Source of the DNA: Thermoactinospora rubra
GTDB taxonomy: Bacteria > Actinomycetota > Actinomycetes > Streptosporangiales > Streptosporangiaceae
Assembly (NCBI RefSeq): GCF_002093975.1
Contig: NZ_MSZZ01000024.1
Coordinates: forward strand, 1 to 64,000
Length of the DNA: 64,000 nucleotides
Direction of reading: 5' to 3'
The position numbers and the translations under genes are program-made. The notes under the pieces were generated by a model. That model was not told the origin of the DNA. It saw only the letters and a program-made list of their open reading frames with translations, and ran no database searches. Of this stretch, positions 1-64,000 are shown in pieces; positions within the stretch are counted from its first letter, which is position 1, and the number at the start of each line of letters is the position of its first letter.

Positions 1-133
1 CGTCCTGCAGAACTACGAGGTCGCGAGAGGATGAAAAAGGCTCATGGATCGCGTATGGATCGCGCAACCTGTCACAGGACGTCATCCTGCGGCGTAAGGC
101 GGCAAGATCGAAAACCTGGTGCAACAAGAGAAA
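1..133. other. No gene seen at left edge
   Basis: I see no convincing reading frame here. Frames that cross this stretch also cross the tRNA and have no recognisable domain. Confidence 0.6.
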
Positions 134-162
134 AGCCAGGTCAGACGGTGTCTGGCCTGGCT
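134..162 (-). terminator. Rho-independent terminator of tRNA-Arg
   Basis: A 13-bp stem (arms 134-146 and 150-162, one G:U pair) with a 3-nt loop is followed on the minus strand by TTTTCTCTTGTTG. It lies just past the 3' end of the tRNA and would end its transcript. Confidence 0.85.
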
Positions 163-168
163 GCGATC

Positions 169-243
169 TGGTGCTCCCGGCAGGATTCGAACCTGCGCAC
201 CCGGCTCCGGAGGCCGGTGCTCTATCCCCTGAGCTACGGGAGC
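169..243 (-). tRNA. tRNA-Arg (anticodon CCG), CCA encoded
   Basis: The reverse complement folds as a complete cloverleaf. A 7-bp acceptor stem GCTCCCG/CGGGAGC, the D-arm, an anticodon stem CCGGC/GCCGG with loop CTCCGGA (anticodon CCG, reading CGG codons), and a T-arm with TTCGAAT are all present. Discriminator A is followed by a genomically encoded CCA at 171-169. A terminator follows directly downstream. Confidence 0.97.
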
Positions 244-349
244 GATGCCTGCATAAGGCTACCAGCATCCGCCCACCACTCGGGACCGAGATAATCCTCC
301 GCCCCACATCCGCGGAAAACCGCACGGGAAGGCCGTCGCAGGAGCTAGC

Positions 350-760
350 TTGGCGCCCGTGGGCGAGGTACTCGGCAAAGTTCTGGTCGTCGACGACGAC
401 GAAGTGATCCGTCAGCTGATCGCGGTCAATCTGACCCTCGAGGGGTTCGAGGTCGAGACGGCGACGGACGGGCAGGACTGCCTGGATCGGGTGCTCGACG
501 TCAGGCCGGACGTCGTCACGCTGGATGTGATGATGCCGCGCCTGGACGGGTGGGTCACCGCGACCAGGCTGAGGACGGACGAGGAGACCAGGCACATCAA
601 GGTGCTTCTGATCACCGCGAGGGCGCAGGAGGAGGACAAGAGGCGGGGGTTGGGCCTGGGGGTGGACGCCTACCTGACCAAGCCGTTCGATCCGGCCGAG
701 CTGATCAGGATCGTCCGGGAGCTGGCCGCGGCCGGTGACCGGAGCGCGGGTCTCTCGTGA
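350..760 (+). CDS. Single-domain response regulator (CheY-like receiver)
   Basis: A stand-alone receiver domain of 136 residues with no output domain, so it probably acts through protein contacts or a phosphorelay. The acidic pocket is D15-D17, the phospho-acceptor is D59 in LDVMMP, and T89 and K111 (in TKPFD) complete the active site. The start is TTG at 350, with GGAG 5 nt upstream; an in-frame GTG at 359 is the alternative. It is divergent from tRNA-Arg and no histidine kinase adjoins it, so its partner is unknown. Confidence 0.85.
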   Translation: MAPVGEVLGKVLVVDDDEVIRQLIAVNLTLEGFEVETATDGQDCLDRVLDVRPDVVTLDVMMPRLDGWVTATRLRTDEETRHIKVLLITARAQEEDKRRGLGLGVDAYLTKPFDPAELIRIVRELAAAGDRSAGLS

Positions 761-850
761 GGTCCGGAACCCTCGTGCGCTGCCGGTGAAGCCGTCGTCC
801 GGCGCATGAAGGTCCTGCCGACGCCCACACATGGGTGCCTCGGCCACCCG

Positions 851-3586
851 TTAGACGAGACCGAGCCGGCGGCCTTCGGCGGCGGCCTGTGTGCGAGTCG
901 AGACGCCGAGCTTGGCCAAGATGTTCGAGACGTGCACGCTCACCGTCTTCTGCGCGATGAACAGCCGCTCGGCGATCTCGCGGTTCTGCAGGCCCTCGGC
1001 GACCAGGGCGAGCACCTCCAGCTCCCGTGAGGTGAGGCCCGTCCCCGAAGCGCTCCGCTCCACGAAACGGGCGCGCCGCCCGAAGTCCTCCAGGGCTTCC
1101 AGCAACGGCGTGGCCCGCAGCCGCAGCGCCGTGTCACGGGCGTGGCCCCACTCGGCCTGGGCCGCGTCGCGGTCGCCGGTGGTGAGCAGCGCCTCGGCGA
1201 GCCGCCGGCGAGAGCGCGCGGCCTCGTAGACGAACCCGTAGTCGAAGGCTTGTACGGCGGAGCGCCACTTGCCGGGGTCGTAGCGGCCGTGCGCCCGCTC
1301 CCACTCGGCCTCGGCGCGCAGCATCCAGGCCCGCCCCTCCGGCCCCATCGTGATCGGCTGCCCGGTGGGCCCGGTGGTGAAGGCGTGGCGGGCCCTGGCC
1401 AGGAAGTCGTCGGCGTCGTCGGCGGTGCCGAGGTCGGCGAGCGCGGCCAGGCCGGTGGCGGCGATGCGGACCACGCCCGCGTCCGTGCGGTCGAGCACGT
1501 CCAGGACGGCGCGGATGTGCTCCAGCGCGGCGGCGGGCTCGCCGTTCCACAGGGCCCGCTCCGCCGCCAGGCCGCGCGAGATATAGGCGATGAAGCTGTC
1601 GCTCCAGAACGGCCGCAGCCAGCGCAGGCGGTCCTCGACCTGGGGAGCGCCCCTGGCGACCTCGAGGAAGAGCGCGTAGGAGGACAGCGTGGCCTCGGGG
1701 ACCGTGCCGACTCGCATGGGGAACCCGGCGGCCACGGCGGCGGCCTGGTCCCACTCGCCGGCGACGTAGTGGATGAGCAAGCCCAGGAAGCGCAGGTCCG
1801 TGCCGTACGTGCTCCAGGTCAGCCCCGTCTCCCGGGCCCGGCGGATGCCGCGGTCGACCGCCTCGGCGGCGCAGGCCAGGTCGCCGGCGTCGAAGGCGAT
1901 GCGGGCGCGGATGAACTGGGCGCGCAGGTCGATCGCCAGGTCGCCCGAGGGCTTCTCCAGCGCCGCGTTCAGCAGCTCCTGCGCCTCGGCGTGGCGGCCT
2001 TCGAGCTCGTCGAAGACGGCCAGGCTGATCAGCGCGCTCACCTCCGCGTCGCGGGCGCCCGCGGCCCGCGCGACCTCGAGCGCCTCCTGCGCGATGGTCC
2101 GCGCCTCCTCGTGGCGCGGGGTCCACCCCAGGCAGCGGGCCAGCGTCGCCAGCGCACGCGCCCGCATGACGTCGTCGCCGGCGGTTTCGACGGCTGCCTC
2201 CGCCGCCGCGATCGCGGCGTCGTTCTGGTCGATCTCGTAGAGGTAGTACGCCAGCCGTTCGTTGACCTCGGAGGTGGGCGGCAGGGCGCGCAGCCGGGTG
2301 ACGGCGCGGTGGTTGTCGCCGGAGTCGGCGGCCGTGATCGCGCTGCGCAGCGCCAGCGTGAGGCGCTCCTCCCCCGCCAGGCGGGCCGGGTCGTCGACGC
2401 GGTCCCACAGGCTGAGGACCTGGTCGTAGTGCCGGTGGGCCTCCGCGGGCGCGCCGAGGCGCTCGGCCAGCCGGCCCGCTTCGGCGGAGGCCGCCAGGGC
2501 TCCCGCCAGGTCGTGGCTGGCGAGGTGGTGGTGCGCCAGCTCGGCGGGCGAGGTGAGCAGTTTGGCGAAGGCCGCGTGGAGCCGGGTGCGCTCGCCGGGC
2601 AGCAGGTCGGTGTAGACGGCCTCCTGGAGCAGGGCGTGGCGGAAGGCGTAGCCGTACCCGTCGACCCGCAGCAGCCCGCGTGAGACGATCTCGCGCACGG
2701 CCTGCTCGAACTCGCCCACGTCCAGGCCGGTGACCTCGCGCAGCAGCGAGTCCTCGACCCGGCGCCCGGCCACCGCCGCGGCGCGCAGGACCCGCTGGCC
2801 GGCCTCCGACAGCACCTCGACCCGGGACATGAGCAGGCTGGCCAGCCCGTCGGGCAGGGACTCGCCCTCGTTGGCCGCCGCCAGCAGCTCCTCGGCGTAG
2901 AACGGGTTGCCCTCCGCGCGGGCCACGACCTGGGACAGCACGGCCGGCCGTACCTCGCCCATGGAGGCCACGAAGTCGGACATCTCCGATGGGCCGAGCG
3001 GGCGCAGCTCCAGCACGCTCACCGTGGGCAGCCGCTGGAGCTCGGCCAGCACGGGCCGCAGCGGATGGCGCCGGTGCAGGTCGTCGGTGCGATAGGTGCC
3101 GACCACGCACACCTGCCCGGTCTGCACCATGCGGCTGAGGAAGACCAGCAGGTCGCGCGTGGAGCGGTCGGCCCAGTGCAGGTCCTCCAGCACCAGCACC
3201 ACGGGCTGCACCTCGCCGAGCAGCTCCAGCAGCGACCCGAACAGCCGCTGCTGCGTCAGCCCGGAGGACGCGCCGCCGTCGAGCATCTCCCCGCGCAGGA
3301 TCGGCCGCGCCTCCACCGCGCTCCGGATGGACGGCTCGCGCAGCGCGTCGATCAGCGGCAGGTACGGCAGGGCGTCGCCGAGCTCGGCGCACTGCCCGAC
3401 CAGCACGGTGAAGCCCCGGCGGCGGGCCTCGGCGGTCAGCTCGGTCACGAGCCGGGTCTTGCCGATGCCCGCGTCGCCCCCGACCAGGGCCACGCCTGCG
3501 GTGCCGGCCGCGGCCGCCTCGAGCACGCGGACCAGCGCCTCCAGCTCGGAGCGTCGCCCGATCAGCACCCCGGTCACGCTTGCCAC
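851..3586 (-). CDS. LAL-type ATP-binding LuxR regulator
   Basis: A large (911 aa) MalT-like transcriptional regulator. The N-terminal AAA module carries Walker [10 protein letters not shown] at about residues 36-44 and Walker [12 protein letters not shown] near 135. The middle is alpha-helical and TPR-like, and the last 65 residues form a LuxR helix-turn-helix ([20 protein letters not shown], then [11 protein letters not shown]). Start GTG 3586, with GTG 3574 possible. Its target and inducer are not evident from its neighbours. Confidence 0.9.
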
Positions 3587-3697
3587 TATGCCATGCCCGG
3601 CCGACAGCCCCGCCGTCCAGAGGCCGGTCCCAGCAGCGGGTCCCAGGAACCGCGGATCGGCCCCGCCGGGGAAAGGGAGCCGGACGCCCCGCGCCGC

Positions 3698-3745
3698 ATT
3701 GGTCCAGAGATTCGGGGTGGCATTGGACCTTATGTACGGACCAAT
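3698..3745. promoter_or_regulatory. Triple ATTGGTCC-type operator candidate
   Basis: ATTGGTCC (3698-3705), ATTGGACC (3722-3729) and its inverted partner GGACCAAT (3738-3745) lie just upstream of the LysE-type gene. The first and third are an exact inverted pair, and the first two are spaced 24 bp apart. Such an array suggests a dimeric regulator. The regulator is not identified. Confidence 0.45.
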
Positions 3746-3765
3746 GCCGAAATATTGTCCTAAGT

Positions 3766-4383
3766 ATGATCTCCCTGACTACGCTCGCCCTGTTCACCGT
3801 CGCCGCTCTCGCGCTGGTCGTCATCCCGGGCCCGAACCACCTCTACATCGCCGCCCGCGGCCTGGCCCAGGGGCGAGCCGCGGGGGTGGCCAGCGCCCTC
3901 GGCGTCGAGGTCGGCACCCTCGTCCACATCGCCGCCGCCGCGACCGGACTGTCCATGATCGTCAGCCGGTCGGCGACCTTGTTCTCCATCGTCAAGTGGG
4001 TCGGCGTCGCCTACCTGGTCTACCTGGGCATCCGGGCGCTCACCGGCAAGGACGACGCCGCCGCCCACGCCGTCCGCCCGCAGCCCCTGCGCAAGGTCTT
4101 CCTCGAAGGCGTCCTGGTCAACGTCCTCAACCCCAAGGTCGCCCTCTTCTTCCTCGCCTTCCTGCCGCAGTTCGTGGACACCGGAGCCGGTTCCCCGGCG
4201 CTCCAGATCATGGTGCTCGGCGTGACCCTCATGCTGCTCGGGCTGCTGTCGGACATGATGTACGCCCTGGCCGCGGGCGCCCTGGGCACCCGCCTGGCCG
4301 CCAAGGCGCGGGCGCTGCGCTACGTCAGCGGCATCGTCTACCTCGGCCTGGGAGCGGTGACGGCGTTCGCGGGACGAAAGTAG
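3766..4383 (+). CDS. LysE/RhtB family amino-acid exporter
   Basis: Predicted inner-membrane exporter of 205 aa, the usual RhtB/LysE length, with about six hydrophobic segments. The family signature PGPN is at residues 21-24, a [10 protein letters not shown] helix follows, and the [17 protein letters not shown] motif is conserved. Family members export amino acids or homoserine-lactone-like metabolites; the substrate here is unknown. I chose ATG 3766, just behind the ATTGGTCC repeats, because the longer frame upstream carries no family sequence. A second paralogue lies at 48291-48911. Confidence 0.9.
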
Positions 4384-4438
4384 CCGGGAAGCCCCGACGT
4401 GGTAGCCGGGAATCCCGCCCCGGTAGCCGGGAAGCCCC
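4381..4438 (+). repeat. Three phased copies of a 15-bp repeat
   Basis: TAGCCGGGAAGCCCC at 4381, TAGCCGGGAATCCCG at 4403 and TAGCCGGGAAGCCCC at 4424 are spaced 22 and 21 bp, about two helical turns. The first begins at the stop codon of the LysE-type gene. All lie immediately upstream of the esterase, so they may be regulator half-sites or a small tandem duplication. Confidence 0.6.
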
Positions 4439-4458
4439 CGCCGCGCGACAATCGCGGC

Positions 4459-5367
4459 GTGCCGCTGCGCCTGCTGCTGTCGACGGTTGTCCTGGCCCTC
4501 CTCGCGCCCGCCTGCGGCGCCGCTCCCCCGCCCACCCGGCACCCGGCCGAGCCCGCGCTTGCCGTACTGCAGGAGATCAGATCGGGCCGCCAGGTCACGC
4601 TGACCCTCCGATCACCCGCCCTCCGGGGTACGGCCACGGCCGAGGTGCTGCTCCCCGCCGGATGGCGGCCCGGCACCCGCTGGCCGGTCCTGTATCTACT
4701 GGAGGGCTGCTGCCACACCCGGATCGAGTGGATCACCCTCGGCCGGGCCGGCGAGCTGACCGAGGACGCCGGCGTCATCGTGGTGATCCCGGAGGGCGGG
4801 CGCGCCGGGTTCTACTCCGACTGGGTCAACGGCCCGAAATGGGAGACCTTCCACCTCACCGAGCTGCGCCGGCTCATCGAGACCAGGTACGGCGCGACCG
4901 ACCGCAGGGCGATCGCGGGGCTGTCCATGGGCGGCTTCGGCGCGCTGTCCTACGCGGCCCGCCATCCCGGCATGTTCCGGGCCGCTGCCTCGTTCTCCGG
5001 CCTGACCGACGTCTCCCGCGCCGACGCCGACTGGATCACCCGCCAGTCCGGCGAGAACTCCCACGACCTGTGGCGCGACCAGGACATCCCGCTGCGCAAC
5101 CCCATGGCGCTCGTGGCCCGGCTCAGGGACATCCCGGTCTACGTCTCCTGCGGAAACGGCGAGAAAGGGCCGCTGGACCCCGAGGGAACGCCGAAGGACG
5201 AGGGCGAGGCGGTCATCGAGCGGCAGAACCGCGCCTTCGTCGCGGCCGCCCGCGCAGCCGGGGTCAAGGTCACCGCGAACCTCTACGGCCCGGGCACCCA
5301 CAGCTGGCCGTACTGGACCAGAGAGCTGCGGCGGGCGCTTCCGCTCCTGCTCGGCGAACTCCGCTGA
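4459..5367 (+). CDS. Putative secreted lipoprotein esterase (esterase family PF00756)
   Basis: An alpha/beta-hydrolase of 302 aa in the esterase D/antigen-85-like family. The N-terminus is a hydrophobic signal ending LAPAC, so C19 is a likely lipidation site and the enzyme is probably membrane-anchored outside the cell. The nucleophile is S156 in GLSMGGFGAL; the C-terminal GTHSWPYW supplies the catalytic His. Start GTG 4459 is preceded at 4447-4452 by GACAAT, a possible -10 that would give a leaderless mRNA. The substrate is unknown. Confidence 0.85.
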   Translation: MPLRLLLSTVVLALLAPACGAAPPPTRHPAEPALAVLQEIRSGRQVTLTLRSPALRGTATAEVLLPAGWRPGTRWPVLYLLEGCCHTRIEWITLGRAGELTEDAGVIVVIPEGGRAGFYSDWVNGPKWETFHLTELRRLIETRYGATDRRAIAGLSMGGFGALSYAARHPGMFRAAASFSGLTDVSRADADWITRQSGENSHDLWRDQDIPLRNPMALVARLRDIPVYVSCGNGEKGPLDPEGTPKDEGEAVIERQNRAFVAAARAAGVKVTANLYGPGTHSWPYWTRELRRALPLLLGELR

Positions 5368-5384
5368 ACACCCCTCAGATCAGC

Positions 5385-6572
5385 TCAGATCAGCGCCTCG
5401 GGAATCCGGTCCAGCACCGGGTACGGCATGAGCCCGTAGGCGTAGAAGTCGACCGCGTAGGCCCCGGCCGCCTTGGCCGCCCGCACCTTGGCGGCGAGCC
5501 GGTCGGCCGAGTCGCTGTCGGGGTATCCGGGCCGCAGCACCGCCCGCACCTCCCGGTCCTTGCCGACCGACCGCAGGTAGGCCCCCACGTCGTCGGCCAC
5601 CCGGGCCGCGTCGCGGGCGTACGCCAGCACCGCGAAGGACGGCACCAGGTCCCCCAGCGCCACCAGGTCCACGCCGAACTGCCAGGCGTCGTGCGCGGCC
5701 AGCCCCGGGGTGGGCAGCCCGTCCCGGTAGCCCTTCACCGCGCCCGTGGAGTCGACGAACACCAGCCGCGACCCCTCGGCCGCCACCGCCTGCGCCACCT
5801 CCGACACCAGCGACGTCACCGTCTCGGACCGGGCGCGGGCGTAGGCGACCACCTCCGGCCCGGCGTAGGCGGTCAGCGCCGCCCGGGTGACCTCGCCCTG
5901 CGCGGGCGAGTCGCCGTCGAGCACCCCGCCCACGATCCTGGCGCACTCCTCACGCGCCCCCGTGGCGTTCACGCCCAGGTCGGCGGCGCGGCTCAGGCAG
6001 TAGTCGCAGAAGCACAGCGCCATCAGGTAGGCGTCCATCGGCCCCAGCGGCACGAACGAGCGCTCGGCCCTGAGCGGGCGGAAGTGCAGCGACTCGGCCA
6101 CCACGCTGTCCACGCCGAGCCTGGCCACCGCCCTGGCCAGCGACACGGCGTACTGCCGTACGTCGGGGTGCCCGGGACACAGGTCGGTGGGATAGCCGCG
6201 GTCGCCGAAGCAGTTGCGCACGGTCACGTCGGGGTTGGCGGCGCCAAGGGTGCCGTTGCGCAGGAACACGGTCCAGCCGTGCAGCTTCAGCCCTCTGGTA
6301 CGGCAGGCCTCGCGCAGCCCGTCGAACACGTCGGGGTACCCCTGCGGGGGTCTGAGCCGCTGCCCGGCGAACAGGTCGCCGGGCAGGGGGAAGTGGGCGC
6401 CGTCGTGGCGCACGGTCAGCTTGGACAGTCCGTGGGGCGTCACGTCGCGGGAGGCGTGGTGGACGGCGCCGACGGTCACCCCGGCCACGCCGTACCCGCG
6501 CACCCGGTCGAGCACCCTGTCGACGCCCTCGCCGCGCAGGTCCTCGGCGAAAACGAATACCGAACTGTCCAG
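5385..6572 (-). CDS. Unrecognised TIM-barrel-like protein with probable CTG start
   Basis: I do not recognise the family. The protein alternates beta-strand and helix segments as in a (beta/alpha)8 barrel, with motifs such as VTVGAVHHASRD and WQFGVDLVALGDL and a Cys pair in CFCDYC. The first usual start codon is GTG 6515, but that removes a clear first strand and helix (VFVFAEDLRGEGVDRVL). Extending 19 codons reaches CTG at 6572, which has GGAGGGAGG (6581-6589) 8 nt upstream and no ATG, GTG or TTG in between. I therefore call 395 aa from CTG. It follows ridA by 55 bp and is probably the last gene of the D-amino-acid operon; an enzymatic role on a product of that pathway is only inference. Confidence 0.7.
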   Translation of the reverse strand: MDSSVFVFAEDLRGEGVDRVLDRVRGYGVAGVTVGAVHHASRDVTPHGLSKLTVRHDGAHFPLPGDLFAGQRLRPPQGYPDVFDGLREACRTRGLKLHGWTVFLRNGTLGAANPDVTVRNCFGDRGYPTDLCPGHPDVRQYAVSLARAVARLGVDSVVAESLHFRPLRAERSFVPLGPMDAYLMALCFCDYCLSRAADLGVNATGAREECARIVGGVLDGDSPAQGEVTRAALTAYAGPEVVAYARARSETVTSLVSEVAQAVAAEGSRLVFVDSTGAVKGYRDGLPTPGLAAHDAWQFGVDLVALGDLVPSFAVLAYARDAARVADDVGAYLRSVGKDREVRAVLRPGYPDSDSADRLAAKVRAAKAAGAYAVDFYAYGLMPYPVLDRIPEALI

Positions 6573-6627
6573 TTTCTTTGCCTCCCTCCAGCCGGCGCTG
6601 TGTTTATCGGTCGCGCCCTCGCGAAAC

Positions 6628-7008
6628 CTAATCGCCCTTGTGGGCGACGAAGTCGATCTCCACGAGGATGTCCATGAGGTCCGAGCCGACGGTCGTCCGC
6701 ACCGGATACGGCTGGGTGAAGTACGACTTGTACACCTCGTTGTACTTGGCGAAGTCGCGCTTGAGGTGCTGCAGGTGCACGGTCGCCTTGATCACGTCGT
6801 CGTACCCCAGCCCGTGCGCGGCCAGGACGGCGCCGAGGTTCCTCATCACCTGGTGGGTCTGGGTCTCGATGTCGTCGCCGACCACCTCGCCCGTCTCGGG
6901 GTCGAGCGGCCCCATGCCGGAGGTGTAGACGAAGTCGCCGACCACGAGGCCCTGCGAGTAGGCGCCGACGGGCGGCGCGCCCTGGTCGGAGCGCAGTTCC
7001 TTCTTCAC
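6628..7008 (-). CDS. ridA: RidA family enamine/imine deaminase
   Basis: At 126 aa it has the full length of YjgF/YER057c/UK114 proteins. These hydrolyse reactive enamine/imine intermediates released by PLP-dependent dehydratases. The substrate-carboxylate-binding Arg is R104 in PVRTTVGSDL, and the IKATVHL strand is typical. Start GTG 7008 overlaps the stop of the upstream PLP enzyme by 4 bp (GTGA), indicating translational coupling. Its position behind a D-serine-dehydratase-like gene fits detoxification of 2-aminoacrylate or 2-aminocrotonate. Confidence 0.92.
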   Translation of the reverse strand: MKKELRSDQGAPPVGAYSQGLVVGDFVYTSGMGPLDPETGEVVGDDIETQTHQVMRNLGAVLAAHGLGYDDVIKATVHLQHLKRDFAKYNEVYKSYFTQPYPVRTTVGSDLMDILVEIDFVAHKGD

Positions 7009-8063
7009 AACTCGATCCTTATCGTCTCGACAACCTGGTAGTCCCCGTCGATCAGCGGCATGGAACGCCACTTGTCGAAGGCCGTGCACGGGTGCGAGAT
7101 GCCGAAGGCGACCAGCTCGCCCACTCGCAGGTCCCCGCGGACGATCGTGTGCTGGTCCAGCATCTTGACCACGGTCACGCCGGGCCGTCGCGGGACGGGC
7201 AGCCCCTCGTCGTAGGGCGCGTCGCGCTTGCCCATGCCCACGACGGCGAGCCCCGGCTCCGGGGTGGACAGCACGTGGGCCCAGATCTCCAGCGCGGGCT
7301 TCAGCTCGCCCTCGATCCGGTTGAACGGCGTGCGGTCGCGGTAGTAGCCGTCGTCGTGGGTGACGTAGGCGCCGCTGCGCAGCACGATCCTGGCCTGGGT
7401 GGCGACCAGCTCGCGGCCGATGACGTCGAACCACTGGCTGCCGCCGACGGTGAGGATCGGCTCGCGCACCCGCAGGTGCTCGACCGCCTCCTGCAGCCGC
7501 CGCAGGTAGCCGCGCACCTCCTCGGCCGTCTTCAGCGCCCCCTCATACCCGGCGACCCCGGCCACCTCGACGCCGTCGGCCGCCTGCACGTAGCCGACCA
7601 GGTCGAGCAGCTCCTCCAGGGTCCGGCACCCGGCCCTGCCGCCCGCGTGGCCCAGCTCCACCAGCACCCGGTACGGCCTGGCCCCCGGACGGGCCGGCAG
7701 CGCGTCGACGCTCTCCCTGGAGTCGACGAAGCTCAGCAGCTCGAAGCCGGGATCGGCGTCCAGCTCGCGCCGGATCCAGGCCAGCCCGGCGGGATCCATG
7801 ACCTGGTTGGCGAGTATGATCCGCGAGGCGCCGAAGCCCCGTGCGGCCCTGGCCTGCCGCGGGGTGGCGACCGTCAGGCCCCAGGCGCCCGCGCGCAGCT
7901 GCCGCGTCGCGATCTCGCGTGACAGGTGGGTCTTGACGTGCGGGGCGAGCTCCAGCCCGTGGTCGCGGGCGAAGGCCGCCATCGTGGCGATGTTGTGCTC
8001 CAGCGCGTCGCGGTACAGCACCATCAGGGGAAACTCGTACGACCCGTCGAAGATCGACCCCAC
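7005..8063 (-). CDS. Zn/PLP fold-III D-serine dehydratase / D-threonine aldolase family enzyme
   Basis: A PLP enzyme of 352 aa with an alanine-racemase-type N-terminal barrel. The Schiff-base lysine is K44 in PHVKTH. The C-terminal SHPCTAF provides H324 and C326, the HxC zinc site of DSD1-type D-serine dehydratases and D-threonine aldolases. Sequence alone does not separate the two activities. Start GTG 8063 follows a G-rich stretch; the gene begins 32 bp after the amidohydrolase and overlaps ridA by 4 bp. Role inferred: turning the freed D-amino acid into keto acid or aldehyde. Confidence 0.88.
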   Translation of the reverse strand: MGSIFDGSYEFPLMVLYRDALEHNIATMAAFARDHGLELAPHVKTHLSREIATRQLRAGAWGLTVATPRQARAARGFGASRIILANQVMDPAGLAWIRRELDADPGFELLSFVDSRESVDALPARPGARPYRVLVELGHAGGRAGCRTLEELLDLVGYVQAADGVEVAGVAGYEGALKTAEEVRGYLRRLQEAVEHLRVREPILTVGGSQWFDVIGRELVATQARIVLRSGAYVTHDDGYYRDRTPFNRIEGELKPALEIWAHVLSTPEPGLAVVGMGKRDAPYDEGLPVPRRPGVTVVKMLDQHTIVRGDLRVGELVAFGISHPCTAFDKWRSMPLIDGDYQVVETIRIEL

Positions 8064-8095
8064 CGGACGAGCACCCCCCTTTGTCGCGTCCGACC

Positions 8096-9634
8096 TTATC
8101 CCCCGCCGGGCCGCAGCGCACGCCCGGCCCGGGCTCCTGTGAGCGCTCCCGCGGACAGCACGCGCTCCCCCGAGACGAACACCTCCCCCACGCCCGTCGC
8201 CGGGGTCCGCGGGGCGGCGTAGGTGGCCAGGTCGGCGACCGTGACCGGGTCGAACACGATCAGGTCGGCCACGCAGCCGGGCCGCACCAGCCCCCGGTCG
8301 TCCAGGCCGAACCGCCGCGCCGGGTGGGAGGCCAGGTGCACGACGGCCTGCTCCCAACTCCAGTCGCCCAGCTCGCGCACGTGGCGGCCGAGGAAGCGGG
8401 CGAAGGCGCCCCAGCCGCGGGGGTGCGGATGCCCGCCGACGTAGATGCCGTCCGAGCCGCCCGTGTGCGAAGGGTGGCGCAGGATCCGCCGGACCGACTC
8501 CTCGCCGGCCGGGCCCTCGTCGGGCCGGGCGGAGACGACGCCCGCCTCCAGCCGGGTGTCGATCAGCAGCCTGCGGCAGAACTCGGCGGGCTCCATCTGC
8601 GCCCGCTCGGCCGCGGCCACCATGCCCATGCCCTCGGCCCAGCCGTACCCGGGGGCGTGCGAGATCGTCAGTCGCGGCCACAGGCCGGCCAGCGTGGGCC
8701 ACCAGTCGTCGAGCCGGTCGGACTCCAGCACCTCCAGCGCCCGGTCGACCTCGGCGGCGGGCACCGACTCCGGCAGCACCACCATCGCCAGGATCGTGCT
8801 GCCGCGCAGGTAGGGGTAGGTGTCGAAGGTCAGGTCGACATCGCGGGCGAGGGCGTCCTCCACCAGCGGCAGCAGCACGTCGGCCGGGCCGTGCAGGTGG
8901 GAGACGTGCATGGCGGCGCCGGAGCGCCGGGCGATCTCGACGACCTCGGCCATCCCGATCCCGGCCCGCTCGCCGTAGGCCCGCATGTGGGTCACGTACG
9001 GCAGGCGCCCCAGCGGCGCGCACAGGGCGGCCAGCTCGGCGGCGGTGGCGTGGCGGCCGGGCAGGTACTCCAGCCCGCTGGACAGCCCGGCCGCGCCGTC
9101 GGCCAGCCCCTGCTCCACCAGGCGCAGCATGCGGCGCAGCTCCTCGGGGGAGGGCGCCTGCGGGGAGGGGCCCATGACCTCGTACCGGACCGTGCCGTGC
9201 GGGATCAGGTAGGCCGTGTTGAGCGCCGTGGCCCGGTCGTAGGCGGCGAGCAGGTCGCCCACGGTCAGCGGCGCGTCGCGCGGCGGCGAGCCGTTGACCG
9301 CGGCGAAGTAGCGGGCCGCGTAGGCGACGGTCCGCGCCGAACCGGGCGCGAACGACAGCCCGTCCTGGCCGAGCACGAAGGTGGTCACGCCCTGCCGGAG
9401 CGCGGCGAGCTGCACCCGCGGGTCGAAGACGGCGGCGTCGCCGTGCGCGTGGCAGTCGATGAACCCGGGGGCAACGAACCGGCCTGCGGCCTGCACCTCC
9501 ACCGCCGCCTCTGCGCCTTCCAGGCGGCCCAGCGCCGCGATCCGGTCGCCGCTGATCGCCACGTCCGCCCGGAACGCCGGGGCGCCCGTGCCGTCGAGCA
9601 CCCGGCCGCCCCTGATGATCACATCGAAAGCCAC
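8096..9634 (-). CDS. N-acyl-D-amino-acid deacylase family amidohydrolase
   Basis: An amidohydrolase of 512 aa resembling D-aminoacylases, which release D-amino acids from N-acyl derivatives. The metal motif HxH is H62-A-H64 in FIDCHAHGD, later ligand candidates are THMRAYGE and MHVSHLHG, and the catalytic Asp lies in TGGSDGIYVG. Characterised D-aminoacylases have a metal-bridging Cys near this region; here the matching segment reads GQDGLSFAP, with Asp instead, so the metal centre may differ. It is first gene of the operon leading to the PLP enzyme, RidA and the barrel protein. Start GTG 9634. Confidence 0.88.
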   Translation of the reverse strand: MAFDVIIRGGRVLDGTGAPAFRADVAISGDRIAALGRLEGAEAAVEVQAAGRFVAPGFIDCHAHGDAAVFDPRVQLAALRQGVTTFVLGQDGLSFAPGSARTVAYAARYFAAVNGSPPRDAPLTVGDLLAAYDRATALNTAYLIPHGTVRYEVMGPSPQAPSPEELRRMLRLVEQGLADGAAGLSSGLEYLPGRHATAAELAALCAPLGRLPYVTHMRAYGERAGIGMAEVVEIARRSGAAMHVSHLHGPADVLLPLVEDALARDVDLTFDTYPYLRGSTILAMVVLPESVPAAEVDRALEVLESDRLDDWWPTLAGLWPRLTISHAPGYGWAEGMGMVAAAERAQMEPAEFCRRLLIDTRLEAGVVSARPDEGPAGEESVRRILRHPSHTGGSDGIYVGGHPHPRGWGAFARFLGRHVRELGDWSWEQAVVHLASHPARRFGLDDRGLVRPGCVADLIVFDPVTVADLATYAAPRTPATGVGEVFVSGERVLSAGALTGARAGRALRPGGG

Positions 9635-9651
9635 CCCTGGATTAAACCCGA

Positions 9652-12600
9652 CTAGGACCGGCCCGGGGGCGGCGGGCAGTTCACGCGCGGCCCGAGCGGC
9701 CTGCGCGCCAGCAGCTCCTGCGCCCGCGCCCTGGCCAGGTTCCAGGAGTTCCACGACAGGGGCCGGTCCAGCTCGTTGACCGCGTACACGTCGGCCAGCA
9801 CGCAGCTGCGCTGCGGCTCCGGCAGCCGGTCCAGCTCGGGTACGGCTTCCGCGCCCAGGTCGCCCAGGTAGTCGGAGTCCATCCGGGACACGCCGCGCTC
9901 CTCCAGCTGGGACCTGGCCACCAGGAGGTCGGGGTTGACCGCCGCGAAGGCGAACAGCCCCAACCCCGACACCAGCACGATCGTGCGGGGCAGCCAGCCC
10001 GTCTCCCGTCCGGCCAGCCGTACCGCTCCGGCGATCAGGACCAGCGCGAACACCGCGGCCAGCCACCAGATCGTGGCCTGCACCGAGATGCGCAGCCGGG
10101 ACAGGCCGTAGGCCTCGGTGTACAGGCCCATGCGGTGCAGGGCCGAGAACAGGATGACCATCGTCAGCGCGCACAGCGTGCCCAGCTCTGCCGCCAGCAG
10201 CCAGCGGGACCGGCCGCCGGCGCGCACGACCGCGCCGGTCACGGCGACGATGGCGAGCACGATCACGCTGACGAACACCAGCTGGAAGAAGCCCTGCCTG
10301 GCGTACTCGGCGTAGGTCAGCCCGGCCGTGCGCAGCACCCGCTCGTCGCCGCCGAACAGCACCCTGATCTGCAGGGCGACGAAGGCGGCGAACAGCAGGT
10401 TGAGCGCGGTCAGCGGGACCAGCCACAGGCTGGGGTTGACGGCGACCTTGACCGACGGGCTGACCGGGTCCACCACGGGCTGCAGCGCCACCAGCACGAC
10501 CGCGGCCAGCGTCCCGCCCGTCACCGCGAAGACCACCAGCCGCAGCGGCACCGACTGGGCCCACTCCGGCGTGGCGAGGAGCCGCTCGACGTAGGAGGCG
10601 AACACGGCGTCCGCGGAGGCGAACAGGCCGCCGAAGACCAGCAGCAGGACCGCGGTGATGCCCAGCGCGCCGACCATGGGCAGGATGCGCTTCCTGGCCA
10701 CCAGGCGCTTGAGCGGCGCGGCCAGGAACCACGGCAGCGGCAGGAACGCCAGCAGCACCGAGGCGCCGCCCCTGATGACGCCGAGCCACCCGGCGCCCGC
10801 GCCGGAGGCGGCCAGCGAGCCGAGGCCGAAGCCGCCGACGAGCGTGATCATGACGAGCCAGTCGGCGTCGCGCCAGGCGGTCACCGAGATGAGCGCCGCG
10901 GCGACCAGGCCGTAGGCGATCGTCCAGGGGGTCATGCGCTTGAGGGCCGCGGGGACCGTGGCCGCGGCGATCACCAGGGCGACGAGCACCAGGCCCAGAC
11001 CCGGCTGGGCGTACGGCAGCGCCACCGCGCCGAAGATCCCGGCCCCCGCCACGGTCGGCAGCAGCCAGCTCGGGGTCTCGGGGACGTCGGGGCGCGGGAA
11101 GAGCGGCGGGGGGACGTAGGCGGGCACGCCGTACGGCGGAGCCGGTTGGGCGGGCACGCCGTACGGCGGAGCCGGTTGGGCGGGGACGGCGGCGCGCGCC
11201 CGGCTCGCCGCGCCCAGGGCGACGCCGAGCGCGCCGCCGCCGGAGGTGACGAGGACGAGCGTGGCGAGCGCGGCCCCGTCGCCGATCACGACGGTGACGA
11301 AGACGGCGGCGAACAGGGCGGCGATGAAGCCGACGGCCAGGCCGACGATCCCGCCGACGACCAGCCTGCCGATGCCGGACGGCTCGGCCTGCGCCGCCGT
11401 CGCACCGCCGGGCGCGCCGGGCGCGTGCGCGCCCACCGGCAGGCGCGCGGGCATCGAGGCCGGCGGCACCCCGGGACCGTGCCCGTACGGCATGCCGCTC
11501 CCGTGCGGGACGCCGCCTCCGTACGGGACGCCGCCACCGGAAGCGTGGGCGCCCGCGATGCCCGCAGCCTGCCCGGCGGGGCCCTCCGCGGCGTGCGTGC
11601 TGAGGACACCGGCGCCATGCGTGGCGGGGACCCCCGCGGCAGGACCGGTCGGCGGCCCGGTCGCCGGTCCGGCGCCCGCGACGGAACCGGCGAACGGGCC
11701 CGCGCCCGGAGACGCGCCCGCGGCGGAACCGGCAAGCGGCGCGGAACCGGCGAGCGGTCCTGCGCCCGCCGCGGCGGGCGTGGCGGGCCCGCGCCCCTCG
11801 GCAGGCTCGCCGCCTACCGCCTCCCGCGCGGTGTCCAGCGCTTCCCCGATCTGCTCGCCGCCGGAGGACGCGGCGGCCGACGGCTCCTCGACGGGCCGCC
11901 CCTCGTCTCCCGAACCCTCACGCTCTAACGGCGCATCCGCCATCGCGACCCTCCCCGGTAGTTCGACGACCATGCGGCACCCCGCGCCGTCGCCGATGCG
12001 AACGGAGCCGCCGTGCAGCTCCACGATCTCCTTGACGATCGCCAGCCCCAGCCCCGCGCCCCCGGCGTCGGCGGCGCGGGCCGCGTCCAGCCGCGAGAAG
12101 CGCTCGAACACCTTGGACCTGGCCTCCGCCGGAATCCCCGGACCCTGGTCGGTCACGGAGATCTCCACCCCGTTCCCCCTGCCGGCCGCCGCCACCGTGA
12201 CCACCCCGCCGGCCGGGCTGTGCCGTACCGCGTTGTCCAGCAGGTTGGCCAGCACCTGGGCCAGCAGGTCGGGGTCGGCGCGCACCGCCAGCCCGGCCTG
12301 CACCGCCTGGGCGATGCGGACGTCCTCCCGTGCCGGCCCGGCCTCGCTGACCACCTGCTCCACCAGCGGGCCCAGCTCGACCGCCTCCGGCTCGATCAGC
12401 CGGGCCCCGGAGTCCAGGCGCGACAGGTCGAGCAGTTGCGTGACGAGCCGCCCCAGCCGCTCGGTCTGCGCCAGCGCCGTCCGCAGGGTCTCGGGCGGCG
12501 AGACGCCGTCCACCACGTTCTCCAGGACGGCGCGCAGGCCCGTGATGGGCGTGCGCAGCTCGTGGCTGACGTTCGCGACCAGCTCGCGCCGCTGCCGGTC

Positions 12601-12921
12601 CACCTCGCCCAGGTCCGCCGCCATCGCGTTGAAGGCCCTGGCCAGCTCGCCGACCTCGTCGCGCGAGGTGGCGCTCACCCGCAGGTCGTAGTGGCCCTTG
12701 GCAACCGTCTGGGCGGCCGAGGCCATCTCGCGCAGCGGCTTGGTCATCCCCCGCGCGAGCACCTGGACCATGATGAGCGCCAGCGCGACGGCCACGACGA
12801 TCCGCCACTCGCGCGACAGCGCCGCCGCGAACTCGTAGACCGCGATCGCCGTCGCCACCGCCAGCACGATGAGCAGGCCCAGCTTGACCTTGATCCGGCC
12901 GAGGAAGTCCAGCGGCCTCAT
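9652..12921 (-). CDS. Sensor histidine kinase fused to DUF4173-like polytopic membrane domain
   Basis: A 1089-aa fusion in one open frame. Residues 1-325 are a compact kinase: hydrophobic segments near 12-56, HAMP about 55-108, HisKA with H120 in NVSHELRTP, then N, G1 and G2 boxes (NLLDNAVRHSP, DQGPGIP, GAGLGLAI). Residues about 325-545 are an Ala/Gly/Pro-rich linker. About 545-1010 contains many transmembrane helices, with WLLAAELGTLCALTMV and YTEAYGLSRLRISV typical of DUF4173/DUF4153 proteins. Start ATG 12921 overlaps the response-regulator stop by 4 bp (ATGA), so the pair is co-translated. What the membrane part senses or does is unknown. Confidence 0.88.
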   Translation of the reverse strand: MRPLDFLGRIKVKLGLLIVLAVATAIAVYEFAAALSREWRIVVAVALALIMVQVLARGMTKPLREMASAAQTVAKGHYDLRVSATSRDEVGELARAFNAMAADLGEVDRQRRELVANVSHELRTPITGLRAVLENVVDGVSPPETLRTALAQTERLGRLVTQLLDLSRLDSGARLIEPEAVELGPLVEQVVSEAGPAREDVRIAQAVQAGLAVRADPDLLAQVLANLLDNAVRHSPAGGVVTVAAAGRGNGVEISVTDQGPGIPAEARSKVFERFSRLDAARAADAGGAGLGLAIVKEIVELHGGSVRIGDGAGCRMVVELPGRVAMADAPLEREGSGDEGRPVEEPSAAASSGGEQIGEALDTAREAVGGEPAEGRGPATPAAAGAGPLAGSAPLAGSAAGASPGAGPFAGSVAGAGPATGPPTGPAAGVPATHGAGVLSTHAAEGPAGQAAGIAGAHASGGGVPYGGGVPHGSGMPYGHGPGVPPASMPARLPVGAHAPGAPGGATAAQAEPSGIGRLVVGGIVGLAVGFIAALFAAVFVTVVIGDGAALATLVLVTSGGGALGVALGAASRARAAVPAQPAPPYGVPAQPAPPYGVPAYVPPPLFPRPDVPETPSWLLPTVAGAGIFGAVALPYAQPGLGLVLVALVIAAATVPAALKRMTPWTIAYGLVAAALISVTAWRDADWLVMITLVGGFGLGSLAASGAGAGWLGVIRGGASVLLAFLPLPWFLAAPLKRLVARKRILPMVGALGITAVLLLVFGGLFASADAVFASYVERLLATPEWAQSVPLRLVVFAVTGGTLAAVVLVALQPVVDPVSPSVKVAVNPSLWLVPLTALNLLFAAFVALQIRVLFGGDERVLRTAGLTYAEYARQGFFQLVFVSVIVLAIVAVTGAVVRAGGRSRWLLAAELGTLCALTMVILFSALHRMGLYTEAYGLSRLRISVQATIWWLAAVFALVLIAGAVRLAGRETGWLPRTIVLVSGLGLFAFAAVNPDLLVARSQLEERGVSRMDSDYLGDLGAEAVPELDRLPEPQRSCVLADVYAVNELDRPLSWNSWNLARARAQELLARRPLGPRVNCPPPPGRS
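11121..11180 (-). repeat. Two 30-bp in-frame tandem repeats
   Basis: A 30-bp unit occurs exactly twice (11121-11150, 11151-11180). On the minus strand it encodes VPAQPAPPYG twice inside the kinase-DUF4173 protein. It is a simple recent duplication in a disordered segment. Confidence 0.9.
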
Positions 12922-13718
12922 GGCTGTGTTGATTGTCGCGCCTCCGGCGCGACGTGCTCGGGGCGCTCAGAAGGCCCGCTCTTCCCTCGTCGCGGCTCGG
13001 GCGCCGGACGCCCTCCCCGCTCCTCAGTCCAGAGCGGGCCGCGCCCCGTGCGCGCCAGGGCGTAGCCGACGCCGTGGACGGTGCGCACCACGTCGGGGCC
13101 GAGCTTCCTGCGCAGCGCGCGCACGTGGCTGTCGACCGTCCTGGTGGCCGCGGCCTCCGAGAAGCCCCACACGTCCGACAGCAGCCGGTCCCGCTCGAAG
13201 ACCTGGCCCGGCCGCTCGGCCAGGCGGCGCAGCAGGTCGAACTCGGTCCTGGTGAGCTGCGCCTCCACGCCGTCGACGAACACCCGGCGAGCGGCCGTGT
13301 CGATCTCGATCGATCCCACCCGCAGCACCGTGTCCTCGGCGGCGAGCTGGGCCGCCCGGTCCACCCGGCGCAGCAGCGCGTGGATCCTCGCGACCAGCTC
13401 GCGCATGCTGAAGGGCTTGGTGAGGTAGTCGTCCGCGCCGACGCCCAGCCCGACCAGCAGGTCGGTCTCCTCGCCGAGGGCGGTGAGCATCAGCACCGGG
13501 ACCGGACGGGCCGCCTGCATGCGGCGGCACACCTCCAGCCCGTCCAGCCCGGGCAGCAGCCGGTCGAGGATCACCAGGTCCGGTTCGGCCCTGCCGTACT
13601 CGACCAGGGCCTTCTGGCCGTCGGCCGCGACCCTGACGTCGAAGCCCTCGGCCGCCAGCCGGTCCCGTACGGCCAGCGCGATCGTCCCGTCATCCTCAAC
13701 CACGAGAACCCGTTTCAC
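12918..13718 (-). CDS. OmpR-family response regulator
   Basis: Receiver plus winged-helix DNA-binding protein of 266 aa. The acidic residues are E8-D9-D10, the phospho-acceptor is D52 in LDRLLPG, and the conserved Lys sits in YLTKPFS. The C-terminal domain shows TRTEFDLLRRL and VDSHVRALRRKLG. Start GTG 13718; the stop overlaps the kinase start, making an obligate pair. About 35 charged or Pro-rich residues follow the winged helix. It lies 73 bp from the divergent N-acetyltransferase gene, which it might control. Confidence 0.93.
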   Translation of the reverse strand: MKRVLVVEDDGTIALAVRDRLAAEGFDVRVAADGQKALVEYGRAEPDLVILDRLLPGLDGLEVCRRMQAARPVPVLMLTALGEETDLLVGLGVGADDYLTKPFSMRELVARIHALLRRVDRAAQLAAEDTVLRVGSIEIDTAARRVFVDGVEAQLTRTEFDLLRRLAERPGQVFERDRLLSDVWGFSEAAATRTVDSHVRALRRKLGPDVVRTVHGVGYALARTGRGPLWTEERGGRPAPEPRRGKSGPSERPEHVAPEARQSTQP

Positions 13719-13740
13719 GACTGGCAGCCTAGAAGCGGGC

Positions 13741-13780
13741 TGTGCAGAAAGGCATTCCCCGGTTGTGCACATCCTGTGCA
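13741..13780. promoter_or_regulatory. Three TGTGCA motifs in divergent promoter
   Basis: TGTGCA occurs at 13741, 13764 and 13775 in the 73-bp gap between the response regulator and the N-acetyltransferase. The outer copies share CTGTGCAGA exactly. They could be regulator half-sites; the binder is unknown. Confidence 0.35.
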
Positions 13781-13791
13781 GACTTGGGCGG

Positions 13792-14622
13792 GTGGATGTC
13801 GCTTCCTACCTTCACCGCCTGGGCCGTCCCGACCTCCTCGGCGCGCCGCCCACCCTCGAGACGCTCCACGCGGTCCACACCGCGCACGTGGAGCGCGTGC
13901 CGTACGAGTGCCTGGAGATCTGGCTGGGCCGCCCGACGACCGTCGACCCGCTGGAGTCGGCCGGGCGGATCCTGCGGGGGCGCGGCGGCTACTGCTACCA
14001 CCTCAACGGGGCGCTCTCCGCCCTGCTGGCCGCCATGGGCTTCGAGGTCGCGCGGCACGTGGGCGGGGTGCAGAACCACCGCTCCCGGCCGGGCGTCACC
14101 GGCAACCACCTGCCGCTGACGGTGACGCTGCCGGAGGGCGCCTGGCTGGTCGACGTGGGCCTCGGCGACGGGCCGCACGAGCCGCTGCCCCTGGTGGCGG
14201 GGCGCCACCGGCAGGGGCCCTTCGAGTACGGCCTGCGCCCCTCGGAGGTCGCGCCGGGCGGCTGGCGGCTGGACCACGACCCGGCGGGGGCCTTCGCGGG
14301 CATGGACTTCGGCCTGGAGCCGACCGACATGACGGCCTTCACCGACATGCACCGGCACCTGTCCACCTCGCCGGAGTCCGGCTTCGTGCAGGCGGCGGTC
14401 GTCTACCGGCGCGACGCCTCGGGCGTGGACTGCATGCGGGGGCTGGTGCTCAGCCGGATCGGCAACGCCTCGACGTCCACGACGATGGAGCGGCCCGAGG
14501 ACTACTACGCCGCGCTCGCCGACGTCTTCGGCCTCACGCTGGACGACGTGCCGCCGGAGGCCAGGGACAAGCTGTGGGCCCGGCTCGCGCGGGCCCACGA
14601 GCGGTGGCTAGCGGGCGGCTGA
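13792..14622 (+). CDS. nat: Arylamine N-acetyltransferase
   Basis: A cytoplasmic acetyl-CoA-dependent N-acetyltransferase of 276 aa, normal for bacterial NATs. The catalytic triad is complete: C68 in RGRGGYCYHLN, H106 in GNHLPL and D121 in LVDVGLGDGP. NATs acetylate arylamines and hydrazines; the natural substrate is unknown. Start GTG 13792 was chosen because family sequence (VASYLHRLGRPD) begins there. It is divergent from the OmpR-type regulator. Confidence 0.93.
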   Translation: MDVASYLHRLGRPDLLGAPPTLETLHAVHTAHVERVPYECLEIWLGRPTTVDPLESAGRILRGRGGYCYHLNGALSALLAAMGFEVARHVGGVQNHRSRPGVTGNHLPLTVTLPEGAWLVDVGLGDGPHEPLPLVAGRHRQGPFEYGLRPSEVAPGGWRLDHDPAGAFAGMDFGLEPTDMTAFTDMHRHLSTSPESGFVQAAVVYRRDASGVDCMRGLVLSRIGNASTSTTMERPEDYYAALADVFGLTLDDVPPEARDKLWARLARAHERWLAGG

Positions 14623-15517
14623 GGCGGCGATCACCTCCTTCAGCACCTCCTCCACCGGCGTCGGCGCGATGCCGAAGACCTCCTCGGTCTCGGAGGAGTC
14701 GACGAGGTAGGGGTGGCCGGGGGTGTGCAGCACCTCGTGGAACTCCAGCCAGAACGGCGCGGTCAGGCCGAGCAGGGCCAGGTCGCGCTCGGTCATCTGC
14801 TCCAGCCTCGGCGTGGGCGCTCCCGCCAGCTCCGCCAGCCGCGCCGCCAGCTCGCGGACCGACAGCGTCACCGTCGGCGCGTGCCAGGCACGGCCGAAGG
14901 ACCCTCTCGTCCCGGGCGGCGGCCACCAGCGTGCGGGCGGTGTCGCGGATGGCCGAGTAGGCGTGCGGCACGTCCAGCTCCTGCGGCACCACGGCGACCG
15001 TCCCGGCCAGCACGTACGGCTGGACCATCAGGGAGAACACCGAGTAGGCGTCCACGCCGTAGAACTGCGCGGCGCGCACCTCCGTCACCCGGGCGCCCGA
15101 GGCGGCGGCCTCCTTCCACAGCCGGGCCCGCACGCGGCCTTTGCGCCCGGTCGCCCTCAGCGGCAGGTCCGGCGTGATCGGCCCATCCACCAGGCCGTAG
15201 CCGTACAGGTTGCCGAGCATCACGTAGTCGGCCCCGGTGCGCCGCACCGCCGTGAGCAGCGAGGCGGCCAGTGCGGGGAACTCCTCGGGCCAGCGGTGGT
15301 ACGGCGGGGCCGCACAGTTGATCAGGGTGGACGCGCCGTCGAGGATCGAGGTGAGCGCGTCGGCGTCGGAGGCGTCGGCGGCGATCCTCTCGACGAGGGG
15401 ATGGTCGGGGCCGGCTCCGCGACGGCTGACGATCTTCACTCTCTCGCCCTCTTCGGCGAACAGCAGCGCGGCGGCCTGGCCGGTGGCACCGGCACCCGTG
15501 ATAACGCGAAAGGTCAT
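14608..15517 (-). pseudogene. NAD-dependent epimerase/dehydratase family, frameshifted
   Basis: A Rossmann-fold reductase in the NmrA/epimerase group, starting ATG 15517 with the glycine-rich TGAGATGQAA near its N-terminus. The frame is intact to LVAAARDERV, then the family sequence (FGRAWHAPTVTLSV and onward to the stop at 14608) continues in another frame. Removing one base of the GG at 14899-14900 restores a 302-aa protein. It is therefore a +1 insertion: a recent pseudogene or a sequencing error. The 3' part overlaps the nat gene tail by 15 bp. It is divergent from the AraC/GlxA-type regulator at 15589, its likely controller. Confidence 0.85.
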
Positions 15518-15588
15518 GCTCCAAGGCTCTTGAGCGGGAGCCATGTGGGACAGTGGCCTGAACGCCAATCATCCGGAGGATCTGGCCA

Positions 15589-16518
15589 ATGCATCACGTC
15601 GCGGTCATCGTCGTCGAACCCGTCCTCAGCTTCGACATCTCGATTCCGCACATGGTGTTCGAGAGCGTGGACGGGCCCGGCTACGAGGTCCGGGTCTGCA
15701 CGGCGCGGCCCGGCACGGTCCCGACGGTCGGCGGTCCCGCCATCCACGTCCCCGACGGGCTGGAGCGGGCGGCCGGGGCGGACACCGTGATGGTCGTCGG
15801 CAGCGGCGGCGAGGAGGCCCCTGCCGAGGTGCTGGAGGCGCTGCGGGACGCCCATGCGGCCGGTGCGCGCATCGCATCGTTGTGCACGGGCGCGTTCGTG
15901 CTGGCCCAGGCCGGACTGCTCGACGGGCGCGGCGCCACCACGCACTGGGGGTTGACCGGGGTCCTGGCCGAGCGGTACCCGAAGGTCGACGTCCGGCCGG
16001 GCGTGCTCTACGTCGAGGACGACGGGGTCTTCACGTCCGCGGGCGCGGCGGCGGGCATCGACCTGTGCCTGCACCTGGTCCGGCTGGATTACGGCGCCGC
16101 GGTGGCGAACGCGGCGGCGCGCATGGCGGTCGTCTCCCCGGTACGGCCCGGCGGGCAGGCGCAGTTCATCGAGACGCCCCTGCCGCCGGAGCGCGGCACG
16201 TCGCTGGCCGTCACCCGGGCCTGGGCGCTGGCGCACCTGGACGAGCCGCTCACCCTGGCCGACCTGGCCCGGCACGCCGCGACCAGCGTCCGGACCCTGA
16301 CTCGCCGCTTCCAGGCGGAGACGGGCCTGAGCCCGCTGCAGTGGCTGCTGCACCAGCGGGTCAACCGGGCGCGGGAGTTGCTGGAGACGACGAGCCTGGC
16401 GATGGACGAGGTGGCGCGGCGTAGCGGGCTGGGCGGCGCCGACTCGCTCCGCAAGCACCTCCGGTCGCGCGTCGGCCTGACTCCTACGGCGTACCGCGCC
16501 TCCTTTCGCCGCACCTGA
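15589..16518 (+). CDS. GlxA family (DJ-1/PfpI-AraC) transcriptional regulator
   Basis: A 309-aa regulator. The N-terminal half is a class-I glutamine-amidotransferase-like domain with the nucleophile-elbow sequence ASLCTGAFVLAQAG. The C-terminal AraC helix-turn-helix pair is seen in LTLADLARHAATSVRTLTRRF and MDEVARRSGLG. ATG 15589 follows CGGAGGA by 8 nt. It probably regulates the adjacent divergent epimerase gene; the ligand is unknown. Confidence 0.92.
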   Translation: MHHVAVIVVEPVLSFDISIPHMVFESVDGPGYEVRVCTARPGTVPTVGGPAIHVPDGLERAAGADTVMVVGSGGEEAPAEVLEALRDAHAAGARIASLCTGAFVLAQAGLLDGRGATTHWGLTGVLAERYPKVDVRPGVLYVEDDGVFTSAGAAAGIDLCLHLVRLDYGAAVANAAARMAVVSPVRPGGQAQFIETPLPPERGTSLAVTRAWALAHLDEPLTLADLARHAATSVRTLTRRFQAETGLSPLQWLLHQRVNRARELLETTSLAMDEVARRSGLGGADSLRKHLRSRVGLTPTAYRASFRRT

Positions 16519-16567
16519 CCGTCACGCCAGGCGACGGGCTCCGAGGCCGGTGTTATGGTGCTATGTC

Positions 16568-17965
16568 ATGAAGTTGGCCGGGCGCTATCGGCTGCTGAAC
16601 CCCCTCGGCGAGGGTGCCGTACGGCTGGCCTTCGACGAGGAGCTCCACCGGGACGTGGTCGTCAAGGAGCTTCGGGTTCCCGCCGACCAACTCCAGAGCG
16701 CGGTGCGGGACGCGCGCACCGCCGCCACGGTGCGTCACCCCTGCCTGGTGACGGTGTTCGACGTCCTCGACGACGGCTGGCTCGTCATGGAGTTCGTCTC
16801 CGGGTGCTCGCTCGATCGCGCCGTCGCCTCCCGGCATCCGCTGCCCCTCGTGCAGGCGGCGCGCGCCGGGGTCCAGGTGCTGGAGGCGCTGTCGGCCGTC
16901 CATGCCGCGGGCCTCGTCCACGGGAGGGTCAACCCGGGCAACGTCATGCTGACGACGACCGGGCGCGCGGTGCTCATGGGCCTGTGCGGGCCCCGCCCGG
17001 CCCTGCCGCCGTCGGCGGACCTGTGGTCGCTGGCCGCGAGCCTGCACTTCGCGGTGGAGGGACGGCCGCCGGGGCACGAGCCGGCCCCCGCGGCGGACCC
17101 GCTGCGCGCCCTCATCCGCGACCTGCTCGACGGCCGGGTGCCGGTCGAGGTGGCGCGGGAGGCGCTGGCCGGGCTCGCGTCGGGCCGTCCCGCGGCGCCC
17201 GCCGTACCGCCACCGGCTCCACCGCCTCCACCGGCCGTCCCCCAGCCCATGGCCGGGCCGCAGCCGTCCGCCGAGGAGGGCAGGTCCGGCCTGCGGCGCA
17301 TCTTCGGCCGCAAGCGCGCGACGGCCCCCGAACCCGCGCCGGCCCCGCAACCGATCCAGCAGCCACACCCCGTCCAGCAGCCGCAACCCGCGCCGGCACC
17401 GGCACAATCCGTCCAGCAGCCCACCCCGGAACCGCAACCGATGCCGGAACCGCAGTCCGCGCCTGTACCGGCACCGGGACCAGTACCGGCGCCGCCATCC
17501 GCCCAGCAGCCCGCGCCGCAGCCGCTGCCTCCGGCCGAGCTGCGGCTCGACGCCCGCGTCGCCGCCCAGGGGCCGCTTCCCCCGCGCGAGGTCGCGGCCC
17601 TCGGCCTCTGCCTCCTGGACGAGCTGGTGGCGCTCCACCAGCGCGGCGCCCACCACGGCGACGTACGCCCCGGCACGGTGGTCCTCCACCCCGGGGGACG
17701 CGCGAGCCTGGCCCCCCGTACCCCGATCACCGGCTTGTCGCCGTTCACCGCCCCGGAGGGCAACCTCGGCCCGGCCTCCGACCTGTGGTCCCTCGGCGCC
17801 ACCCTCTACATGGCCGTCGAGGGCCGCCCCCCGGCCCCGGGAGCGCCGCTCGCCCACGCCGACGCCCTCGCTCCCGTGCTGTTCCGCCTGCTGTCCGGCG
17901 ACCCGGCCCAGCGTCCCGCGCCCGACGCCCTGCGCGAGGAGCTCAAGGCCGTCGCGGAAGCCTAG
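16568..17965 (+). CDS. Tandem degenerate serine/threonine-kinase-like protein
   Basis: A 465-aa protein with two kinase-like segments joined by a Pro/Gln/Ala-rich linker (about residues 210-320). The first keeps a Gly-rich loop (LGEGAVRLAF) and a VAIK-type Lys (VVVKEL), but the catalytic HRD is HGRVNPGN and no DFG is visible. The second keeps only the C-lobe pattern (HHGDVRPG, SPFTAPEG, SDLWSLGATLY). It is most likely a pseudokinase scaffold. ATG 16568 (MKLAGRYRLL) matches the start of the kinase fold. No membrane helix or PASTA domain is seen. Confidence 0.82.
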   Translation: MKLAGRYRLLNPLGEGAVRLAFDEELHRDVVVKELRVPADQLQSAVRDARTAATVRHPCLVTVFDVLDDGWLVMEFVSGCSLDRAVASRHPLPLVQAARAGVQVLEALSAVHAAGLVHGRVNPGNVMLTTTGRAVLMGLCGPRPALPPSADLWSLAASLHFAVEGRPPGHEPAPAADPLRALIRDLLDGRVPVEVAREALAGLASGRPAAPAVPPPAPPPPPAVPQPMAGPQPSAEEGRSGLRRIFGRKRATAPEPAPAPQPIQQPHPVQQPQPAPAPAQSVQQPTPEPQPMPEPQSAPVPAPGPVPAPPSAQQPAPQPLPPAELRLDARVAAQGPLPPREVAALGLCLLDELVALHQRGAHHGDVRPGTVVLHPGGRASLAPRTPITGLSPFTAPEGNLGPASDLWSLGATLYMAVEGRPPAPGAPLAHADALAPVLFRLLSGDPAQRPAPDALREELKAVAEA

Positions 17966-18054
17966 GTGCCGGATGAGATATATCTCGGTCAGGAACCGAG
18001 CCGCCGCCCTCGCGCGTTGCAGAATGGAAAGGGCCCGCGTCCCTAGGAGTTGAG

Positions 18055-18249
18055 ATGTCGCCAGTCCAGAAGTACGCGATCGGCGCAGGCGCCGCCGTTC
18101 TGTTGTCCCTGATCGTCTTCGGATGGGGGTGGATCACCACCCTGGTCGTGCTCGGCGTGGTCGCGGCCCCGGTCATCGGCTACTTCATGCTCGACCCGTC
18201 GCAGCGCGAGCGCCTGCGCAGAGCCCGCAGGCGCCAGATCGGCCGCTGA
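18055..18249 (+). CDS. Small membrane protein, unknown function
   Basis: A 64-aa protein with two hydrophobic stretches (about residues 7-26 and 28-43) and a strongly basic tail (RERLRRARRRQ). AGGAG lies 5 nt before ATG 18055. No family is recognised; it is probably a small integral membrane protein with its charged end in the cytoplasm. Confidence 0.7.
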   Translation: MSPVQKYAIGAGAAVLLSLIVFGWGWITTLVVLGVVAAPVIGYFMLDPSQRERLRRARRRQIGR

Positions 18250-18256
18250 CGACGAG

Positions 18257-18280
18257 CGGGGATCCGGGCTCGGGTCCCCG
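18257..18280. terminator. Bidirectional hairpin between convergent genes
   Basis: A 9-bp stem (18257-18265 with 18272-18280, one G:U) and 6-nt loop lie between the ends of the small membrane gene and the DUF3817 gene. No clear U-tract follows on either side. Confidence 0.5.
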
Positions 18281-18284
18281 CTTC

Positions 18285-18314
18285 GCACGTCAGAGCACGT
18301 CAGAGCACGTCAGA
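18285..18314. repeat. Three tandem 10-bp repeats over a stop codon
   Basis: GCACGTCAGA is repeated exactly three times head to tail. The last copy contains the stop codon of the DUF3817 gene (minus strand TGA at 18312-18310). Each copy carries a TGA in the same minus-strand sequence. Confidence 0.9.
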
Positions 18315-18609
18315 CGGTGGCGTGCACGGACCTGGTGACCCTGCGCTCGACGTAGAACGACAGGAACGGCACGGTGCCGCCGAGCATGACGCCGAGCATG
18401 CGCGGCCAGCTCCAGCGCGCCTTCATGCCCAGGTTCATGGTCGCGACCAGGTACACCATGTAGAGGAAGCCGTGGACCTGCGCGACGATCAGCGACGGCC
18501 ACCAGGTCACCCCGACGATGTACTTCAGCACCATGCCGACGCACAGGATCAGGAGCATCACGCCGACGACGTAGGCGAGCGCTCGGAAGAGCTTGAGGGC
18601 CGACTCCAC
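18310..18609 (-). CDS. DUF3817 membrane protein
   Basis: A 99-aa integral membrane protein with three hydrophobic helices. HGFLYMVYLV and MNLGMKARW match DUF3817 proteins, often found beside cytochrome-oxidase assembly genes. Start GTG 18609 has AGAGGAG upstream. It overlaps the SURF1 gene by 52 bp in a different frame, so the two are almost certainly co-expressed. Confidence 0.88.
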   Translation of the reverse strand: MESALKLFRALAYVVGVMLLILCVGMVLKYIVGVTWWPSLIVAQVHGFLYMVYLVATMNLGMKARWSWPRMLGVMLGGTVPFLSFYVERRVTRSVHATV

Positions 18610-19337
18610 TGTTCTCCTCTTGCCGTTCGTACGGCGTCGCGCACGAAATGGAACCACATGAACACGGCGAATCCGGCGAAGATCCACCAGTTGAGCGCGT
18701 AGGCGAGGTTGCGCCAGGTCAGCTCGCCGCCGGTCTGCGGGGGCGGGATGCGCACGCCGGACCCGTCGGCGACCACGAAGCCGTTGCGCACCTTCTCCCC
18801 GGGCCACAGGTTGATCAGCTCGGCGGTCGAGACGGTCGCCACCTGGCCTGACGGCAGCGCGGCGTACCGCCGTACGCCGTCGGTGGCCTCCGACGGCCGG
18901 ACGCGGCCGGTGACGGCGACCTGGCCGGGCGGTACGGCGGGCGCCGCCTCGGGCGTGGCCGTCCAGGCCCGCACGACCGGCACGAGCGTGCCGTCGGCGA
19001 GCCGGAGCGGGGTGAGCACCCAGTATCCGGCCCCGCGTGCGGCCCGCCCGCCCATCGCGTCGACGTCGGGCCTGCGGTCGGCCACGAGCAGCTGCTTGCC
19101 GCCGTCGTAGACGCCGGAGGCGGTCACCCTGCGGCCGAGCGCCTCCCCGTCGAGCTGGGCGCCGAACTTGACCAGCTGGTCGACGGCGACCGGCGCGGGG
19201 TCGGCGGCGGCCCGCGGCCGGCCGGAGTCCTCGAACACGCCGAGCTGCCAGCGTCCCAGCAGGATGAAGGCGATGAGGACCCCGATCGCCACGATGTGCA
19301 GCCCCAAGAGGCGGGGGGCGAGGAGGGTCCTGAGCAT
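18558..19337 (-). CDS. SURF1 family cytochrome oxidase biogenesis protein
   Basis: A 259-aa membrane protein with an N-terminal helix ending in LGRWQLGVFE, the SURF1 hallmark, and a second helix near the C-terminus (NWWIFAGFAVFMWFHFVRD). SURF1 proteins assist heme insertion and assembly of heme-copper oxidases. ATG 19337 (MLRTLLAPR) was chosen because the longer frame upstream lacks family sequence. The tail overlaps the DUF3817 start by 52 bp. Confidence 0.92.
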   Translation of the reverse strand: MLRTLLAPRLLGLHIVAIGVLIAFILLGRWQLGVFEDSGRPRAAADPAPVAVDQLVKFGAQLDGEALGRRVTASGVYDGGKQLLVADRRPDVDAMGGRAARGAGYWVLTPLRLADGTLVPVVRAWTATPEAAPAVPPGQVAVTGRVRPSEATDGVRRYAALPSGQVATVSTAELINLWPGEKVRNGFVVADGSGVRIPPPQTGGELTWRNLAYALNWWIFAGFAVFMWFHFVRDAVRTARGEQWSRPSSSSERSPTSSA

Positions 19338-19441
19338 GGATCCACGGTATCCCCCGACCAGCGTGGTCTCTCCGGCAGCCCGCCACACCGATAGCAGCAA
19401 AAGGTACAAATCCACCAGCGTGGTGGGCTACCTTGTCACCC

Positions 19442-19615
19442 ATGTCTGACCAGCATCTCGACCCCGCGGGGAACACCCAGCAGTTCCGCGCGTACGCCAA
19501 GCGCGTGGAGAACGAAGCGAGCCAGGAGCCCAAGCGCTCCCCGGTCCTGCCCATCGTCGCGGTCGTCCTGGCCGTGGCGATCATCGGCGTCGTCGCGTAC
19601 CTGCTCCTGCGCTGA
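19442..19615 (+). CDS. Small single-pass membrane protein
   Basis: A 57-aa protein with a polar N-terminal 33 residues and one C-terminal transmembrane helix (about 34-56) ending in Arg. It is divergent from SURF1. TACCTT at 19429-19434 lies 7 nt before ATG 19442, so the mRNA may be leaderless. No family is recognised; a tail-anchored topology is inferred. Confidence 0.7.
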   Translation: MSDQHLDPAGNTQQFRAYAKRVENEASQEPKRSPVLPIVAVVLAVAIIGVVAYLLLR

Positions 19616-19757
19616 CGCCCGCCTCCGCCGCCGGCCGTACCGCATGCGGAGGCCGGACGGCTGGCGCACGCCCGCACCCGGCCACGCAGCGGCGCGGGGC
19701 GGTCACAGCCGGGTGTGAGGGGTCTCACTCTGGACCGGGCCACGCGGGGGCGATTAC

Positions 19758-19776
19758 ATTGGACTCAGCGTCCAAT
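19758..19776. promoter_or_regulatory. Perfect palindromic operator (ATTGGAC-N5-GTCCAAT)
   Basis: Seven-base arms ATTGGAC (19758-19764) and GTCCAAT (19770-19776) flank TCAGC, ending 2 bp before the AGGAGG of the monooxygenase gene. The size and symmetry suit a TetR-type dimer that would block transcription or early elongation. No regulator gene adjoins it. Confidence 0.65.
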
Positions 19777-19786
19777 AGGAGGGCTC

Positions 19787-21250
19787 GTGGAGACCACCAC
19801 CAGGTCGGGCATAGTGATCATCGGCTCCGGCTTCTCCGGCATCGGCATGGCCGTCAAGCTCAAGGAAGCCGGGTACCACGACTTCGTCATCCTGGAGAAG
19901 GCCGCCGACCTCGGCGGCACCTGGCGCGACAACGTCTATCCCGGCTGCGCCTGCGACGTGCCCTCGCACATGTACTCCTTCTCCTTCGAGCTGAACCCCT
20001 CCTGGTCGCGGATGTTCTCCCCGCGCCAGGAGATCTGGGAGTACATGCGGGCCTGCGTGGACAAGTACGGCGTCGGGCCGCATCTGCGGTACGGCCGGCA
20101 CGTCGTCGGCCTGGAGTGGGACGACGACGCGCGGGAGTGGGAGGTCACGACGGAGGACGGGGGCGTGTGGCGGGCCAACGCGGTGGTGTCCGGCATCGGC
20201 GCCCTCCATATCCCGAAATTTCCGGAGATCCCGGGGCGTGACTCCTTCGCCGGCCCCTCCTTCCACTCCGCCGAGTGGGACCACTCGGTGGACCTGTCCG
20301 GCAAGCGCGTCGCCGTCATCGGCACGGGCGCCTCGGCCATCCAGTTCGTCCCGCGGATCGCGCCCGAGGTCGCCCACCTCACCGTCTTCCAGCGCACGCC
20401 CCCGTGGATCCAGCCCAAGCCCGATTTCGCCTTTCCACCGGCGGTCAAGCGCGCCCTCGCCCTCCCCGGCGCGGCCAGGACCCTGCGCACCGGCATCTAC
20501 TGGCTGCTGGAGACCCGCGCGCTCGGCTTCGCCGTCGACCCGCGGCTGATGAAGGTCCACGAGCGCCTGGCCCTGCGCCACCTCGAACGCCAGGTCCCCG
20601 ATCCGGAGCTGCGCGCCAAGCTCACCCCCGACTACACCATCGGCTGCAAGCGCATCCTCATCTCCAGCGACTACTATCCGGCCCTGACCAGGCCCAACGT
20701 CACGCTGGAGACCTCCGGCATCGCCTCGATCACCGAGAACTCGATCGTCACCGCCTCGGGCGAGGAGATCCCGGTCGACGTCATCATCTACGGCACCGGC
20801 TTCAAGGTCGTCGACGCCCTGCAGGACCAGCGCATCATCGGCCGCGGCGGGCTGAAGATCCAGGAGGCCTGGCGCGAGGGCGTCGAGGCATACTACGGCG
20901 TGGCCACCGCGGGCTTCCCCAACCTGTTCTTCCTCCTCGGGCCCAACACCGGCCTGGGGCACAACTCGGTCGTCTTCATGATCGAGTCGCAGGTGCACTA
21001 CGTCCTGGAGTGCCTGCGCCTGCTGTCCAGGACCAAGGCCCGGGCGCTCGACGTCCGCCCGCAGCACCAGCGCTCCTACAACGACCGCCTCCAGGAGCGG
21101 CTGCGCCGGCTGGTGTGGAACGAGGGCGGCTGCCGGTCGTGGTACCTGGACGAGCACGGGGTCAACCGCACGATCTGGCCGGGCTTCACCTTCGAGTACT
21201 GGGCCAGGACCCGCCGGATCGACCCCGCGGCGTTCGAGTTGATCTACTGA
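19787..21250 (+). CDS. Flavin-containing Baeyer-Villiger monooxygenase
   Basis: A type-I, FAD/NADPH-dependent monooxygenase of 487 aa. The FAD GxGxxG is residues 13-18 (GSGFSG), the fingerprint FAGPSFHSAEWDH lies near residue 150, and the second Rossmann motif is VIGTGASA. Such enzymes insert oxygen next to ketones to give esters or lactones; cyclic, aryl and steroid ketones are possible substrates. GTG 19787 has AGGAGG 3 nt upstream of GGCTC. Its end overlaps the convergent phosphoesterase by 7 bp. Confidence 0.93.
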   Translation: METTTRSGIVIIGSGFSGIGMAVKLKEAGYHDFVILEKAADLGGTWRDNVYPGCACDVPSHMYSFSFELNPSWSRMFSPRQEIWEYMRACVDKYGVGPHLRYGRHVVGLEWDDDAREWEVTTEDGGVWRANAVVSGIGALHIPKFPEIPGRDSFAGPSFHSAEWDHSVDLSGKRVAVIGTGASAIQFVPRIAPEVAHLTVFQRTPPWIQPKPDFAFPPAVKRALALPGAARTLRTGIYWLLETRALGFAVDPRLMKVHERLALRHLERQVPDPELRAKLTPDYTIGCKRILISSDYYPALTRPNVTLETSGIASITENSIVTASGEEIPVDVIIYGTGFKVVDALQDQRIIGRGGLKIQEAWREGVEAYYGVATAGFPNLFFLLGPNTGLGHNSVVFMIESQVHYVLECLRLLSRTKARALDVRPQHQRSYNDRLQERLRRLVWNEGGCRSWYLDEHGVNRTIWPGFTFEYWARTRRIDPAAFELIY

Positions 21251-22758
21251 CTCCGCCGGGTACGGCGGGCCGCCGCGGCGGCCGAGCGGAAGTCGGCGAG
21301 GGCCGCATCGAGCGAGCTCCGGTCGCGGGCCTGCCAGCTGAGCCGCGGCGCCAGGGCCGGGCGCGCGTGGAGGCGCGCCCGGACGCGGCGGGCGAGCACG
21401 GCGAGGTCGCGGACGTGGCCGGGCAGCCGGTCCATGACCGCCGCCGGGGTGGAAGCCGGCCGGACATAGGCGGATAAGTCGGGAAGGTCGGCACGTGGCT
21501 CGTCGAGCGAGCACAAGGTGTCGAAGCGGGCGGCGTCGGCGTCCCGCACGGTCAGCGGCGGGCGGCCGGGAGCGAACAGCGCGCGCAGCGTCGCGGGCAC
21601 CGAGGCGTGCTCCATGACCGTGGCGCACACCGTGCCGCGCGGGATGAGCGGCGAGACCACCACGGCCGGCACCCGCCCGCCCGACCAGCTGAAGTCGAAG
21701 GCGGCGCTCTTCTTGTGCGCGAGGAAGCGCAGGATCCGGCCGAGCAGCCCGGTGCGCGAGCCGGGATCGCGCAGGCCGCGGGCGGGCGGCACGTGGTCGT
21801 ACAGCCCGCCGTGCTCGTCGTAGGTGATGAGCAGGACGGTCCTGGCGAAAAGATCCGGGTTGCCGCGTAAGGACTCGTAGACGGAGGCGATGAGCGCCTC
21901 GGCCCGCGCGAAGTCGGTGTCGTCGCCGGGCCGCCAGGAGGAGGCGACGTTGTTGCCGGGATGCTGGCTGTTGCTCGGCCGGTCGGTCAGCCGTACCGGC
22001 GGGCGGTGGTTGGGCTCGACGAAACAGTAGGCGGGCAGGTCGCCGGCCGCGGCGTGGGCGGCGAAGTCGTCGAAGGGATGCCAGTTGGCGAGCCGGCCGG
22101 CGGAGGTCCACAGGTTGCTGAAGGCCCACGCCTGCGGGACGTCGTCGTGGTAGATCCGCCAGCCGTGCCCCGCCTCCTCCAGCAGCTCGAAGACCGTGGG
22201 ATCGGTGTAGAAGCGGGGATGGATGGAGGTCTCCCCGTCGGAGGTGGCCGCGTGCAGGTAGTTGCGGTTCGGCCAGGTCTCCCCCGGCACCGAGCAGAAC
22301 CACCGCGTGCACACGGCGAACTCCAGCGCCAGCGTCGCCAGCACGGGCACGTTCGCCGGGTCCTGGCACAGCATCACCCGGGGGCCCACGCCGGAGACCG
22401 GCGTGGGCCGCACGAACAGCCGGTAGCCCAGCTCGATCAGCGGCCCCAGCAGCCCGCCGAAGCGCGGGTGCGCCAGCCCTCGCGCCTTGCGCTCGTAGGA
22501 GGTGACGAAGCCCTGGTTGCCGCCGGAGAACTGCTCCACGGCCGCGTCGTGGGAGTGGTCGGGGTCGCCCGGCACCACGGGCGTGGCGCCGGGCGCCGCC
22601 GCGACGGGCGGGCCGCCGTCCCAGCCGGGATTGGTGTACGGCCCGCCGCGCAGCAGCCCGTCGAAGTCGCCGGAGGGATGCCGCAGGAACCCGAGCATGT
22701 GGTCGAAGGACCGGTTCTCCAGCATCAGCACGACGACGTGCTCGATCCGTGGCGCCAC
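21244..22758 (-). CDS. Phospholipase C / acid phosphatase family phosphoesterase
   Basis: A 504-aa member of the bacterial phosphoesterase family (PF04185). The metal/nucleophile motif ENRSFDHMLGF is at about residues 14-24; GETWPNRNY, PNHRPP and TYDEHGGLYDHVPP are the other conserved blocks. Secreted family members usually have a Tat signal, but none is seen here, so it may be cytoplasmic or mis-started. I prefer GTG 22758; an in-frame TTG at 22791 would add 11 residues. It starts 39 bp after the gamma-glutamyltranspeptidase stop and is likely co-transcribed. Confidence 0.88.
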   Translation of the reverse strand: MAPRIEHVVVLMLENRSFDHMLGFLRHPSGDFDGLLRGGPYTNPGWDGGPPVAAAPGATPVVPGDPDHSHDAAVEQFSGGNQGFVTSYERKARGLAHPRFGGLLGPLIELGYRLFVRPTPVSGVGPRVMLCQDPANVPVLATLALEFAVCTRWFCSVPGETWPNRNYLHAATSDGETSIHPRFYTDPTVFELLEEAGHGWRIYHDDVPQAWAFSNLWTSAGRLANWHPFDDFAAHAAAGDLPAYCFVEPNHRPPVRLTDRPSNSQHPGNNVASSWRPGDDTDFARAEALIASVYESLRGNPDLFARTVLLITYDEHGGLYDHVPPARGLRDPGSRTGLLGRILRFLAHKKSAAFDFSWSGGRVPAVVVSPLIPRGTVCATVMEHASVPATLRALFAPGRPPLTVRDADAARFDTLCSLDEPRADLPDLSAYVRPASTPAAVMDRLPGHVRDLAVLARRVRARLHARPALAPRLSWQARDRSSLDAALADFRSAAAAARRTRRSQ

Positions 22759-22797
22759 ACCGCACTCATCCCCCGCCCGTGCGGCGGGCAACCGGCG

Positions 22798-24504
22798 TCA
22801 CGGCACGGGATGCACCACCAGCGCGCTCCCTCCCCCGCGGCGCGTGGGCTCGGCCACCGCCTGGATGCGGCCGCGGCCCAGGAACTCCAGCCCGGTCGCC
22901 GCGCCGATCTCGGGGTTCTCGGCGAAGACGTGGCCGCGTGCCTCCAGCTCGGCCCGGTGCAGCCGCAGGAACTCCGGCTCGGCCTGCGTCGCCGCCGTGT
23001 TGCGCTGGGTGGCGCGCGGGGCGGCCAGCGCCTCGGGCAGGCTCATGCCGAGCTCGTAGCGGTTGACCAGGATCTGCAGCACGGTCGTGATGATCGTCGA
23101 GCCGCCCGGGGTGCCGACGGCCAGCACCGGGCGCCCGTCCTTGACCACGATCGTCGGCGCCATCGACGAGCGCGGCCGCTTGCCGGGTCCGGGCAGGTTG
23201 GGGTCGCCGGGGGCCGGGCCGAAGGTGAAGTCGGTCAGCTCGTTGTTGAGCAGCAGCCCGCGTCCCGGCACGACGATGCCGTTGCCGCCGGTGGACTCGA
23301 TGGTGAGGTTGTAGGCGACCACGGTGCCCCAGCGGTCGGCCACGACCAGGTGGGTGGTCTCCGGGCCCTCCGTGGTGACCTCGGGCGCCGCGCCCGCCGG
23401 GGAGGGGCAGCCGGAGTAGGAGCCGTCGGGCTCGCCGGGCGGGGCCGGGTGCGGCATCGCCCGCTCGCCGACCAGGCAGGAGCGCTCCTTGGCGAACCCG
23501 TCGGACAGCAGCTCCTCCAGCGGCACGCCGGGGACGTCGCCGACGTACTTGTTGCGGTCGGCGAAGGCCAGCCGGGAGGCCTCCAGGTACTCGTGCAGGC
23601 CGACCTTGGGCAGCGCCTCCAGGATGTTGAGCGCCTCCCCCACGGTCGAGCCGCCCGAGGAGGGCGGGGCCATGCCGTACACCTGCAGGCCCTTGTAGTC
23701 GACGCGGGTCGGCTCGCGCATCAGGGCGCGGTAGGCGCGCAGGTCGGACAGCTCCATGAGGCCCGGACGGACGTTGCGCGTCGCGCCGGGCGTGACGGGC
23801 GGGTTCTTGACGGTGGCGACGATCTCCGCGCCGAGCCGCCCGCCGTACAGCCAGCCGGGGCCGTGCTTGGCCAGCTGGCGGTAGGTCTCGGCCAGCTCGG
23901 GGTTCCTGAACACCGAGCCGACCGGCGGCGGGGCGCCGCCCGGCAGGTACAGCTTGGCGGTGGAGGCGATGTCCTTGAAGCGGGCGGCGTTGGCCGCGGT
24001 CTGGTTGTGGAAGGTCTGGTCGACCACGAAGCCCTTCTCGGCCACCTCGATGGCGGGCTTGAGGGCCTGCTTGAGCGAGAGCGTGCCGAAGCGGCGCAGC
24101 GCCAGGTCCCACTGGGCGACCGCGCCCGGGACCCCGGCGGACAGGCCGCTGGTGACGGCCTCCTCGAACGGGATGCCCTCCAGGGAGGTGGCGGTCATCG
24201 CCCGCGGCGCGGTCTCGCGGCCGTCGATCGTGTGGACCTTGCCCCGCTTGTAGATCACCATGAAGCCGCCGCCGGCCGCGCCCGCCGAGTAGGGCTCGGT
24301 GACGCCCAGTACCGCGCCCGCGGCCACCGCCGCGTCGACGGCGTTGCCGCCCCTGCGCAGCACGGCGACGGCGGCCTTGCTCGCGTCGTGGTCGACCGTG
24401 GCGACCGCGCCGCCGTACCCCTCCTGCACCGGGACCTTGCCCACGTCGGGGTGGGCCTGGACGGAGGGAGCGGCGAGCGCCGCGGCGAGGATGAGTCGGA
24501 TCAT
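22798..24504 (-). CDS. ggt: Gamma-glutamyltranspeptidase
   Basis: A secreted N-terminal-nucleophile hydrolase of 568 aa. An 18-residue signal peptide ends VQA. The precursor should self-cleave before the Thr of ETTHLVVAD, giving large and small subunits. The small subunit keeps RPRSSMAPT and GTPGGSTIITT, which bind the gamma-glutamyl group. The enzyme transfers or hydrolyses gamma-glutamyl from glutathione and related amides. It heads an operon with the phosphoesterase and is divergent from the two-component genes at 24599. Confidence 0.95.
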   Translation of the reverse strand: MIRLILAAALAAPSVQAHPDVGKVPVQEGYGGAVATVDHDASKAAVAVLRRGGNAVDAAVAAGAVLGVTEPYSAGAAGGGFMVIYKRGKVHTIDGRETAPRAMTATSLEGIPFEEAVTSGLSAGVPGAVAQWDLALRRFGTLSLKQALKPAIEVAEKGFVVDQTFHNQTAANAARFKDIASTAKLYLPGGAPPPVGSVFRNPELAETYRQLAKHGPGWLYGGRLGAEIVATVKNPPVTPGATRNVRPGLMELSDLRAYRALMREPTRVDYKGLQVYGMAPPSSGGSTVGEALNILEALPKVGLHEYLEASRLAFADRNKYVGDVPGVPLEELLSDGFAKERSCLVGERAMPHPAPPGEPDGSYSGCPSPAGAAPEVTTEGPETTHLVVADRWGTVVAYNLTIESTGGNGIVVPGRGLLLNNELTDFTFGPAPGDPNLPGPGKRPRSSMAPTIVVKDGRPVLAVGTPGGSTIITTVLQILVNRYELGMSLPEALAAPRATQRNTAATQAEPEFLRLHRAELEARGHVFAENPEIGAATGLEFLGRGRIQAVAEPTRRGGGSALVVHPVP

Positions 24505-24598
24505 GCATCCACCATCGCCCAGCTACGCCTTCCGGGGTAGTCCCACCTGCCACACCGGGCGGATGCCGGGCCGGGGCGCGCTGGCATAGCGTGAGGCC

Positions 24599-25690
24599 GT
24601 GAAGACCAAGGACCTTTTCACGGCGCTGATCGTGGCCACCGTGCAGGTGGTCCTCTCCATGGGCGCCGCCTGGGGTCAGCGCAGCTGGCGGGAGCCGCTG
24701 GACGCCTACGCCTACGCCCTGCTGCTGGCCGGGCCGGTCATGCTGGTGGCGCGCCGCCGCTTCCCGGTCGCCTCGGCCGTGGTGACGCTGCTGGCGACCT
24801 ACGCCTTCGTCGTGGGCGGCTACCCCATGGGCCCGGTCTTCCTCAGCCCGGTCATCATGCTGGTCGCCCTGCTGCTGGACGGCCGCCGCCCGATCGCGTG
24901 GGGCATGGCGGGGGTGACGCTGGCGTTCTTCCTCGGCTACTCCTGGACGCTGGGCCGGCACGACGTCTTCCACACCATGGCCGTGACCGCCTTCATCCTG
25001 CTGGTCATGCTGGGCGGGGAGCTGGCCGGGATCGTGCGCGAGCGCCGCCGGGAAGCCCACCGCGCCCGGGAGGAGGAGGCCCGGCGGCAGGCCAGCGAGG
25101 AGCGCCTGACCATGGCCCAGGAGCTGCACGACGTCCTCGCGCACAACATCTCGCTCATCCACGTGCAGGCCTCCACCGCGCTGCACCTCATCGACGAGCA
25201 CCCCGAGCAGGCGCGCACCGCCCTGGCGACGATCAAGAGCGCCTCCAAGAACGTGCTGGGCGAGATGCGCTCGGTGCTGAACGTGCTGCGCGAGGGCGCC
25301 CCCCGTGCCCCCACCTCGGGGCTGTACCACCTGGACGAGCTGGTCCAACGCTCCGGCCTGGACGTCACGCTCAAGCGCGTGGGCTCCCGGCCGCTCCCCG
25401 CCGGGGTCGAGCGGGCCGCCTACCGCATCGTCCAGGAAGCGCTCACCAACGTCACCAAGCACGCTCCCGGTGCGAAGGTGACCGTCCGCCTGGAGTACGC
25501 TCCGCGCGAGCTTCTGGTCCAGGTGACCGACACGGGCGGCACCAAGCCGCCCATGCTGGCCGGCGAGAGCGGCGGCAACGGCATCCCCGGCATGCGGGAG
25601 CGGGCGGCGGCCCTGGGCGGCGACTTCACCGCCGGGCCCTTCGACGGAGGCTTCCGCGTCGAGGCGCGGTTCCCACTGGAGGATTCATGA
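24599..25690 (+). CDS. NarL-type sensor histidine kinase
   Basis: A membrane kinase of 363 aa. The first 150 residues hold about five hydrophobic helices with almost no extracytoplasmic loop, suggesting membrane-intrinsic sensing. A coiled segment leads to HisKA_3 with the phospho-acceptor His near residue 176 (QELHDVLAHNISLI). An HATPase_c domain follows (YRIVQEALTNVTKHAPG, GNGIPGMRERAAALGG). Start GTG 24599. Stop overlaps the response-regulator start by 4 bp. Confidence 0.94.
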   Translation: MKTKDLFTALIVATVQVVLSMGAAWGQRSWREPLDAYAYALLLAGPVMLVARRRFPVASAVVTLLATYAFVVGGYPMGPVFLSPVIMLVALLLDGRRPIAWGMAGVTLAFFLGYSWTLGRHDVFHTMAVTAFILLVMLGGELAGIVRERRREAHRAREEEARRQASEERLTMAQELHDVLAHNISLIHVQASTALHLIDEHPEQARTALATIKSASKNVLGEMRSVLNVLREGAPRAPTSGLYHLDELVQRSGLDVTLKRVGSRPLPAGVERAAYRIVQEALTNVTKHAPGAKVTVRLEYAPRELLVQVTDTGGTKPPMLAGESGGNGIPGMRERAAALGGDFTAGPFDGGFRVEARFPLEDS

Positions 25691-26334
25691 TCAAGGTGTT
25701 GCTCGCCGACGACCAGGCGCTCGTGCGGGCCGGCTTCAGGGCGCTGCTGGACGCCCAGCCCGACATGACCGTGGTGGCCGAGGCCTCCGACGGGGCCGAG
25801 GCCGTACGGCTGGCCCGCGAGCACCGGCCCGACGTGGTGCTGATGGACATCCGCATGCCCGGCACCGACGGGCTGACCGCCACCCGGCAGATGCCTCCCG
25901 GGCCGCGCGTCATCATCCTGACCACCTTCGAGCTGGACGAGTACGTCTTCGAGGCGCTGCGCGGCGGCGCCAGCGGCTTCCTGGTCAAGGACACCGAGCC
26001 GGCCGAGCTCATCCAGGCCGTCCGCGTCGTGGCCACCGGCGACGCGCTGCTGTCGCCCAGCGTCACCCGGCGGCTGATCGCGGAGTACGCCTCGCGGGCC
26101 AAGGAGCCGGTGGCCGCCGACCGGCTCGACCAGCTCACCGAACGCGAGCGCGAGGTGCTGGCGCTGGTGGCGACCGGGATGACCAACGACGAGATCGCGG
26201 CCAAGCTGTTCATGTCCCCGGCCACCGCCAAGACACACGTCAGCCGGACGATGATGAAGCTCCACGCCCGCGACCGCGCCCAGCTGGTGGTCATCGCCTA
26301 CGAGAGCGGGCTGGTGAAGCCGGGCTGGCTCTGA
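25687..26334 (+). CDS. NarL/LuxR response regulator
   Basis: A 215-aa partner of the preceding kinase. The receiver has D8-D9 and phospho-acceptor D54 in LMDIRMPG, with the conserved Lys in FLVKDTEP. The LuxR helix-turn-helix is LTEREREVLALVATGMTNDEIA followed by TAKTHVSRTMMKL. ATG 25687 overlaps the kinase stop (ATGA). A target could be the adjacent SHOCT gene or the divergent ggt operon. Confidence 0.95.
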   Translation: MIKVLLADDQALVRAGFRALLDAQPDMTVVAEASDGAEAVRLAREHRPDVVLMDIRMPGTDGLTATRQMPPGPRVIILTTFELDEYVFEALRGGASGFLVKDTEPAELIQAVRVVATGDALLSPSVTRRLIAEYASRAKEPVAADRLDQLTEREREVLALVATGMTNDEIAAKLFMSPATAKTHVSRTMMKLHARDRAQLVVIAYESGLVKPGWL

Positions 26335-26429
26335 CTCCTCCCGGGGGTGTACGGCACGGCGCGACCGGCGGCCGATTCGCCCGGCGCCCGCGCCGCCCAC
26401 CCTGGAAGCACAGGCACAAGGAGGAGAAC

Positions 26430-26678
26430 ATGCACGCACACTGGGGTTTCTGGCCGATCGTCCCGCTGTTCTGGGTGGCCGTGGCGGCGCTGGCCGCCTT
26501 CGCCGTCACGCGGTGGCGCAGGGGGCCGCGGGGGCCTTGGAGGGCGCCGAGCCGTACGGCTCCCGCGTCCCCGACCGCCTCGGCCGAGCAGATCCTCGCC
26601 GAGCGGTACGCCCGCGGGGAACTGAGCGACGAGGAGTACTTCGAGAAGGTCTCCGTGCTCAAGAACGCCTCGGGTTGA
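26430..26678 (+). CDS. SHOCT domain membrane protein
   Basis: An 82-aa protein with one N-terminal transmembrane helix (about residues 8-27), a basic Pro/Arg segment, and a C-terminal SHOCT motif (AEQILAERYARGELSDEEY). SHOCT modules are short oligomerisation segments on envelope proteins. A strong AAGGAGGAG lies 4 nt before ATG 26430. Confidence 0.88.
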   Translation: MHAHWGFWPIVPLFWVAVAALAAFAVTRWRRGPRGPWRAPSRTAPASPTASAEQILAERYARGELSDEEYFEKVSVLKNASG

Positions 26679-26783
26679 TCCCGGCGCAAGGTGAGCAAAC
26701 TGTCGCTGGTAGTAGTCGAAGCCGGAAGCTACCGTCACGCGCATGACGCGGTGGCTCTCCGGCTTCGGCTTTCCTGCGATCGG

Positions 26784-26822
26784 TCTCCTCCCGCTCCGTC
26801 TCCTCCATCTCCTCCCGCTCCG
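26784..26822 (+). repeat. Polypyrimidine tract with 15-bp direct repeat
   Basis: TCTCCTCCCGCTCCG occurs at 26784-26798 and 26808-26822 inside a C/T-rich tract running to about 26850, upstream of the TauE-like gene. It may form part of an untranslated leader; I see no ORF in it. Confidence 0.6.
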
Positions 26823-26865
26823 CCTTCTCCCGCCCGGTCCCGGCTCTCGCGATCCCCGCTGACGA

Positions 26866-27840
26866 GTGGAGGCCCTCACGCTCTTCGCCGGCGGGCTGGC
26901 CGCGGGGCTCGTGGCCGGTCTCGCCTCGTGCACGGCCGTGCAGGGCGGCCTGCTCGCCGGCCTGGCGCAGCCCCCCTGCGAGCATCGGCCTGACCAGCAG
27001 GCCGGCCAGCGGACAGGCCGACCGGCTGACCAGCGGGCAGACCGGTCGGCGGACCGGCAGGCGCCAGGCCGGTCGGCGGACCGGTGGGCGGTGGGCCGCT
27101 TCCTGGCCGGCCGGTTCTGCTCGCACGTGCTGGCCGGGGCGCTGCTGGGCCTGCTCGGCTCGGCCGTCAGCCTGCCGCCGGCCGCCCGCGCGGTCACCAT
27201 GGTCGTGGCCGGGTGCGCCGTGGCGGGCTTCGGCGTCCGCCTCATGCGCCGCCGCCCCGCGTGCCGGCCCCGGCCGCCCGCCCGCCTGGGCGCGTTCCTG
27301 CTCGGCGCGGCCACCATCCTCGTCCCGTGCGGCGTCACGCTGGGCGTGGAGCTGACGGCCGTCTCCAGCGGCACGGCGCTGGGCGGGGCCGCGGCGATGG
27401 CCGGGTTCGCGCTGGGCACCGCGCCCGCCCTCGCGCTGCTCGGGCTGCTGCTGCGCGGGCTCTCCCGGACCTGGCTGGCCCTGGCGGCGGGGGCAGCGGC
27501 GGTGGCGGTGGGCGTGTGGACCGTCGGCTCGGGGCTGGGCCTGGGCGGCTGGCTGCCCCGGCCGGACGCCCCCGCGGCGGCGGCCCCGAGCGGCAGGATC
27601 ACCGTCCACGCCACGCGCGACGGCTACCGGCCCGGCATCGTGACCGCACCCGCCGGGGTCCCGGTCGAGCTGGTCTTCGCCGTGGCCGAGGCGGGCTGCA
27701 CCGGCACCGTGGCGATCGACGGGCGCGACGTGCGGCTGCCGGCCACCGTACGGCTGCCGCCGCGCCCTCCGGGCACGTTGCGCTACTCCTGCTCCATGGG
27801 CATGTACCAGGGCTTCGTCAGGTTCGTCGCCGCGAACTGA
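26866..27840 (+). CDS. TauE/SafE-like (UreH-type) membrane protein with C-terminal cupredoxin domain
   Basis: A 324-aa protein. About six hydrophobic helices form a sulfite-exporter/DsbD-like bundle, with Cys residues near the helices (ASCTAVQGGL, ILVPCGVTLG). The C-terminal 90 residues look like a cupredoxin strand sandwich ending YSCSMGMYQGF, a plausible copper site with Cys and Met. A copper-handling role is inferred. The loop after helix 1 is hydrophilic and built of repeated GRSADR-type units, unlike typical family members. GTG 26866 has no strong ribosome-binding site. Confidence 0.8.
   Translation: MEALTLFAGGLAAGLVAGLASCTAVQGGLLAGLAQPPCEHRPDQQAGQRTGRPADQRADRSADRQAPGRSADRWAVGRFLAGRFCSHVLAGALLGLLGSAVSLPPAARAVTMVVAGCAVAGFGVRLMRRRPACRPRPPARLGAFLLGAATILVPCGVTLGVELTAVSSGTALGGAAAMAGFALGTAPALALLGLLLRGLSRTWLALAAGAAAVAVGVWTVGSGLGLGGWLPRPDAPAAAAPSGRITVHATRDGYRPGIVTAPAGVPVELVFAVAEAGCTGTVAIDGRDVRLPATVRLPPRPPGTLRYSCSMGMYQGFVRFVAAN
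27042..27084 (+). repeat. 16-bp direct repeat in TauE-like gene
   Basis: CCGGTCGGCGGACCGG occurs at 27042-27057 and 27069-27084, period 27 bp (nine codons). It lies in frame and encodes the repeated RSADR segment of the hydrophilic loop. Confidence 0.85.
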
Positions 27841-27909
27841 CACGGACTCGCCAATTACGCTCCGCTGTCTTCTGGTTACATGTCACCCTGTCCTACACAG
27901 GAGGGGCCC

Positions 27910-29301
27910 ATGTCGTGGTGGCACAGCGAGCAAGAGGTGGCGGCGCCGGCCGTACCCGCTCCGCGCCCGGGGGAGGAGCCCGAGCTGCTGGTCGCGGCGC
28001 AGCAGGGTGACGCGCAGGCCGCGCACCGGCTCGGCAGGCTCTACGCCGGGCGCGGCGACCGGTCCGCGGCCCGGCACTGGTGGGAGCGGGCGGCGGCGGC
28101 CGGCAACGTCGACAGCGCCTTCAACCTGGGCGTCTGGCACGAGAAGCACGGCACCGTGGACGAGGCCGTGACGTGGTACGAGCTGGCGGCCGGGATGGGC
28201 GACGGCGAGGCGGCGCTGAACCTGGCCACGATCCTGCTGGAACAGCGGGGCGACCTGGCCTCGGCGCGCGGCTGGTACGAGCGGGCCGCGCACGGCGGCT
28301 GCCGCCCGGCCATGCGGCGCCTGGCGCTCATCTGCGAGGACGCCGGCGAGGAGCCGGTCGCCCGCGAGTGGCACCGCCGCGCCGCCACGGCCGGCGACAC
28401 CGACTCCGCCCACGACCTGGGCTTTTTGGCCTACGCGGCGGGCGAGGAGACCGAGACGGTCACGTGGTGGGAGCACGCCGCCCGCGGCGGCCACGCCGAG
28501 GCCGCCTACCACCTCGGGCTGCTGCTGCAGGCCAACCGGGACCCGGAGGGGGCCGAGGCCTACCACCGGCTCGCGGCCAAGAGCGAGCATCCCGGCGCCG
28601 CCTCCCGGCTCGGCGCGCTGGCGCTGTCGCGGCGCGACCTGCGCACGGCGCTGGCCTGGTTCGAGCGGGCGGCGGCGGCCGGGCGGCTGGAGGACCAGCG
28701 CATGGCCGGCTTCGTCTGCGTGGAGCTGAACGACCCGGCGGGTGCGAGCCACTGGTTCGGCAGGGCGGCGGCGGCCGGCGACGCCGAGTCGGCCTTCAAC
28801 TTCGGGCTGCTGCTCATCGCCGAGAACGGCGACATCGCGGGCGGCCAGCACTGGTTCCGCCAGGCCGCGCTGGCCGGCCACCACCGGGCGGCCCTGGAGC
28901 TGGGCGGCCTGCTGTCGGCCACCGGGCAGGCCGGCGAGGCCCAGCGGTGGCTGTCCGACCCGCCCCCGCCGTCCTGGAACCGGATGGTGGAGCCGGAGCT
29001 GACCGCGCGGGCCGAGCTGGCCGCGGCGGCCACCGGCAGGCGCGGCGACGTGCCGCTGCGGGTCGGCGACCTGACCGAGATCCTCGGCACGTGGGACCTG
29101 GTGACGCGACCCCTGCGCGACCACGGCGACGCGGTGGCCTGGCTGGCCGAGCGCAGCGGGCTGCACGCCACCGCGATCGAGCACCTGGCCTCGGTGCGCT
29201 CCACGCTGCTGCGTCCCGGCTCGGCGCCGTGGCCCGGCCACGGCGAGGTCGAGCGCGTGCTGGCGACCGTGAGGATGCTGCGGCTAGTCCTTCTGGCCTA
29301 G
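27910..29301 (+). CDS. Sel1-like/TPR repeat protein
   Basis: A 463-aa soluble protein made of about ten helical repeats of roughly 35 residues with the Sel1 pattern (for example SAFNLGVWHE, AAYHLGLLLQ, SAFNFGLLLI). Trp-rich helix ends (RHWWERAAAAG, SHWFGRAAAAG) recur. Sel1 proteins act as scaffolds for protein complexes. ATG 27910 follows AGGAGGGG by 4 nt. The last about 90 residues depart from the repeat pattern and form a separate C-terminal region. Confidence 0.88.
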   Translation: MSWWHSEQEVAAPAVPAPRPGEEPELLVAAQQGDAQAAHRLGRLYAGRGDRSAARHWWERAAAAGNVDSAFNLGVWHEKHGTVDEAVTWYELAAGMGDGEAALNLATILLEQRGDLASARGWYERAAHGGCRPAMRRLALICEDAGEEPVAREWHRRAATAGDTDSAHDLGFLAYAAGEETETVTWWEHAARGGHAEAAYHLGLLLQANRDPEGAEAYHRLAAKSEHPGAASRLGALALSRRDLRTALAWFERAAAAGRLEDQRMAGFVCVELNDPAGASHWFGRAAAAGDAESAFNFGLLLIAENGDIAGGQHWFRQAALAGHHRAALELGGLLSATGQAGEAQRWLSDPPPPSWNRMVEPELTARAELAAAATGRRGDVPLRVGDLTEILGTWDLVTRPLRDHGDAVAWLAERSGLHATAIEHLASVRSTLLRPGSAPWPGHGEVERVLATVRMLRLVLLA

Positions 29302-29394
29302 GTGGAACAGGTGGCCCTCGTCGTCCTTGAACACCGCCGACCAGCCGCACACCGATACGAGAACCGTCGTTTCACCGGCAGAGCAATACAGAAT
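29284..29394 (-). CDS. Candidate small or truncated ORF, unusual start
   Basis: The minus strand between an in-frame stop (upstream) and TAG at 29286-29284 encodes about 36 codons that look protein-like, including VSVCGWSAVF and DDEGHLFHLG. No ATG or GTG lies near its beginning; ATT 29394 or CTG 29391 would have to serve. It may be a genuine small protein, or the 3' end of a gene cut off by the mobile-element remnant next to it. It overlaps the Sel1 gene tail by 18 bp. Confidence 0.35.
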   Translation of the reverse strand: MLYCSAGETTVLVSVCGWSAVFKDDEGHLFHLGQKD

Positions 29395-29419
29395 GCGGTA
29401 GTGTCGTCACCGTCAGGTA

Positions 29420-29577
29420 CCGCTGGGCGGGCGGGAACGGGGCCGCAAGGCTCGAAAGCCTGTGGAGACCCGGTAAGGCCACCTCGGTGGCATAGGTCGG
29501 TGAAGCAGGAAGCCGCGGAAGTGCCGTCGACGCGGTACAAGCCGAATCTTCGGCGTGAACGCCGAAGGGCGCGTCAA
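29420..29577 (+). mobile_element. IS200/IS605-type tnpB 3'-end remnant with omega-RNA-like scaffold
   Basis: This gene-free stretch resembles the conserved 3' end of actinobacterial tnpB elements. One frame reads SKACGDPVRPP then SVKQEAAEVP, like TnpB C-terminal tails. The RNA would fold GCCACC-TC-GGTGGC, then the terminal hairpin TTCGGCG-TGAA-CGCCGAA (29549-29566) followed by GGGCGCGTCAA, the position where omega-RNA scaffolds end (family form ...GGATGTCAA). Bases from 29578 would then be the guide. No transposase body is present. The assignment rests on recalled family patterns. Confidence 0.55.
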
Positions 29578-29632
29578 TACCGGCTGACCCCGCTCGGGCA
29601 GCCCGGTGCTCACCCTGCTGGGGATATGCAAG

Positions 29633-29655
29633 GGGGTACGGCCCGGCCGTACCCC
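29633..29655. terminator. Strong hairpin terminator (bidirectional)
   Basis: GGGGTACGG (29633-29641) pairs perfectly with CCGTACCCC (29647-29655) around CCCGG; TTTCT follows on the plus strand. It sits 18 bp past the end of the minus-strand ald gene, so it may also terminate that operon. Between 29578 and this hairpin I see no gene. Confidence 0.8.
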
Positions 29656-29673
29656 TTTCTGCGAAAAGAGACG

Positions 29674-30783
29674 TCAGAGCACGTCGGACACCGGCGTGTA
29701 CGGCAGGCCGAGCGCCTGCGCCACCGGCTCGTTGGTGATCAGCCCGTCGTGCGTGTTGAGGCCCGGCGCCAGGGCGGCGTCGGCCCTGAGCGCCTCCCGC
29801 CAGCCCAGGTCGGCCAGCCGCACCGCGTAGGGCAGCGTCGCGTTGGTCAGCGCGTAGGTCGAGGTGTTGGCCACCGAGCCCGGCATGTTCGCCACGCAGT
29901 AGAAGATCGACTCGTGGACCTTGTAGGTCGGGTCCGCGTGCGTGGTCGGCCGGGAGTCCTCGAAGCAGCCGCCCTGGTCGATGGCGATGTCGACGAGCAC
30001 CGAGCCCGGCTTCATGCGCGAGACCAGGTCGTTGGAGACCAGCGTCGGGGCCTTGGCGCCGGGGATGAGCACCGCGCCGATGACCAGGTCCGCCTGGAGC
30101 ACCTCGCGCTCGATCGCGTAGGAGGTCGACACCAGCGTCTTGAGCCGCCCCTGGTAGATCGCGTCGATGTGGCGCAGGCGGTCGATGTTGGTGTCGAGCA
30201 CGGTGACGTCCGCGCCCATGCCGACCGCGATCTGCGCGGCGTTGAGGCCCGACACGCCGCCGCCGATGACCACGACCTTGGCCGGGGCCACGCCGGGCAC
30301 GCCGCCGGGCAGCACGCCGCGGCCGCCGTTGAAGCGCATGAGGTTGTAGGCGCCGACCTGCGGGGCGAGGCGGCCCGCGACCTCCGACATGGGCGCGAGC
30401 AGCGGCAGCGCGTTGCCGACCTGGACGGTCTCGTAGGCGATGGCGGTGACCTTGTTGCGCAGCAGCGCCTCGGCGCACTCCCTGCCCGCCGCGAGGTGGA
30501 GGTAGGTGAACAGCACCTGGCCCTCCCGCATGCGGTGGAACTCCTCGGCGATGGGCTCCTTGACCTTGAGGATCATCTCCGCCTCGCCCCACACGGCGTC
30601 GGCGCTGTCGACGATCTTGGCGCCGGCGGCGAGGTACTCCTCGTCCGTGATGTGCGAGCCGAGACCGGCGCCCCGCTGGACGAACACCTCGTGGCCGTGC
30701 CGTGCCAGCTCGTGGACGCCCGCGGGGGTGGCGGCCACCCGGTACTCGTGGTTCTTGACCTCGGCGGGGACGCCGATCTTCAT
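29674..30783 (-). CDS. ald: Alanine dehydrogenase
   Basis: NAD-dependent L-alanine dehydrogenase of 369 aa, the usual length. It interconverts alanine with pyruvate and ammonia. Conserved blocks include the N-terminal EYRVAATPAG, LKVKEP with the substrate Lys, TYLHLAAG with the catalytic His, and the NAD site VIGGGVSGLNAA. The C-terminal NTHDGLITNEPVA is typical. ATG 30783. It follows the aminotransferase by 55 bp; together they could run transamination with pyruvate and recycle alanine. Confidence 0.97.
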   Translation of the reverse strand: MKIGVPAEVKNHEYRVAATPAGVHELARHGHEVFVQRGAGLGSHITDEEYLAAGAKIVDSADAVWGEAEMILKVKEPIAEEFHRMREGQVLFTYLHLAAGRECAEALLRNKVTAIAYETVQVGNALPLLAPMSEVAGRLAPQVGAYNLMRFNGGRGVLPGGVPGVAPAKVVVIGGGVSGLNAAQIAVGMGADVTVLDTNIDRLRHIDAIYQGRLKTLVSTSYAIEREVLQADLVIGAVLIPGAKAPTLVSNDLVSRMKPGSVLVDIAIDQGGCFEDSRPTTHADPTYKVHESIFYCVANMPGSVANTSTYALTNATLPYAVRLADLGWREALRADAALAPGLNTHDGLITNEPVAQALGLPYTPVSDVL

Positions 30784-30838
30784 CTTCGCATCCTTTCCGG
30801 ATATCGCCCGGTACGGCCTGCCGTACCGGAGGGAGTGA

Positions 30839-32218
30839 TCAGAGGAGCTTCCATGCCTCGGTGAGCACGCCGCGGAGGATCGACTCGATCTCGTCGAACT
30901 CCTTCGGCCCGGCGATCAGCGGCGGCGACAGCTGGATGACGGGGTCGCCGCGGTCGTCGGCCCGGCAGTACAGGCCCGCGTCGAAGAGCGCGTGGCTGAG
31001 GAACCCCCGGATCAGCCGCTCGGACTCCTCGGCGTCGAAGGTCTCCTTGGTGTCGCGGTCCTTGACCAGCTCGATGCCCCAGAAGTAGCCCGAGCCGCGC
31101 ACGTCGCCGACGATCGGCAGGTCCTTGAGCCTGTCCAGCGTGGCCTTGAAGACCGGCTCGTTGCGCTGGACGTGGCCGAGCAGGTCCTCGCGCTCGAAGA
31201 TGTCGAGGTTGGCCAGCGCGACCGCGGCCGACACGGGGTGGCCGCCGAAGGTGTAGCCGTGGGCGAACATCTCACCCTCGCCCTTGAACGGCTCGAACAG
31301 CCGCTCGTGCGCGATCATCGCGCCGATCGGCGAGTAGCCGCTGGTCATGCCCTTGGCACAGGTGATGATGTCGGGCACGTAGTCGAACTTCTGCCCGCCG
31401 AACATCGTGCCCAGCCGGCCGAAGGCGCAGATGACCTCGTCGGAGACGAGCAGCACGTCGTACTCGTCGCAGATCTCGCGCAGCCGCTGGAAGTAGCCGG
31501 GCGGCGGCGGGAAGCAGCCGCCGGCGTTCTGCACCGGCTCGGCGAAGACGGCGGCCACCGTGTCGGGGCCCTCCATCTCGATCGCACGGGCGACGCGGTC
31601 GGCGGCCCAGATGCCGTACTCCTCCGGGGTCATCCCCGCGATGCCGGAGATCTCCTCGGCCCGGTAGTAGTTGGTGTTCGGGACGGCGACGCGGCCCGGC
31701 ACCAGCGGCTCGAACATCTGCTTGAAGGCCGGGACGCCGGTGATGGACAGCGCGCCCTGCGGCGTGCCGTGGTAGGCGATCTGGCGGCTGATGACCTTGT
31801 GCTTGAGCGGCTTGCCGGTCATCTTGAAGTACTGCTTGGCCAGCTTCCACGCCGTCTCCACGGCCTCGCCGCCGCCGGTGGTGAAGAACACGCGGTTCAG
31901 CTCGCCGGGCGTGAGCTGGGCCAGGCGCTGGGCCAGCTCGGCGGCCTTGGGGTGCGCGTAGGACCACAGCGGGAAGAAGGCCAGCTCCCGGGCCTGCTTC
32001 GCGGCGGCCTCGGCCAGCTCGGCGCGGCCGTGGCCCACCTGGACGACGAAGAGCCCGGCCAGGCCGTCGAGGTAACGCCGGCCTTGGGAGTCGTAGACGT
32101 AGGAGCCCTCGCCCCTGACGATCATGGGGATGTCGGACTTTTCGTAGGCGCCGTGCCTGGTGAAGTGCAACCACAGATGATCTTGTGCAGCTCGCTGCGT
32201 GGGGTCTGGGTGCGTCAT
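30839..32218 (-). CDS. Class-III (omega-amino acid:pyruvate-type) aminotransferase
   Basis: A PLP-dependent aminotransferase of 459 aa. The cofactor-binding blocks are FFTTGGGEAVETAWKLAKQY, the SDEVICAFGR strand, and the Schiff-base Lys near residue 284 in TCAKGMTSGYSP. Its closest named types move amino groups from omega-amino acids or polyamines to pyruvate. Pairing with alanine dehydrogenase supports pyruvate/alanine as one substrate pair (inference). ATG 32218. A 226-bp upstream region carries inverted repeats. Confidence 0.92.
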   Translation of the reverse strand: MTHPDPTQRAAQDHLWLHFTRHGAYEKSDIPMIVRGEGSYVYDSQGRRYLDGLAGLFVVQVGHGRAELAEAAAKQARELAFFPLWSYAHPKAAELAQRLAQLTPGELNRVFFTTGGGEAVETAWKLAKQYFKMTGKPLKHKVISRQIAYHGTPQGALSITGVPAFKQMFEPLVPGRVAVPNTNYYRAEEISGIAGMTPEEYGIWAADRVARAIEMEGPDTVAAVFAEPVQNAGGCFPPPPGYFQRLREICDEYDVLLVSDEVICAFGRLGTMFGGQKFDYVPDIITCAKGMTSGYSPIGAMIAHERLFEPFKGEGEMFAHGYTFGGHPVSAAVALANLDIFEREDLLGHVQRNEPVFKATLDRLKDLPIVGDVRGSGYFWGIELVKDRDTKETFDAEESERLIRGFLSHALFDAGLYCRADDRGDPVIQLSPPLIAGPKEFDEIESILRGVLTEAWKLL

Positions 32219-32270
32219 GGCTATCTTCCCTCGTGTCGAACTTCCCACAGTCTGCATGGTGATCCGAGAC

Positions 32271-32292
32271 TTGCCAAGCGAATCGGTGGCAA
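32271..32292. promoter_or_regulatory. Inverted repeat TTGCCA-N10-TGGCAA
   Basis: TTGCCA (32271-32276) and TGGCAA (32287-32292) are exact inverted repeats between the aminotransferase and the divergent dipeptidase. AAATCCG is repeated at 32304, 32319 and 32342. These are operator candidates for one or both genes; the regulator is unknown (an Lrp/AsnC protein would be typical for such enzymes). Confidence 0.4.
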
Positions 32293-32444
32293 CACTGTGC
32301 AAGAAATCCGAGATCCGCAAATCCGCCATGTAACCACGACGAAATCCGCAGGAGCATTTCACCGGCGAGTCACCTACCGCACTCGGCATGCTCCAATGAG
32401 ATGATTCGAACGCAACGACCAGATCGACCGGGGGAGTAAGTCCG

Positions 32445-33794
32445 GTGACTCCAGACCACATCGAGCGCGCTGTCGCCGCCGGGATGCCCCAGGCGGTGGA
32501 GGAGCTCAAGCGCCTTGTCTCCATCCCGTCCGTGGCCTTTCCCGGGCACCCCGAAGAGCCCGTCCTGGCGGCGGCGGCGGTGACCGAGGAACTGCTGCGC
32601 TCGGCGGGCCTGACCCACGTCCAGCAGATCCCCGTGGAGAACAGCTTCCCGGCCGTGTACGGCGAGGCCCCGGCCCCGCCCGGCGCGCCCACCGTGCTGC
32701 TGTACGCCCACTACGACGTCCAGCCGCCCGGCGACCTGTCCTCCTGGCGGACCCCGCCCTTCGAGCCCACGATCGTCAACAACCAGATGTTCGGCAGGGG
32801 CGCGGCGGACGACAAGTCGGGCGTCATCGCGCACGTGCTGGCCCTTCGCGCCTTCCAGGGGCAGTTCCCCGTCGGCGTCAAGGTCATCGTCGAGGGCCAG
32901 GAGGAGTACGCCGGCGAGCGCCTGGAGGCCTTCGTCGAGCGCAACCCCGAGCTGCTGCGCGCCGACGCCATCGTCGTGGCCGACTGCGGCAACCCCAAGC
33001 TGGGCGACCCGGCCGTCACGACCTCGCTGCGCGGCATGAGCGCCTTCACCGTCGAGGTGCGCACGCTGCGCGAGGCCGTCCACAGCGGCTCCTTCGGCGG
33101 CGCGGCGCCCGACGCGCTGGCCGCGCTCATGCGCATGCTCAGCGGCCTGCACGACGAGCACGGCGACATCCGCGTGCCCGGCCTGCCGCGCGGCTCGTTC
33201 CTCGGCCAGGGGCCCACGGAGGAGGAGTTCCGCGCCAGCGCGGGCGTCCTCAACGGCGTCTCGCTCGTCGGCTCCGGCTCGCTCGCCGACCGCCTGTGGG
33301 CCTCCTACGCGATCACCGTCACGGGGCTGGACGTGCCGTCCGTCTCCGGCGCCGTCAACGCGGTCCAGCCGGTCGCGCGGGCCCGCGTCACCGTCCGCGT
33401 CCCTCCGGCCGGCGACCCCAAGATCGCCGCCGAGTCGGTGATGGAGTTCCTCCAGCAGATCGCGCCCTGGGGCGCGCAGGTCATGTTCTCCGACCTCGTC
33501 ATCGGCTCGGGCTTCCAGGCCGACTCCGGCGGCAAGGCCCGCACGGCGCTCAACCGGGCGATGGAGCGGGCGTACGGCAGGGCCCCCCGCGATGTCGGCC
33601 AGGGCGGCTCCATCCCGCTGGTCAACACGCTGCTCCGGCAGTTCCCGCTGGCGGAGATCCTGCTGTTCGGCGCCGAGGACGAGGGGTGCGCGGCCCACGC
33701 GCCCAACGAGCGGCTGGACCTGGAGGAGCTGCGCCGCACAGCGACGACGGAGGCGCTGTTCCTGCTGGAGCTCGGGCAGACGGCGACCGTCTGA
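32445..33794 (+). CDS. M20 family metallopeptidase (dipeptidase)
   Basis: A 449-aa di-zinc peptidase. The first metal ligand is in LYAHYDVQPPG, the bridging Asp in GRGAADDKSG, the Glu pair in VEGQEEYAG, and a later ligand in AEDEGCAAHAPNE. The lid domain lies between. Family members cleave dipeptides or deacylate amino acids in the cytoplasm. Start GTG 32445 follows GGGGG by 8 nt. It is divergent from the aminotransferase operon. Confidence 0.93.
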   Translation: MTPDHIERAVAAGMPQAVEELKRLVSIPSVAFPGHPEEPVLAAAAVTEELLRSAGLTHVQQIPVENSFPAVYGEAPAPPGAPTVLLYAHYDVQPPGDLSSWRTPPFEPTIVNNQMFGRGAADDKSGVIAHVLALRAFQGQFPVGVKVIVEGQEEYAGERLEAFVERNPELLRADAIVVADCGNPKLGDPAVTTSLRGMSAFTVEVRTLREAVHSGSFGGAAPDALAALMRMLSGLHDEHGDIRVPGLPRGSFLGQGPTEEEFRASAGVLNGVSLVGSGSLADRLWASYAITVTGLDVPSVSGAVNAVQPVARARVTVRVPPAGDPKIAAESVMEFLQQIAPWGAQVMFSDLVIGSGFQADSGGKARTALNRAMERAYGRAPRDVGQGGSIPLVNTLLRQFPLAEILLFGAEDEGCAAHAPNERLDLEELRRTATTEALFLLELGQTATV

Positions 33795-33860
33795 GGCCCC
33801 TGGCGCGTCCCGGGTGACAGGCGTGTGGCCTTCGCCCGGGAACGCTCCTGACTCCACGTG

Positions 33861-34133
33861 TCAGAGCGCGTCCCCTCGGTCATGGGCGTGCGAGTGGGCC
33901 TCCTGCAGCGACCGGCCGGCCAGGCGGGCGGCGACCAGGCCGCCGAAGGTGGGGCACTGCAGGATGTCCTGCCGGCCGCAGCGCAGGGCGTGTTCGACGG
34001 CCTCGCGGGCAGCCCGGGCTTTGGCGATCTGCTCGTCGAGGTCGGCCAGCTTGCGCCGGGCGAGCCTCCGCCACCCATCGGGCGACTCGGCGCGGCGCGC
34101 CAGCTCGCCGACGGTCAGCAAGCGCTCGGACAT
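33861..34133 (-). pseudogene. MerR-type regulator lacking its DNA-binding core
   Basis: The 90-aa frame begins like a MerR regulator (RLLTVGELARRA) and then jumps directly to the typical C-terminal part (DGWRRLARRKLADLDEQIAKA, then DILQCPTFGGLVAARLAG). About 50 residues holding the second helix of the HTH and the wing are missing, in frame. It cannot bind DNA as a normal MerR protein. Its former operator is intact just upstream, so the loss may be recent; alternatively the short form acts as a dimerisation inhibitor (speculative). Confidence 0.8.
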
Positions 34134-34137
34134 CTTG

Positions 34138-34157
34138 CCTTCAAGCGTACTTGAAGG
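34138..34157. promoter_or_regulatory. MerR-type operator CCTTCAAG-CGTA-CTTGAAGG
   Basis: A perfect 20-bp palindrome (8-bp arms, 4-bp centre) of the ACTTGAAG type used by MerR regulators. It lies 5 bp upstream of the truncated merR start and 16 bp upstream of the divergent methyltransferase. Confidence 0.8.
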
Positions 34158-34172
34158 TGTTGGCTGTCAGCC

Positions 34173-34841
34173 GTGGACACGAAAACCATGACGGTGAAGC
34201 AGGCCGTCCTGAGGTGGAGCATCGGCCAGTTCCACCACCCCCGCGGCGTGCCGGGGCGGGTGGCCGGCTGGGTGATGGCGCACCGCTCCTCCAACCGCCG
34301 GCGCAACAGCTGGGTCGCCGATCTGCTCGACGTGCGGCCCGATGAGAAGGTCCTGGAGATCGGCTTCGGCCCCGGCCTCGCCGTCGCCGAGCTGAGCCGC
34401 CGGGTCGGCCCCTCGGGGCACGTCTACGGCGTCGACCACTCCGAGGTAATGGTCCGGCAGGCGGCCAGGCGCAACGCCGCCGCCATCCGGGCCGGGCGCG
34501 TCACGCTCATCCAGGGCACCGTCGAACGGCTGCCGCCCGCCCTCGACGGCCCCTTCGACGCCGTCTTCGCCGTCAACGCCCTCGGGTTCTGGAAGGAGCC
34601 CGTCACGCGGCTCCAAGAGCTGCGCCGGCGGCTCGCGCCCGGCGGGCGCATCGCCATCGCCTCCCAGCCGCGCTGCCCGGGAGCCACGAGGAGCACCTCA
34701 CTCGACGCCGCCCGTAAGATCACAGACCTGCTCCGGGCCGCCGGCTTCGCGCAGCCGAGAACCGAGATCCTCGACCTCGATCCTCCCGTGGTCTGCGTCC
34801 TCGCCGCCAACCAGGACCCGGGCGCGCCAGGGCCGTCGTGA
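34173..34841 (+). CDS. Class I SAM-dependent methyltransferase
   Basis: A 222-aa Rossmann methyltransferase with SAM motif VLEIGFGPGLAVAEL (about residues 60-74), acidic loop YGVDHSEVM and motif FDAVFAVNALGFW. The substrate is unknown. GTG 34173 is called; ATG 34188 is a good alternative. It is divergent from the truncated merR and directly follows its operator, so it was probably the regulated target. Confidence 0.88.
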   Translation: MDTKTMTVKQAVLRWSIGQFHHPRGVPGRVAGWVMAHRSSNRRRNSWVADLLDVRPDEKVLEIGFGPGLAVAELSRRVGPSGHVYGVDHSEVMVRQAARRNAAAIRAGRVTLIQGTVERLPPALDGPFDAVFAVNALGFWKEPVTRLQELRRRLAPGGRIAIASQPRCPGATRSTSLDAARKITDLLRAAGFAQPRTEILDLDPPVVCVLAANQDPGAPGPS

Positions 34842-34889
34842 TCGGCGCTGCTGGGAAAAGCGGTGGACAGCGTCGGTAACGTGCTGGGC

Positions 34890-35615
34890 ATGGGAGTCAT
34901 CGACCTCGACCGGTTCGTCGCCGACGGGTTCGCCAAGGTAGAGGCAGTGGTGCCGCGCCAGGTCGGTGACGCGGCCAGGGCGCTGCTGTGGAAGCGGATC
35001 GGCCTGTCCCCCGACGATCCGTCCGGGTGGACGCAGCCGGTGGTGTGGACGGCGGACCTGACCGGCGAGGGACCGTTCGGACAGATCATGGCCAGCCCGC
35101 GGCTGCACGCGGCGCTGGACGCCGTCGCCGGTCCGGGCGGATGGGTGCCGCGCGGCAGCGTCGGCAACATCCCCGTTCGCTTCCCGCGGATGGCGCCGGC
35201 CGACGACCGGGGCTGGCACATCGACCTCAACACCGAGCTGCCCGACGGCACCTGGGGAGTGAGCGGCCGTCCGGGCACGCTCCTGCTGCTGGTGCTGTTC
35301 TCCGACGTCGGCCCGGACGACGCGCCGACCCGGGTGCGGGCCGGGTCCCAGCGTGACATGGCCAAGGTGCTGGACGAGCGGGTGATCGACCCGATGCGGA
35401 ACGGGCCGCTCTTCGACGAGACGGGCCGTGACCGTCCAGTGGCGCTGGCGACGGGACAGCCGGGGGACGCCTACCTGCTGCATCCGTTCACCGTCCATGC
35501 CGCCCAGGAGCACCGGGGCACCGAGCCGCGGTTCATGGCGCAGCTGCCGATCCCGCTGGTCAAACCGCTGGCGCCGGGCGACGACACGCCGCTGGCGCGG
35601 GCCGCGGGCTGGTGA
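34890..35615 (+). CDS. Phytanoyl-CoA dioxygenase family protein
   Basis: A Fe(II)/2-oxoglutarate oxygenase fold of 241 aa. The HxD iron pair is in GWHIDLNTE, the distal His in FTVHAAQEHRG, and the 2-oxoglutarate Arg follows (TEPRFMAQLP). Substrate is unknown; relatives hydroxylate small molecules. ATG 34890 is preferred, with TAACGT at 34876-34881 as a possible -10 giving a leaderless mRNA; GTG 34863 would add nine residues. Confidence 0.85.
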   Translation: MGVIDLDRFVADGFAKVEAVVPRQVGDAARALLWKRIGLSPDDPSGWTQPVVWTADLTGEGPFGQIMASPRLHAALDAVAGPGGWVPRGSVGNIPVRFPRMAPADDRGWHIDLNTELPDGTWGVSGRPGTLLLLVLFSDVGPDDAPTRVRAGSQRDMAKVLDERVIDPMRNGPLFDETGRDRPVALATGQPGDAYLLHPFTVHAAQEHRGTEPRFMAQLPIPLVKPLAPGDDTPLARAAGW

Positions 35616-35634
35616 GGCGGTCCCGCAGCGTCGA

Positions 35635-36126
35635 TCAGCCTTTCGCCTTCTCGCCCGACGCGGTGAGCGCGTACCACTCGGCGCCGAACTCCTCCTTGTC
35701 GTGCCCGGTGAGGTCCCCGGGCTTGGTGTCGTCGTGGTAGTAGTACAGCGGCCAGTCGCCGTACACGACCTGGGTGCTGCCGTCCCTGCGCTTGACGGTC
35801 TTGACGAGCGACTCCTTGGCGCCCTCGCCGGCCTGGGGCTCGCCCTCCGTCAGGTAGGGCGGCCACTCCTCGGCGCATTCGCCGTAGCAGGTGGACTCGC
35901 CGTTCCTGTCCTTCTCGAACAGGTACAGCGTGCGGCCGTCGCCGTCCACGAGGATCTTGCCGACCTTGGAGTCCGCGACGCGGACCACCGCGCCGGAGGC
36001 GGGCGGGGTCGAGTTCGCCGCGGGATTCGTGGTGGCCGCCGGAGCGGGCGAGGCGGCCTGCTGAGGCGCGCCGCCGCATCCCGTGACCAGGACGAAGGCG
36101 GCTGCCGGTATCAGATATCTCCTCAT
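35635..36126 (-). CDS. Secreted-repeat (PF03640) lipoprotein
   Basis: A 163-aa lipoprotein. The signal peptide ends LVTGC, so C17 is the lipidation site; an Ala/Pro/Asn-rich spacer follows. Two repeats of the family are visible around RTLYLFEKDRNGESTCYGECAEEWPP-type sequence (positions about 65-90) and DWPLYYYHDDTKPGD. The paired Cys could form a disulfide. Homologues are envelope proteins of unknown role, sometimes linked to redox or heme. ATG 36126. Confidence 0.88.
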   Translation of the reverse strand: MRRYLIPAAAFVLVTGCGGAPQQAASPAPAATTNPAANSTPPASGAVVRVADSKVGKILVDGDGRTLYLFEKDRNGESTCYGECAEEWPPYLTEGEPQAGEGAKESLVKTVKRRDGSTQVVYGDWPLYYYHDDTKPGDLTGHDKEEFGAEWYALTASGEKAKG

Positions 36127-36185
36127 ACCCCGGACACGGCGTCGATCAGGCCCCGGTTCAGTCGGGTAAGATCCCTGTCGTGACT

Positions 36186-36262
36186 GCCGGGTCGGCCAAG
36201 GGCCACGAGCGAGTGAGGCACCCGGCCATCGCGTGAGCGCCCGGCGGGCGAGAGGCCCGCCG
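36186..36262 (+). ncRNA. Structured leader RNA candidate
   Basis: Nested helices precede the Ddn-like/hemerythrin gene. GCCGGGT (36186-36192) pairs with ACCCGGC (36220-36226) around an inner GGCC-AAG-GGCC hairpin. Then CGGCGGGC-GAGAG-GCCCGCCG (36242-36262) is followed by CTTCTTCC. TAAGAT at 36166-36171 could be the -10. The layout resembles a cis-regulatory leader or attenuator, but I do not recognise a known class. Confidence 0.4.
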
Positions 36263-36337
36263 CTTCTTCCGCGTCGATCTCTTCCGTCCATCGACGAAGC
36301 CCAGCGCAGAAGACAACGCCGAAGAAGAAAGCCACGC

Positions 36338-37177
36338 ATGCCCAACGACTTCAACCAGCAGATCATCGAGGAGTTCCGCGCGGGCGGCGGTCGCGTCGGC
36401 GGCCCCTTCGAGGGGGCCAGGCTGCTCCTGCTGACCACCACCGGCCCGCGCACCGGAGCCCGGCACACCGTTCCCCTCGCCTACCTGCCCGACGGCGACC
36501 GCGTCCTGGTCATCGCCTCGGCGGGCGGCGCGCCACGGCACCCGGACTGGTACCGCAACCTCGTCGCCGACCCCCGCGTGACCGTCGAGGACGGCGTGTT
36601 CACCTACGAGGCCGACGCCGTCGTCCTGGAGGGCGCCGAGCGCGACGAGGCGTTCGCCCGCGCCGTCGAAGCCGATCCCGGGTGGGCCGAATACCAGCGC
36701 AGGGCCGGCCGCGCCCTGCCGGTGGTGGCGCTGCGCGCGGTTCCCGGACCGCCCAGGCCCAACGCGCCGACCTGGGGCGCGGCGCTCAAGCTCGTCCACG
36801 ACGCCTTCCGCCGGGAGATCGGCCTGATCAGGAAGGAGGTCGCGGCGTCGGGCGCCGGGCTCGGGGCCCAGCTCCGGGTGAACTGCCTGACGCTCTGCGG
36901 GGGCCTGCACCACCACCACACCGCCGAGGACGCGGGGATGTTCCCCGGCCTGGCGGCGAGCCACCCCGAGCTCGCGCCCGTCGTCGAACGGCTCGGCGCC
37001 GAGCACGAGAAGATCGCCGCCCTGCTCGAGGACCTGCGGCGAGCCGTGTCGTCGGAGACGGCGGCCCCGCAGGCGGTGCTCGCCGAGGTGGAACGGCTGG
37101 CCGGCGAGCTCGAACGCCACCTCGACTACGAGGAGGAGCAGCTGATCCCCCTCCTGGACGCCGCCACCCCCTCCTGA
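36338..37177 (+). CDS. Deazaflavin-dependent nitroreductase-like domain fused to hemerythrin
   Basis: A 279-aa two-domain protein. Residues 1-130 match the Ddn/DUF385 family (LLLTTTGPRTGARHTVPLAY, PDWYRNLVADPRVTVE), which binds F420. Residues about 150-275 are a hemerythrin HHE domain with iron ligands in LHHHHTAEDAGMFP, EHEKIAALL and HLDYEEEQLIPLL. It may couple F420 redox with oxygen or iron sensing (inference). ATG 36338 was chosen: upstream frame is the leader RNA and is Arg-rich without family sequence. Confidence 0.88.
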   Translation: MPNDFNQQIIEEFRAGGGRVGGPFEGARLLLLTTTGPRTGARHTVPLAYLPDGDRVLVIASAGGAPRHPDWYRNLVADPRVTVEDGVFTYEADAVVLEGAERDEAFARAVEADPGWAEYQRRAGRALPVVALRAVPGPPRPNAPTWGAALKLVHDAFRREIGLIRKEVAASGAGLGAQLRVNCLTLCGGLHHHHTAEDAGMFPGLAASHPELAPVVERLGAEHEKIAALLEDLRRAVSSETAAPQAVLAEVERLAGELERHLDYEEEQLIPLLDAATPS

Positions 37178-37218
37178 GCCGTGCCGTGCCGCCCGGGGCC
37201 GCACTCCCCCGCCCCGGC

Positions 37219-38136
37219 TCAGCCGTACCCCTGCCGAGGCTCGGGGCGATCGTGGAGGAGGTCGTGGGCGGCCTGGGCGAACGCGCGGACGCGGGCGGTG
37301 GCCGCGTCGGCTCGCCACAGCAGCCCCCACTCCAGCGGCGGGGCGTCGTCGAAGGGCACGTAGGTGACGTCCGGGCGCATGTAATAGCGCCTGGCCTGCG
37401 CGCCGACGGGCAGGACGCCGTGACCGGCGCCGACCAGGGTGAGCAGCTCGTTGAACGTCGAGGCCGAGGGGCCCGGCCGGATCGGCCGCCCGGCGGGGGT
37501 GGTGCGCGGGGTGAGGTCCTCCCGCAGGGAGTCCGGCAGCGAGCCGGGCAGCTGGAGCAGCGTCACCCTGGCCAGGTCCTCCAGGCAGACCCGGTCTCGG
37601 CGGGCGAAGGGATGCCGGGACGGCACGGCCAGCATTCGCGCCTCCGACACCAGGACCGGCCCGGTGGCGATGCCGGGTTCGCGGACGGGGAAGATCGTCA
37701 GGGCGATGTCGATCTCGCCGTCGTGCAGCCAGGGCATGAGGTCGGCCAGCCGCGTTTCGCGGAGCTCGGCCTCGCAGCCGGGATGGCGCCGCCGCAGCAG
37801 CTCGGCGGCCGAGGCGAGCAGCTGCCCGCCCGCGGCGCCGACGAAGGCGGCCCGCAGCGTTCCCGTCACGCCACGGCCGACGGCGGCGGCCTGCTCGACC
37901 GCGGCGGCGATCTGGTCCCAGGCGGGCCGTACCCCGTCGTACAGCTGCCGGCCCACCGCGGTCAGCTCCACCCGCCGGCTGGTGCGGTCGAACAGGGGCA
38001 CCCCGACGCGGCGCTCCAGCTTGGCGATGGTCTGGCTGATCCGGGCGGTGGACACGCGCAGCCGTTCGGCGGTCCGGCCGAAGTGCAGCTCCTCGGCGAG
38101 GGTGAGGAAGGCCTCCAGCTCGTGTCGCTCCAGCAT
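37219..38136 (-). CDS. LysR family transcriptional regulator
   Basis: A 305-aa LysR protein. The winged HTH is in the first 60 residues (FLTLAEELHFGRTAERLRVSTARISQTI, in part), followed by the effector-binding domain (GTLRAAFVGAAGGQ onward). ATG 38136. It is divergent from the SnoaL-like gene, which it probably controls. Confidence 0.93.
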   Translation of the reverse strand: MLERHELEAFLTLAEELHFGRTAERLRVSTARISQTIAKLERRVGVPLFDRTSRRVELTAVGRQLYDGVRPAWDQIAAAVEQAAAVGRGVTGTLRAAFVGAAGGQLLASAAELLRRRHPGCEAELRETRLADLMPWLHDGEIDIALTIFPVREPGIATGPVLVSEARMLAVPSRHPFARRDRVCLEDLARVTLLQLPGSLPDSLREDLTPRTTPAGRPIRPGPSASTFNELLTLVGAGHGVLPVGAQARRYYMRPDVTYVPFDDAPPLEWGLLWRADAATARVRAFAQAAHDLLHDRPEPRQGYG

Positions 38137-38256
38137 GACGCTCCGACCGTTAATCCTGGCTTCACGATTGTTGCACAGGACCGCGTTGATCGGCTCACGG
38201 CCGCGGCCGAGAGTGGAACCGCTTGACCGCCATGGGATCGCATGAGGAGCACCCAC

Positions 38257-38766
38257 ATGTTCGTCACCCGCGAGTACGCTCTGTCCGCCCCCGCCGCCGA
38301 CACGGCCGCGGTCGTCCGCGAGCTGCGGGACCGCGCCGAGATCGTCGACGCGCTGTACCGGTTCGGGCTGGGCCAGGACCTGAAGGACAAGGATCTGCTC
38401 GCCTCCGCCTTCGCCGCCGACGCCGAGCTCGACTTCCGTCCCGCGGCCGCCAGGTGGGGCGGCCGGCCGCCGGTGATGTCCGGCCGGGACACGATCGCCA
38501 CCACCATCCTCGCCCTGTTCTCCGGCCGGGTCGACACCACGCACCAGGTGACCAATCCCCGCGTCGTCGTGGACGGCGACAGCGCGCGCCTGACGGCCCT
38601 GGTGGAGGCGCAGCACCTGTTCACCGCCGACCACGGCACCTTCGCCCTGCTGAAGAACCTCTACGACGTCGACCTCGTCCGCGACGGGCGGCGGTGGACG
38701 ATCCACCGCATGCGCATCGACAACGTCTGGTACACCGGCGATCCCACGGCTGTCTTCACCGGCTGA
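38257..38766 (+). CDS. SnoaL-like / nuclear transport factor 2 family protein
   Basis: A 169-aa cone-shaped NTF2-fold protein. The region EIVDALYRFGLGQDLKDKD and the end RRWTIHRMRIDNVWYTGD are typical of SnoaL_4 ketosteroid-isomerase-like proteins. Function unknown: relatives include isomerases, dehydratases and hydroxylase subunits. ATG 38257 is preferred over ATG 38242 because GAGGAG lies 7 nt before it. Confidence 0.85.
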   Translation: MFVTREYALSAPAADTAAVVRELRDRAEIVDALYRFGLGQDLKDKDLLASAFAADAELDFRPAAARWGGRPPVMSGRDTIATTILALFSGRVDTTHQVTNPRVVVDGDSARLTALVEAQHLFTADHGTFALLKNLYDVDLVRDGRRWTIHRMRIDNVWYTGDPTAVFTG

Positions 38767-38816
38767 CGCCCGGGCCGGCGCGTGGTCGCGGGGACGGCTC
38801 CTGTATTCTGATTTGT

Positions 38817-38830
38817 ACTGACTGGTCAGT
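38817..38830. promoter_or_regulatory. TetR-type operator ACTGAC-TG-GTCAGT
   Basis: A perfect palindrome (6-bp arms, 2-bp centre) 26 bp before the ABC transporter start. The third gene of that operon is a TetR repressor, making it the natural ligand-responsive autoregulator. Confidence 0.7.
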
Positions 38831-38856
38831 TCAAATCGGAGGAGGAGACCGCACCG

Positions 38857-39420
38857 GTGATCGTCGCGAAGGAGCTCGCCGTCGAAGGGGCATATCAGGG
38901 GGTCTGTCTCGAAGCGGGCCCGGGCACGCTCACCGCCGTGGCCGGCCCGTCCGGCAGCGGCCGTACCAGCCTCCTGCTGACCCTCGCCGGCCGGATGAAG
39001 CCCACCGGCGGCACCCTCGCCGTCGCCGGCCACACCAGGCGCGGCGCCATCCGCAAGGTCGTCGCGCCCGCCCTCGTGGACGGGATGACCGACCTCGACA
39101 GGGCCCTGACCGTGCACGAGCACCTGCGCGAGCGGCGGCGCAAGCCGTACGGCCAGGCCCTGGAGACGGTGGGCCTGGCCGTCGCCCCGGGCACCCGGGC
39201 GGGCGAGCTGGACCGCGAGCAGCAGGTACGGCTGGGCCTGGCGATGGCGCTGCTGGACGAGCCGCGCGTGATCGTGGCCGACAACGTGGACGCCGGACTG
39301 CCGCGGCAAGCCCGGCAGGCGGTCTGGCGGCTCCTGCAGCGCCTCGCCGCGCGGGGCACGACGGTCGTCGCCTCCTGCGTGCACCCCGAGGGCCCCTGCG
39401 ACCACCTCGTGGAGCTGTGA
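38857..39420 (+). CDS. Short, degenerate ABC transporter ATP-binding protein
   Basis: A 187-aa ABC ATPase, shorter than usual. Walker A reads GPSGSGRTS, with Arg replacing the essential Lys. The signature region reads ELDREQQVRLGLAMALL instead of LSGGQ, and Walker B is VIVADNVDAGL with no catalytic Glu. Hydrolysis is therefore doubtful. GTG 38857 follows GGAGGAGGAG. It overlaps the permease start by one base (TGATG) and is clearly in its operon. Confidence 0.85.
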   Translation: MIVAKELAVEGAYQGVCLEAGPGTLTAVAGPSGSGRTSLLLTLAGRMKPTGGTLAVAGHTRRGAIRKVVAPALVDGMTDLDRALTVHEHLRERRRKPYGQALETVGLAVAPGTRAGELDREQQVRLGLAMALLDEPRVIVADNVDAGLPRQARQAVWRLLQRLAARGTTVVASCVHPEGPCDHLVEL

Positions 39421-41639
39421 TGAGAGAACTCCGGCGGTTCACCCGCTCGCGCCTGACCCGGCTCGCGCTGGCCGCGGTGGTGCTGCTGCCGCTGCTGTAC
39501 GCGGGCCTGTACCTGTGGTCCTTCTGGGACCCCCAGGGCCACCTGGACCGCGTGCCCGTGGCGCTGGTCATGGAGGACAGGCCCTCGGGCGGCCTGCACG
39601 CCGGGCGCGACCTGGCCGAGGAGCTGCACGAGCGCAAGGTGTTCGACTGGCACGACGTGACCGCCCGCGAGGCGGCCGACGGGGTGCGCGACGGCAGCTT
39701 CTACCTGTCCCTGACCATCCCGGCCGACTTCAGCCGGCGGCTGCGCAGGCCGCCCGCCCATCTCGGCGTCGAGGTGGACACCGGCCGCTCCTACATCATG
39801 GGCTCGATCTCCGACGCCGTCTTCGGCGAGGTGCGCGCGGCGGCGGCCAGGACTGCCATCGGCGAGTACTTCGACCAGGTCTTCCTGTCCTTCGGCGACA
39901 TCCACGACAAGACGGTCGAGGCCGCCGACGGAGCGAGCCGGCTGCACGACGGCACCCGCAGGGCCGACGACGGCGCGGCCAGGCTGAACCAGGGGCTGGG
40001 CAGCGCCGAGTCCGGCGTCCGGCAGCTCAGCACCGGCCTCGGCTCGGCCAACTCGGCGACCGCCAGGCTGGCCGACGGCTCGTCCAAGGTCACCGCAGGG
40101 CTGGCCACCCTGGAGGAGAAGACCGGCGAGCTGCGCGACGGCCTGGCCAGGCTGCGGCGGGAGGGCACCCGCGAGCTGGCGCGGGGCAGCCGGGAGGCGT
40201 ACGAGCAGGTGCACGCCGAGTCGGGCAAGGTCAACCAGCTGGCCGACAGGTACGTGCCCCTGCTGAACGAGTACGGCCCGCAGGTGGCGGAGGCGGCCGA
40301 GGGTGTGGCGGACGCGGCCGACGCGGTCGTCGGCGGGCTGGAGGAGCTGTCGGGCCGGGTCGGCGGCGACGCCCAGCAGGCCGCGCACAAGGCACGGGCC
40401 GCCCTCGACTCCCTCCCGCCCGACGCCGACCCGCGGACCCGCGAGCTGCTGCGGGCGGCCGCGGATGCCGCCGAGCGGGCCGCGAGCCAGGCCGCCACGC
40501 TCGACCAGCGGCTCGGCGGCGCCTCCGAGCTGCCCGGCCGGGCGCGCGAGCTGGCGCGCGTGGCCCGCCGGCTCGCCGCGATCGCGCCCGAGCTGGGTCC
40601 CCGCCTGGAGGAGGTCAGGGACAAGGTCAACCAGCTCGACGCGGGCCTCGCCCGGCTCGCCGAGGGCGCGGCCACCGTCGACGCCAAGCTGGGCCAGGCG
40701 GCGCAGGGCGCGACCAAGCTGGCGGACGGCGTGGGCAAGCTCCACGACGGCTCAGCCCAGGTGAGCGACGGGCTGGGCCGGCTGGGCGGCGGCCTGGTCA
40801 GGCTGAGCGACGGCGCGACCCGGCTGCGCGCGGGCGTGGACCGGCTGCACGACGGCGCGGGAAGCCTGGACAGGGGCCTGGACCGGCTGGCCGACGGCTC
40901 CAAGGACCTGGCCGACGGGCTGTCCGACGGCGCGGGCCGGATCCCCGACTACGACAAGCGGGAACGGCAGGAGCGCGCCGCCGACATGAGCGATCCGGTA
41001 CGGCTGGCCAAGGACGTGGACAACGCGGTGCCCAACTACGGCACCGGTTTCGCCCCGTTCTTCGTCCCGCTGGCGCTGTGGGTCGGCGCGATGATCGCCT
41101 ACATGGTGCTCCGCCCGCTCAACCCCCGCCTGCTGGCCGGAACCCGCCCGGCGCTGAGCGTCGCCCTGGCGGGCTGGCTGCCCGCCGTGGCGCTGGGCTT
41201 CGCGCAGGTCGGCGTGCTGCTCGCGGTCCTGCGCTTCGGCCTGGGGCTGGAGGCGGCGCACTGGGCCGGCGTGGCCGGGCTGCTGCTGCTGACCACCGCT
41301 GCGTTCCTGGCGCTGGTGCAGGCCGTCAACGCGCTGCTCGGACCGCCCGGGCGGGTGGCGGCGCTGGCGCTGCTCATGCTCCAGTTGACCTCGGCGGCCG
41401 GGACGTACCCGATCGAGACCTCGCCCGGGTTCTTCCGGACGATCTCGCCTTGGCTGCCGATGAGCTGGGTGGTGGCGGCGCTGCGCAGGCTGGTGAGCGG
41501 TGGCGACCTGGCCGTGGTGTGGCAGGCTTGCGGCGTGCTGACCGCGTTCCTCATCCTCGGCCTGTCGCTCACGGTGCTCGCCGTGACGCGCGGCCGTACC
41601 TGGACCCCGCGCCGCCTGCACCCGGAGCTGTCGCTGTGA
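39420..41639 (+). CDS. YhgE/Pip-like ABC-2 membrane protein with long coiled domain
   Basis: A 739-aa membrane protein. One N-terminal helix (about 18-36) and five or six C-terminal helices flank a roughly 480-residue extracytoplasmic region. That region is built of short repeats of the form LxDGxxxLxxG (for example RLHDGTRRADDG, KLADGVGKLHDG), as in YhgE/Pip and type-VII-associated proteins. It probably exports a lipid or peptide. ATG 39420; the stop overlaps tetR by 4 bp (GTGA). Confidence 0.9.
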   Translation: MRELRRFTRSRLTRLALAAVVLLPLLYAGLYLWSFWDPQGHLDRVPVALVMEDRPSGGLHAGRDLAEELHERKVFDWHDVTAREAADGVRDGSFYLSLTIPADFSRRLRRPPAHLGVEVDTGRSYIMGSISDAVFGEVRAAAARTAIGEYFDQVFLSFGDIHDKTVEAADGASRLHDGTRRADDGAARLNQGLGSAESGVRQLSTGLGSANSATARLADGSSKVTAGLATLEEKTGELRDGLARLRREGTRELARGSREAYEQVHAESGKVNQLADRYVPLLNEYGPQVAEAAEGVADAADAVVGGLEELSGRVGGDAQQAAHKARAALDSLPPDADPRTRELLRAAADAAERAASQAATLDQRLGGASELPGRARELARVARRLAAIAPELGPRLEEVRDKVNQLDAGLARLAEGAATVDAKLGQAAQGATKLADGVGKLHDGSAQVSDGLGRLGGGLVRLSDGATRLRAGVDRLHDGAGSLDRGLDRLADGSKDLADGLSDGAGRIPDYDKRERQERAADMSDPVRLAKDVDNAVPNYGTGFAPFFVPLALWVGAMIAYMVLRPLNPRLLAGTRPALSVALAGWLPAVALGFAQVGVLLAVLRFGLGLEAAHWAGVAGLLLLTTAAFLALVQAVNALLGPPGRVAALALLMLQLTSAAGTYPIETSPGFFRTISPWLPMSWVVAALRRLVSGGDLAVVWQACGVLTAFLILGLSLTVLAVTRGRTWTPRRLHPELSL

Positions 41640-42175
41640 GCAGGCAGCAGACCCGGCTGAAGGTGTTCGCCGCGGCCATCGAGCTGATGGCCGAGCAGGG
41701 CTACACCGCCACCACGGTCGAGGCCATCGCCGAGCGCGCCGGGGTGGCCAAGGGCACCGTCTTCTACAACTTCGGCAGCAAGGAGCGGCTGTTCGCGCAG
41801 CTGCTCGACTACGGCATCGACCTGCTCGCCCAGGCCATGGCGGAGGCGGCGCCCGAGGGGCTGGACGCGGTCGTGCTGGCGCAGCTGCGGTTCTTCGCCC
41901 GCTACGGGCCGTTCGCCCGCGTGCTGCTCGGCGAGATGTGGCGGACGGCGTGGCAGGCGGCGGTGACCCGGCTCCGGGAGGAGGCGATCGGGGTCTACGT
42001 CCAGGTGCTGCGCGGCAAGGTGCCCGACGCGCAGCTGGGCACGGCGGCCACCGCGCTGTTCGGCATGGTGCTCACGGTGTCGATCGAGCGGGCGGCCCTC
42101 CATCCGGACCGCCCGGTGGAGCAGGTCCACGCCACGCTGGTGGACCTGCTGCACAGCCGCGTCACCGCGTCCTGA
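41636..42175 (+). CDS. TetR family repressor
   Basis: A 179-aa TetR regulator, third gene of the ABC operon. The N-terminal HTH is clear (AIAERAGVAKGTVFYNFGSKERLF). The C-terminal ligand domain is not assignable. GTG 41636 overlaps the permease stop. It likely binds the ACTGAC palindrome at 38817 and senses the exported compound. The 3' end overlaps the convergent reductase gene by 14 bp. Confidence 0.93.
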   Translation: MSRQQTRLKVFAAAIELMAEQGYTATTVEAIAERAGVAKGTVFYNFGSKERLFAQLLDYGIDLLAQAMAEAAPEGLDAVVLAQLRFFARYGPFARVLLGEMWRTAWQAAVTRLREEAIGVYVQVLRGKVPDAQLGTAATALFGMVLTVSIERAALHPDRPVEQVHATLVDLLHSRVTAS

Positions 42176-43022
42176 TCACCTCCGAGACGCTGCCCAGCCC
42201 TTCCGCGCCATGGCCTGCCTCGACCGCCCGCCGGAAGAGATCCTTCAGCGCCGCCGGGAAGGAGGCGTCCAGCCCCGCCTGCCGTACCGCCTCCACGACG
42301 TGCTCCATGCCGACGGCCTGCATGCGCAGGTTGTTCAGCTCGCCCGGGTAGACGCCCTTCTCCAGCTCCCCGGCCAGCTCGGTGACGAACCCCATCGGCC
42401 CGTCGTCGGCCATCGCGGCGAGCATCTCGATGGCGTACGGCCGCAGCCGCTCGGCACCGCCCACGAGCGCCGCGCCGTACATGAAGGAGGTCAGCGTGGT
42501 CCAGAAGACGAGCAGCAACGCCTGGTAGTAGGCCATGGCCAGCCCGTGGTCCGCGCCCACGTACCGCACCTCGCCCAGCGCGCGCAGCGTGCCGGCGTGG
42601 GCCTGAAGCGGCTCCTCGGGGCCGCTGTAGAAGGCGTAGGCGGCCGGCGTGCCGATGCCGGGCGGCGGCACCATGATGCCGCCGGCGACCAGCTCGCCGC
42701 CCCTCTCCCGCACCCAGCCCGCCGCCTCGCGCAGCGTGGCCGGGGTGTCGGAGCTGAGGTTCACCAGCACCTTGCCGGTCAGGTCGGCCGAGCCGAGGCT
42801 GTCGTACATCGCCTGGTAGTCGAGCTGGCTGAACACCACGAGGTCGCTCGCCGCCACGGCCTCGGCGGCGGTGGCCGCGCCCGCCGCGCCCCTGGCCACG
42901 AGCGGCCCGGCCTTGGCGGCCGTACGGTTCCACACGGTCACGGAATGGCCCTCGTCCAGGAACCGGGCGGCCATCGCCGACCCCATCGCGCCCAGCCCGA
43001 TCACGGTCACGTTCTTCGTCAT
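42162..43022 (-). CDS. NAD(P)-dependent oxidoreductase, imine-reductase/6PGDH-like
   Basis: A 286-aa reductase of the beta-hydroxyacid dehydrogenase superfamily. The N-terminal nucleotide site is VIGLGAMGSAMAARF; WNRT fits an NADP preference. LVNLSSDTP and GGIMVPPPGIGTP are more like imine reductases than hydroxyisobutyrate dehydrogenases. ATG 43022. It is divergent from the SARP regulator and shares the phased repeats between them. Confidence 0.88.
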   Translation of the reverse strand: MTKNVTVIGLGAMGSAMAARFLDEGHSVTVWNRTAAKAGPLVARGAAGAATAAEAVAASDLVVFSQLDYQAMYDSLGSADLTGKVLVNLSSDTPATLREAAGWVRERGGELVAGGIMVPPPGIGTPAAYAFYSGPEEPLQAHAGTLRALGEVRYVGADHGLAMAYYQALLLVFWTTLTSFMYGAALVGGAERLRPYAIEMLAAMADDGPMGFVTELAGELEKGVYPGELNNLRMQAVGMEHVVEAVRQAGLDASFPAALKDLFRRAVEAGHGAEGLGSVSEVIRTR

Positions 43023-43044
43023 GCCACCAGGCTGGCGCGACCGG

Positions 43045-43072
43045 CTACGGGAACCCTACGGAACCGCTACGG
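43045..43072. promoter_or_regulatory. Three CTACGG repeats at 11-bp phasing (SARP-type site)
   Basis: CTACGG begins at 43045, 43056 and 43067, exactly 11 bp apart. SARP regulators bind direct repeats phased at 11 bp near the -10. TAGCCT at 43074-43079 lies 6 nt before the SARP gene's GTG; on the other strand CAGCCT (43034-43029) lies 6 nt before the reductase ATG. The array sits between both, so it may serve both genes. Confidence 0.65.
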
Positions 43073-43085
43073 CTAGCCTGGTGGC

Positions 43086-46007
43086 GTGCGTTTCGGGGTG
43101 CTGGGGCCGCTCGCGGTGTGGACGGACGACGGCGCCCCGGTCGCGGTCCACGACACCAAGGTCCGGGCGCTGCTGGCCGACCTGCTGCTCCACGCGCCGC
43201 GTCCCGTCTCGGCGGACCGCCTGGTCGAGGACCTGTGGGAGGACCGCCCGCCACGCAACCCCACGGGCACCCTGCAGGCCAGGGTCTCCCAGCTCAGGAC
43301 CGCCCTGGGCGACCGCTCGCTGGTCATCCGGCACCCGGCCGGCTACGCCGTCGCGGCCGATCGGCTCGACCTGCGGGATTTCGACGCGCTGCTGGCGCGG
43401 GCCCGCGACGACCGCGACGACCGCGCCAAGGCCGCGCTGCTGGCCGACGCGCTGGCGCTGTGGCGCGGCGACGCGCTGGCCGACCTGGCCGACTTCGCCT
43501 TCGCGCGGACCGCGGCCGCCGCGCTGGAGGAGCGGCGCCTGACGGCGCTGGAGGACTGGGCCGAGGTACGGCTGGGCCTCGGCGAGCACGCCGAGACGGC
43601 CGCGGAGCTCGACGACGCGGTGCGGCGCCACCCGTTGCGCGAGCGGCTGCGCGCCCTCCACCTCAAGGCCCTCTACCGGACCGGACGGCAGGCCGAGGCA
43701 CTGGCCGGCTACCGGGCGTTCCGCGAGCTGCTGGCCGAGGAGCTGGGCGTCGACCCCGGGCCCGAGCTGGCCGCGCTGCACCAGGCGATCCTGCGGCACG
43801 ACCCGGCGCTCGCCGTACCGCAGGCCCGGCCGGCGAGCAACCTCCCGGCCCCGGCCACCGGGCTCGTGGGGCGGGAACGCGAGACGCGGCGGGTGTGCTC
43901 GCTGCTGGAGGCCCATCGCCTGGTGACGCTCACCGGACCCGGCGGGGTGGGCAAGACCCGGCTGGCGCTGGAGGCGGCGGGCCGCGCCAGGGACGGCGCC
44001 TGGTCCGCGGAGCTGCAGGACGGCGCCTGGTTCGTGGAGCTGGCCGCCTGCCGCGGCGCCGCCGAGGTGGCCGCGACCGTCTCCGCGGCCCTCGACCTGC
44101 CCGACGACGTCCCGCTGGCGCGGGCGCTGCGGGGCAGGCGGATGCTGCTGGTGCTCGACAACTGCGAGCAGGTCGTGGAGGAGGTGGCCGGGCTGGTCCA
44201 GGAGCTGCTGGCGGCTTCGCCGTACCTGCGGATCCTGGCCACGAGCCGGCAGTCGCTCGCGGTGCCCGCGGAGGCGCTGGCCGAGGTGCCGCCGCTGGAC
44301 CCGGACGCCGCGGCCGAGCTGTTCCGCGCCCGGGCTCTGGCCGCCGGGGCGTCGCTCGGTGCGGAGGACGCCGAGGCGGTGGCGGCCGTCTGCCGGCGGC
44401 TCGACGGGCTGCCGCTCGCGCTGGAGCTGGCCGCCACGAGGGTCAGGACGCTGGGCGTGCGGGAGCTGGTGGCACGGCTGGACGACCGGTTTTCCGCTCT
44501 GGGCGTGGAGCTGCGCGGCGTCCCGGCCCGGCAGCGCACGCTGCGCGCGATGATCGACTGGAGTTGGGATCTGCTCACCGAGCCCGAACGGGTGATGCTG
44601 CGGCGGCTGGCCGTCCACGCCGACGGGTGCACGCTGGAGGCGGCCGAGGCGGTGTCCGGACCGGCCGACGTCCTGGCCAGGCTGGTGGACAAGTCGCTGG
44701 TCGTGGCCACCCAGGGACCGCGGTACCGGCTGCTGGAGTCCATCGCCGCCTACGCCGCCGGCCGGCTGGCCGAGTCCGGCGAGGAGGAGGCGGTCCGCGA
44801 GCGGCACCGGCGCCACTACCTGGAGCTGGCGGAACGGGCCGAGCCGCTGTTGCGCGGGCCGGACCAGCGCGAGTGGCTGGCCCGGCTGGACGCCGAGTCG
44901 GCCAACCTGCGCCTGGCGCTGGACGGCGCGCCGCCGCCCGTCGCACGGCGGCTGGTCACCGCGCTGGCCTGGTACTGGCACCTGCGCGGGCGGCTGGCGG
45001 AGGGCCGGGCGCACCTGGCCGCCGCGGCGGGCGACGACCCCACGGCCCGGGCGTGGCTGGCCGGGTTCGCCGCCGCCCTGGGCGAACCCGGCGTCGAGCC
45101 GGAGGAGGGCGCCCACCCGCGTGCCGCCTGGTTCCTCGGGTACGTGCGCTGGGCCTACGGCGACCTGGCCGCCAACGAGCGGCGCATCCTGCGCGCGCTG
45201 GCGGCCGCGGAGGCGATCGGCGACACGTGGACCGTCGCGGCGGCGCTCGCCGTCCGCTCCCGCCTGGCCCTGGGACGCGGCGACCTGGAGACGGCCCGCC
45301 GGGACGGCGAGCGCGGCCTGGCCCTGTTCCGCGAGCTGGGCGACGCCTGGGGCCAGGTCGAGGCCGGCGAGGCGCTGGGCTCCCTGGCGGAGACGACCGG
45401 CGACTACGAGCGTGCCGCCGAGCTGCGTGCCGAAGGGCTCCACCTGGCCGAACGGCTGGGCCTGTGGCCGCAGGTGGCCTTCGCGCTCGCCCGGCTGGGC
45501 CGTACGGCGATGCTGACCGGAGACCTGGACCGCGCCCAGGACCTGCACGAGCGGGCCGTACGGCTGGCCGCCGCGCAGTCCCACCGGTCGGCGCTGGAGT
45601 TCGCCGAGGTGGGGCTGGGCATGGTGGCCCGGCGGCGGGGGCGGCTGGAGGAGGCCGAGCGCCGGCTCGGCGCCTGGCTTGGCTGGCTCGGCGAGGTGCG
45701 CGGCACCGCCGGGACCGCGTTCGTGCTGGCCGAGCTGGGCTTCGTCGCCGAGCAGCGCGGGGACGCCGAGACGGCCCTGGCGTTGCAGCAACAGGGCTAT
45801 GAGGCGGCACGCGCCACCGGCGATCCCCGGGCGGTCGCGCTGGCGCTGGAAGGGCTGGCCGGGGCCCGCTCGCTGGCCGGTCGCGCGAGCGAGGCCGCCG
45901 CGTTGCTGGCCGAGGCGGCGGCGCTGCGGGAGTCGGTGGGCGCCCCGCTGCCGCCGGGCGAGCGCGCCGACGTCGATCGGATCCGTCAGCGGATCGGCAG
46001 GTCGTAG
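43086..46007 (+). CDS. SARP/AfsR-type regulator with NB-ARC ATPase and TPR domains
   Basis: A 973-aa regulator. Residues 1-90 are an OmpR-like winged helix, 95-240 a BTAD domain (RLTALEDWAEVRLGLGEHAE type, then YRAFRELLAEELGVDPGPEL), about 265-560 an NB-ARC ATPase with Walker A TGPGGVGKTRLA, and the rest TPR-like helices. GTG 43086 is likely leaderless. It probably activates the divergent reductase. Its end overlaps the convergent cysteine dioxygenase gene by 22 bp. Confidence 0.93.
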   Translation: MRFGVLGPLAVWTDDGAPVAVHDTKVRALLADLLLHAPRPVSADRLVEDLWEDRPPRNPTGTLQARVSQLRTALGDRSLVIRHPAGYAVAADRLDLRDFDALLARARDDRDDRAKAALLADALALWRGDALADLADFAFARTAAAALEERRLTALEDWAEVRLGLGEHAETAAELDDAVRRHPLRERLRALHLKALYRTGRQAEALAGYRAFRELLAEELGVDPGPELAALHQAILRHDPALAVPQARPASNLPAPATGLVGRERETRRVCSLLEAHRLVTLTGPGGVGKTRLALEAAGRARDGAWSAELQDGAWFVELAACRGAAEVAATVSAALDLPDDVPLARALRGRRMLLVLDNCEQVVEEVAGLVQELLAASPYLRILATSRQSLAVPAEALAEVPPLDPDAAAELFRARALAAGASLGAEDAEAVAAVCRRLDGLPLALELAATRVRTLGVRELVARLDDRFSALGVELRGVPARQRTLRAMIDWSWDLLTEPERVMLRRLAVHADGCTLEAAEAVSGPADVLARLVDKSLVVATQGPRYRLLESIAAYAAGRLAESGEEEAVRERHRRHYLELAERAEPLLRGPDQREWLARLDAESANLRLALDGAPPPVARRLVTALAWYWHLRGRLAEGRAHLAAAAGDDPTARAWLAGFAAALGEPGVEPEEGAHPRAAWFLGYVRWAYGDLAANERRILRALAAAEAIGDTWTVAAALAVRSRLALGRGDLETARRDGERGLALFRELGDAWGQVEAGEALGSLAETTGDYERAAELRAEGLHLAERLGLWPQVAFALARLGRTAMLTGDLDRAQDLHERAVRLAAAQSHRSALEFAEVGLGMVARRRGRLEEAERRLGAWLGWLGEVRGTAGTAFVLAELGFVAEQRGDAETALALQQQGYEAARATGDPRAVALALEGLAGARSLAGRASEAAALLAEAAALRESVGAPLPPGERADVDRIRQRIGRS

Positions 46008-46516
46008 ACGCGGCGCACGCTGCTGCCGGTCTTGCCGATATCGGCGCCGTAGATGTGGATGGACACGCCCGTCTCGTCGCTGGTGTTGACGACCGCGTGG
46101 ATGTCGCCGGGCGGGGCGAAGCCGCTGACGTCGCCCGGCCGGTTGTCGGCCCGGCCGATCTCCACCAGGTGGTCGCCCATGTCACGGTAGAGCGTCTCGT
46201 GCTCGTTGCCGCTGACCACGCCGAAGGCGCACCACGCGAGGTGGTCGTGGATCGCCGTCCGCTGCCCGGGCCGCCAGACCACCGCCACGATGGAGAACTC
46301 CTCCTGCGTGTGCAGGGGGAAGGAGTGGTAGCTGCCGGGCATGCCCTCACGCTCCCGCGGGGTGAGGATGTCGAGTCCCGGAAGGTTCGCGCGCAGCATG
46401 TCGGCCACGGCCACGGCGGTCCGCCGCGGCGGCAGCCGCCTCGCCACGATCTCCCGGACGCCCTCGATCAGGACGTCCAGGCCGGGCCGGATGGTTGTCG
46501 TCACCGTGATGCTCAT
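45986..46516 (-). CDS. Cysteine dioxygenase type I family
   Basis: A mononuclear-iron thiol dioxygenase of 176 aa. The cupin ligands are HDH in TAIHDHLAWCAFGVVSG (about residues 88-90) and the His in GDIHAVVN (about 142). Such enzymes oxidise cysteine or 3-mercaptopropionate to the sulfinate. ATG 46516 with GGAGG close upstream; the 22-residue longer frame is not family sequence. It is divergent from the LysR gene at 46581. Confidence 0.92.
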   Translation of the reverse strand: MSITVTTTIRPGLDVLIEGVREIVARRLPPRRTAVAVADMLRANLPGLDILTPREREGMPGSYHSFPLHTQEEFSIVAVVWRPGQRTAIHDHLAWCAFGVVSGNEHETLYRDMGDHLVEIGRADNRPGDVSGFAPPGDIHAVVNTSDETGVSIHIYGADIGKTGSSVRRVYDLPIR

Positions 46517-46580
46517 ACCTCCACGGTCCACCCGACCCCACCTATAGGTCCAACAGAAGTATTTAGGGTTATCTATAGAC

Positions 46581-47486
46581 ATGCTCGATGTATCCCGGCT
46601 GCGCGTCCTGGTCGCCGTCGCCCGCCACGGTTCGGTGACGGCCGCGGCGCGCGAGCTGCACTACGCCCAGCCCTCCGTCAGCCACCACCTGGCCCGGCTG
46701 GAGGCCGAGACGGGCGCCAAGCTCATCCAGCGGGTCGGCCGCGGCATCCGCCTCACCGAAGCCGGGCGGCTCCTCGCCGAACGCGCCGCCGAGATCATCG
46801 CCCGGCTCGACGCCGCCTCCGAGGAGCTGGCCGCCCACGTCGGCCTGCGTTCCGGCCGGGTACGGCTGGCCGCCTTCCCCTCGGCGCTGGGCACCTTCAT
46901 CCCGGCGGCGGCCCGCCACCTGACGGCCGCGCATCCCGGCCTGCACCTGCAGCTCACCGAGACCGAACCGCCCGAAGCCCTGCGCCTGCTCCACGCGGGC
47001 CGGGTCGACGTCGCGGTGATCTTCCGCTACGACGACACGGCGCCGGAGGACGGCGACATCCGGATGATCCACCTGCTCGACGACCCGAGCTACCTGATCT
47101 CCCCGTGGCCGCTCGCGAGCGGGGAGCTGGCGCCTCACGCGGAGGCGCGGTGGATCGCGGGCTGCGACAGGTGCCGCAGCCACCTGCTGGACATGTGCGC
47201 CCGGGAGGGCTTCCACCCGCGCATCGGGTTCACCAGCGACGACATCGTGGCCGTCCAGGCGCTGGTGGCCGCGGGGATCGGGCTCACGGTGCTGCCGGGC
47301 CTGGCGTTGCGGGCGCACCGGCATCCGGACGTGGGGGTGGCGCGCATCCCGGGGTCGACGCGGCACGTGTTCGCGGCGGTGTACGGCGAGCCGCCGGACC
47401 AGCCGGGAACCGCGGCGCTGCTGGCCGCCCTGCGTGAGGCCGTGTCGTCCCTCGCTCACTCTTTCGAGGAATCGGCCGTGAGATGA
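46581..47486 (+). CDS. LysR family transcriptional regulator
   Basis: A 301-aa LysR protein with a clear HTH (GSVTAAARELHYAQPSVSHHL) and an effector domain (GRVRLAAFPSALGTFIP onward). ATG 46581. The 64-bp gap to the divergent cysteine dioxygenase gene contains CTATAG twice (46542-46547, 46573-46578), the first inside CCTATAGG. These are candidate LysR half-sites, and the regulator probably controls that dioxygenase. Confidence 0.93.
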   Translation: MLDVSRLRVLVAVARHGSVTAAARELHYAQPSVSHHLARLEAETGAKLIQRVGRGIRLTEAGRLLAERAAEIIARLDAASEELAAHVGLRSGRVRLAAFPSALGTFIPAAARHLTAAHPGLHLQLTETEPPEALRLLHAGRVDVAVIFRYDDTAPEDGDIRMIHLLDDPSYLISPWPLASGELAPHAEARWIAGCDRCRSHLLDMCAREGFHPRIGFTSDDIVAVQALVAAGIGLTVLPGLALRAHRHPDVGVARIPGSTRHVFAAVYGEPPDQPGTAALLAALREAVSSLAHSFEESAVR

Positions 47487-47511
47487 CGGTGTGTGACGAT
47501 ATCTTTACGGC

Positions 47512-48142
47512 ATGTTGACTAATGTCTATGTGGACGGCTTCAACCTGTACTACGGCTGTCTCAAGGACACGCGCTACAAGTGGCTCGATCTCGGAGCTCT
47601 GACCCAGCGGCTGTTGCCGCACAACCACATCCATCGCATCCGGTACTACACCGCTCGGGTCATCCCCCGTCCCGACAACCCTGGACAGCACCAGCGCCAG
47701 GACTTCTATCTCCGAGCACTCGCGACGATCCCCAACCTCAGCATTCACCTGGGGCCGTTTCCAGGTACAATCCGTCCGCATGCGCCTGGCGCATCCGCCG
47801 GCCAACGGTCCGTCCACCGTGGAGGTGATCAAGACGGAGGAGAAGAGCACCGATGTCAACCTCGCAACCGACCTCCTCCTGGACGCCTTCCGCAACGACT
47901 GCCAGGTGGCTGTGATCATCTCCAACGATGCCGACTTGGCCGGGCCGATTCGAGCAGTCCGGCACGAACTCGGTCTGAAGGTGGGCATCGTGAACCCGAC
48001 GCGCCGCCACCACAGCCCCTACCTGCTGGCCACGCAGCCGACCTTCTTGAGGAAGATCCGCGAAAGCGCGCTTCAGGCTTCGCAGTTCCCGGAGAAGCTG
48101 ACCGACGAGCACGGCGACTTCTGCAGGCCGCAAGGGTGGTAA
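47512..48142 (+). pseudogene. NYN domain protein, frameshifted
   Basis: A PIN-like NYN-domain nuclease family protein. The first part (MLTNVYVDGFNLYYG to SIHLGPF) carries the catalytic VDGFN motif. The second part, in another frame (QSVRMRLAHPP, VEVIKTEEKSTDVNLA, VIISNDADLAGPI), carries the remaining acidic residues. Dropping one C of the CC at 47761-47762 joins them into a 209-aa protein of normal size. It is a recent frameshift or a sequencing error. Confidence 0.85.
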
Positions 48143-48150
48143 AAAGTGCA

Positions 48151-48175
48151 AGGCCTCGTCCGACGGACGAGGCCT
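48151..48175. terminator. 11-bp GC-rich hairpin after NYN gene
   Basis: AGGCCTCGTCC (48151-48161) pairs perfectly with GGACGAGGCCT (48165-48175) around GAC, 9 bp past the NYN stop. It probably terminates the NYN transcript, although the T-rich side is on the minus strand. Confidence 0.65.
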
Positions 48176-48218
48176 GCGCCCGGCTGGGAACGTGTCCCGC
48201 CGAGGGTCTCTGAGATCA

Positions 48219-48264
48219 GTAAACAGTATCCCCGCGTGACTGTCAAATCACCTGCGGTAAACAG
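48219..48264 (+). promoter_or_regulatory. GTAAACAG direct repeat before LysE gene
   Basis: GTAAACAG occurs at 48219-48226 and 48257-48264, 27 bp before the LysE start. It may be a paired operator; the binder is unknown. Confidence 0.3.
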
Positions 48265-48290
48265 GTTGACGCCCTTCTTACGATGGCCCC

Positions 48291-48911
48291 ATGCCCGACC
48301 TCGGAATGCTCGCCCTCTTCTGCGCCGCCACCCTCGGTCTCCTCCTCGTCCCCGGGCCCGCGGTCGTCTACATCGTCACCCGCAGCGTCGTCCAGGGGCG
48401 GGTCGCCGGGCTGGTGTCGGTGGCGGGCATCCACCTCGGCTCGATGGTGCACGTCCTGGCCGCCACGCTGGGCCTGAGCGCCATCCTCGCGGCCTCCGCG
48501 ACGGCGTTCACGATCGTCAAGTGGGCCGGCGTCGCCTACCTGCTCTTCCTCGGCGTCCGGGCGTTGCTGCGCAAGGAGGCCACCGAGGAGGTCGAGCTGA
48601 CGGCGCACAGCAGGAAGCGCCTGTTCTGGGAGGGGTTCGTGGTCAACGTGCTGAACCCCAAGACCGCGATCTTCTTCCTGGCGTTCCTGCCGCAGTTCGT
48701 GGACACCGCCTCGCCGGTGGCGCCGCAGATCCTCGTCCTGGGCGCGATCTTCACCGTGTTCGGCATGACGACCGACAGCGCCTACGCCCTGGCCGCCTCC
48801 GCGCTGGCCGGGAAGCTGCGCGGCTCGGCGCGGGCCCGCAGGCGGCTGGACGTCGGCAGCGGGCTGGTGTACCTGGGCCTGGGCGCCTACCTGGCCGCGA
48901 GCAAGAACTAG
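48291..48911 (+). CDS. LysE/RhtB family amino-acid exporter
   Basis: A 206-aa membrane exporter with about six helices and the signature VPGPAVVYI near residue 20, plus [20 protein letters not shown]. It is a paralogue of the exporter at 3766-4383. ATG 48291. Its end overlaps the convergent FadD19-like gene by 4 bp. Substrate unknown. Confidence 0.92.
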   Translation: MPDLGMLALFCAATLGLLLVPGPAVVYIVTRSVVQGRVAGLVSVAGIHLGSMVHVLAATLGLSAILAASATAFTIVKWAGVAYLLFLGVRALLRKEATEEVELTAHSRKRLFWEGFVVNVLNPKTAIFFLAFLPQFVDTASPVAPQILVLGAIFTVFGMTTDSAYALAASALAGKLRGSARARRRLDVGSGLVYLGLGAYLAASKN

Positions 48912-50491
48912 CCGCCGGCTGCCGCCTGCGCCGTCTGCCTGGCCCACCGGTAGTCGGCCTTGCCCGCCAGCGAGCGCACCATCTCCGCCACGAAGGCGTA
49001 CGTCCGCGGCACCTTGTACCCCGACAGCCGCCCCCGGCAGTAGGCGTCCAGCTCCTCGGCCGTCACGCTCTCCCCCGGGCGCGGCTCGACGACGGCGGCC
49101 ACCCTGCTCCCCCAGCGCTCGTCCGGGATCCCGGTCACCACGGCGTCGAAGACCTTGGGATGCCCCTTGAGCACGGCCTCGACCTCCTCGGGGAAGACCT
49201 TCTCCCCGCCGGTGTTGATGCACTGCGAGCCGCGCCCGAACACGGTGATCGTGCCGTCCGGTTCCACGGTGGCCAGGTCGCCGGTCAGCAGCCAGCGCGT
49301 CCCGTCCGCGTCGGTGACGAACGTCTTGGCCGTCTTGCCGGGGTCGTTGTAGTAGCCGAAGGCGATGTGCCCGCTCTTGGCGACCGTGCCCAGCTCGCCG
49401 GGCCGTACCGGCTGGAGCTTGTCGTCCAGCACCGCCAGCCGCGCGGTGGCGTTGGGCTGGTACCGCAGCCCGTTCTCCGGCCGCGACCCGGCCACGCCCG
49501 AGGCCGTGTACCCCGACTCGGTCGACCCGAAGTTGTCCAGGATCATCACGTTGGGAAGTAATTCCTGCAGCCGGTCGCGGACCGCGCCCGACAGGATCGC
49601 GCCCGTGGAGCTGATGACGAACAGCGACGACACGTCATAGGAACCCGCCGCCAGCGCCTCGGCCATCGGACGGGCCATCGCGTCGCCCGTGATGTTCATC
49701 GTGAACACCCGCTCCCGCTCGACGGTCCGCCAGACCTCGGCGGCGTCGAACTTGCGCACGTAGACGATCGTCGCGCCCATCCACCACGCGATGAACGTGG
49801 CCATCTGCGCGGCGCCGTGCATGAGCGGCGCCACCGCCATCATGATCATCGGGTTGGCCTTGGCCGCCTCGTCGATCACCTCCTGCGGCGTCGCGCGCGG
49901 CTCGCCGTACGGGTTGCCCCCGCCAAAGGCCATGAACAGGTCCTCCACGTGCCACATCGCGCCCTTCGGCATGCCGGTGGTGCCGCCGGTGTAGATGATG
50001 TACACATCCTGCCCCGACCGCTTCGGGAAGCCGCGCGTGGCGGGCATGCCCTCCAAGGCCCGCCGGTACGGCACGGCCGCCGGGATCCCCGGCTCCCCGC
50101 CGACCGCGACGAGGTGCCGCAGCTCGGGCGCGTCCGGGGCGACGGCGGCCACGCGGCGCTCGAACTCCACGTCGTACAGCAGCGCGACGATGTCGGAGTC
50201 GGTGTAGAGGTAGCGCAGCTCGTCCTCGACGTAGCGGTAGTTGACGTTGACGGGGACCGCGCGGATCTTCAACGCGGCCAGCATGGCGGCCACGTACTCG
50301 ATGCCGTTGTAGAGCTGGATCCCCACGTGCCTGCCCGGCTCGACGCCCTGCTCCAGCAGGTGGTGGGCGAGCCGGTTGGCGTGCGCGTCCAGCTCGGCGA
50401 AGGTCAGGCGCTCGGCGCCGCAGACGACCGCCACCCGGTCGCCGATCGCGTCGGCGAGGCCCTCGAACAGGTCGGCGTGGTTGAACTCCAT
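48908..50491 (-). CDS. fadD19: Steroid-side-chain acyl-CoA ligase, FadD19-like
   Basis: A 527-aa AMP-forming acyl-CoA synthetase. P-loop motif IIYTGGTTGMPKG, adenine site FGSTESG, and C-terminal GRGSQCINTGGEKVFPEEVE with catalytic Lys in AGKADYRWA. VNVNYRYVEDELRYLYTDSD and the ADYRWA end match mycobacterial FadD19, which activates C27 sterol acids. ATG 50491 overlaps the thiolase-like gene stop by one base (TGATG). It is last in a five-gene operon with Ltp3/Ltp4/Rv3521-like genes. Confidence 0.85.
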   Translation of the reverse strand: MEFNHADLFEGLADAIGDRVAVVCGAERLTFAELDAHANRLAHHLLEQGVEPGRHVGIQLYNGIEYVAAMLAALKIRAVPVNVNYRYVEDELRYLYTDSDIVALLYDVEFERRVAAVAPDAPELRHLVAVGGEPGIPAAVPYRRALEGMPATRGFPKRSGQDVYIIYTGGTTGMPKGAMWHVEDLFMAFGGGNPYGEPRATPQEVIDEAAKANPMIMMAVAPLMHGAAQMATFIAWWMGATIVYVRKFDAAEVWRTVERERVFTMNITGDAMARPMAEALAAGSYDVSSLFVISSTGAILSGAVRDRLQELLPNVMILDNFGSTESGYTASGVAGSRPENGLRYQPNATARLAVLDDKLQPVRPGELGTVAKSGHIAFGYYNDPGKTAKTFVTDADGTRWLLTGDLATVEPDGTITVFGRGSQCINTGGEKVFPEEVEAVLKGHPKVFDAVVTGIPDERWGSRVAAVVEPRPGESVTAEELDAYCRGRLSGYKVPRTYAFVAEMVRSLAGKADYRWARQTAQAAAGG

Positions 50492-51639
50492 CAGGGTTTC
50501 TCGCTTCCGACGATCCACATCGCGAAGAACTGCGCGCCCCCGCCGTAGGCGTGCCCGAGAGCCCGCCTGGCCCCGTCCACCTGGTGCTCCCCCGCCATCC
50601 CCCGCACCTGCAGCGCCGCCTCGGCGAACCTGATCAGCCCGGACGCGCCGATCGGGTTGCTGGACAGCACGCCGCCGGAGGCGTTCCACGGGATGTCGCC
50701 GTCCAGGGCCGTCGCGCCCGACTCGGTCAGCTTCCAGCCCTCGCCCTCGGCGGCGAAGCCGAGGTTCTCCAGCCACATCGGCTCATACCAGGAGAACGGC
50801 ACGTACACCTCGGCCACGTCGATGTCGCGCCGGGGGTCGGCGATGCCGGCCTGGCCGTACACGTCGGCGGCGCAGTCCTTGCCGGCCTGCGGGTTCACGG
50901 TGTCCCGGCCGGCGCGGAAGATCGGCTCGGACCGCATCGCCGTACCGTGGACCCACGCCGGGGTGCCCGTGACCGCCTGCTCCGAGGCCAGGACCATCGC
51001 GCAGGCGCCGTCGCTGGACGGGCAGGTCTCCAGGTAGCGGATCGGCTCCCACAGCATCGGGGTCGACTCGACCATCTCGCGGCTGATGCCGTGGATCTTG
51101 AGGTGGGCGTAGGGGTTCTTCAGCGCGTTGAGCCGGTCCTTGACGGCGACCAGCGTGCCGATGTGGGCGGGGGCGCCGCTGCGGCGGATGTACTCGCGGA
51201 TGTGCGGGGCGAAGTAGCCGCCCGCGCCGACCACCAGCGAGGCGTTGAACGGCAGGTGCGTCGACAGGGCCCAGGTGGCGTTGGACTCCGACTGCTTCTC
51301 GAAGGCGACCACCAGGACCCGGTCGTGCACGCCGCCCTGGATCAGGCTCGCCCCCACCAGCGCCGTCGACCCGCCGACGCTGCCGGCCGTGTGCACGCGC
51401 ATCATCGGCTTGCCCGCCGCGCCCAGGGCGTCCGCGAGGTACGCCTCGGGCATCATCACGCCTTCGAACAGGTCGGGCGCCTTGCCGACGACGACGGCGT
51501 CGATGTCGGCGAACGTCAGGCCGGCGTCCTCCAGGGCGCGCAGGGCGGCCTCGCGCACCAGCCCGGCGATGGAGACGTCCTGGCGTTTGGTGGTGTACTT
51601 CGTCTGCCCGACGCCGATCACCGCGCAGCGGTTACCCAC
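50491..51639 (-). CDS. ltp3: Thiolase-fold lipid-transfer protein, Ltp3-like
   Basis: A 382-aa SCP2-thiolase family protein. The nucleophile region reads RVHTAGSVGGSTALVG without the usual catalytic Cys, as in steroid aldolase subunits. ASGGVLSSNPIGASGL and GHAYGGGAQF are the other thiolase blocks. It is probably a partner of the next gene and the OB-fold protein in a retro-aldol or side-chain-cleaving complex, as in Rv3521-Rv3522-Rv3523. GTG 51639. Confidence 0.82.
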   Translation of the reverse strand: MGNRCAVIGVGQTKYTTKRQDVSIAGLVREAALRALEDAGLTFADIDAVVVGKAPDLFEGVMMPEAYLADALGAAGKPMMRVHTAGSVGGSTALVGASLIQGGVHDRVLVVAFEKQSESNATWALSTHLPFNASLVVGAGGYFAPHIREYIRRSGAPAHIGTLVAVKDRLNALKNPYAHLKIHGISREMVESTPMLWEPIRYLETCPSSDGACAMVLASEQAVTGTPAWVHGTAMRSEPIFRAGRDTVNPQAGKDCAADVYGQAGIADPRRDIDVAEVYVPFSWYEPMWLENLGFAAEGEGWKLTESGATALDGDIPWNASGGVLSSNPIGASGLIRFAEAALQVRGMAGEHQVDGARRALGHAYGGGAQFFAMWIVGSEKP

Positions 51640-51680
51640 GGTTCCTCACCCTCACGACCCTCATGGCGTTCGTGTGCATG

Positions 51681-52709
51681 TCAGGCCTCCAGGACGGCGA
51701 CGAGGTTGTGCTGGAGGCAGGGGCCGCCGGCGGCGTGCGCGACGGTGCGGGAGGCGGAGCCGTCGAGGATGCGGCGGGCGGCCTCGCCGATGCGGATGAG
51801 GCCGGTGGCCATGACCGGGTTGGCCGCCAGCGGGCCGCCGGAGGGGTTGACGACCGTGTCGGCGGGAAGCTCCAGCGCCTCGCGGAGGATGATCTCCTCG
51901 TGGCTGAACTGCGCGTGCAGCTCCGCCACCTCCACGGGGCCCTTGCCGACCCCCGCCGCTCGTGCGGCATCGGCGGCGGAGGCCGACCGGGCAAGATCCC
52001 GCATACCCAGGTAGTGAGGCTCTATGCGATGCGCGATGCCTCTGATGAAGGCGGGGCGCGTGGCGAGTTCCCCGGCGCGGTCGCCGGCCGCCAGCACCAC
52101 CGCCGCCGCCCCGTCCGTCACCGGCGCGACGTCGTGCGCCTTGAGCGGCTCGACGAGGAAGCCGCCGTCCTCGTCGGCGGGCAGGTCCAGCGCGTAGGGG
52201 TTCTCCCGGCCTGCGGTACGGCTGCGCCGTACGATCCGGTCGAGCTCGTCGCGGGAGGCGCCGAGGGCCGACGCCTGGAGCGCCGCGTAGGAGAGCTGGT
52301 CCAGCCCGAGCGGCGCCAGGTAGTACGGGTCCAACTGGAGCGTCATGATGGCGCGCAGGTCGCCCATCGACGACTTGCCGAAGCCGTAGACCAGCGCCGT
52401 GTCCGCGTCGCCGTGCTGGAGGCGCACCCAGGCCTCGTACAGCGCCCAGGCCGCGTCCATCTCGACGTGCGACTCGGAGATCGGCGGCCACGCGCCGAGC
52501 GCGTCGAGCGCCGAGACGAAGGAGAAGGGCGCCCCCGCGAGGTAGTCGCAGGATCCCGAGCAGGTGAAGTCGAAGCGCCGCAGCCCGGTCTGGGCGCGCA
52601 CCTCCTCGAGGACGGGCAGGATGAGCTCCGGCTCGCTCGCGCCGGTGTCGTGGCCGGTGTGCCGGGTCTGGGCGAAGGCGACGACGGCCACGTCCCTTAC
52701 CTGTCGCAT
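51681..52709 (-). CDS. ltp4: Thiolase-fold protein, Ltp4-like
   Basis: A 342-aa thiolase-like protein, close in size to mycobacterial Ltp4. FDFTCSGSCDYLAG occupies the nucleophile area, VNPSGGPLAANPVMATGL and AHAAGGPCLQHN are late thiolase motifs, and VAELHAQFSHEEI carries a conserved His. ATG 52709 immediately follows the OB-fold gene stop with no gap. It likely forms a heteromer with the OB-fold and Ltp3-like proteins. Confidence 0.82.
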   Translation of the reverse strand: MRQVRDVAVVAFAQTRHTGHDTGASEPELILPVLEEVRAQTGLRRFDFTCSGSCDYLAGAPFSFVSALDALGAWPPISESHVEMDAAWALYEAWVRLQHGDADTALVYGFGKSSMGDLRAIMTLQLDPYYLAPLGLDQLSYAALQASALGASRDELDRIVRRSRTAGRENPYALDLPADEDGGFLVEPLKAHDVAPVTDGAAAVVLAAGDRAGELATRPAFIRGIAHRIEPHYLGMRDLARSASAADAARAAGVGKGPVEVAELHAQFSHEEIILREALELPADTVVNPSGGPLAANPVMATGLIRIGEAARRILDGSASRTVAHAAGGPCLQHNLVAVLEA

Positions 52710-53606
52710 CTACAGCTCCACATCCGGCTCGCCCGTCGGGGTGAACCACTTGACGCTGGACATCGACGGCGTGCGTTCCTCGGCGGGCGCCCACTCGGCC
52801 CTGACGCGCATGCCCTGCCGTACCTCGTGGGCGGGGACGCCGCCGACGAGCGCGATCATGGGGATGTCGGCGCCGTCGAGGAGGATGTAGGCGGAGATGA
52901 AGGGCACCTCGGGGGCGCGGGGGTCGGGGAGGTTGTTGATCGCGAAGGTGGTGACCGTGCCGGTGCCGGGCAGCTCCACCTCCTCGCCGATCACGTTGCC
53001 GCATTCCGGGCAGGAGACGCGGATGGGAACGTACACCTTGTCGCAGGCGGCGCACCGGCCGCCGCGGAAGACGCCGTCCCTGATCCCTTCCAGGAAGCGG
53101 GTGAGGGAGGCGCTCGCGCGGATCCTGTACTCGGCCCGGGTCGGCGAGACGATCATCGTGACCTCGGGGACGAAGCACGCGATGTCGGTGATGCCGCCCT
53201 CCCGGTCGGTCTTCCAGCGCGGCCGCACGCGCAGCCCGGGGCGCATCGCCTTGGGATTGCCCGCGTCCACGGCGTGCACGAGGGCGGTGTCCGCGCCGTC
53301 CATCCTGATCAGCGCCCACGCGAACGGCCGGTCGAGCGGGTGCTCCTTGCGCGGCTCGTGCACCCAGGCCCAGGCCGTCACCGTGCCCGCCGGACCGACC
53401 TCGACCCACTCGCCGGTGACGGGCTCGCCGGTGGCCGGGTCGTACTCCAGGGGCGGCACCAGCACCCGGCCGCCGGCGGTCTTGACGCCGACGACGCGGC
53501 CGTCGCGCAGCTCGGTGAGGAAGCGCCCGATCACCGGTCCGGTCGAGCGGGTGTAGCCGCCGGGGAACTCCAGCACGTGGTCGGCGACGAGGGGCTCACT
53601 GGTCAT
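52710..53606 (-). CDS. OB-fold zinc-ribbon (DUF35) protein, Rv3521-like
   Basis: A 298-aa protein. An N-terminal domain is followed near residue 185 by a rubredoxin-like zinc ribbon (CAACDKVYVPIRVSCPECG) and a C-terminal OB fold (TVTTFAINNLPDP onward). DUF35 proteins bind acyl-CoA and pair with thiolase-like partners in sterol side-chain cleavage. Length matches Rv3521, and gene order with the two following thiolase genes is the same. Stop directly abuts the next start. Confidence 0.85.
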   Translation of the reverse strand: MTSEPLVADHVLEFPGGYTRSTGPVIGRFLTELRDGRVVGVKTAGGRVLVPPLEYDPATGEPVTGEWVEVGPAGTVTAWAWVHEPRKEHPLDRPFAWALIRMDGADTALVHAVDAGNPKAMRPGLRVRPRWKTDREGGITDIACFVPEVTMIVSPTRAEYRIRASASLTRFLEGIRDGVFRGGRCAACDKVYVPIRVSCPECGNVIGEEVELPGTGTVTTFAINNLPDPRAPEVPFISAYILLDGADIPMIALVGGVPAHEVRQGMRVRAEWAPAEERTPSMSSVKWFTPTGEPDVEL

Positions 53607-53632
53607 CGGCTCTCCAGCGGGTCAGATGGCAC

Positions 53633-55189
53633 TCAGATGGCACGGTCGCGCCCGGCCCAGTACGGGTCGCGGAGCTTGCGCTTGAGGAGCTTGCCGTTGG
53701 GCTCGCGCGGCATCTCGTCGATGAAGTCGATCGACTTGGGCCACTTCATCCGCGCCAGCCGTCCCTCCAGGGAGGCCAGGATCTCGCGGGCCAGCTCGGG
53801 TCCGGGCGCGACGCCGGGGGCGGGCTCGACGACGGCCTTGATCTGCTCGCCCCACTCCTCGTCGGGGATGCCGAAGACGGCCACGTCCGCGACCTTGGGG
53901 TGGACCATGATCTCGTTCTCGATCTCGGCGGGGTAGATGTTCGTCCCGCCGGAGATGATCATGTCGGCCTTGCGGTCGCACAGGTAGAGGAAGCCGTCCT
54001 CGTCGAGGTAGCCGATGTCGCCGACGGTGAAGTAGTCGTCCAGGCGGGACGCCTCGGTCTTGGCCCTGTCGCCCTTGTACTCGAAGGAGACGCCCATCAT
54101 CTTCATGTAGATGGTCCCGGGCGTGCCGGTGGGGACGGGTTTGAGGTCGTCGTCCACGATGAGGATCTCGCTGATCGGCCAGGCCTTGCCGACCGTGCCG
54201 GGGTGCGCCTTCCAGTCCTCGGGCGTGGCCAGCGTGCCGCCGCCCTCGGTGGCCGCGTAGTACTCGTAGACGACGTCACCCCACCAGTCGAGCATCGCCT
54301 GCTTGACGGGGATGGGGCATGGCGCGGCCGCGTGGATCATCCACTTGAGGGAGGATAAATCGTATTTGTCACGGATGGATGGCGGCAGCGCCAGCAGCCG
54401 CTTGAAGTGCGTGGGCACCATGTGGGAGCTGGTCACGCGGTACCGCTCGCACAGCCGCAGCGTCTCCTCCGCGTCCCACTTGTCCATGTAGACGAGCGTG
54501 TGGCCCATGTGCAGGGCCGTACCGCCGAACTGGGTGACCGCGGTGTGGTAGTTGGGCGAGGTGACCAGGTGCGCGTTGGGCTGCCCTGGCGTGATGCCGA
54601 ACAGCGTGAGCAGGAAGGTCATCAGCTCGGCTCCGTCGTCGGGGTCGAGCCCGCTGAGCCTGCGCCTGACGCCCTTCGGCTTGCCGGTCGTGCCCGAGGT
54701 GTAGTGCATGGTGGCGCCTGCCGTACGGTCCGGCGGCAGGGCGGTGGGGCGGCCGTCGGTCAGGTCGGAGAACGGGCGGAAGCCGGGCACGGAACCGGGC
54801 TCAGTACAGAAGGCGAAGCGCCGGGACGGCTCGATCGCCTCCGCGGCCCGCGTCCCTTCGGTGGCGTAGCGCTCGTGCACGAAGAACGCCCTGGCCTCGC
54901 TGTCGGCGACGATGTAGGCGATCTCCGGCCCGGTCAGGTGCCAGTTGACGGGCGTGTAGTACCAGCCCGCCTGGAGCGCGGCCAGGTACAGCACCAGCCC
55001 GTCGACCCCGTTGGGCACCAGGCCGCAGATGCCGTCGCCGGGCCGCAGGCCGAGCTCGCGCAGGCCGTACACGAGCTGGTTGGCCCGGGCGAGCAGGTCG
55101 CCGGCGCGGTGCTCCGTGCCGTCGGGGTCCACGGCGGCGATCCAGCCGGGATCCGCCTGCGCCAGCCTCCAGAAGCCGAGCGTGCCCAT
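53633..55189 (-). CDS. AMP-dependent acyl-CoA synthetase
   Basis: A 518-aa adenylate-forming ligase. Motifs: MHYTSGTTGKPKGV near residue 160, YYAATEGGG, VGDIGYLDEDGF, DRKADMIISGGTNIYPAEIE and the terminal PNGKLLKRKLRDPY with catalytic Lys. It differs clearly from the FadD19-like paralogue and resembles bile-acid/fatty-acid CoA ligases; the substrate is probably a steroid or fatty acid. ATG 55189. First gene of the minus-strand operon, transcribed from the palindrome at 55266. Confidence 0.88.
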   Translation of the reverse strand: MGTLGFWRLAQADPGWIAAVDPDGTEHRAGDLLARANQLVYGLRELGLRPGDGICGLVPNGVDGLVLYLAALQAGWYYTPVNWHLTGPEIAYIVADSEARAFFVHERYATEGTRAAEAIEPSRRFAFCTEPGSVPGFRPFSDLTDGRPTALPPDRTAGATMHYTSGTTGKPKGVRRRLSGLDPDDGAELMTFLLTLFGITPGQPNAHLVTSPNYHTAVTQFGGTALHMGHTLVYMDKWDAEETLRLCERYRVTSSHMVPTHFKRLLALPPSIRDKYDLSSLKWMIHAAAPCPIPVKQAMLDWWGDVVYEYYAATEGGGTLATPEDWKAHPGTVGKAWPISEILIVDDDLKPVPTGTPGTIYMKMMGVSFEYKGDRAKTEASRLDDYFTVGDIGYLDEDGFLYLCDRKADMIISGGTNIYPAEIENEIMVHPKVADVAVFGIPDEEWGEQIKAVVEPAPGVAPGPELAREILASLEGRLARMKWPKSIDFIDEMPREPNGKLLKRKLRDPYWAGRDRAI

Positions 55190-55265
55190 CGGAACTCCCT
55201 CGCAGGTCGTTGCGTCGGCGATCGGAGCGAATCACGTTCCCCGGGCCGCGACAAGCTCCGTCCAG

Positions 55266-55291
55266 GCAAATGAGAACCTGTTCTCATTTGC
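55266..55291. promoter_or_regulatory. 26-bp perfect palindrome with KstR-type core
   Basis: GCAAATGAGAAC (55266-55277), CT, GTTCTCATTTGC (55280-55291): 12-bp arms without mismatch. The core AGAACnnGTTCT matches the KstR consensus TNNAACNNGTTNNA except for its outermost bases. It lies between the divergent acyl-CoA synthetase and echA19-like genes. Confidence 0.75.
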
Positions 55292-55360
55292 CTTGGCGGC
55301 AGCGTAACCCGGCCCGGAATACCTAGCAAGCGCTTGATCCATGCGGTTAAGCTGGCCGCC

Positions 55361-56170
55361 ATGGAGCTGCTGCCGATCAGTACCCCGCACTGCCGCATCG
55401 AGCGCGACGGGCACGTCGTGGTCGTGACCATGAACAGGCCGGAGGCGCGCAACGCCCTGTCCACCGACATGCTGGTCGGCCTGGCCTCCGCCTGGGCCTA
55501 CGTGTCGCAGGAGCCGCAGGTCCGGGTGGCGATCCTGACCGGCGCCGGGGGCACGTTCTGCGCGGGCGCCGACCTGAAGGCCATGGGCCGGCCCTCCGAC
55601 GACCCCGAGGTCCAGGAGCGGGCCGCCAGGATGCCGGACTTCCACTGGAACGGCCTGCTGCGCGGGATCCCGCCCACGAAGCCCGTCGTGTGCGCGGTCG
55701 AGGGGTACGCCGTCGCGGGCGGCACCGAGCTGCTGATCGGCACGGACCTGCGGGTGGTGGCGGAGTCGGCCACGCTCGGGCTGTTCGAGGCCAAGCGGGC
55801 GCTGTTCCCCATGGGCGGCGCCGCGATCCGCCTGCCGCGCCAGATCCCCTACTGCCACGCCATGGACATCCTGCTCACCGGCCGCCCGATCACCGCCGCG
55901 GAGGCGCTGTCGATGGGGCTGGTCAACCGGGTCGTGCCCGACGGCCGGGCGCTGGCCGTCGCACGCGAGATCGCCGACGACGTCGCGGCCTCCGGACCGC
56001 TGGCCGTCCAGGCGATCCTGCGCACCTACCGCGACACGCTGGGCCTGCCGGAGGCCGAGGCGCTGAAGGTCTCCGACGAGTACGGCTGGCCCGTCATCGG
56101 CTCGCAGGACGCCAGGGAGGGCGCGCTGGCGTTCAAGGAGAAGCGCCCGCCGGCCTACCACGGCCGGTGA
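55361..56170 (+). CDS. echA19: Enoyl-CoA hydratase, EchA19-like
   Basis: A 269-aa crotonase-fold enzyme that hydrates 2-enoyl-CoA. Oxyanion-hole segments are GAGGTFCAGADLKAM and EGYAVAGGTELLIGTDLRV; ALFPMGGAAIRLPRQIPY and the end EKRPPAYHGR match mycobacterial EchA19 closely as I recall it. EchA19 acts on sterol side-chain enoyl-CoAs. ATG 55361; an in-frame TTG at 55334 is unlikely. Divergent from the synthetase operon across the KstR-like palindrome. Confidence 0.9.
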   Translation: MELLPISTPHCRIERDGHVVVVTMNRPEARNALSTDMLVGLASAWAYVSQEPQVRVAILTGAGGTFCAGADLKAMGRPSDDPEVQERAARMPDFHWNGLLRGIPPTKPVVCAVEGYAVAGGTELLIGTDLRVVAESATLGLFEAKRALFPMGGAAIRLPRQIPYCHAMDILLTGRPITAAEALSMGLVNRVVPDGRALAVAREIADDVAASGPLAVQAILRTYRDTLGLPEAEALKVSDEYGWPVIGSQDAREGALAFKEKRPPAYHGR

Positions 56171-56176
56171 GGGAGC

Positions 56177-56207
56177 GCGGCGTGCCGTGGCGGGGGCGGC
56201 ACGCCGC
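56177..56207. terminator. Bidirectional hairpin between convergent genes
   Basis: GCGGCGTGCCG (56177-56187) pairs with CGGCACGCCGC (56197-56207); flanking GGAGC/GCTCC extends the stem. It fills the 45-bp gap between the ends of echA19 and the nitronate-monooxygenase-like gene. Confidence 0.7.
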
Positions 56208-56215
56208 GGCGCTCC

Positions 56216-57319
56216 TCACTCGCCCGTCAGCCGGCCCAGCCGCTCCATCGTCTCGGCGTACTCGGAGACCATCTCGAACACCACGTCCTTGGCCGACTTG
56301 ACCTGGTTCATGGTCCCGATGATCTGCCCGGCCGGGAAGGTGGCCAGCTCGGCGGCCTCCGAGCGCCCGATGCGCCGCAGCGCGTCGGAGACGAGCATGA
56401 ACTGCAGCGGCATCGGCAGCGTGCCCGGCGACCCGGGCGACTCCCAGGCGTCGGTCCACTCGTTCTTGAGCAGCCGGGCGGGCTTGCCGGTCCACGACCG
56501 CGACCGGACGGTGTCGCGCGAGGTGGCCTGCAGGATGCGCCGCCTGGCCAGCTCGGGGGTGTCGGCCTCCTCGACCGTGAGCCAGATCGACCCCGTCCAC
56601 ACCCCTTCGGCGCCCAGCGCCATGCCGGCCGCCATCTGCCGCCCGTCGCCGATGCCGCCGGCGGCCAGGACGGGCACGTCGACCGCGTCGACGACCTGCG
56701 GGACCAGCACCATGGTGGTGATCTCGCCGGTGTGCCCGCCGGCCTCGGTGCCCTGGGCCACGACGATGTCCACGCCGACCTCCACCTGCTTGATCGCGTG
56801 CCGCGGGGTGGAGGCGAGCGCTGCGACCTTGACGCCGTGCTCGTGGGCGAGCTTGACGACGTCGGCGGGGGGCGGCCCGAGAGCGTTGGCCAGCAGCGCG
56901 ATCGGGTGCCGCAGCGCCACCTCGACCTGGGGCCGGGCGGTGACGTCCGTCCAGCCCAGCAGGACCTTGCCCGGCTCGCCGCCGCTCAGCGGGGGCACGC
57001 CGTGCCGTTCGAGCAGGTCCTCGACGAACCTGCGGTGCCCCTCGGGGATCATCGCCTGGAGCCGCCCGACCAGGTCCTCGGCGCCGAACTCGGCCCCGGC
57101 GTAGGAGGCGGGCATGACGACGTCCACGCCGTACGGCCTGCCGTCCACGTGCTCGTCGATCCACTTGAGCTCGACCTCGAGCTCCTCCGGCGTGAAGTAG
57201 AGCGCTCCCAGCACGCCCATGCCCCCGGCGCGGCTGACCGCGGCGACCACGTCGCGGCAATGGCTGAAGGCGAAGATCGGGAACTCGATACCCAACATGT
57301 CCGTGACGCGCGTCCGCAT
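56216..57319 (-). CDS. Nitronate monooxygenase family flavoprotein
   Basis: A 367-aa FMN-dependent TIM-barrel protein of the 2-nitropropane dioxygenase family. QGTEAGGHTGEI and PVLAAGGIGDGRQMAAGMALGAEGV form the FMN-phosphate and active-site loops. Some relatives act as dehydrogenases or hydroxylases on steroid CoA intermediates (IpdC), but this one is not clearly IpdC. ATG 57319 was chosen (MRTRVTDMLGIEFP). The KstR-type box at 57351-57364 lies 32 bp upstream. Confidence 0.85.
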   Translation of the reverse strand: MRTRVTDMLGIEFPIFAFSHCRDVVAAVSRAGGMGVLGALYFTPEELEVELKWIDEHVDGRPYGVDVVMPASYAGAEFGAEDLVGRLQAMIPEGHRRFVEDLLERHGVPPLSGGEPGKVLLGWTDVTARPQVEVALRHPIALLANALGPPPADVVKLAHEHGVKVAALASTPRHAIKQVEVGVDIVVAQGTEAGGHTGEITTMVLVPQVVDAVDVPVLAAGGIGDGRQMAAGMALGAEGVWTGSIWLTVEEADTPELARRRILQATSRDTVRSRSWTGKPARLLKNEWTDAWESPGSPGTLPMPLQFMLVSDALRRIGRSEAAELATFPAGQIIGTMNQVKSAKDVVFEMVSEYAETMERLGRLTGE

Positions 57320-57350
57320 GGGCCGACAATACGTCCACGCCACGCGAAAC

Positions 57351-57364
57351 TGCAACGTGTTCTA
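57351..57364. promoter_or_regulatory. KstR-type box, exact consensus match
   Basis: TGCAACGTGTTCTA fits TNNAACNNGTTNNA at every fixed base, 32 bp upstream of the nitronate-monooxygenase-like gene. A half site TAGAACAT follows at 57369. Confidence 0.65.
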
Positions 57365-57404
57365 TCTCTAGAACATTTCGTCTGTACTGGTCGGTAACAT
57401 CAGG

Positions 57405-57418
57405 GAGAACGTGTTCTA
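57405..57418. promoter_or_regulatory. KstR-like box, one mismatch
   Basis: GAGAACGTGTTCTA differs from TNNAACNNGTTNNA only at the first base. It lies 41 bp from the box at 57364 and next to the DUF3068 terminator, so it probably belongs to the nitronate-monooxygenase promoter. Confidence 0.55.
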
Positions 57419-57426
57419 AAACAAAA

Positions 57427-57446
57427 GGCCCGCCTCGCGGCGGGCC
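57427..57446 (-). terminator. Rho-independent terminator of DUF3068 gene
   Basis: GGCCCGCC (57427-57434) pairs with GGCGGGCC (57439-57446) around TCGC; on the minus strand TTTTGTTTT follows. It lies 16 bp past the DUF3068 stop. Confidence 0.88.
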
Positions 57447-57462
57447 CTCTCGCGGCGACGGA

Positions 57463-58383
57463 TCAGCCGGTACGGCGGCGCCCCAGCACCAGCCCGGCCA
57501 GCACGAGCACCACGCCCACGATCAGCAGGACCAGCGGGATGACGTTGGTGAGCAGGTTGATCTGGCTCTTGCCCTCCTGGGCGGCGTTGGCCAGGTCGGA
57601 GACGGTCTTGTCGGTCATCACGGCGGTGGCCACGAACGCCTTGGACCGCTCGACGCCGTCCTGGGTCTTGAGCACCTCGTTGCGCTGCTGCTCCTGCTTG
57701 ACCGGCGAGCCCGTCACCGGCTCGATCCAGTAGGTGTTCTTGCCCTCGTACCAGCGGTCCACCTGCAGGTCGCCGGTGGCGCCCGGCACCTTGAGCACCT
57801 CGGCGGGGATGGTCAGCGTCTGGGTCTTGGTGGGCGGCACGACCTGCTCGAAGACGTAGACGTCCAGGCCGTTGACCTTCTCCTCGCGCACGAACGTGGC
57901 GTCCAGCGCCTTGCGGGCGGTGGAGTTGAACACCTTGTAGGTCTTCTTCTCCACGTTGAAGGGGAACTTGTAGATCTGCCCCTCCAGCTGCACGGGCTCC
58001 TTGCCCACGTTGACGCCGCAGCAGTTGATCCCCTCGCCGGTCACCCGGCTGAAGGCGCTGCGCCGCTCGGACAGGTCGATCAGGCGCCGGTTGTTGGTGC
58101 GGTCGTTGACCACGGTGGCCTCGTCCCACACCACCCGGTCGGCGGTCGCCTCCTTCACGTCGCCGCGCGTGGTGACGATGATGTCGAGATCCGCGGTGAG
58201 AACCTTGAGGTCCTGCCGGGAGAAGTACTGCGCCCCCTTGGCTTCGAGCCTGCTGACGCTGAACTGGTGCGGCTTCACCCCCGACGCGATGATCTTGTCT
58301 GCCGCCCAGAACTTCACGAGCGGGGCGAGCGCGATGAAGAAAGCCCCCGCTCCGATCAGAACGAGCGTGACAATTCGGCTCAT
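57463..58383 (-). CDS. DUF3068 (porin-PorA-like) membrane protein
   Basis: A 306-aa envelope protein. One transmembrane helix at residues 5-27, a large extracytoplasmic domain (with ECF-like CC pair in GINCCGVNVG), and a C-terminal helix (IPLVLLIVGVVLVLAGLVLG) before a basic tail. DUF3068 proteins of actinobacteria are surface proteins of unclear role. ATG 58383 has GGAGG 5 nt upstream. KstR-like palindromes lie in the gap to the divergent methyltransferase. Confidence 0.87.
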   Translation of the reverse strand: MSRIVTLVLIGAGAFFIALAPLVKFWAADKIIASGVKPHQFSVSRLEAKGAQYFSRQDLKVLTADLDIIVTTRGDVKEATADRVVWDEATVVNDRTNNRRLIDLSERRSAFSRVTGEGINCCGVNVGKEPVQLEGQIYKFPFNVEKKTYKVFNSTARKALDATFVREEKVNGLDVYVFEQVVPPTKTQTLTIPAEVLKVPGATGDLQVDRWYEGKNTYWIEPVTGSPVKQEQQRNEVLKTQDGVERSKAFVATAVMTDKTVSDLANAAQEGKSQINLLTNVIPLVLLIVGVVLVLAGLVLGRRRTG

Positions 58384-58398
58384 CAAGGCCTCCGCGTC

Positions 58399-58412
58399 TA
58401 GAACATGTTGTG
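58399..58412. promoter_or_regulatory. KstR-like box upstream of DUF3068
   Basis: TAGAACATGTTGTG matches TNNAACNNGTTNNA except for the last base. It lies 15 bp upstream of the DUF3068 start. Confidence 0.45.
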
Positions 58413-58480
58413 ATGTTTCGCATCAAAGTAGGCCAGGGCATGATCGACGTCACCGGCCGGTATGGAGACGCAACCAAATT

Positions 58481-58499
58481 GATAGAAACAGGTTCTATC
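58481..58499. promoter_or_regulatory. KstR-like palindrome before methyltransferase
   Basis: GATAGAAACAGGTTCTATC is an imperfect palindrome with an AACnnGTT core (58487-58494). It ends 12 bp before the ATG of the methyltransferase. Confidence 0.5.
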
Positions 58500-58511
58500 G
58501 TGGGTTTCCCT

Positions 58512-59219
58512 ATGCAGACACGCCCCGGCCTGACACGTTCCATCCGCCTGTTCCGCGCGTTCCGCACCGAGCAGGACGACCCCGGCGGCTACTACAGCGT
58601 CCTGGCCGCGGACACCGCCGCCCAGCTGCTGTCCTACACCCCTCTCGACAAGGCCGTGGTGCTCGACGTGGGCGGCGGGCCCGGCTACTTCATCAGGGAG
58701 TTCGCGCGCCACGGCGCCCGGGGCGTGTGCGTGGACGTCAACGCGGGCGAGCTGGCCGGCGGCGGCATCCTGGGCAGCGCGCTGGAGCTGCCCTTCGCCG
58801 ACGCCAGCGTCGACGTCTGCTTCTCCTCCAACGTGCTGGAGCACGTGCCGGACCCCTGGCGGATGGCCGAGGAGATGGTGCGGGTGACCAAGCCGGGCGG
58901 CGTGGTCTTCCTCGCCTACACCAACTGGCTGTCCCCCTGGGGCGGCCACGAGACCTCGCCCTGGCACTACCTGGGCGGCGAGCGGGCCGCGCGCAGATAC
59001 CAGGCCAGGCACGGCAGGCCGCCGAAGAACCGCTACCGGCACTCGCTGTTCCCCGTCTCCGTCGCCGCCGGGCTGCGCTGGGCCCGGCGGGCCCGCGACG
59101 CCGAGCTGGTCGACGCGCTGCCCCGCTACCTGCCATGGTGGTGGCGCCCGGTGCTGAAGGTGCCCGTCCTCAGGGAGTTCGCCACATGGAACCTGGTCCT
59201 GGTCCTGCGCAGGAAGTGA
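58512..59219 (+). CDS. Class I SAM-dependent methyltransferase
   Basis: A 235-aa methyltransferase. SAM motif VLDVGGGPGYFIREFA (about 45-60), acidic loop VDVNAGE, and SNVLEHVPDPWRMAEEMVRVTKPGG are typical of methyltransferase_11. The WLSPWGGHETSPWHYLGG stretch resembles envelope-glycan-associated methyltransferases. I chose ATG 58512, after the KstR-like palindrome, rather than the 34-codon-longer frame that runs through it. It overlaps or abuts the acyltransferase gene, forming an operon. Confidence 0.85.
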   Translation: MQTRPGLTRSIRLFRAFRTEQDDPGGYYSVLAADTAAQLLSYTPLDKAVVLDVGGGPGYFIREFARHGARGVCVDVNAGELAGGGILGSALELPFADASVDVCFSSNVLEHVPDPWRMAEEMVRVTKPGGVVFLAYTNWLSPWGGHETSPWHYLGGERAARRYQARHGRPPKNRYRHSLFPVSVAAGLRWARRARDAELVDALPRYLPWWWRPVLKVPVLREFATWNLVLVLRRK

Positions 59220-59224
59220 GCCCC

Positions 59225-60361
59225 GTGCGAGAAGCCGGCAGGGACGCCGCCCTCGACGGGATACGCGGCCTGGCCGCGCTGGGCGTCTGCGTGCTGCACG
59301 TCGCCGGCAACACCGGCACGATGTACACCGACGGCATGGTCGCCTGGATGACCTCGCGGCTCGGCCTGGCCGTACCGATCTTCTTCCTGCTGTCCGGGCT
59401 GCTGCTCTACCGGCCGTGGGCGCGGGCCGCGCTGGAGGGCGCCGAGCCCCCGGGCACGGGCCGCTACCTGCTGCGCCGCATGCTCCGCGTGATGCCGGCC
59501 TACTGTCTGGTCACCGGCCTGGTGCTGTGGGCGTGGAGCTCGCTGGACGCGGGCGGCCGGCTGCGCTGGATGCTCATGCTGCAGAACTACGTCGAGGACG
59601 GCGAGCAGCCCGAGGGGCTCTACCAGATGTGGACCATGCCCATCGAGCTGGCCTTCTACGTGTCGCTGCCCGTGCTGGCCTGGGCGCTGGGCCGCTTCGC
59701 CCGGGGCGACGCCCGCCGCCTGCTGGCCGGCATCGCCGTCCTGCCGGTGATCTCGGTGGCCACCGTGCTGTTCAGCCACTGGTACGGCGAGCCGCGCACG
59801 GCCCTGTGGCTGCCGCACCACCTGATCTACTTCGGCGCCGGGATGGCGCTGGCGGTGCTGTCGGTCACGCTGAAGGACCGCCGCGTCGTCGACGCGCTGG
59901 CGCCGCAGGCCCTGGTCACCGCCTTCCTGCTGTTCTGCGTGCTGTCCACCGAGCTGGCCGGGCCGCGGCAGCTGGAGCTGCCCACGCTGGCGCAGTCGCT
60001 GTGGCGGATGGGGCTGGAGGCGGCCATCGCCGTGCTGGTCGTGGCGCCGTTCGCGCTGGCCGGCGACCGCACGCGGCTGCCGCACCGGCTGCTGGCCAAC
60101 CCGGTCACGGCCTACTTCGGCCGCATCTCCTACAGCTTCTTCCTCTGGCACGCGGCGGTCATCGCGTTCTACTACAAGGCGACCGGCACCGCGCGCTTCG
60201 ACGGCAGCTTCCTGCTGGTCTTCGCCTTCGCGTTCACCTTCACCACGCTGGCCAGCGCGGTCACCTACCACCTGGTCGAGCTGCCGGCGCTGCGGCTCGT
60301 CCGGCCCCGGCCGGGACGCGCTCGGGAACCGGAAGCGGCCGCGGCGGCGACTCCTCCGTGA
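59225..60361 (+). CDS. Acyltransferase family 3 membrane protein
   Basis: A 378-aa integral-membrane O-acyltransferase with about ten helices. The N-terminal DAALDGIRGLAALGVCVLHVAG includes the family's RGLAAL motif and catalytic His; FFLLSGLLLYRPW and GRISYSFFLWHAAVI are other landmarks. It acylates a lipid or glycan at the membrane. GTG 59225 has AGGA 10 nt upstream; GTG 59216 (4-bp overlap with the methyltransferase stop) is the alternative. The tail overlaps the convergent AftD-like gene by 101 bp. Confidence 0.88.
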   Translation: MREAGRDAALDGIRGLAALGVCVLHVAGNTGTMYTDGMVAWMTSRLGLAVPIFFLLSGLLLYRPWARAALEGAEPPGTGRYLLRRMLRVMPAYCLVTGLVLWAWSSLDAGGRLRWMLMLQNYVEDGEQPEGLYQMWTMPIELAFYVSLPVLAWALGRFARGDARRLLAGIAVLPVISVATVLFSHWYGEPRTALWLPHHLIYFGAGMALAVLSVTLKDRRVVDALAPQALVTAFLLFCVLSTELAGPRQLELPTLAQSLWRMGLEAAIAVLVVAPFALAGDRTRLPHRLLANPVTAYFGRISYSFFLWHAAVIAFYYKATGTARFDGSFLLVFAFAFTFTTLASAVTYHLVELPALRLVRPRPGRAREPEAAAAATPP

Positions 60362-63300
60362 CCAGCGAGCCGAACAGCGCCCCCAGCGCCGCGCACGCGG
60401 CCAGCTGCGGCACCGAGTCGTAGAAGATCGTGAAGGTGGACTCGGGGACGCCGTGCTCGGCCATGAGCTGGGCGGCCGCCAGCGCGAGGGTGGCCGCCCC
60501 GAAGGCCAGGCCCGGCACCCACGGCGAGTCCAGGTGCCTGAGCCGTCCACGTCCCCACACGACGGCGGCCAGCGCGGCGGGCACGACCGCCATCCCGGCC
60601 CAGCCCGCCGCCCAGAAGCCGAAGGCCAGGCTCACGGCGATCGTGGCCGGCAGGCGCCAGCGGCCGGCCCGCGAGCTGCCCGCGGGCGCGGTCTCCAGCA
60701 CGTGTTCCGGCCGCGGGCCGCGCATGACCAGGGCCAGCACCATGAGGATCGCGATGCCGACCAGGCCGGCGACGAGCGCGAAGCCGTACGCCCGGTCGGG
60801 CGAGTACTCCAGCCGCACGACGCCGTCGGTCCCGGCGGGCAGCTCCCAGCCCTGCTTCCATCCGTCGATGCGCACCGGCGGCAGCGTCACGCCGTCGAGG
60901 GTGGCCTGCCAGCCCGCGTTGAAGTTCTCGTTGACCACGAGGTAGGCCGCCTCTGGCGCGGTGACCTGCACCTCGCGGACCGACGGCGTCCAGGTGCCGC
61001 GGGCGGCCGCCGGTTCGCCCGCGCGCGGCGCCTCGGGGACCTCCCCGACGAGCAGGCTCTGCAGGGCGTAGGGGTCCCAGCCCGCCACCCTGACGCGGTT
61101 GGCGCCCTCGCGCAGGTCGGTCCCGCCGCAGGCGGTGAAGCGGACGGGGCGGCGCTCCAGCAGGTCGGTCATGGTGCCCTCGACCTTGGTGGGCACCGGG
61201 TGGCCGTTGACCTCCAGCCGCGGGCCGAGCCCGCAGCGCAGCCGCAGCGGGACGTCCTTGGGCCGGACGGCCGGGTCGACGCCCGGGATGAACAGCTCGG
61301 TGACCTGGAGCCGCCTGGAGGCCGGCAGGAAGCGGATCTGGATCTTCCTGGTGAGCATCGGCCGGAACGTCAGGCGGCCGCCCGCGTCCGCCCGGCCGCT
61401 GCGCACCTGTCCCTTGTCGCCCGTGATGACGAGGTCGAGGGGCTGCTTGTCGCCGCCGGGCCGGGCCACCTGGATCCGCGAGACCTTCAGCGGCCGCTTC
61501 CAGTCGATCGTCAGCGTGGGCTCGGCGTCCAGCGGCGCCGCGATCCAGGTGGTGGAGTCGTCGCCGTCGAAGGCCGAGCGGGGCGCGGCCACGGGCTCCT
61601 CGCCCGCCTGGGAGGAGCCGACGACCTCGGGCAGGTCGCCGCCGAAGCTGGTGTAGCGCTCGACCAGGGCCGCGTCGCGCAGCACCGCCAGGCCGGACAC
61701 GTCGGCGTGGCGGGCCTCGGCGGCGATGAAGGTGCGGTCGAAGCCCGCGCCCTCCTCGTCGGGGCGGGCCAGGACGGGGTTGCAGATCCAGCGCGACTGG
61801 TTGCGCATGCAGGCGGGGCGGCCGTCCAGGCCGCGGTCCATGACGTAGGCGTCGCCCTGGGCGGCGGGCAGGTCGATGGTACGGCCGGGCAGCAGCGACG
61901 GGATCTTGATCTCCGCGATGCCCACGCGCTGGCCGAAGTCGGGCTCGCCGGCCGCGTCGAGGATCCTGACGCGCAGCCAGCTTGAGGGGCCGCGAGGCGT
62001 GGCGAGGGACTCGGCGGCGCCCGTCTTGCCGAGGTCGTGCTCGACCGTGCCCTGCTCGGTGTCGACGGCGATCCTGGTGACGGGCGGGCCCAGCATCTCG
62101 TTGGCGACGAAGCTGATCTGAATCTGCGACAGCTCCAGAGGGCCGGAGAAGTCCATCCGCAGCCACTCGGTGTCAACCGGTTCCCAGCCGCTGCTCTCCC
62201 ACGCCGTGGTGAGGTCGCCGTCCAGCGCCGCCCACGGGTTGGCGGCGGGCGAGCTCACCCCGGCCAGCACCTCGGCGTCGGCGGCCGAGGTGGAGGCGGT
62301 GACGGCGGCGACGCCCTCGTAGCGGGCGGTGGCGGTGTTCTCCAGCCAGCCATCCTCCAGCAGGTCCAGCTCCCGCACGCCGGTGAAGTCGGCGCGCCGG
62401 TCGGCCGGCAGCGTCTGCGTCCAGTTGGTCCTGATCTCCCCGAAGTGGCGCTCGCGCAGCCGCAGCGCGTCGCTGACCACGGTGGGCGCCTGGCGTTGCG
62501 CGCCGTCGTCGTTGACGAGCACCGGCCGGTCGCCGAGCACGCCGAGGTCGCCCATGGACAGCAGCGAGTCGGGTCCGCCCCGCACGCGGAGGGCCGCGTC
62601 GGCGGGCGCCACGCTCACCACGTCGGTGCTGTCCTGCACCTCATACAGCTCCAGGGCGGGGAAGGGCCAGTCGACCGAGTTGACCACGTCGTCGGTGAAG
62701 CCGTCGCCCACCTCGCCGCCGAAGGACCGGACGCGCACGATGCCGGGCGACTCGCGCAGCGCCTCGTGGACACGCGCGGGCCAGGCGCCCTGCAGGGTGA
62801 CGCGGAGCAGGTCGTTGCGCACCAGGAGGTAGTGGATGCCCATCCGGCGCAGCAGCCGGGTGAGCCCGGCCGAGCCGTGCCCGGCGGCCAGGCGCTGGTC
62901 GACGACGTCGAGCAGCCGGCTCAGGCCGACCGATCCGGCGGCGGTCACCTGGCGGGCGGTCCAGCGGGCGGCGAAGAGAGACTGCATGGGGTCGTCGATC
63001 GGGCGGCCCCACACGTACTCGCCGAACTTGGCTCCCGGCACGACGAGCACGCCGTCGTCCCCGGCGTTGGCGTTGATCCAGGCGGCCGCCTCCCTCCAGT
63101 ACGGCGGGACGTCCTCGAAGTCGCCGGGCGCGGCCACGCCGCGGTCGAGGACGGGCAGCAGGAGCGCGGCGAAGGCCACCGCCGTCACGGCCTTGACCAG
63201 GGGCAGCCGCAGGCGCACCGAGCACAGCAGGTGGGCGAGCCCCATCGCGAGGGCGAGCCGGACGAGCGGGTCGAACTTGCGCAGGTTGCGCAGCGGCGCC

Positions 63301-64000
63301 AGCGGGCCGTCCAGCAGCCACCTGACCGGCTCGGCGACGATGGGCTCCAGCACGCTCATGTGGCCGGCGACCAGCGCGGCCAGGCCCACGAGGAACAGCA
63401 CGGTGAGGAAGCCGCGCGAGGGCAGGTCGCGGCGGGCCAGGCCGACCAGGCCGAGGGCGGCCAGCACGCCGGTCACCACGATCATCGTCCAGCCGGTGGC
63501 GATCGTGTAGCCGACGGGCTGGACCGGTACGCCGCCGACGGCCAGGTAGCGCACCCAGTCGGAGGCCCCGCGCAGCACGTTGGTCAGCGAGGTGACCTGC
63601 GTGGTGGCCGAGGCGGTCTCGGTGTAGGGCAGGAAGGAGAAGGCGTAGCGGCCCGCGAGCAGCAGCGGCAGCGACCAGAACAGCGTCGCCACCGCCACGG
63701 CGGCCGTCCACAGGCCGAGCATGCGCCAGCGCGGCACGGGCTTGGGCCGGGTGAGGATGTACAGCACCGGCGCGACGAGCACGGCGCCCACGGCGACCGC
63801 GTTGACTCCCCCGCACAGCGCCACGGCCACGCCCGAGCGGACCGCCGCCCGGCCGCGCTGCCCGGTCTCGGCCGCGGTCAGCAGCGGCAGCAGGATCCAG
63901 GGCAGCATCGCCGCCGGCAGGAACTCGATGGAGATCTCCCCGATGATCGACAGCGCCCGGGGGGCCAGCGCGTAGGCGAGCGCGCCGACGATCCGCGTGC
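60261..64000 (-). CDS. AftD-like alpha-(1->3)-arabinofuranosyltransferase, 5' end beyond window
   Basis: At least 1246 residues, running off the right edge without its start. The N-terminal part is a GT-C-type multi-helix domain (ALAPRALSIIGEISIEFLPA, WILLPLLTAAETG). The long C-terminal part contains two discoidin/F5-8-type carbohydrate-binding modules (AALDGDLTTAWESSGWEP and SAFDGDDSTTWIAAP) and ends in further helices. This is the AftD/DUF3367 architecture, which extends arabinan in mycobacteria; outside mycolate formers the acceptor glycan is unknown. Tail overlaps the acyltransferase gene. Confidence 0.88.
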   Translation of the reverse strand, partial: TRIVGALAYALAPRALSIIGEISIEFLPAAMLPWILLPLLTAAETGQRGRAAVRSGVAVALCGGVNAVAVGAVLVAPVLYILTRPKPVPRWRMLGLWTAAVAVATLFWSLPLLLAGRYAFSFLPYTETASATTQVTSLTNVLRGASDWVRYLAVGGVPVQPVGYTIATGWTMIVVTGVLAALGLVGLARRDLPSRGFLTVLFLVGLAALVAGHMSVLEPIVAEPVRWLLDGPLAPLRNLRKFDPLVRLALAMGLAHLLCSVRLRLPLVKAVTAVAFAALLLPVLDRGVAAPGDFEDVPPYWREAAAWINANAGDDGVLVVPGAKFGEYVWGRPIDDPMQSLFAARWTARQVTAAGSVGLSRLLDVVDQRLAAGHGSAGLTRLLRRMGIHYLLVRNDLLRVTLQGAWPARVHEALRESPGIVRVRSFGGEVGDGFTDDVVNSVDWPFPALELYEVQDSTDVVSVAPADAALRVRGGPDSLLSMGDLGVLGDRPVLVNDDGAQRQAPTVVSDALRLRERHFGEIRTNWTQTLPADRRADFTGVRELDLLEDGWLENTATARYEGVAAVTASTSAADAEVLAGVSSPAANPWAALDGDLTTAWESSGWEPVDTEWLRMDFSGPLELSQIQISFVANEMLGPPVTRIAVDTEQGTVEHDLGKTGAAESLATPRGPSSWLRVRILDAAGEPDFGQRVGIAEIKIPSLLPGRTIDLPAAQGDAYVMDRGLDGRPACMRNQSRWICNPVLARPDEEGAGFDRTFIAAEARHADVSGLAVLRDAALVERYTSFGGDLPEVVGSSQAGEEPVAAPRSAFDGDDSTTWIAAPLDAEPTLTIDWKRPLKVSRIQVARPGGDKQPLDLVITGDKGQVRSGRADAGGRLTFRPMLTRKIQIRFLPASRRLQVTELFIPGVDPAVRPKDVPLRLRCGLGPRLEVNGHPVPTKVEGTMTDLLERRPVRFTACGGTDLREGANRVRVAGWDPYALQSLLVGEVPEAPRAGEPAAARGTWTPSVREVQVTAPEAAYLVVNENFNAGWQATLDGVTLPPVRIDGWKQGWELPAGTDGVVRLEYSPDRAYGFALVAGLVGIAILMVLALVMRGPRPEHVLETAPAGSSRAGRWRLPATIAVSLAFGFWAAGWAGMAVVPAALAAVVWGRGRLRHLDSPWVPGLAFGAATLALAAAQLMAEHGVPESTFTIFYDSVPQLAACAALGALFGSLVTEESPPRPLPVPERVPAGAGRAAAPAARPGGR

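Follow-up and report, generated by a model that had tools for sequence, protein, structure and literature searches.

A tnpB-less family of IS605-like mini-elements with an omega-RNA-like scaffold in Thermoactinospora rubra and related genera

A 167-base omega-RNA-like scaffold in Thermoactinospora rubra (window positions 29411–29577, + strand) is one of at least 29 orphan copies, distributed over 17 genomes and 10 genera, that lack tnpB. On the evidence of sequence comparison, the orphans are one single-origin family of tnpB-less mini-transposons across these 10 genera. The copy described here is probably an immobilised, stranded member of a non-autonomous, PATE-like IS200/IS605 mini-element, whose only gene would be its omega-RNA and which would be served in trans by TnpA and TnpB. 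The window is the whole stretch of DNA that was analysed, 64,000 nucleotides (G000:C14:1-64000) of the 8.2-Mb T. rubra assembly, referred to below as the own genome (G000). A preliminary description of the locus had read it as a stray tnpB 3' end, omega-RNA-like but without tnpB or tnpA. Its omega-RNA-like character was upheld and no TnpB frame was found there, but rather than being what is left of one lost tnpB in this genome alone, the locus is a member of the single-origin family.

The scaffold runs from CGTCAGG to GCGTCAA and was delimited with a covariance model (R1), a 29-copy alignment (A2) and covariation. It lies between a Sel1/TPR-repeat gene (27880–29301, + strand) and the alanine dehydrogenase gene ald (29674–30783, − strand). 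A blast search identified three further copies in the own genome with 81–86% identity (E down to 4.9e-49), starting at window positions 29411–29416 and losing similarity at 29577, 29578 and 29581. The preliminary description was therefore right about the place but not about the left edge, which it had set at 29420 where the RNA starts at 29411. The right end of the element, GTCAA (29573–29577, +), is supported because own-genome similarity stops there, the aligned copies end at GTCAA and the empty-site junction of copy L276 falls at the same point. The previously proposed GCGTCAA boundary, ending at 29577, is borne out by the copy ends and by this empty site, and the proposed guide start at 29578 follows directly after it. 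Weaker own-genome blast matches cover the final 76–80 bases and lie beside tnpB genes. The TnpB-like C-terminal tail noted earlier holds as nucleotide-level homology to the tnpB 3' end; as a protein tail it does not, and the surroundings of the window copy showed no TnpB frame. No Rfam family matched the stretch, either at the gathering score or at E values up to 10. A covariance link to tnpB 3' regions emerged from the orphan-built model, whose matches to them score as high as 124 bits.

The scaffold unit recurs in five other genomes when 98 genomes, own included, are searched. Ten copies served to build the covariance model R1, with which 54 genus genomes, the own one among them, were then scanned ('genus' and 'family' denote genome sets as grouped by the search tool). 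The ten copies scored 175–198 bits, as expected for the model's own members, and the next match scored 124 bits; the window copy, among the ten used for building, scored 180.3 bits. None of the ten overlapped a TnpB frame, and all 23 of the lower matches that were sampled, out of well over 100 listed, did so. In a set of 24 lower-scoring genus loci, partly the same places as the 23, a TnpB frame was present at 22 and absent at two (L127 and L128). Run over 150 family genomes, R1 gave matches at E ≤ 1e-20 in 23 genomes, with 51 places listed. Of these, 43 were classified: 24 as orphans, six of which the genus scan had already contributed, and 19 as tnpB-linked RNAs, namely 14 that joined the comparators below, four that were already among the 23 genus matches and the RNA at G000:C13. 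The 29 orphans thus consist of 10 from the genus, 18 more from the family set and L276; partial matches at G245:C3 and G237:C3 and eight family places stand outside the orphan and tnpB-linked counts. The comparators were 37 tnpB-linked RNAs (23 genus, 14 family) taken from the lower R1 matches. None of the 29 orphans overlapped a tnpB, whereas each of the 37 relatives sampled from outside the family did. Scores alone do not split the two classes, as orphan L252, at 113 bits, falls below the best tnpB-linked RNA of the family set (120 bits). The orphans were collected with an orphan-built RNA model, which favours orphan-like, intact RNAs over intact left ends. Lower R1 matches also occurred in all six genus genomes with orphans, a co-occurrence that says little since 37 of the 54 genus genomes have some R1 match. 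Plasmid and phage records yielded one match each, covering 29% of the query.

In a tree of the 29 orphans and 37 tnpB-linked RNAs, the orphans formed an exclusive split with a local support of 0.94. Columns mostly gapped in either class were dropped from this tree, which removed the orphan-specific insertion with its extra stem. Ordinary decay also yields orphans, as L127 and L128 lack an intact tnpB. L127 (G019:C27:536908-537116) is a 209-nt RNA variant with no tnpB match and L128 (G012:C35:9879-10042) keeps a 29-residue TnpB fragment; both fall outside the orphan family. Regulators of the TldR type consist of a nuclease-dead TnpB relative beside a guide RNA. Such an arrangement was rejected, as tblastn found no TnpB match around 28 of the 29 orphans, with at least about 1.4 kb searched to either side. 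It was also rejected for L094 (G000:C35). This orphan has a tnpB frame of another type some 230 bp upstream, but that tnpB has its own, different right end, ACGTCAA.

Folding of the 29 aligned orphans with RNAalifold gave a consensus of 48 pairs, 21 of them with two-sided changes, and 97.3% of the alignment cells pair. Shuffled alignments gave 8.3 ± 1.8 two-sided pairs and never reached 21 in 500 trials, although the consensus was derived from the same sequences as were tested, and relatedness among them, including three near-identical copies in G229, inflates such shuffle tests. Slid versions of the structure gave 3–10. All 48 consensus pairs are formed in the window copy, which is 74–87% identical to the other orphans. 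The fold of the single sequence does not stand out (z −1.23, with 28 of 200 shuffles folding as well); the evidence for an RNA is comparative.

The covarying pairs are spread over several helices. The internal hairpin GTGCCGT/GCGGTAC (helix 10; 29521–29538, +) has two-sided changes in five of its seven pairs. The CCACC/GGTGG stem, which had been recognized at the outset, is present (helix 8; 29479–29490, +, with 29479–29483 pairing to 29486–29490) and shows such changes in two of five pairs. The terminal hairpin named in the preliminary description was likewise confirmed as TCTTCGGCG/CGCCGAAGG, in which 29547–29555 pair with 29560–29568 (helix 11; 29547–29568, +; seven of nine pairs two-sided). 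This hairpin is both an RNA stem and the expected right-end palindrome of TnpA, and it is present in the orphan consensus; its covariation may reflect DNA recognition by TnpA. Internal helices are not expected to matter for transposase recognition. In the five internal helices, 12 of 26 pairs changed on both sides, against 4.7 ± 1.4 in shuffles. Departures from the commonest pair in these helices were G-U in 61 cells versus A-C in 7, the kind of excess that a + strand RNA should show. The 29-copy alignment also shows some 135 nt ahead of the end hairpin to be conserved between genera.

One stem, GGGCC-GCAA-GGCTC (helix 4; 29440–29453, +), was seen only in the orphans. Its loop is of the GNRA type in many copies, three of its five pairs show two-sided changes and 99.3% of its cells are paired. 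The stem was not seen at that place in the compared segments of the 37 tnpB-linked RNAs. Near the same place, L142, L236 and L238 carry different extra segments, and L240 is short. Given the single origin of the orphans, covariation in this stem most simply arose after the loss of tnpB. The exclusive branch, together with a covarying stem unseen in tnpB-linked RNAs, argues that the orphan RNA has been kept for its structure without tnpB.

Just upstream of the RNA, many orphans contain a hexamer that reads like a −10 box. In the window copy it is TAGTGT (29399–29404, +), ending 6 nt before the RNA start. The pattern TANNNT occupies position −11 in 19 of the 29 orphans, the window copy having it at −12, against a background of 13 in 10,875 positions and 0 of 9 left ends of tnpB or tnpA elements. 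It is missing at the expected place in 9 of 29 orphans. The extended form TGnTAnnnT occurs in 11 of 29, and no obvious −35 accompanies the hexamer in the orphans. The hexamer may be inherited, so that common ancestry contributes to its count.

The anatomy of the element is best seen in relatives of the window copy. A complete copy is about 284 bp long. It follows a CTAC target and comprises about 117 bp of IS605-type left-end hairpins with the −10-like TANNNT and then the 167-nt RNA, ending in GTCAA, after which comes the host flank; the 3' hairpin of the RNA doubles as the right end. In L093, a copy in the own genome (G000:C3:132134-132300), 115 bp separate CTAC from the RNA, and this segment has matches in the left ends both of tnpB elements and of a Y1 TnpA element. 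Judged by the reach of similarity, the left end is complete in 13 of 29 copies (L276 being counted by its empty site, and L230 and L232 on short matches), partial in 10 and without a blast match in six: the window copy, L092, L094, L101, L249 and L231. When these were aligned to other left ends and compared with shuffles, L101 showed a clear resemblance (0 of 500), the window copy (p = 0.02) and L092 (p = 0.04) weak ones, and L094, L249 and L231 none.

The empty site of L276 is the clearest proof of mobility. Here 284 bp are inserted after GCTAC; of the 11 relatives tested, 10 align without interruption across the junction that forms when the two flanks are joined. The insertion is clean, with no target duplication, as is characteristic of IS200/IS605 elements, in this one copy. 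In L297, a relative with an uninterrupted L276 site, the site lies within an intact methyltransferase-family gene. A MITE with terminal inverted repeats was ruled out by the same junction, in which no target duplication is present. In G229, two copies match a third at 98% and 99% identity across 288–289 bp including GCTAC, and their flanks differ. The family thus has the features of PATEs, namely IS605 ends, no protein gene and multiple mobile copies (the three near-identical ones in G229). It also has those of an omega-RNA, with homology and structure in common with tnpB 3' ends and a boundary at the element end followed by the flank. A search for the empty site of L246 found the left flank, with the right flank not in place. 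The sites of L097 and L093 in relatives were not clean; both flanks were found, but host sequence is missing beside the copies, 84 bp at L097 and about 265 bp at L093. These host losses at L097 (G006:C1:4061317-4061486) and L093 are flush with the element, in contrast to the clean L276, and are unexplained.

To the left of the window copy lies a 58-bp 3' remnant of a glyoxalase-family gene (29293–29350, − strand; PF00903 in the gene of relatives, L041), the rest of the gene being lost. In several relatives, the glyoxalase-family gene sits between the Sel1/TPR gene and ald, and matches to the named relatives bearing it end at window positions 29349–29353. A possible decayed left-end remnant (29355–29410, +) has no blast match; its alignment to other left ends beats shuffles at the weak level given above. 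The orthologous site was found with the neighbouring protein at 46 loci, most of them in Nonomuraea, and 43 contain both flanks (L167, L193 and L197 lack the right flank). A search of these 46 loci with R1 found no orphan at the orthologous place; weak matches in L160 (26.4 bits) and L187 (20.8 bits) both lie upstream of the TPR gene. In view of the gene remnant and the lack of an orthologous orphan, the simplest account of the window copy is an insertion specific to this lineage, with sequence lost on the left. With its left end decayed or lost, it is probably immobile by its own ends. Its RNA is intact in sequence and may still be able to load TnpB.

The predicted guide of the window copy is the host flank at 29578–29597 (+), directly after the right end. 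Each of the 29 copies has a different sequence in the 16 bases that follow its right end. Searched against the own genome, the first 16 bases of the window guide, for which the preliminary description had suggested a search for matches, have one exact site, which is the guide itself. At up to two mismatches there are 50 sites versus 38 for a reversed control, a small excess, and CTAC precedes none of the four sites with one mismatch. A strong inverted repeat with 14-nt arms (29630–29658) lies between the predicted guide and ald. It is perhaps the terminator of ald and could also end transcripts leaving the orphan RNA.

Several other explanations have to be weighed against an omega-RNA mini-element served in trans. 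The site could once have held a full tnpB element of which, after deletion of the body, a neutral fossil persists. Such fossils do occur, as L128 demonstrates, and both the missing left-end blast match and the truncated adjoining gene would fit one, but the 48 intact pairs of the window copy do not. Moreover, 28 other copies likewise lack tnpB, and they have a single origin and derived features in common. These sister copies largely refute a simple fossil, and this origin is highly improbable. The complete ends and clean insertion of orphan copies also agree with an ends-only IS605 derivative moved by a borrowed TnpA. Its RNA part would then be right-end DNA that is carried along without functioning as RNA. 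PATEs made of fused IS605 ends have been described (PMC3119063; PMC7290912). Against such a derivative stand the covariation of the internal helices, which should not matter to transposase recognition, and that of the orphan-only stem. The asymmetry between G-U and A-C in the internal helices and the conservation between genera of about 135 nt upstream of the end hairpin count against it as well. We regard it as unlikely.

A role as RNA decoy or regulator appears quite unlikely. The orphan RNA would then load TnpB and divert it, damping autonomous elements, or direct it to host sites, rather than aid persistence of the mini-element. An orphan RNA without a nuclease but with its own promoter-like motif, many TnpBs in the same genome, and an intact RNA without a recognizable left end in the window copy would all suit such a role. 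On the other hand, the bases past the right end, different in 29 of 29 copies, indicate no common target, and near-target sites of the window guide are hardly in excess. Also, no orphan occupies the orthologous site at the relatives' loci, 43 of 46 having both flanks, so that a host benefit is not visible at this site.

The preferred reading, a mini-element with its own omega-RNA and borrowed proteins, would work as follows. Transcription would start near CGTCAGG from the element's own putative promoter and run into the flank, and by this read-through each insertion would gain a guide. TnpB made elsewhere, by resident elements, would bind the orphan RNA, and TnpA made elsewhere would move the mini-element. 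Cutting of vacated sites by TnpB would then help to retain it. A broader proposal, whose chances we judge to be evenly balanced, is that of guide-RNA-only transposons. Elements of about 284 bp would have kept, promoted and remodelled their own omega-RNA, so that every insertion would direct a TnpB borrowed from elsewhere to the empty site of that insertion. As hyperparasites of TnpA/TnpB elements they would be diversifying across a bacterial family, and their stranded copies would still supply guides in trans.

TnpB is considered the ancestor of Cas12. To our knowledge, how guide RNAs became encoded apart from their nuclease, as in CRISPR, is an open question. If the preferred reading is true, a lineage with its own promoter-like motif, a lost nuclease gene and a still evolving fold would be a direct example of the separation of guide and nuclease. 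It would also offer a clean test of whether RNA-guided homing aids the persistence of even a minimal element. Omega-RNAs away from their nuclease are reportedly discussed by Altae-Tran in 2021 and by Meers in 2023.

The closest known systems are PATEs and the omega-RNAs of IS200/IS605 elements. PATEs of Haloquadratum and Halanaerobium are transposase-free, have IS605-type ends and are thought to be mobilized in trans, and a Halanaerobium PATE keeps the last 58 nt of tnpB and the whole right end (PMC3119063; PMC7290912). The orphans are like them in lacking a transposase gene, in their IS605-type ends and in their presumed movement in trans. In these accounts, however, PATEs are treated as fused ends or non-coding, whereas the orphans are a genus-crossing, single-origin family with a covarying omega-RNA, an orphan-only stem and a promoter-like motif. 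For ISDra2 TnpB, a right-end RNA with a flank-derived guide has been described, and cutting of the vacated site was proposed to restore the element (PMC8612924). TnpB can also process its own mRNA (PMC10278001). The omega-RNA or reRNA of IS200/IS605 elements resembles that of the orphans in coming from the tnpB 3' end and right end, in taking its guide from the host flank and in a target motif identical to the insertion motif. In contrast, the former comes from the tnpB transcript in cis, and the orphan RNA has no tnpB and is preceded by a separate promoter-like motif. A literature search of titles and the openings of abstracts, mostly confined to papers outside subscription and with the Greek-letter form of omega-RNA not searchable, found no conserved omega-RNA element family without tnpB. 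Similarly, a search of PMC12558985 and PMC10711439 found no relevant passage on such elements. PATEs themselves are known; the apparent novelty is a PATE-like family that is monophyletic, crosses genera and has an RNA still evolving as RNA.

Candidate partners are present in the own genome, in line with the service in trans that had been suggested at the outset. It contains 27 TnpB zinc-ribbon domain matches and five Y1 transposases, some with a related RNA or left end. With these numbers, many of its TnpBs may need TnpA in trans or be immobile. A tnpB of similar scaffold, the search for which had been proposed earlier, was found, as TnpB-linked RNAs in this genome match R1 at 92–103 bits. The TnpB frame of L066 (C13) has HTH, OrfB_IS605 and TNB domains and a linked RNA of 102.6 bits, and that of L067 (C3) is without an HTH match and has a linked RNA of 92.4 bits. 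Compatibility of the orphan RNA with these TnpBs is uncertain, since the nearest tnpB-linked RNA of the own genome scores 102.6 bits versus 180.3 for the window copy. The own genome also has a Y1 TnpA with a left end like that of the orphans. At L089 (G000:C49:32214-35579), a Y1 TnpA frame runs toward the common left end, and the other strand carries a 142-codon frame with only the N-terminal HTH domain of TnpB. From these two frames, L089 appears to be an IS605 element whose tnpB is truncated.
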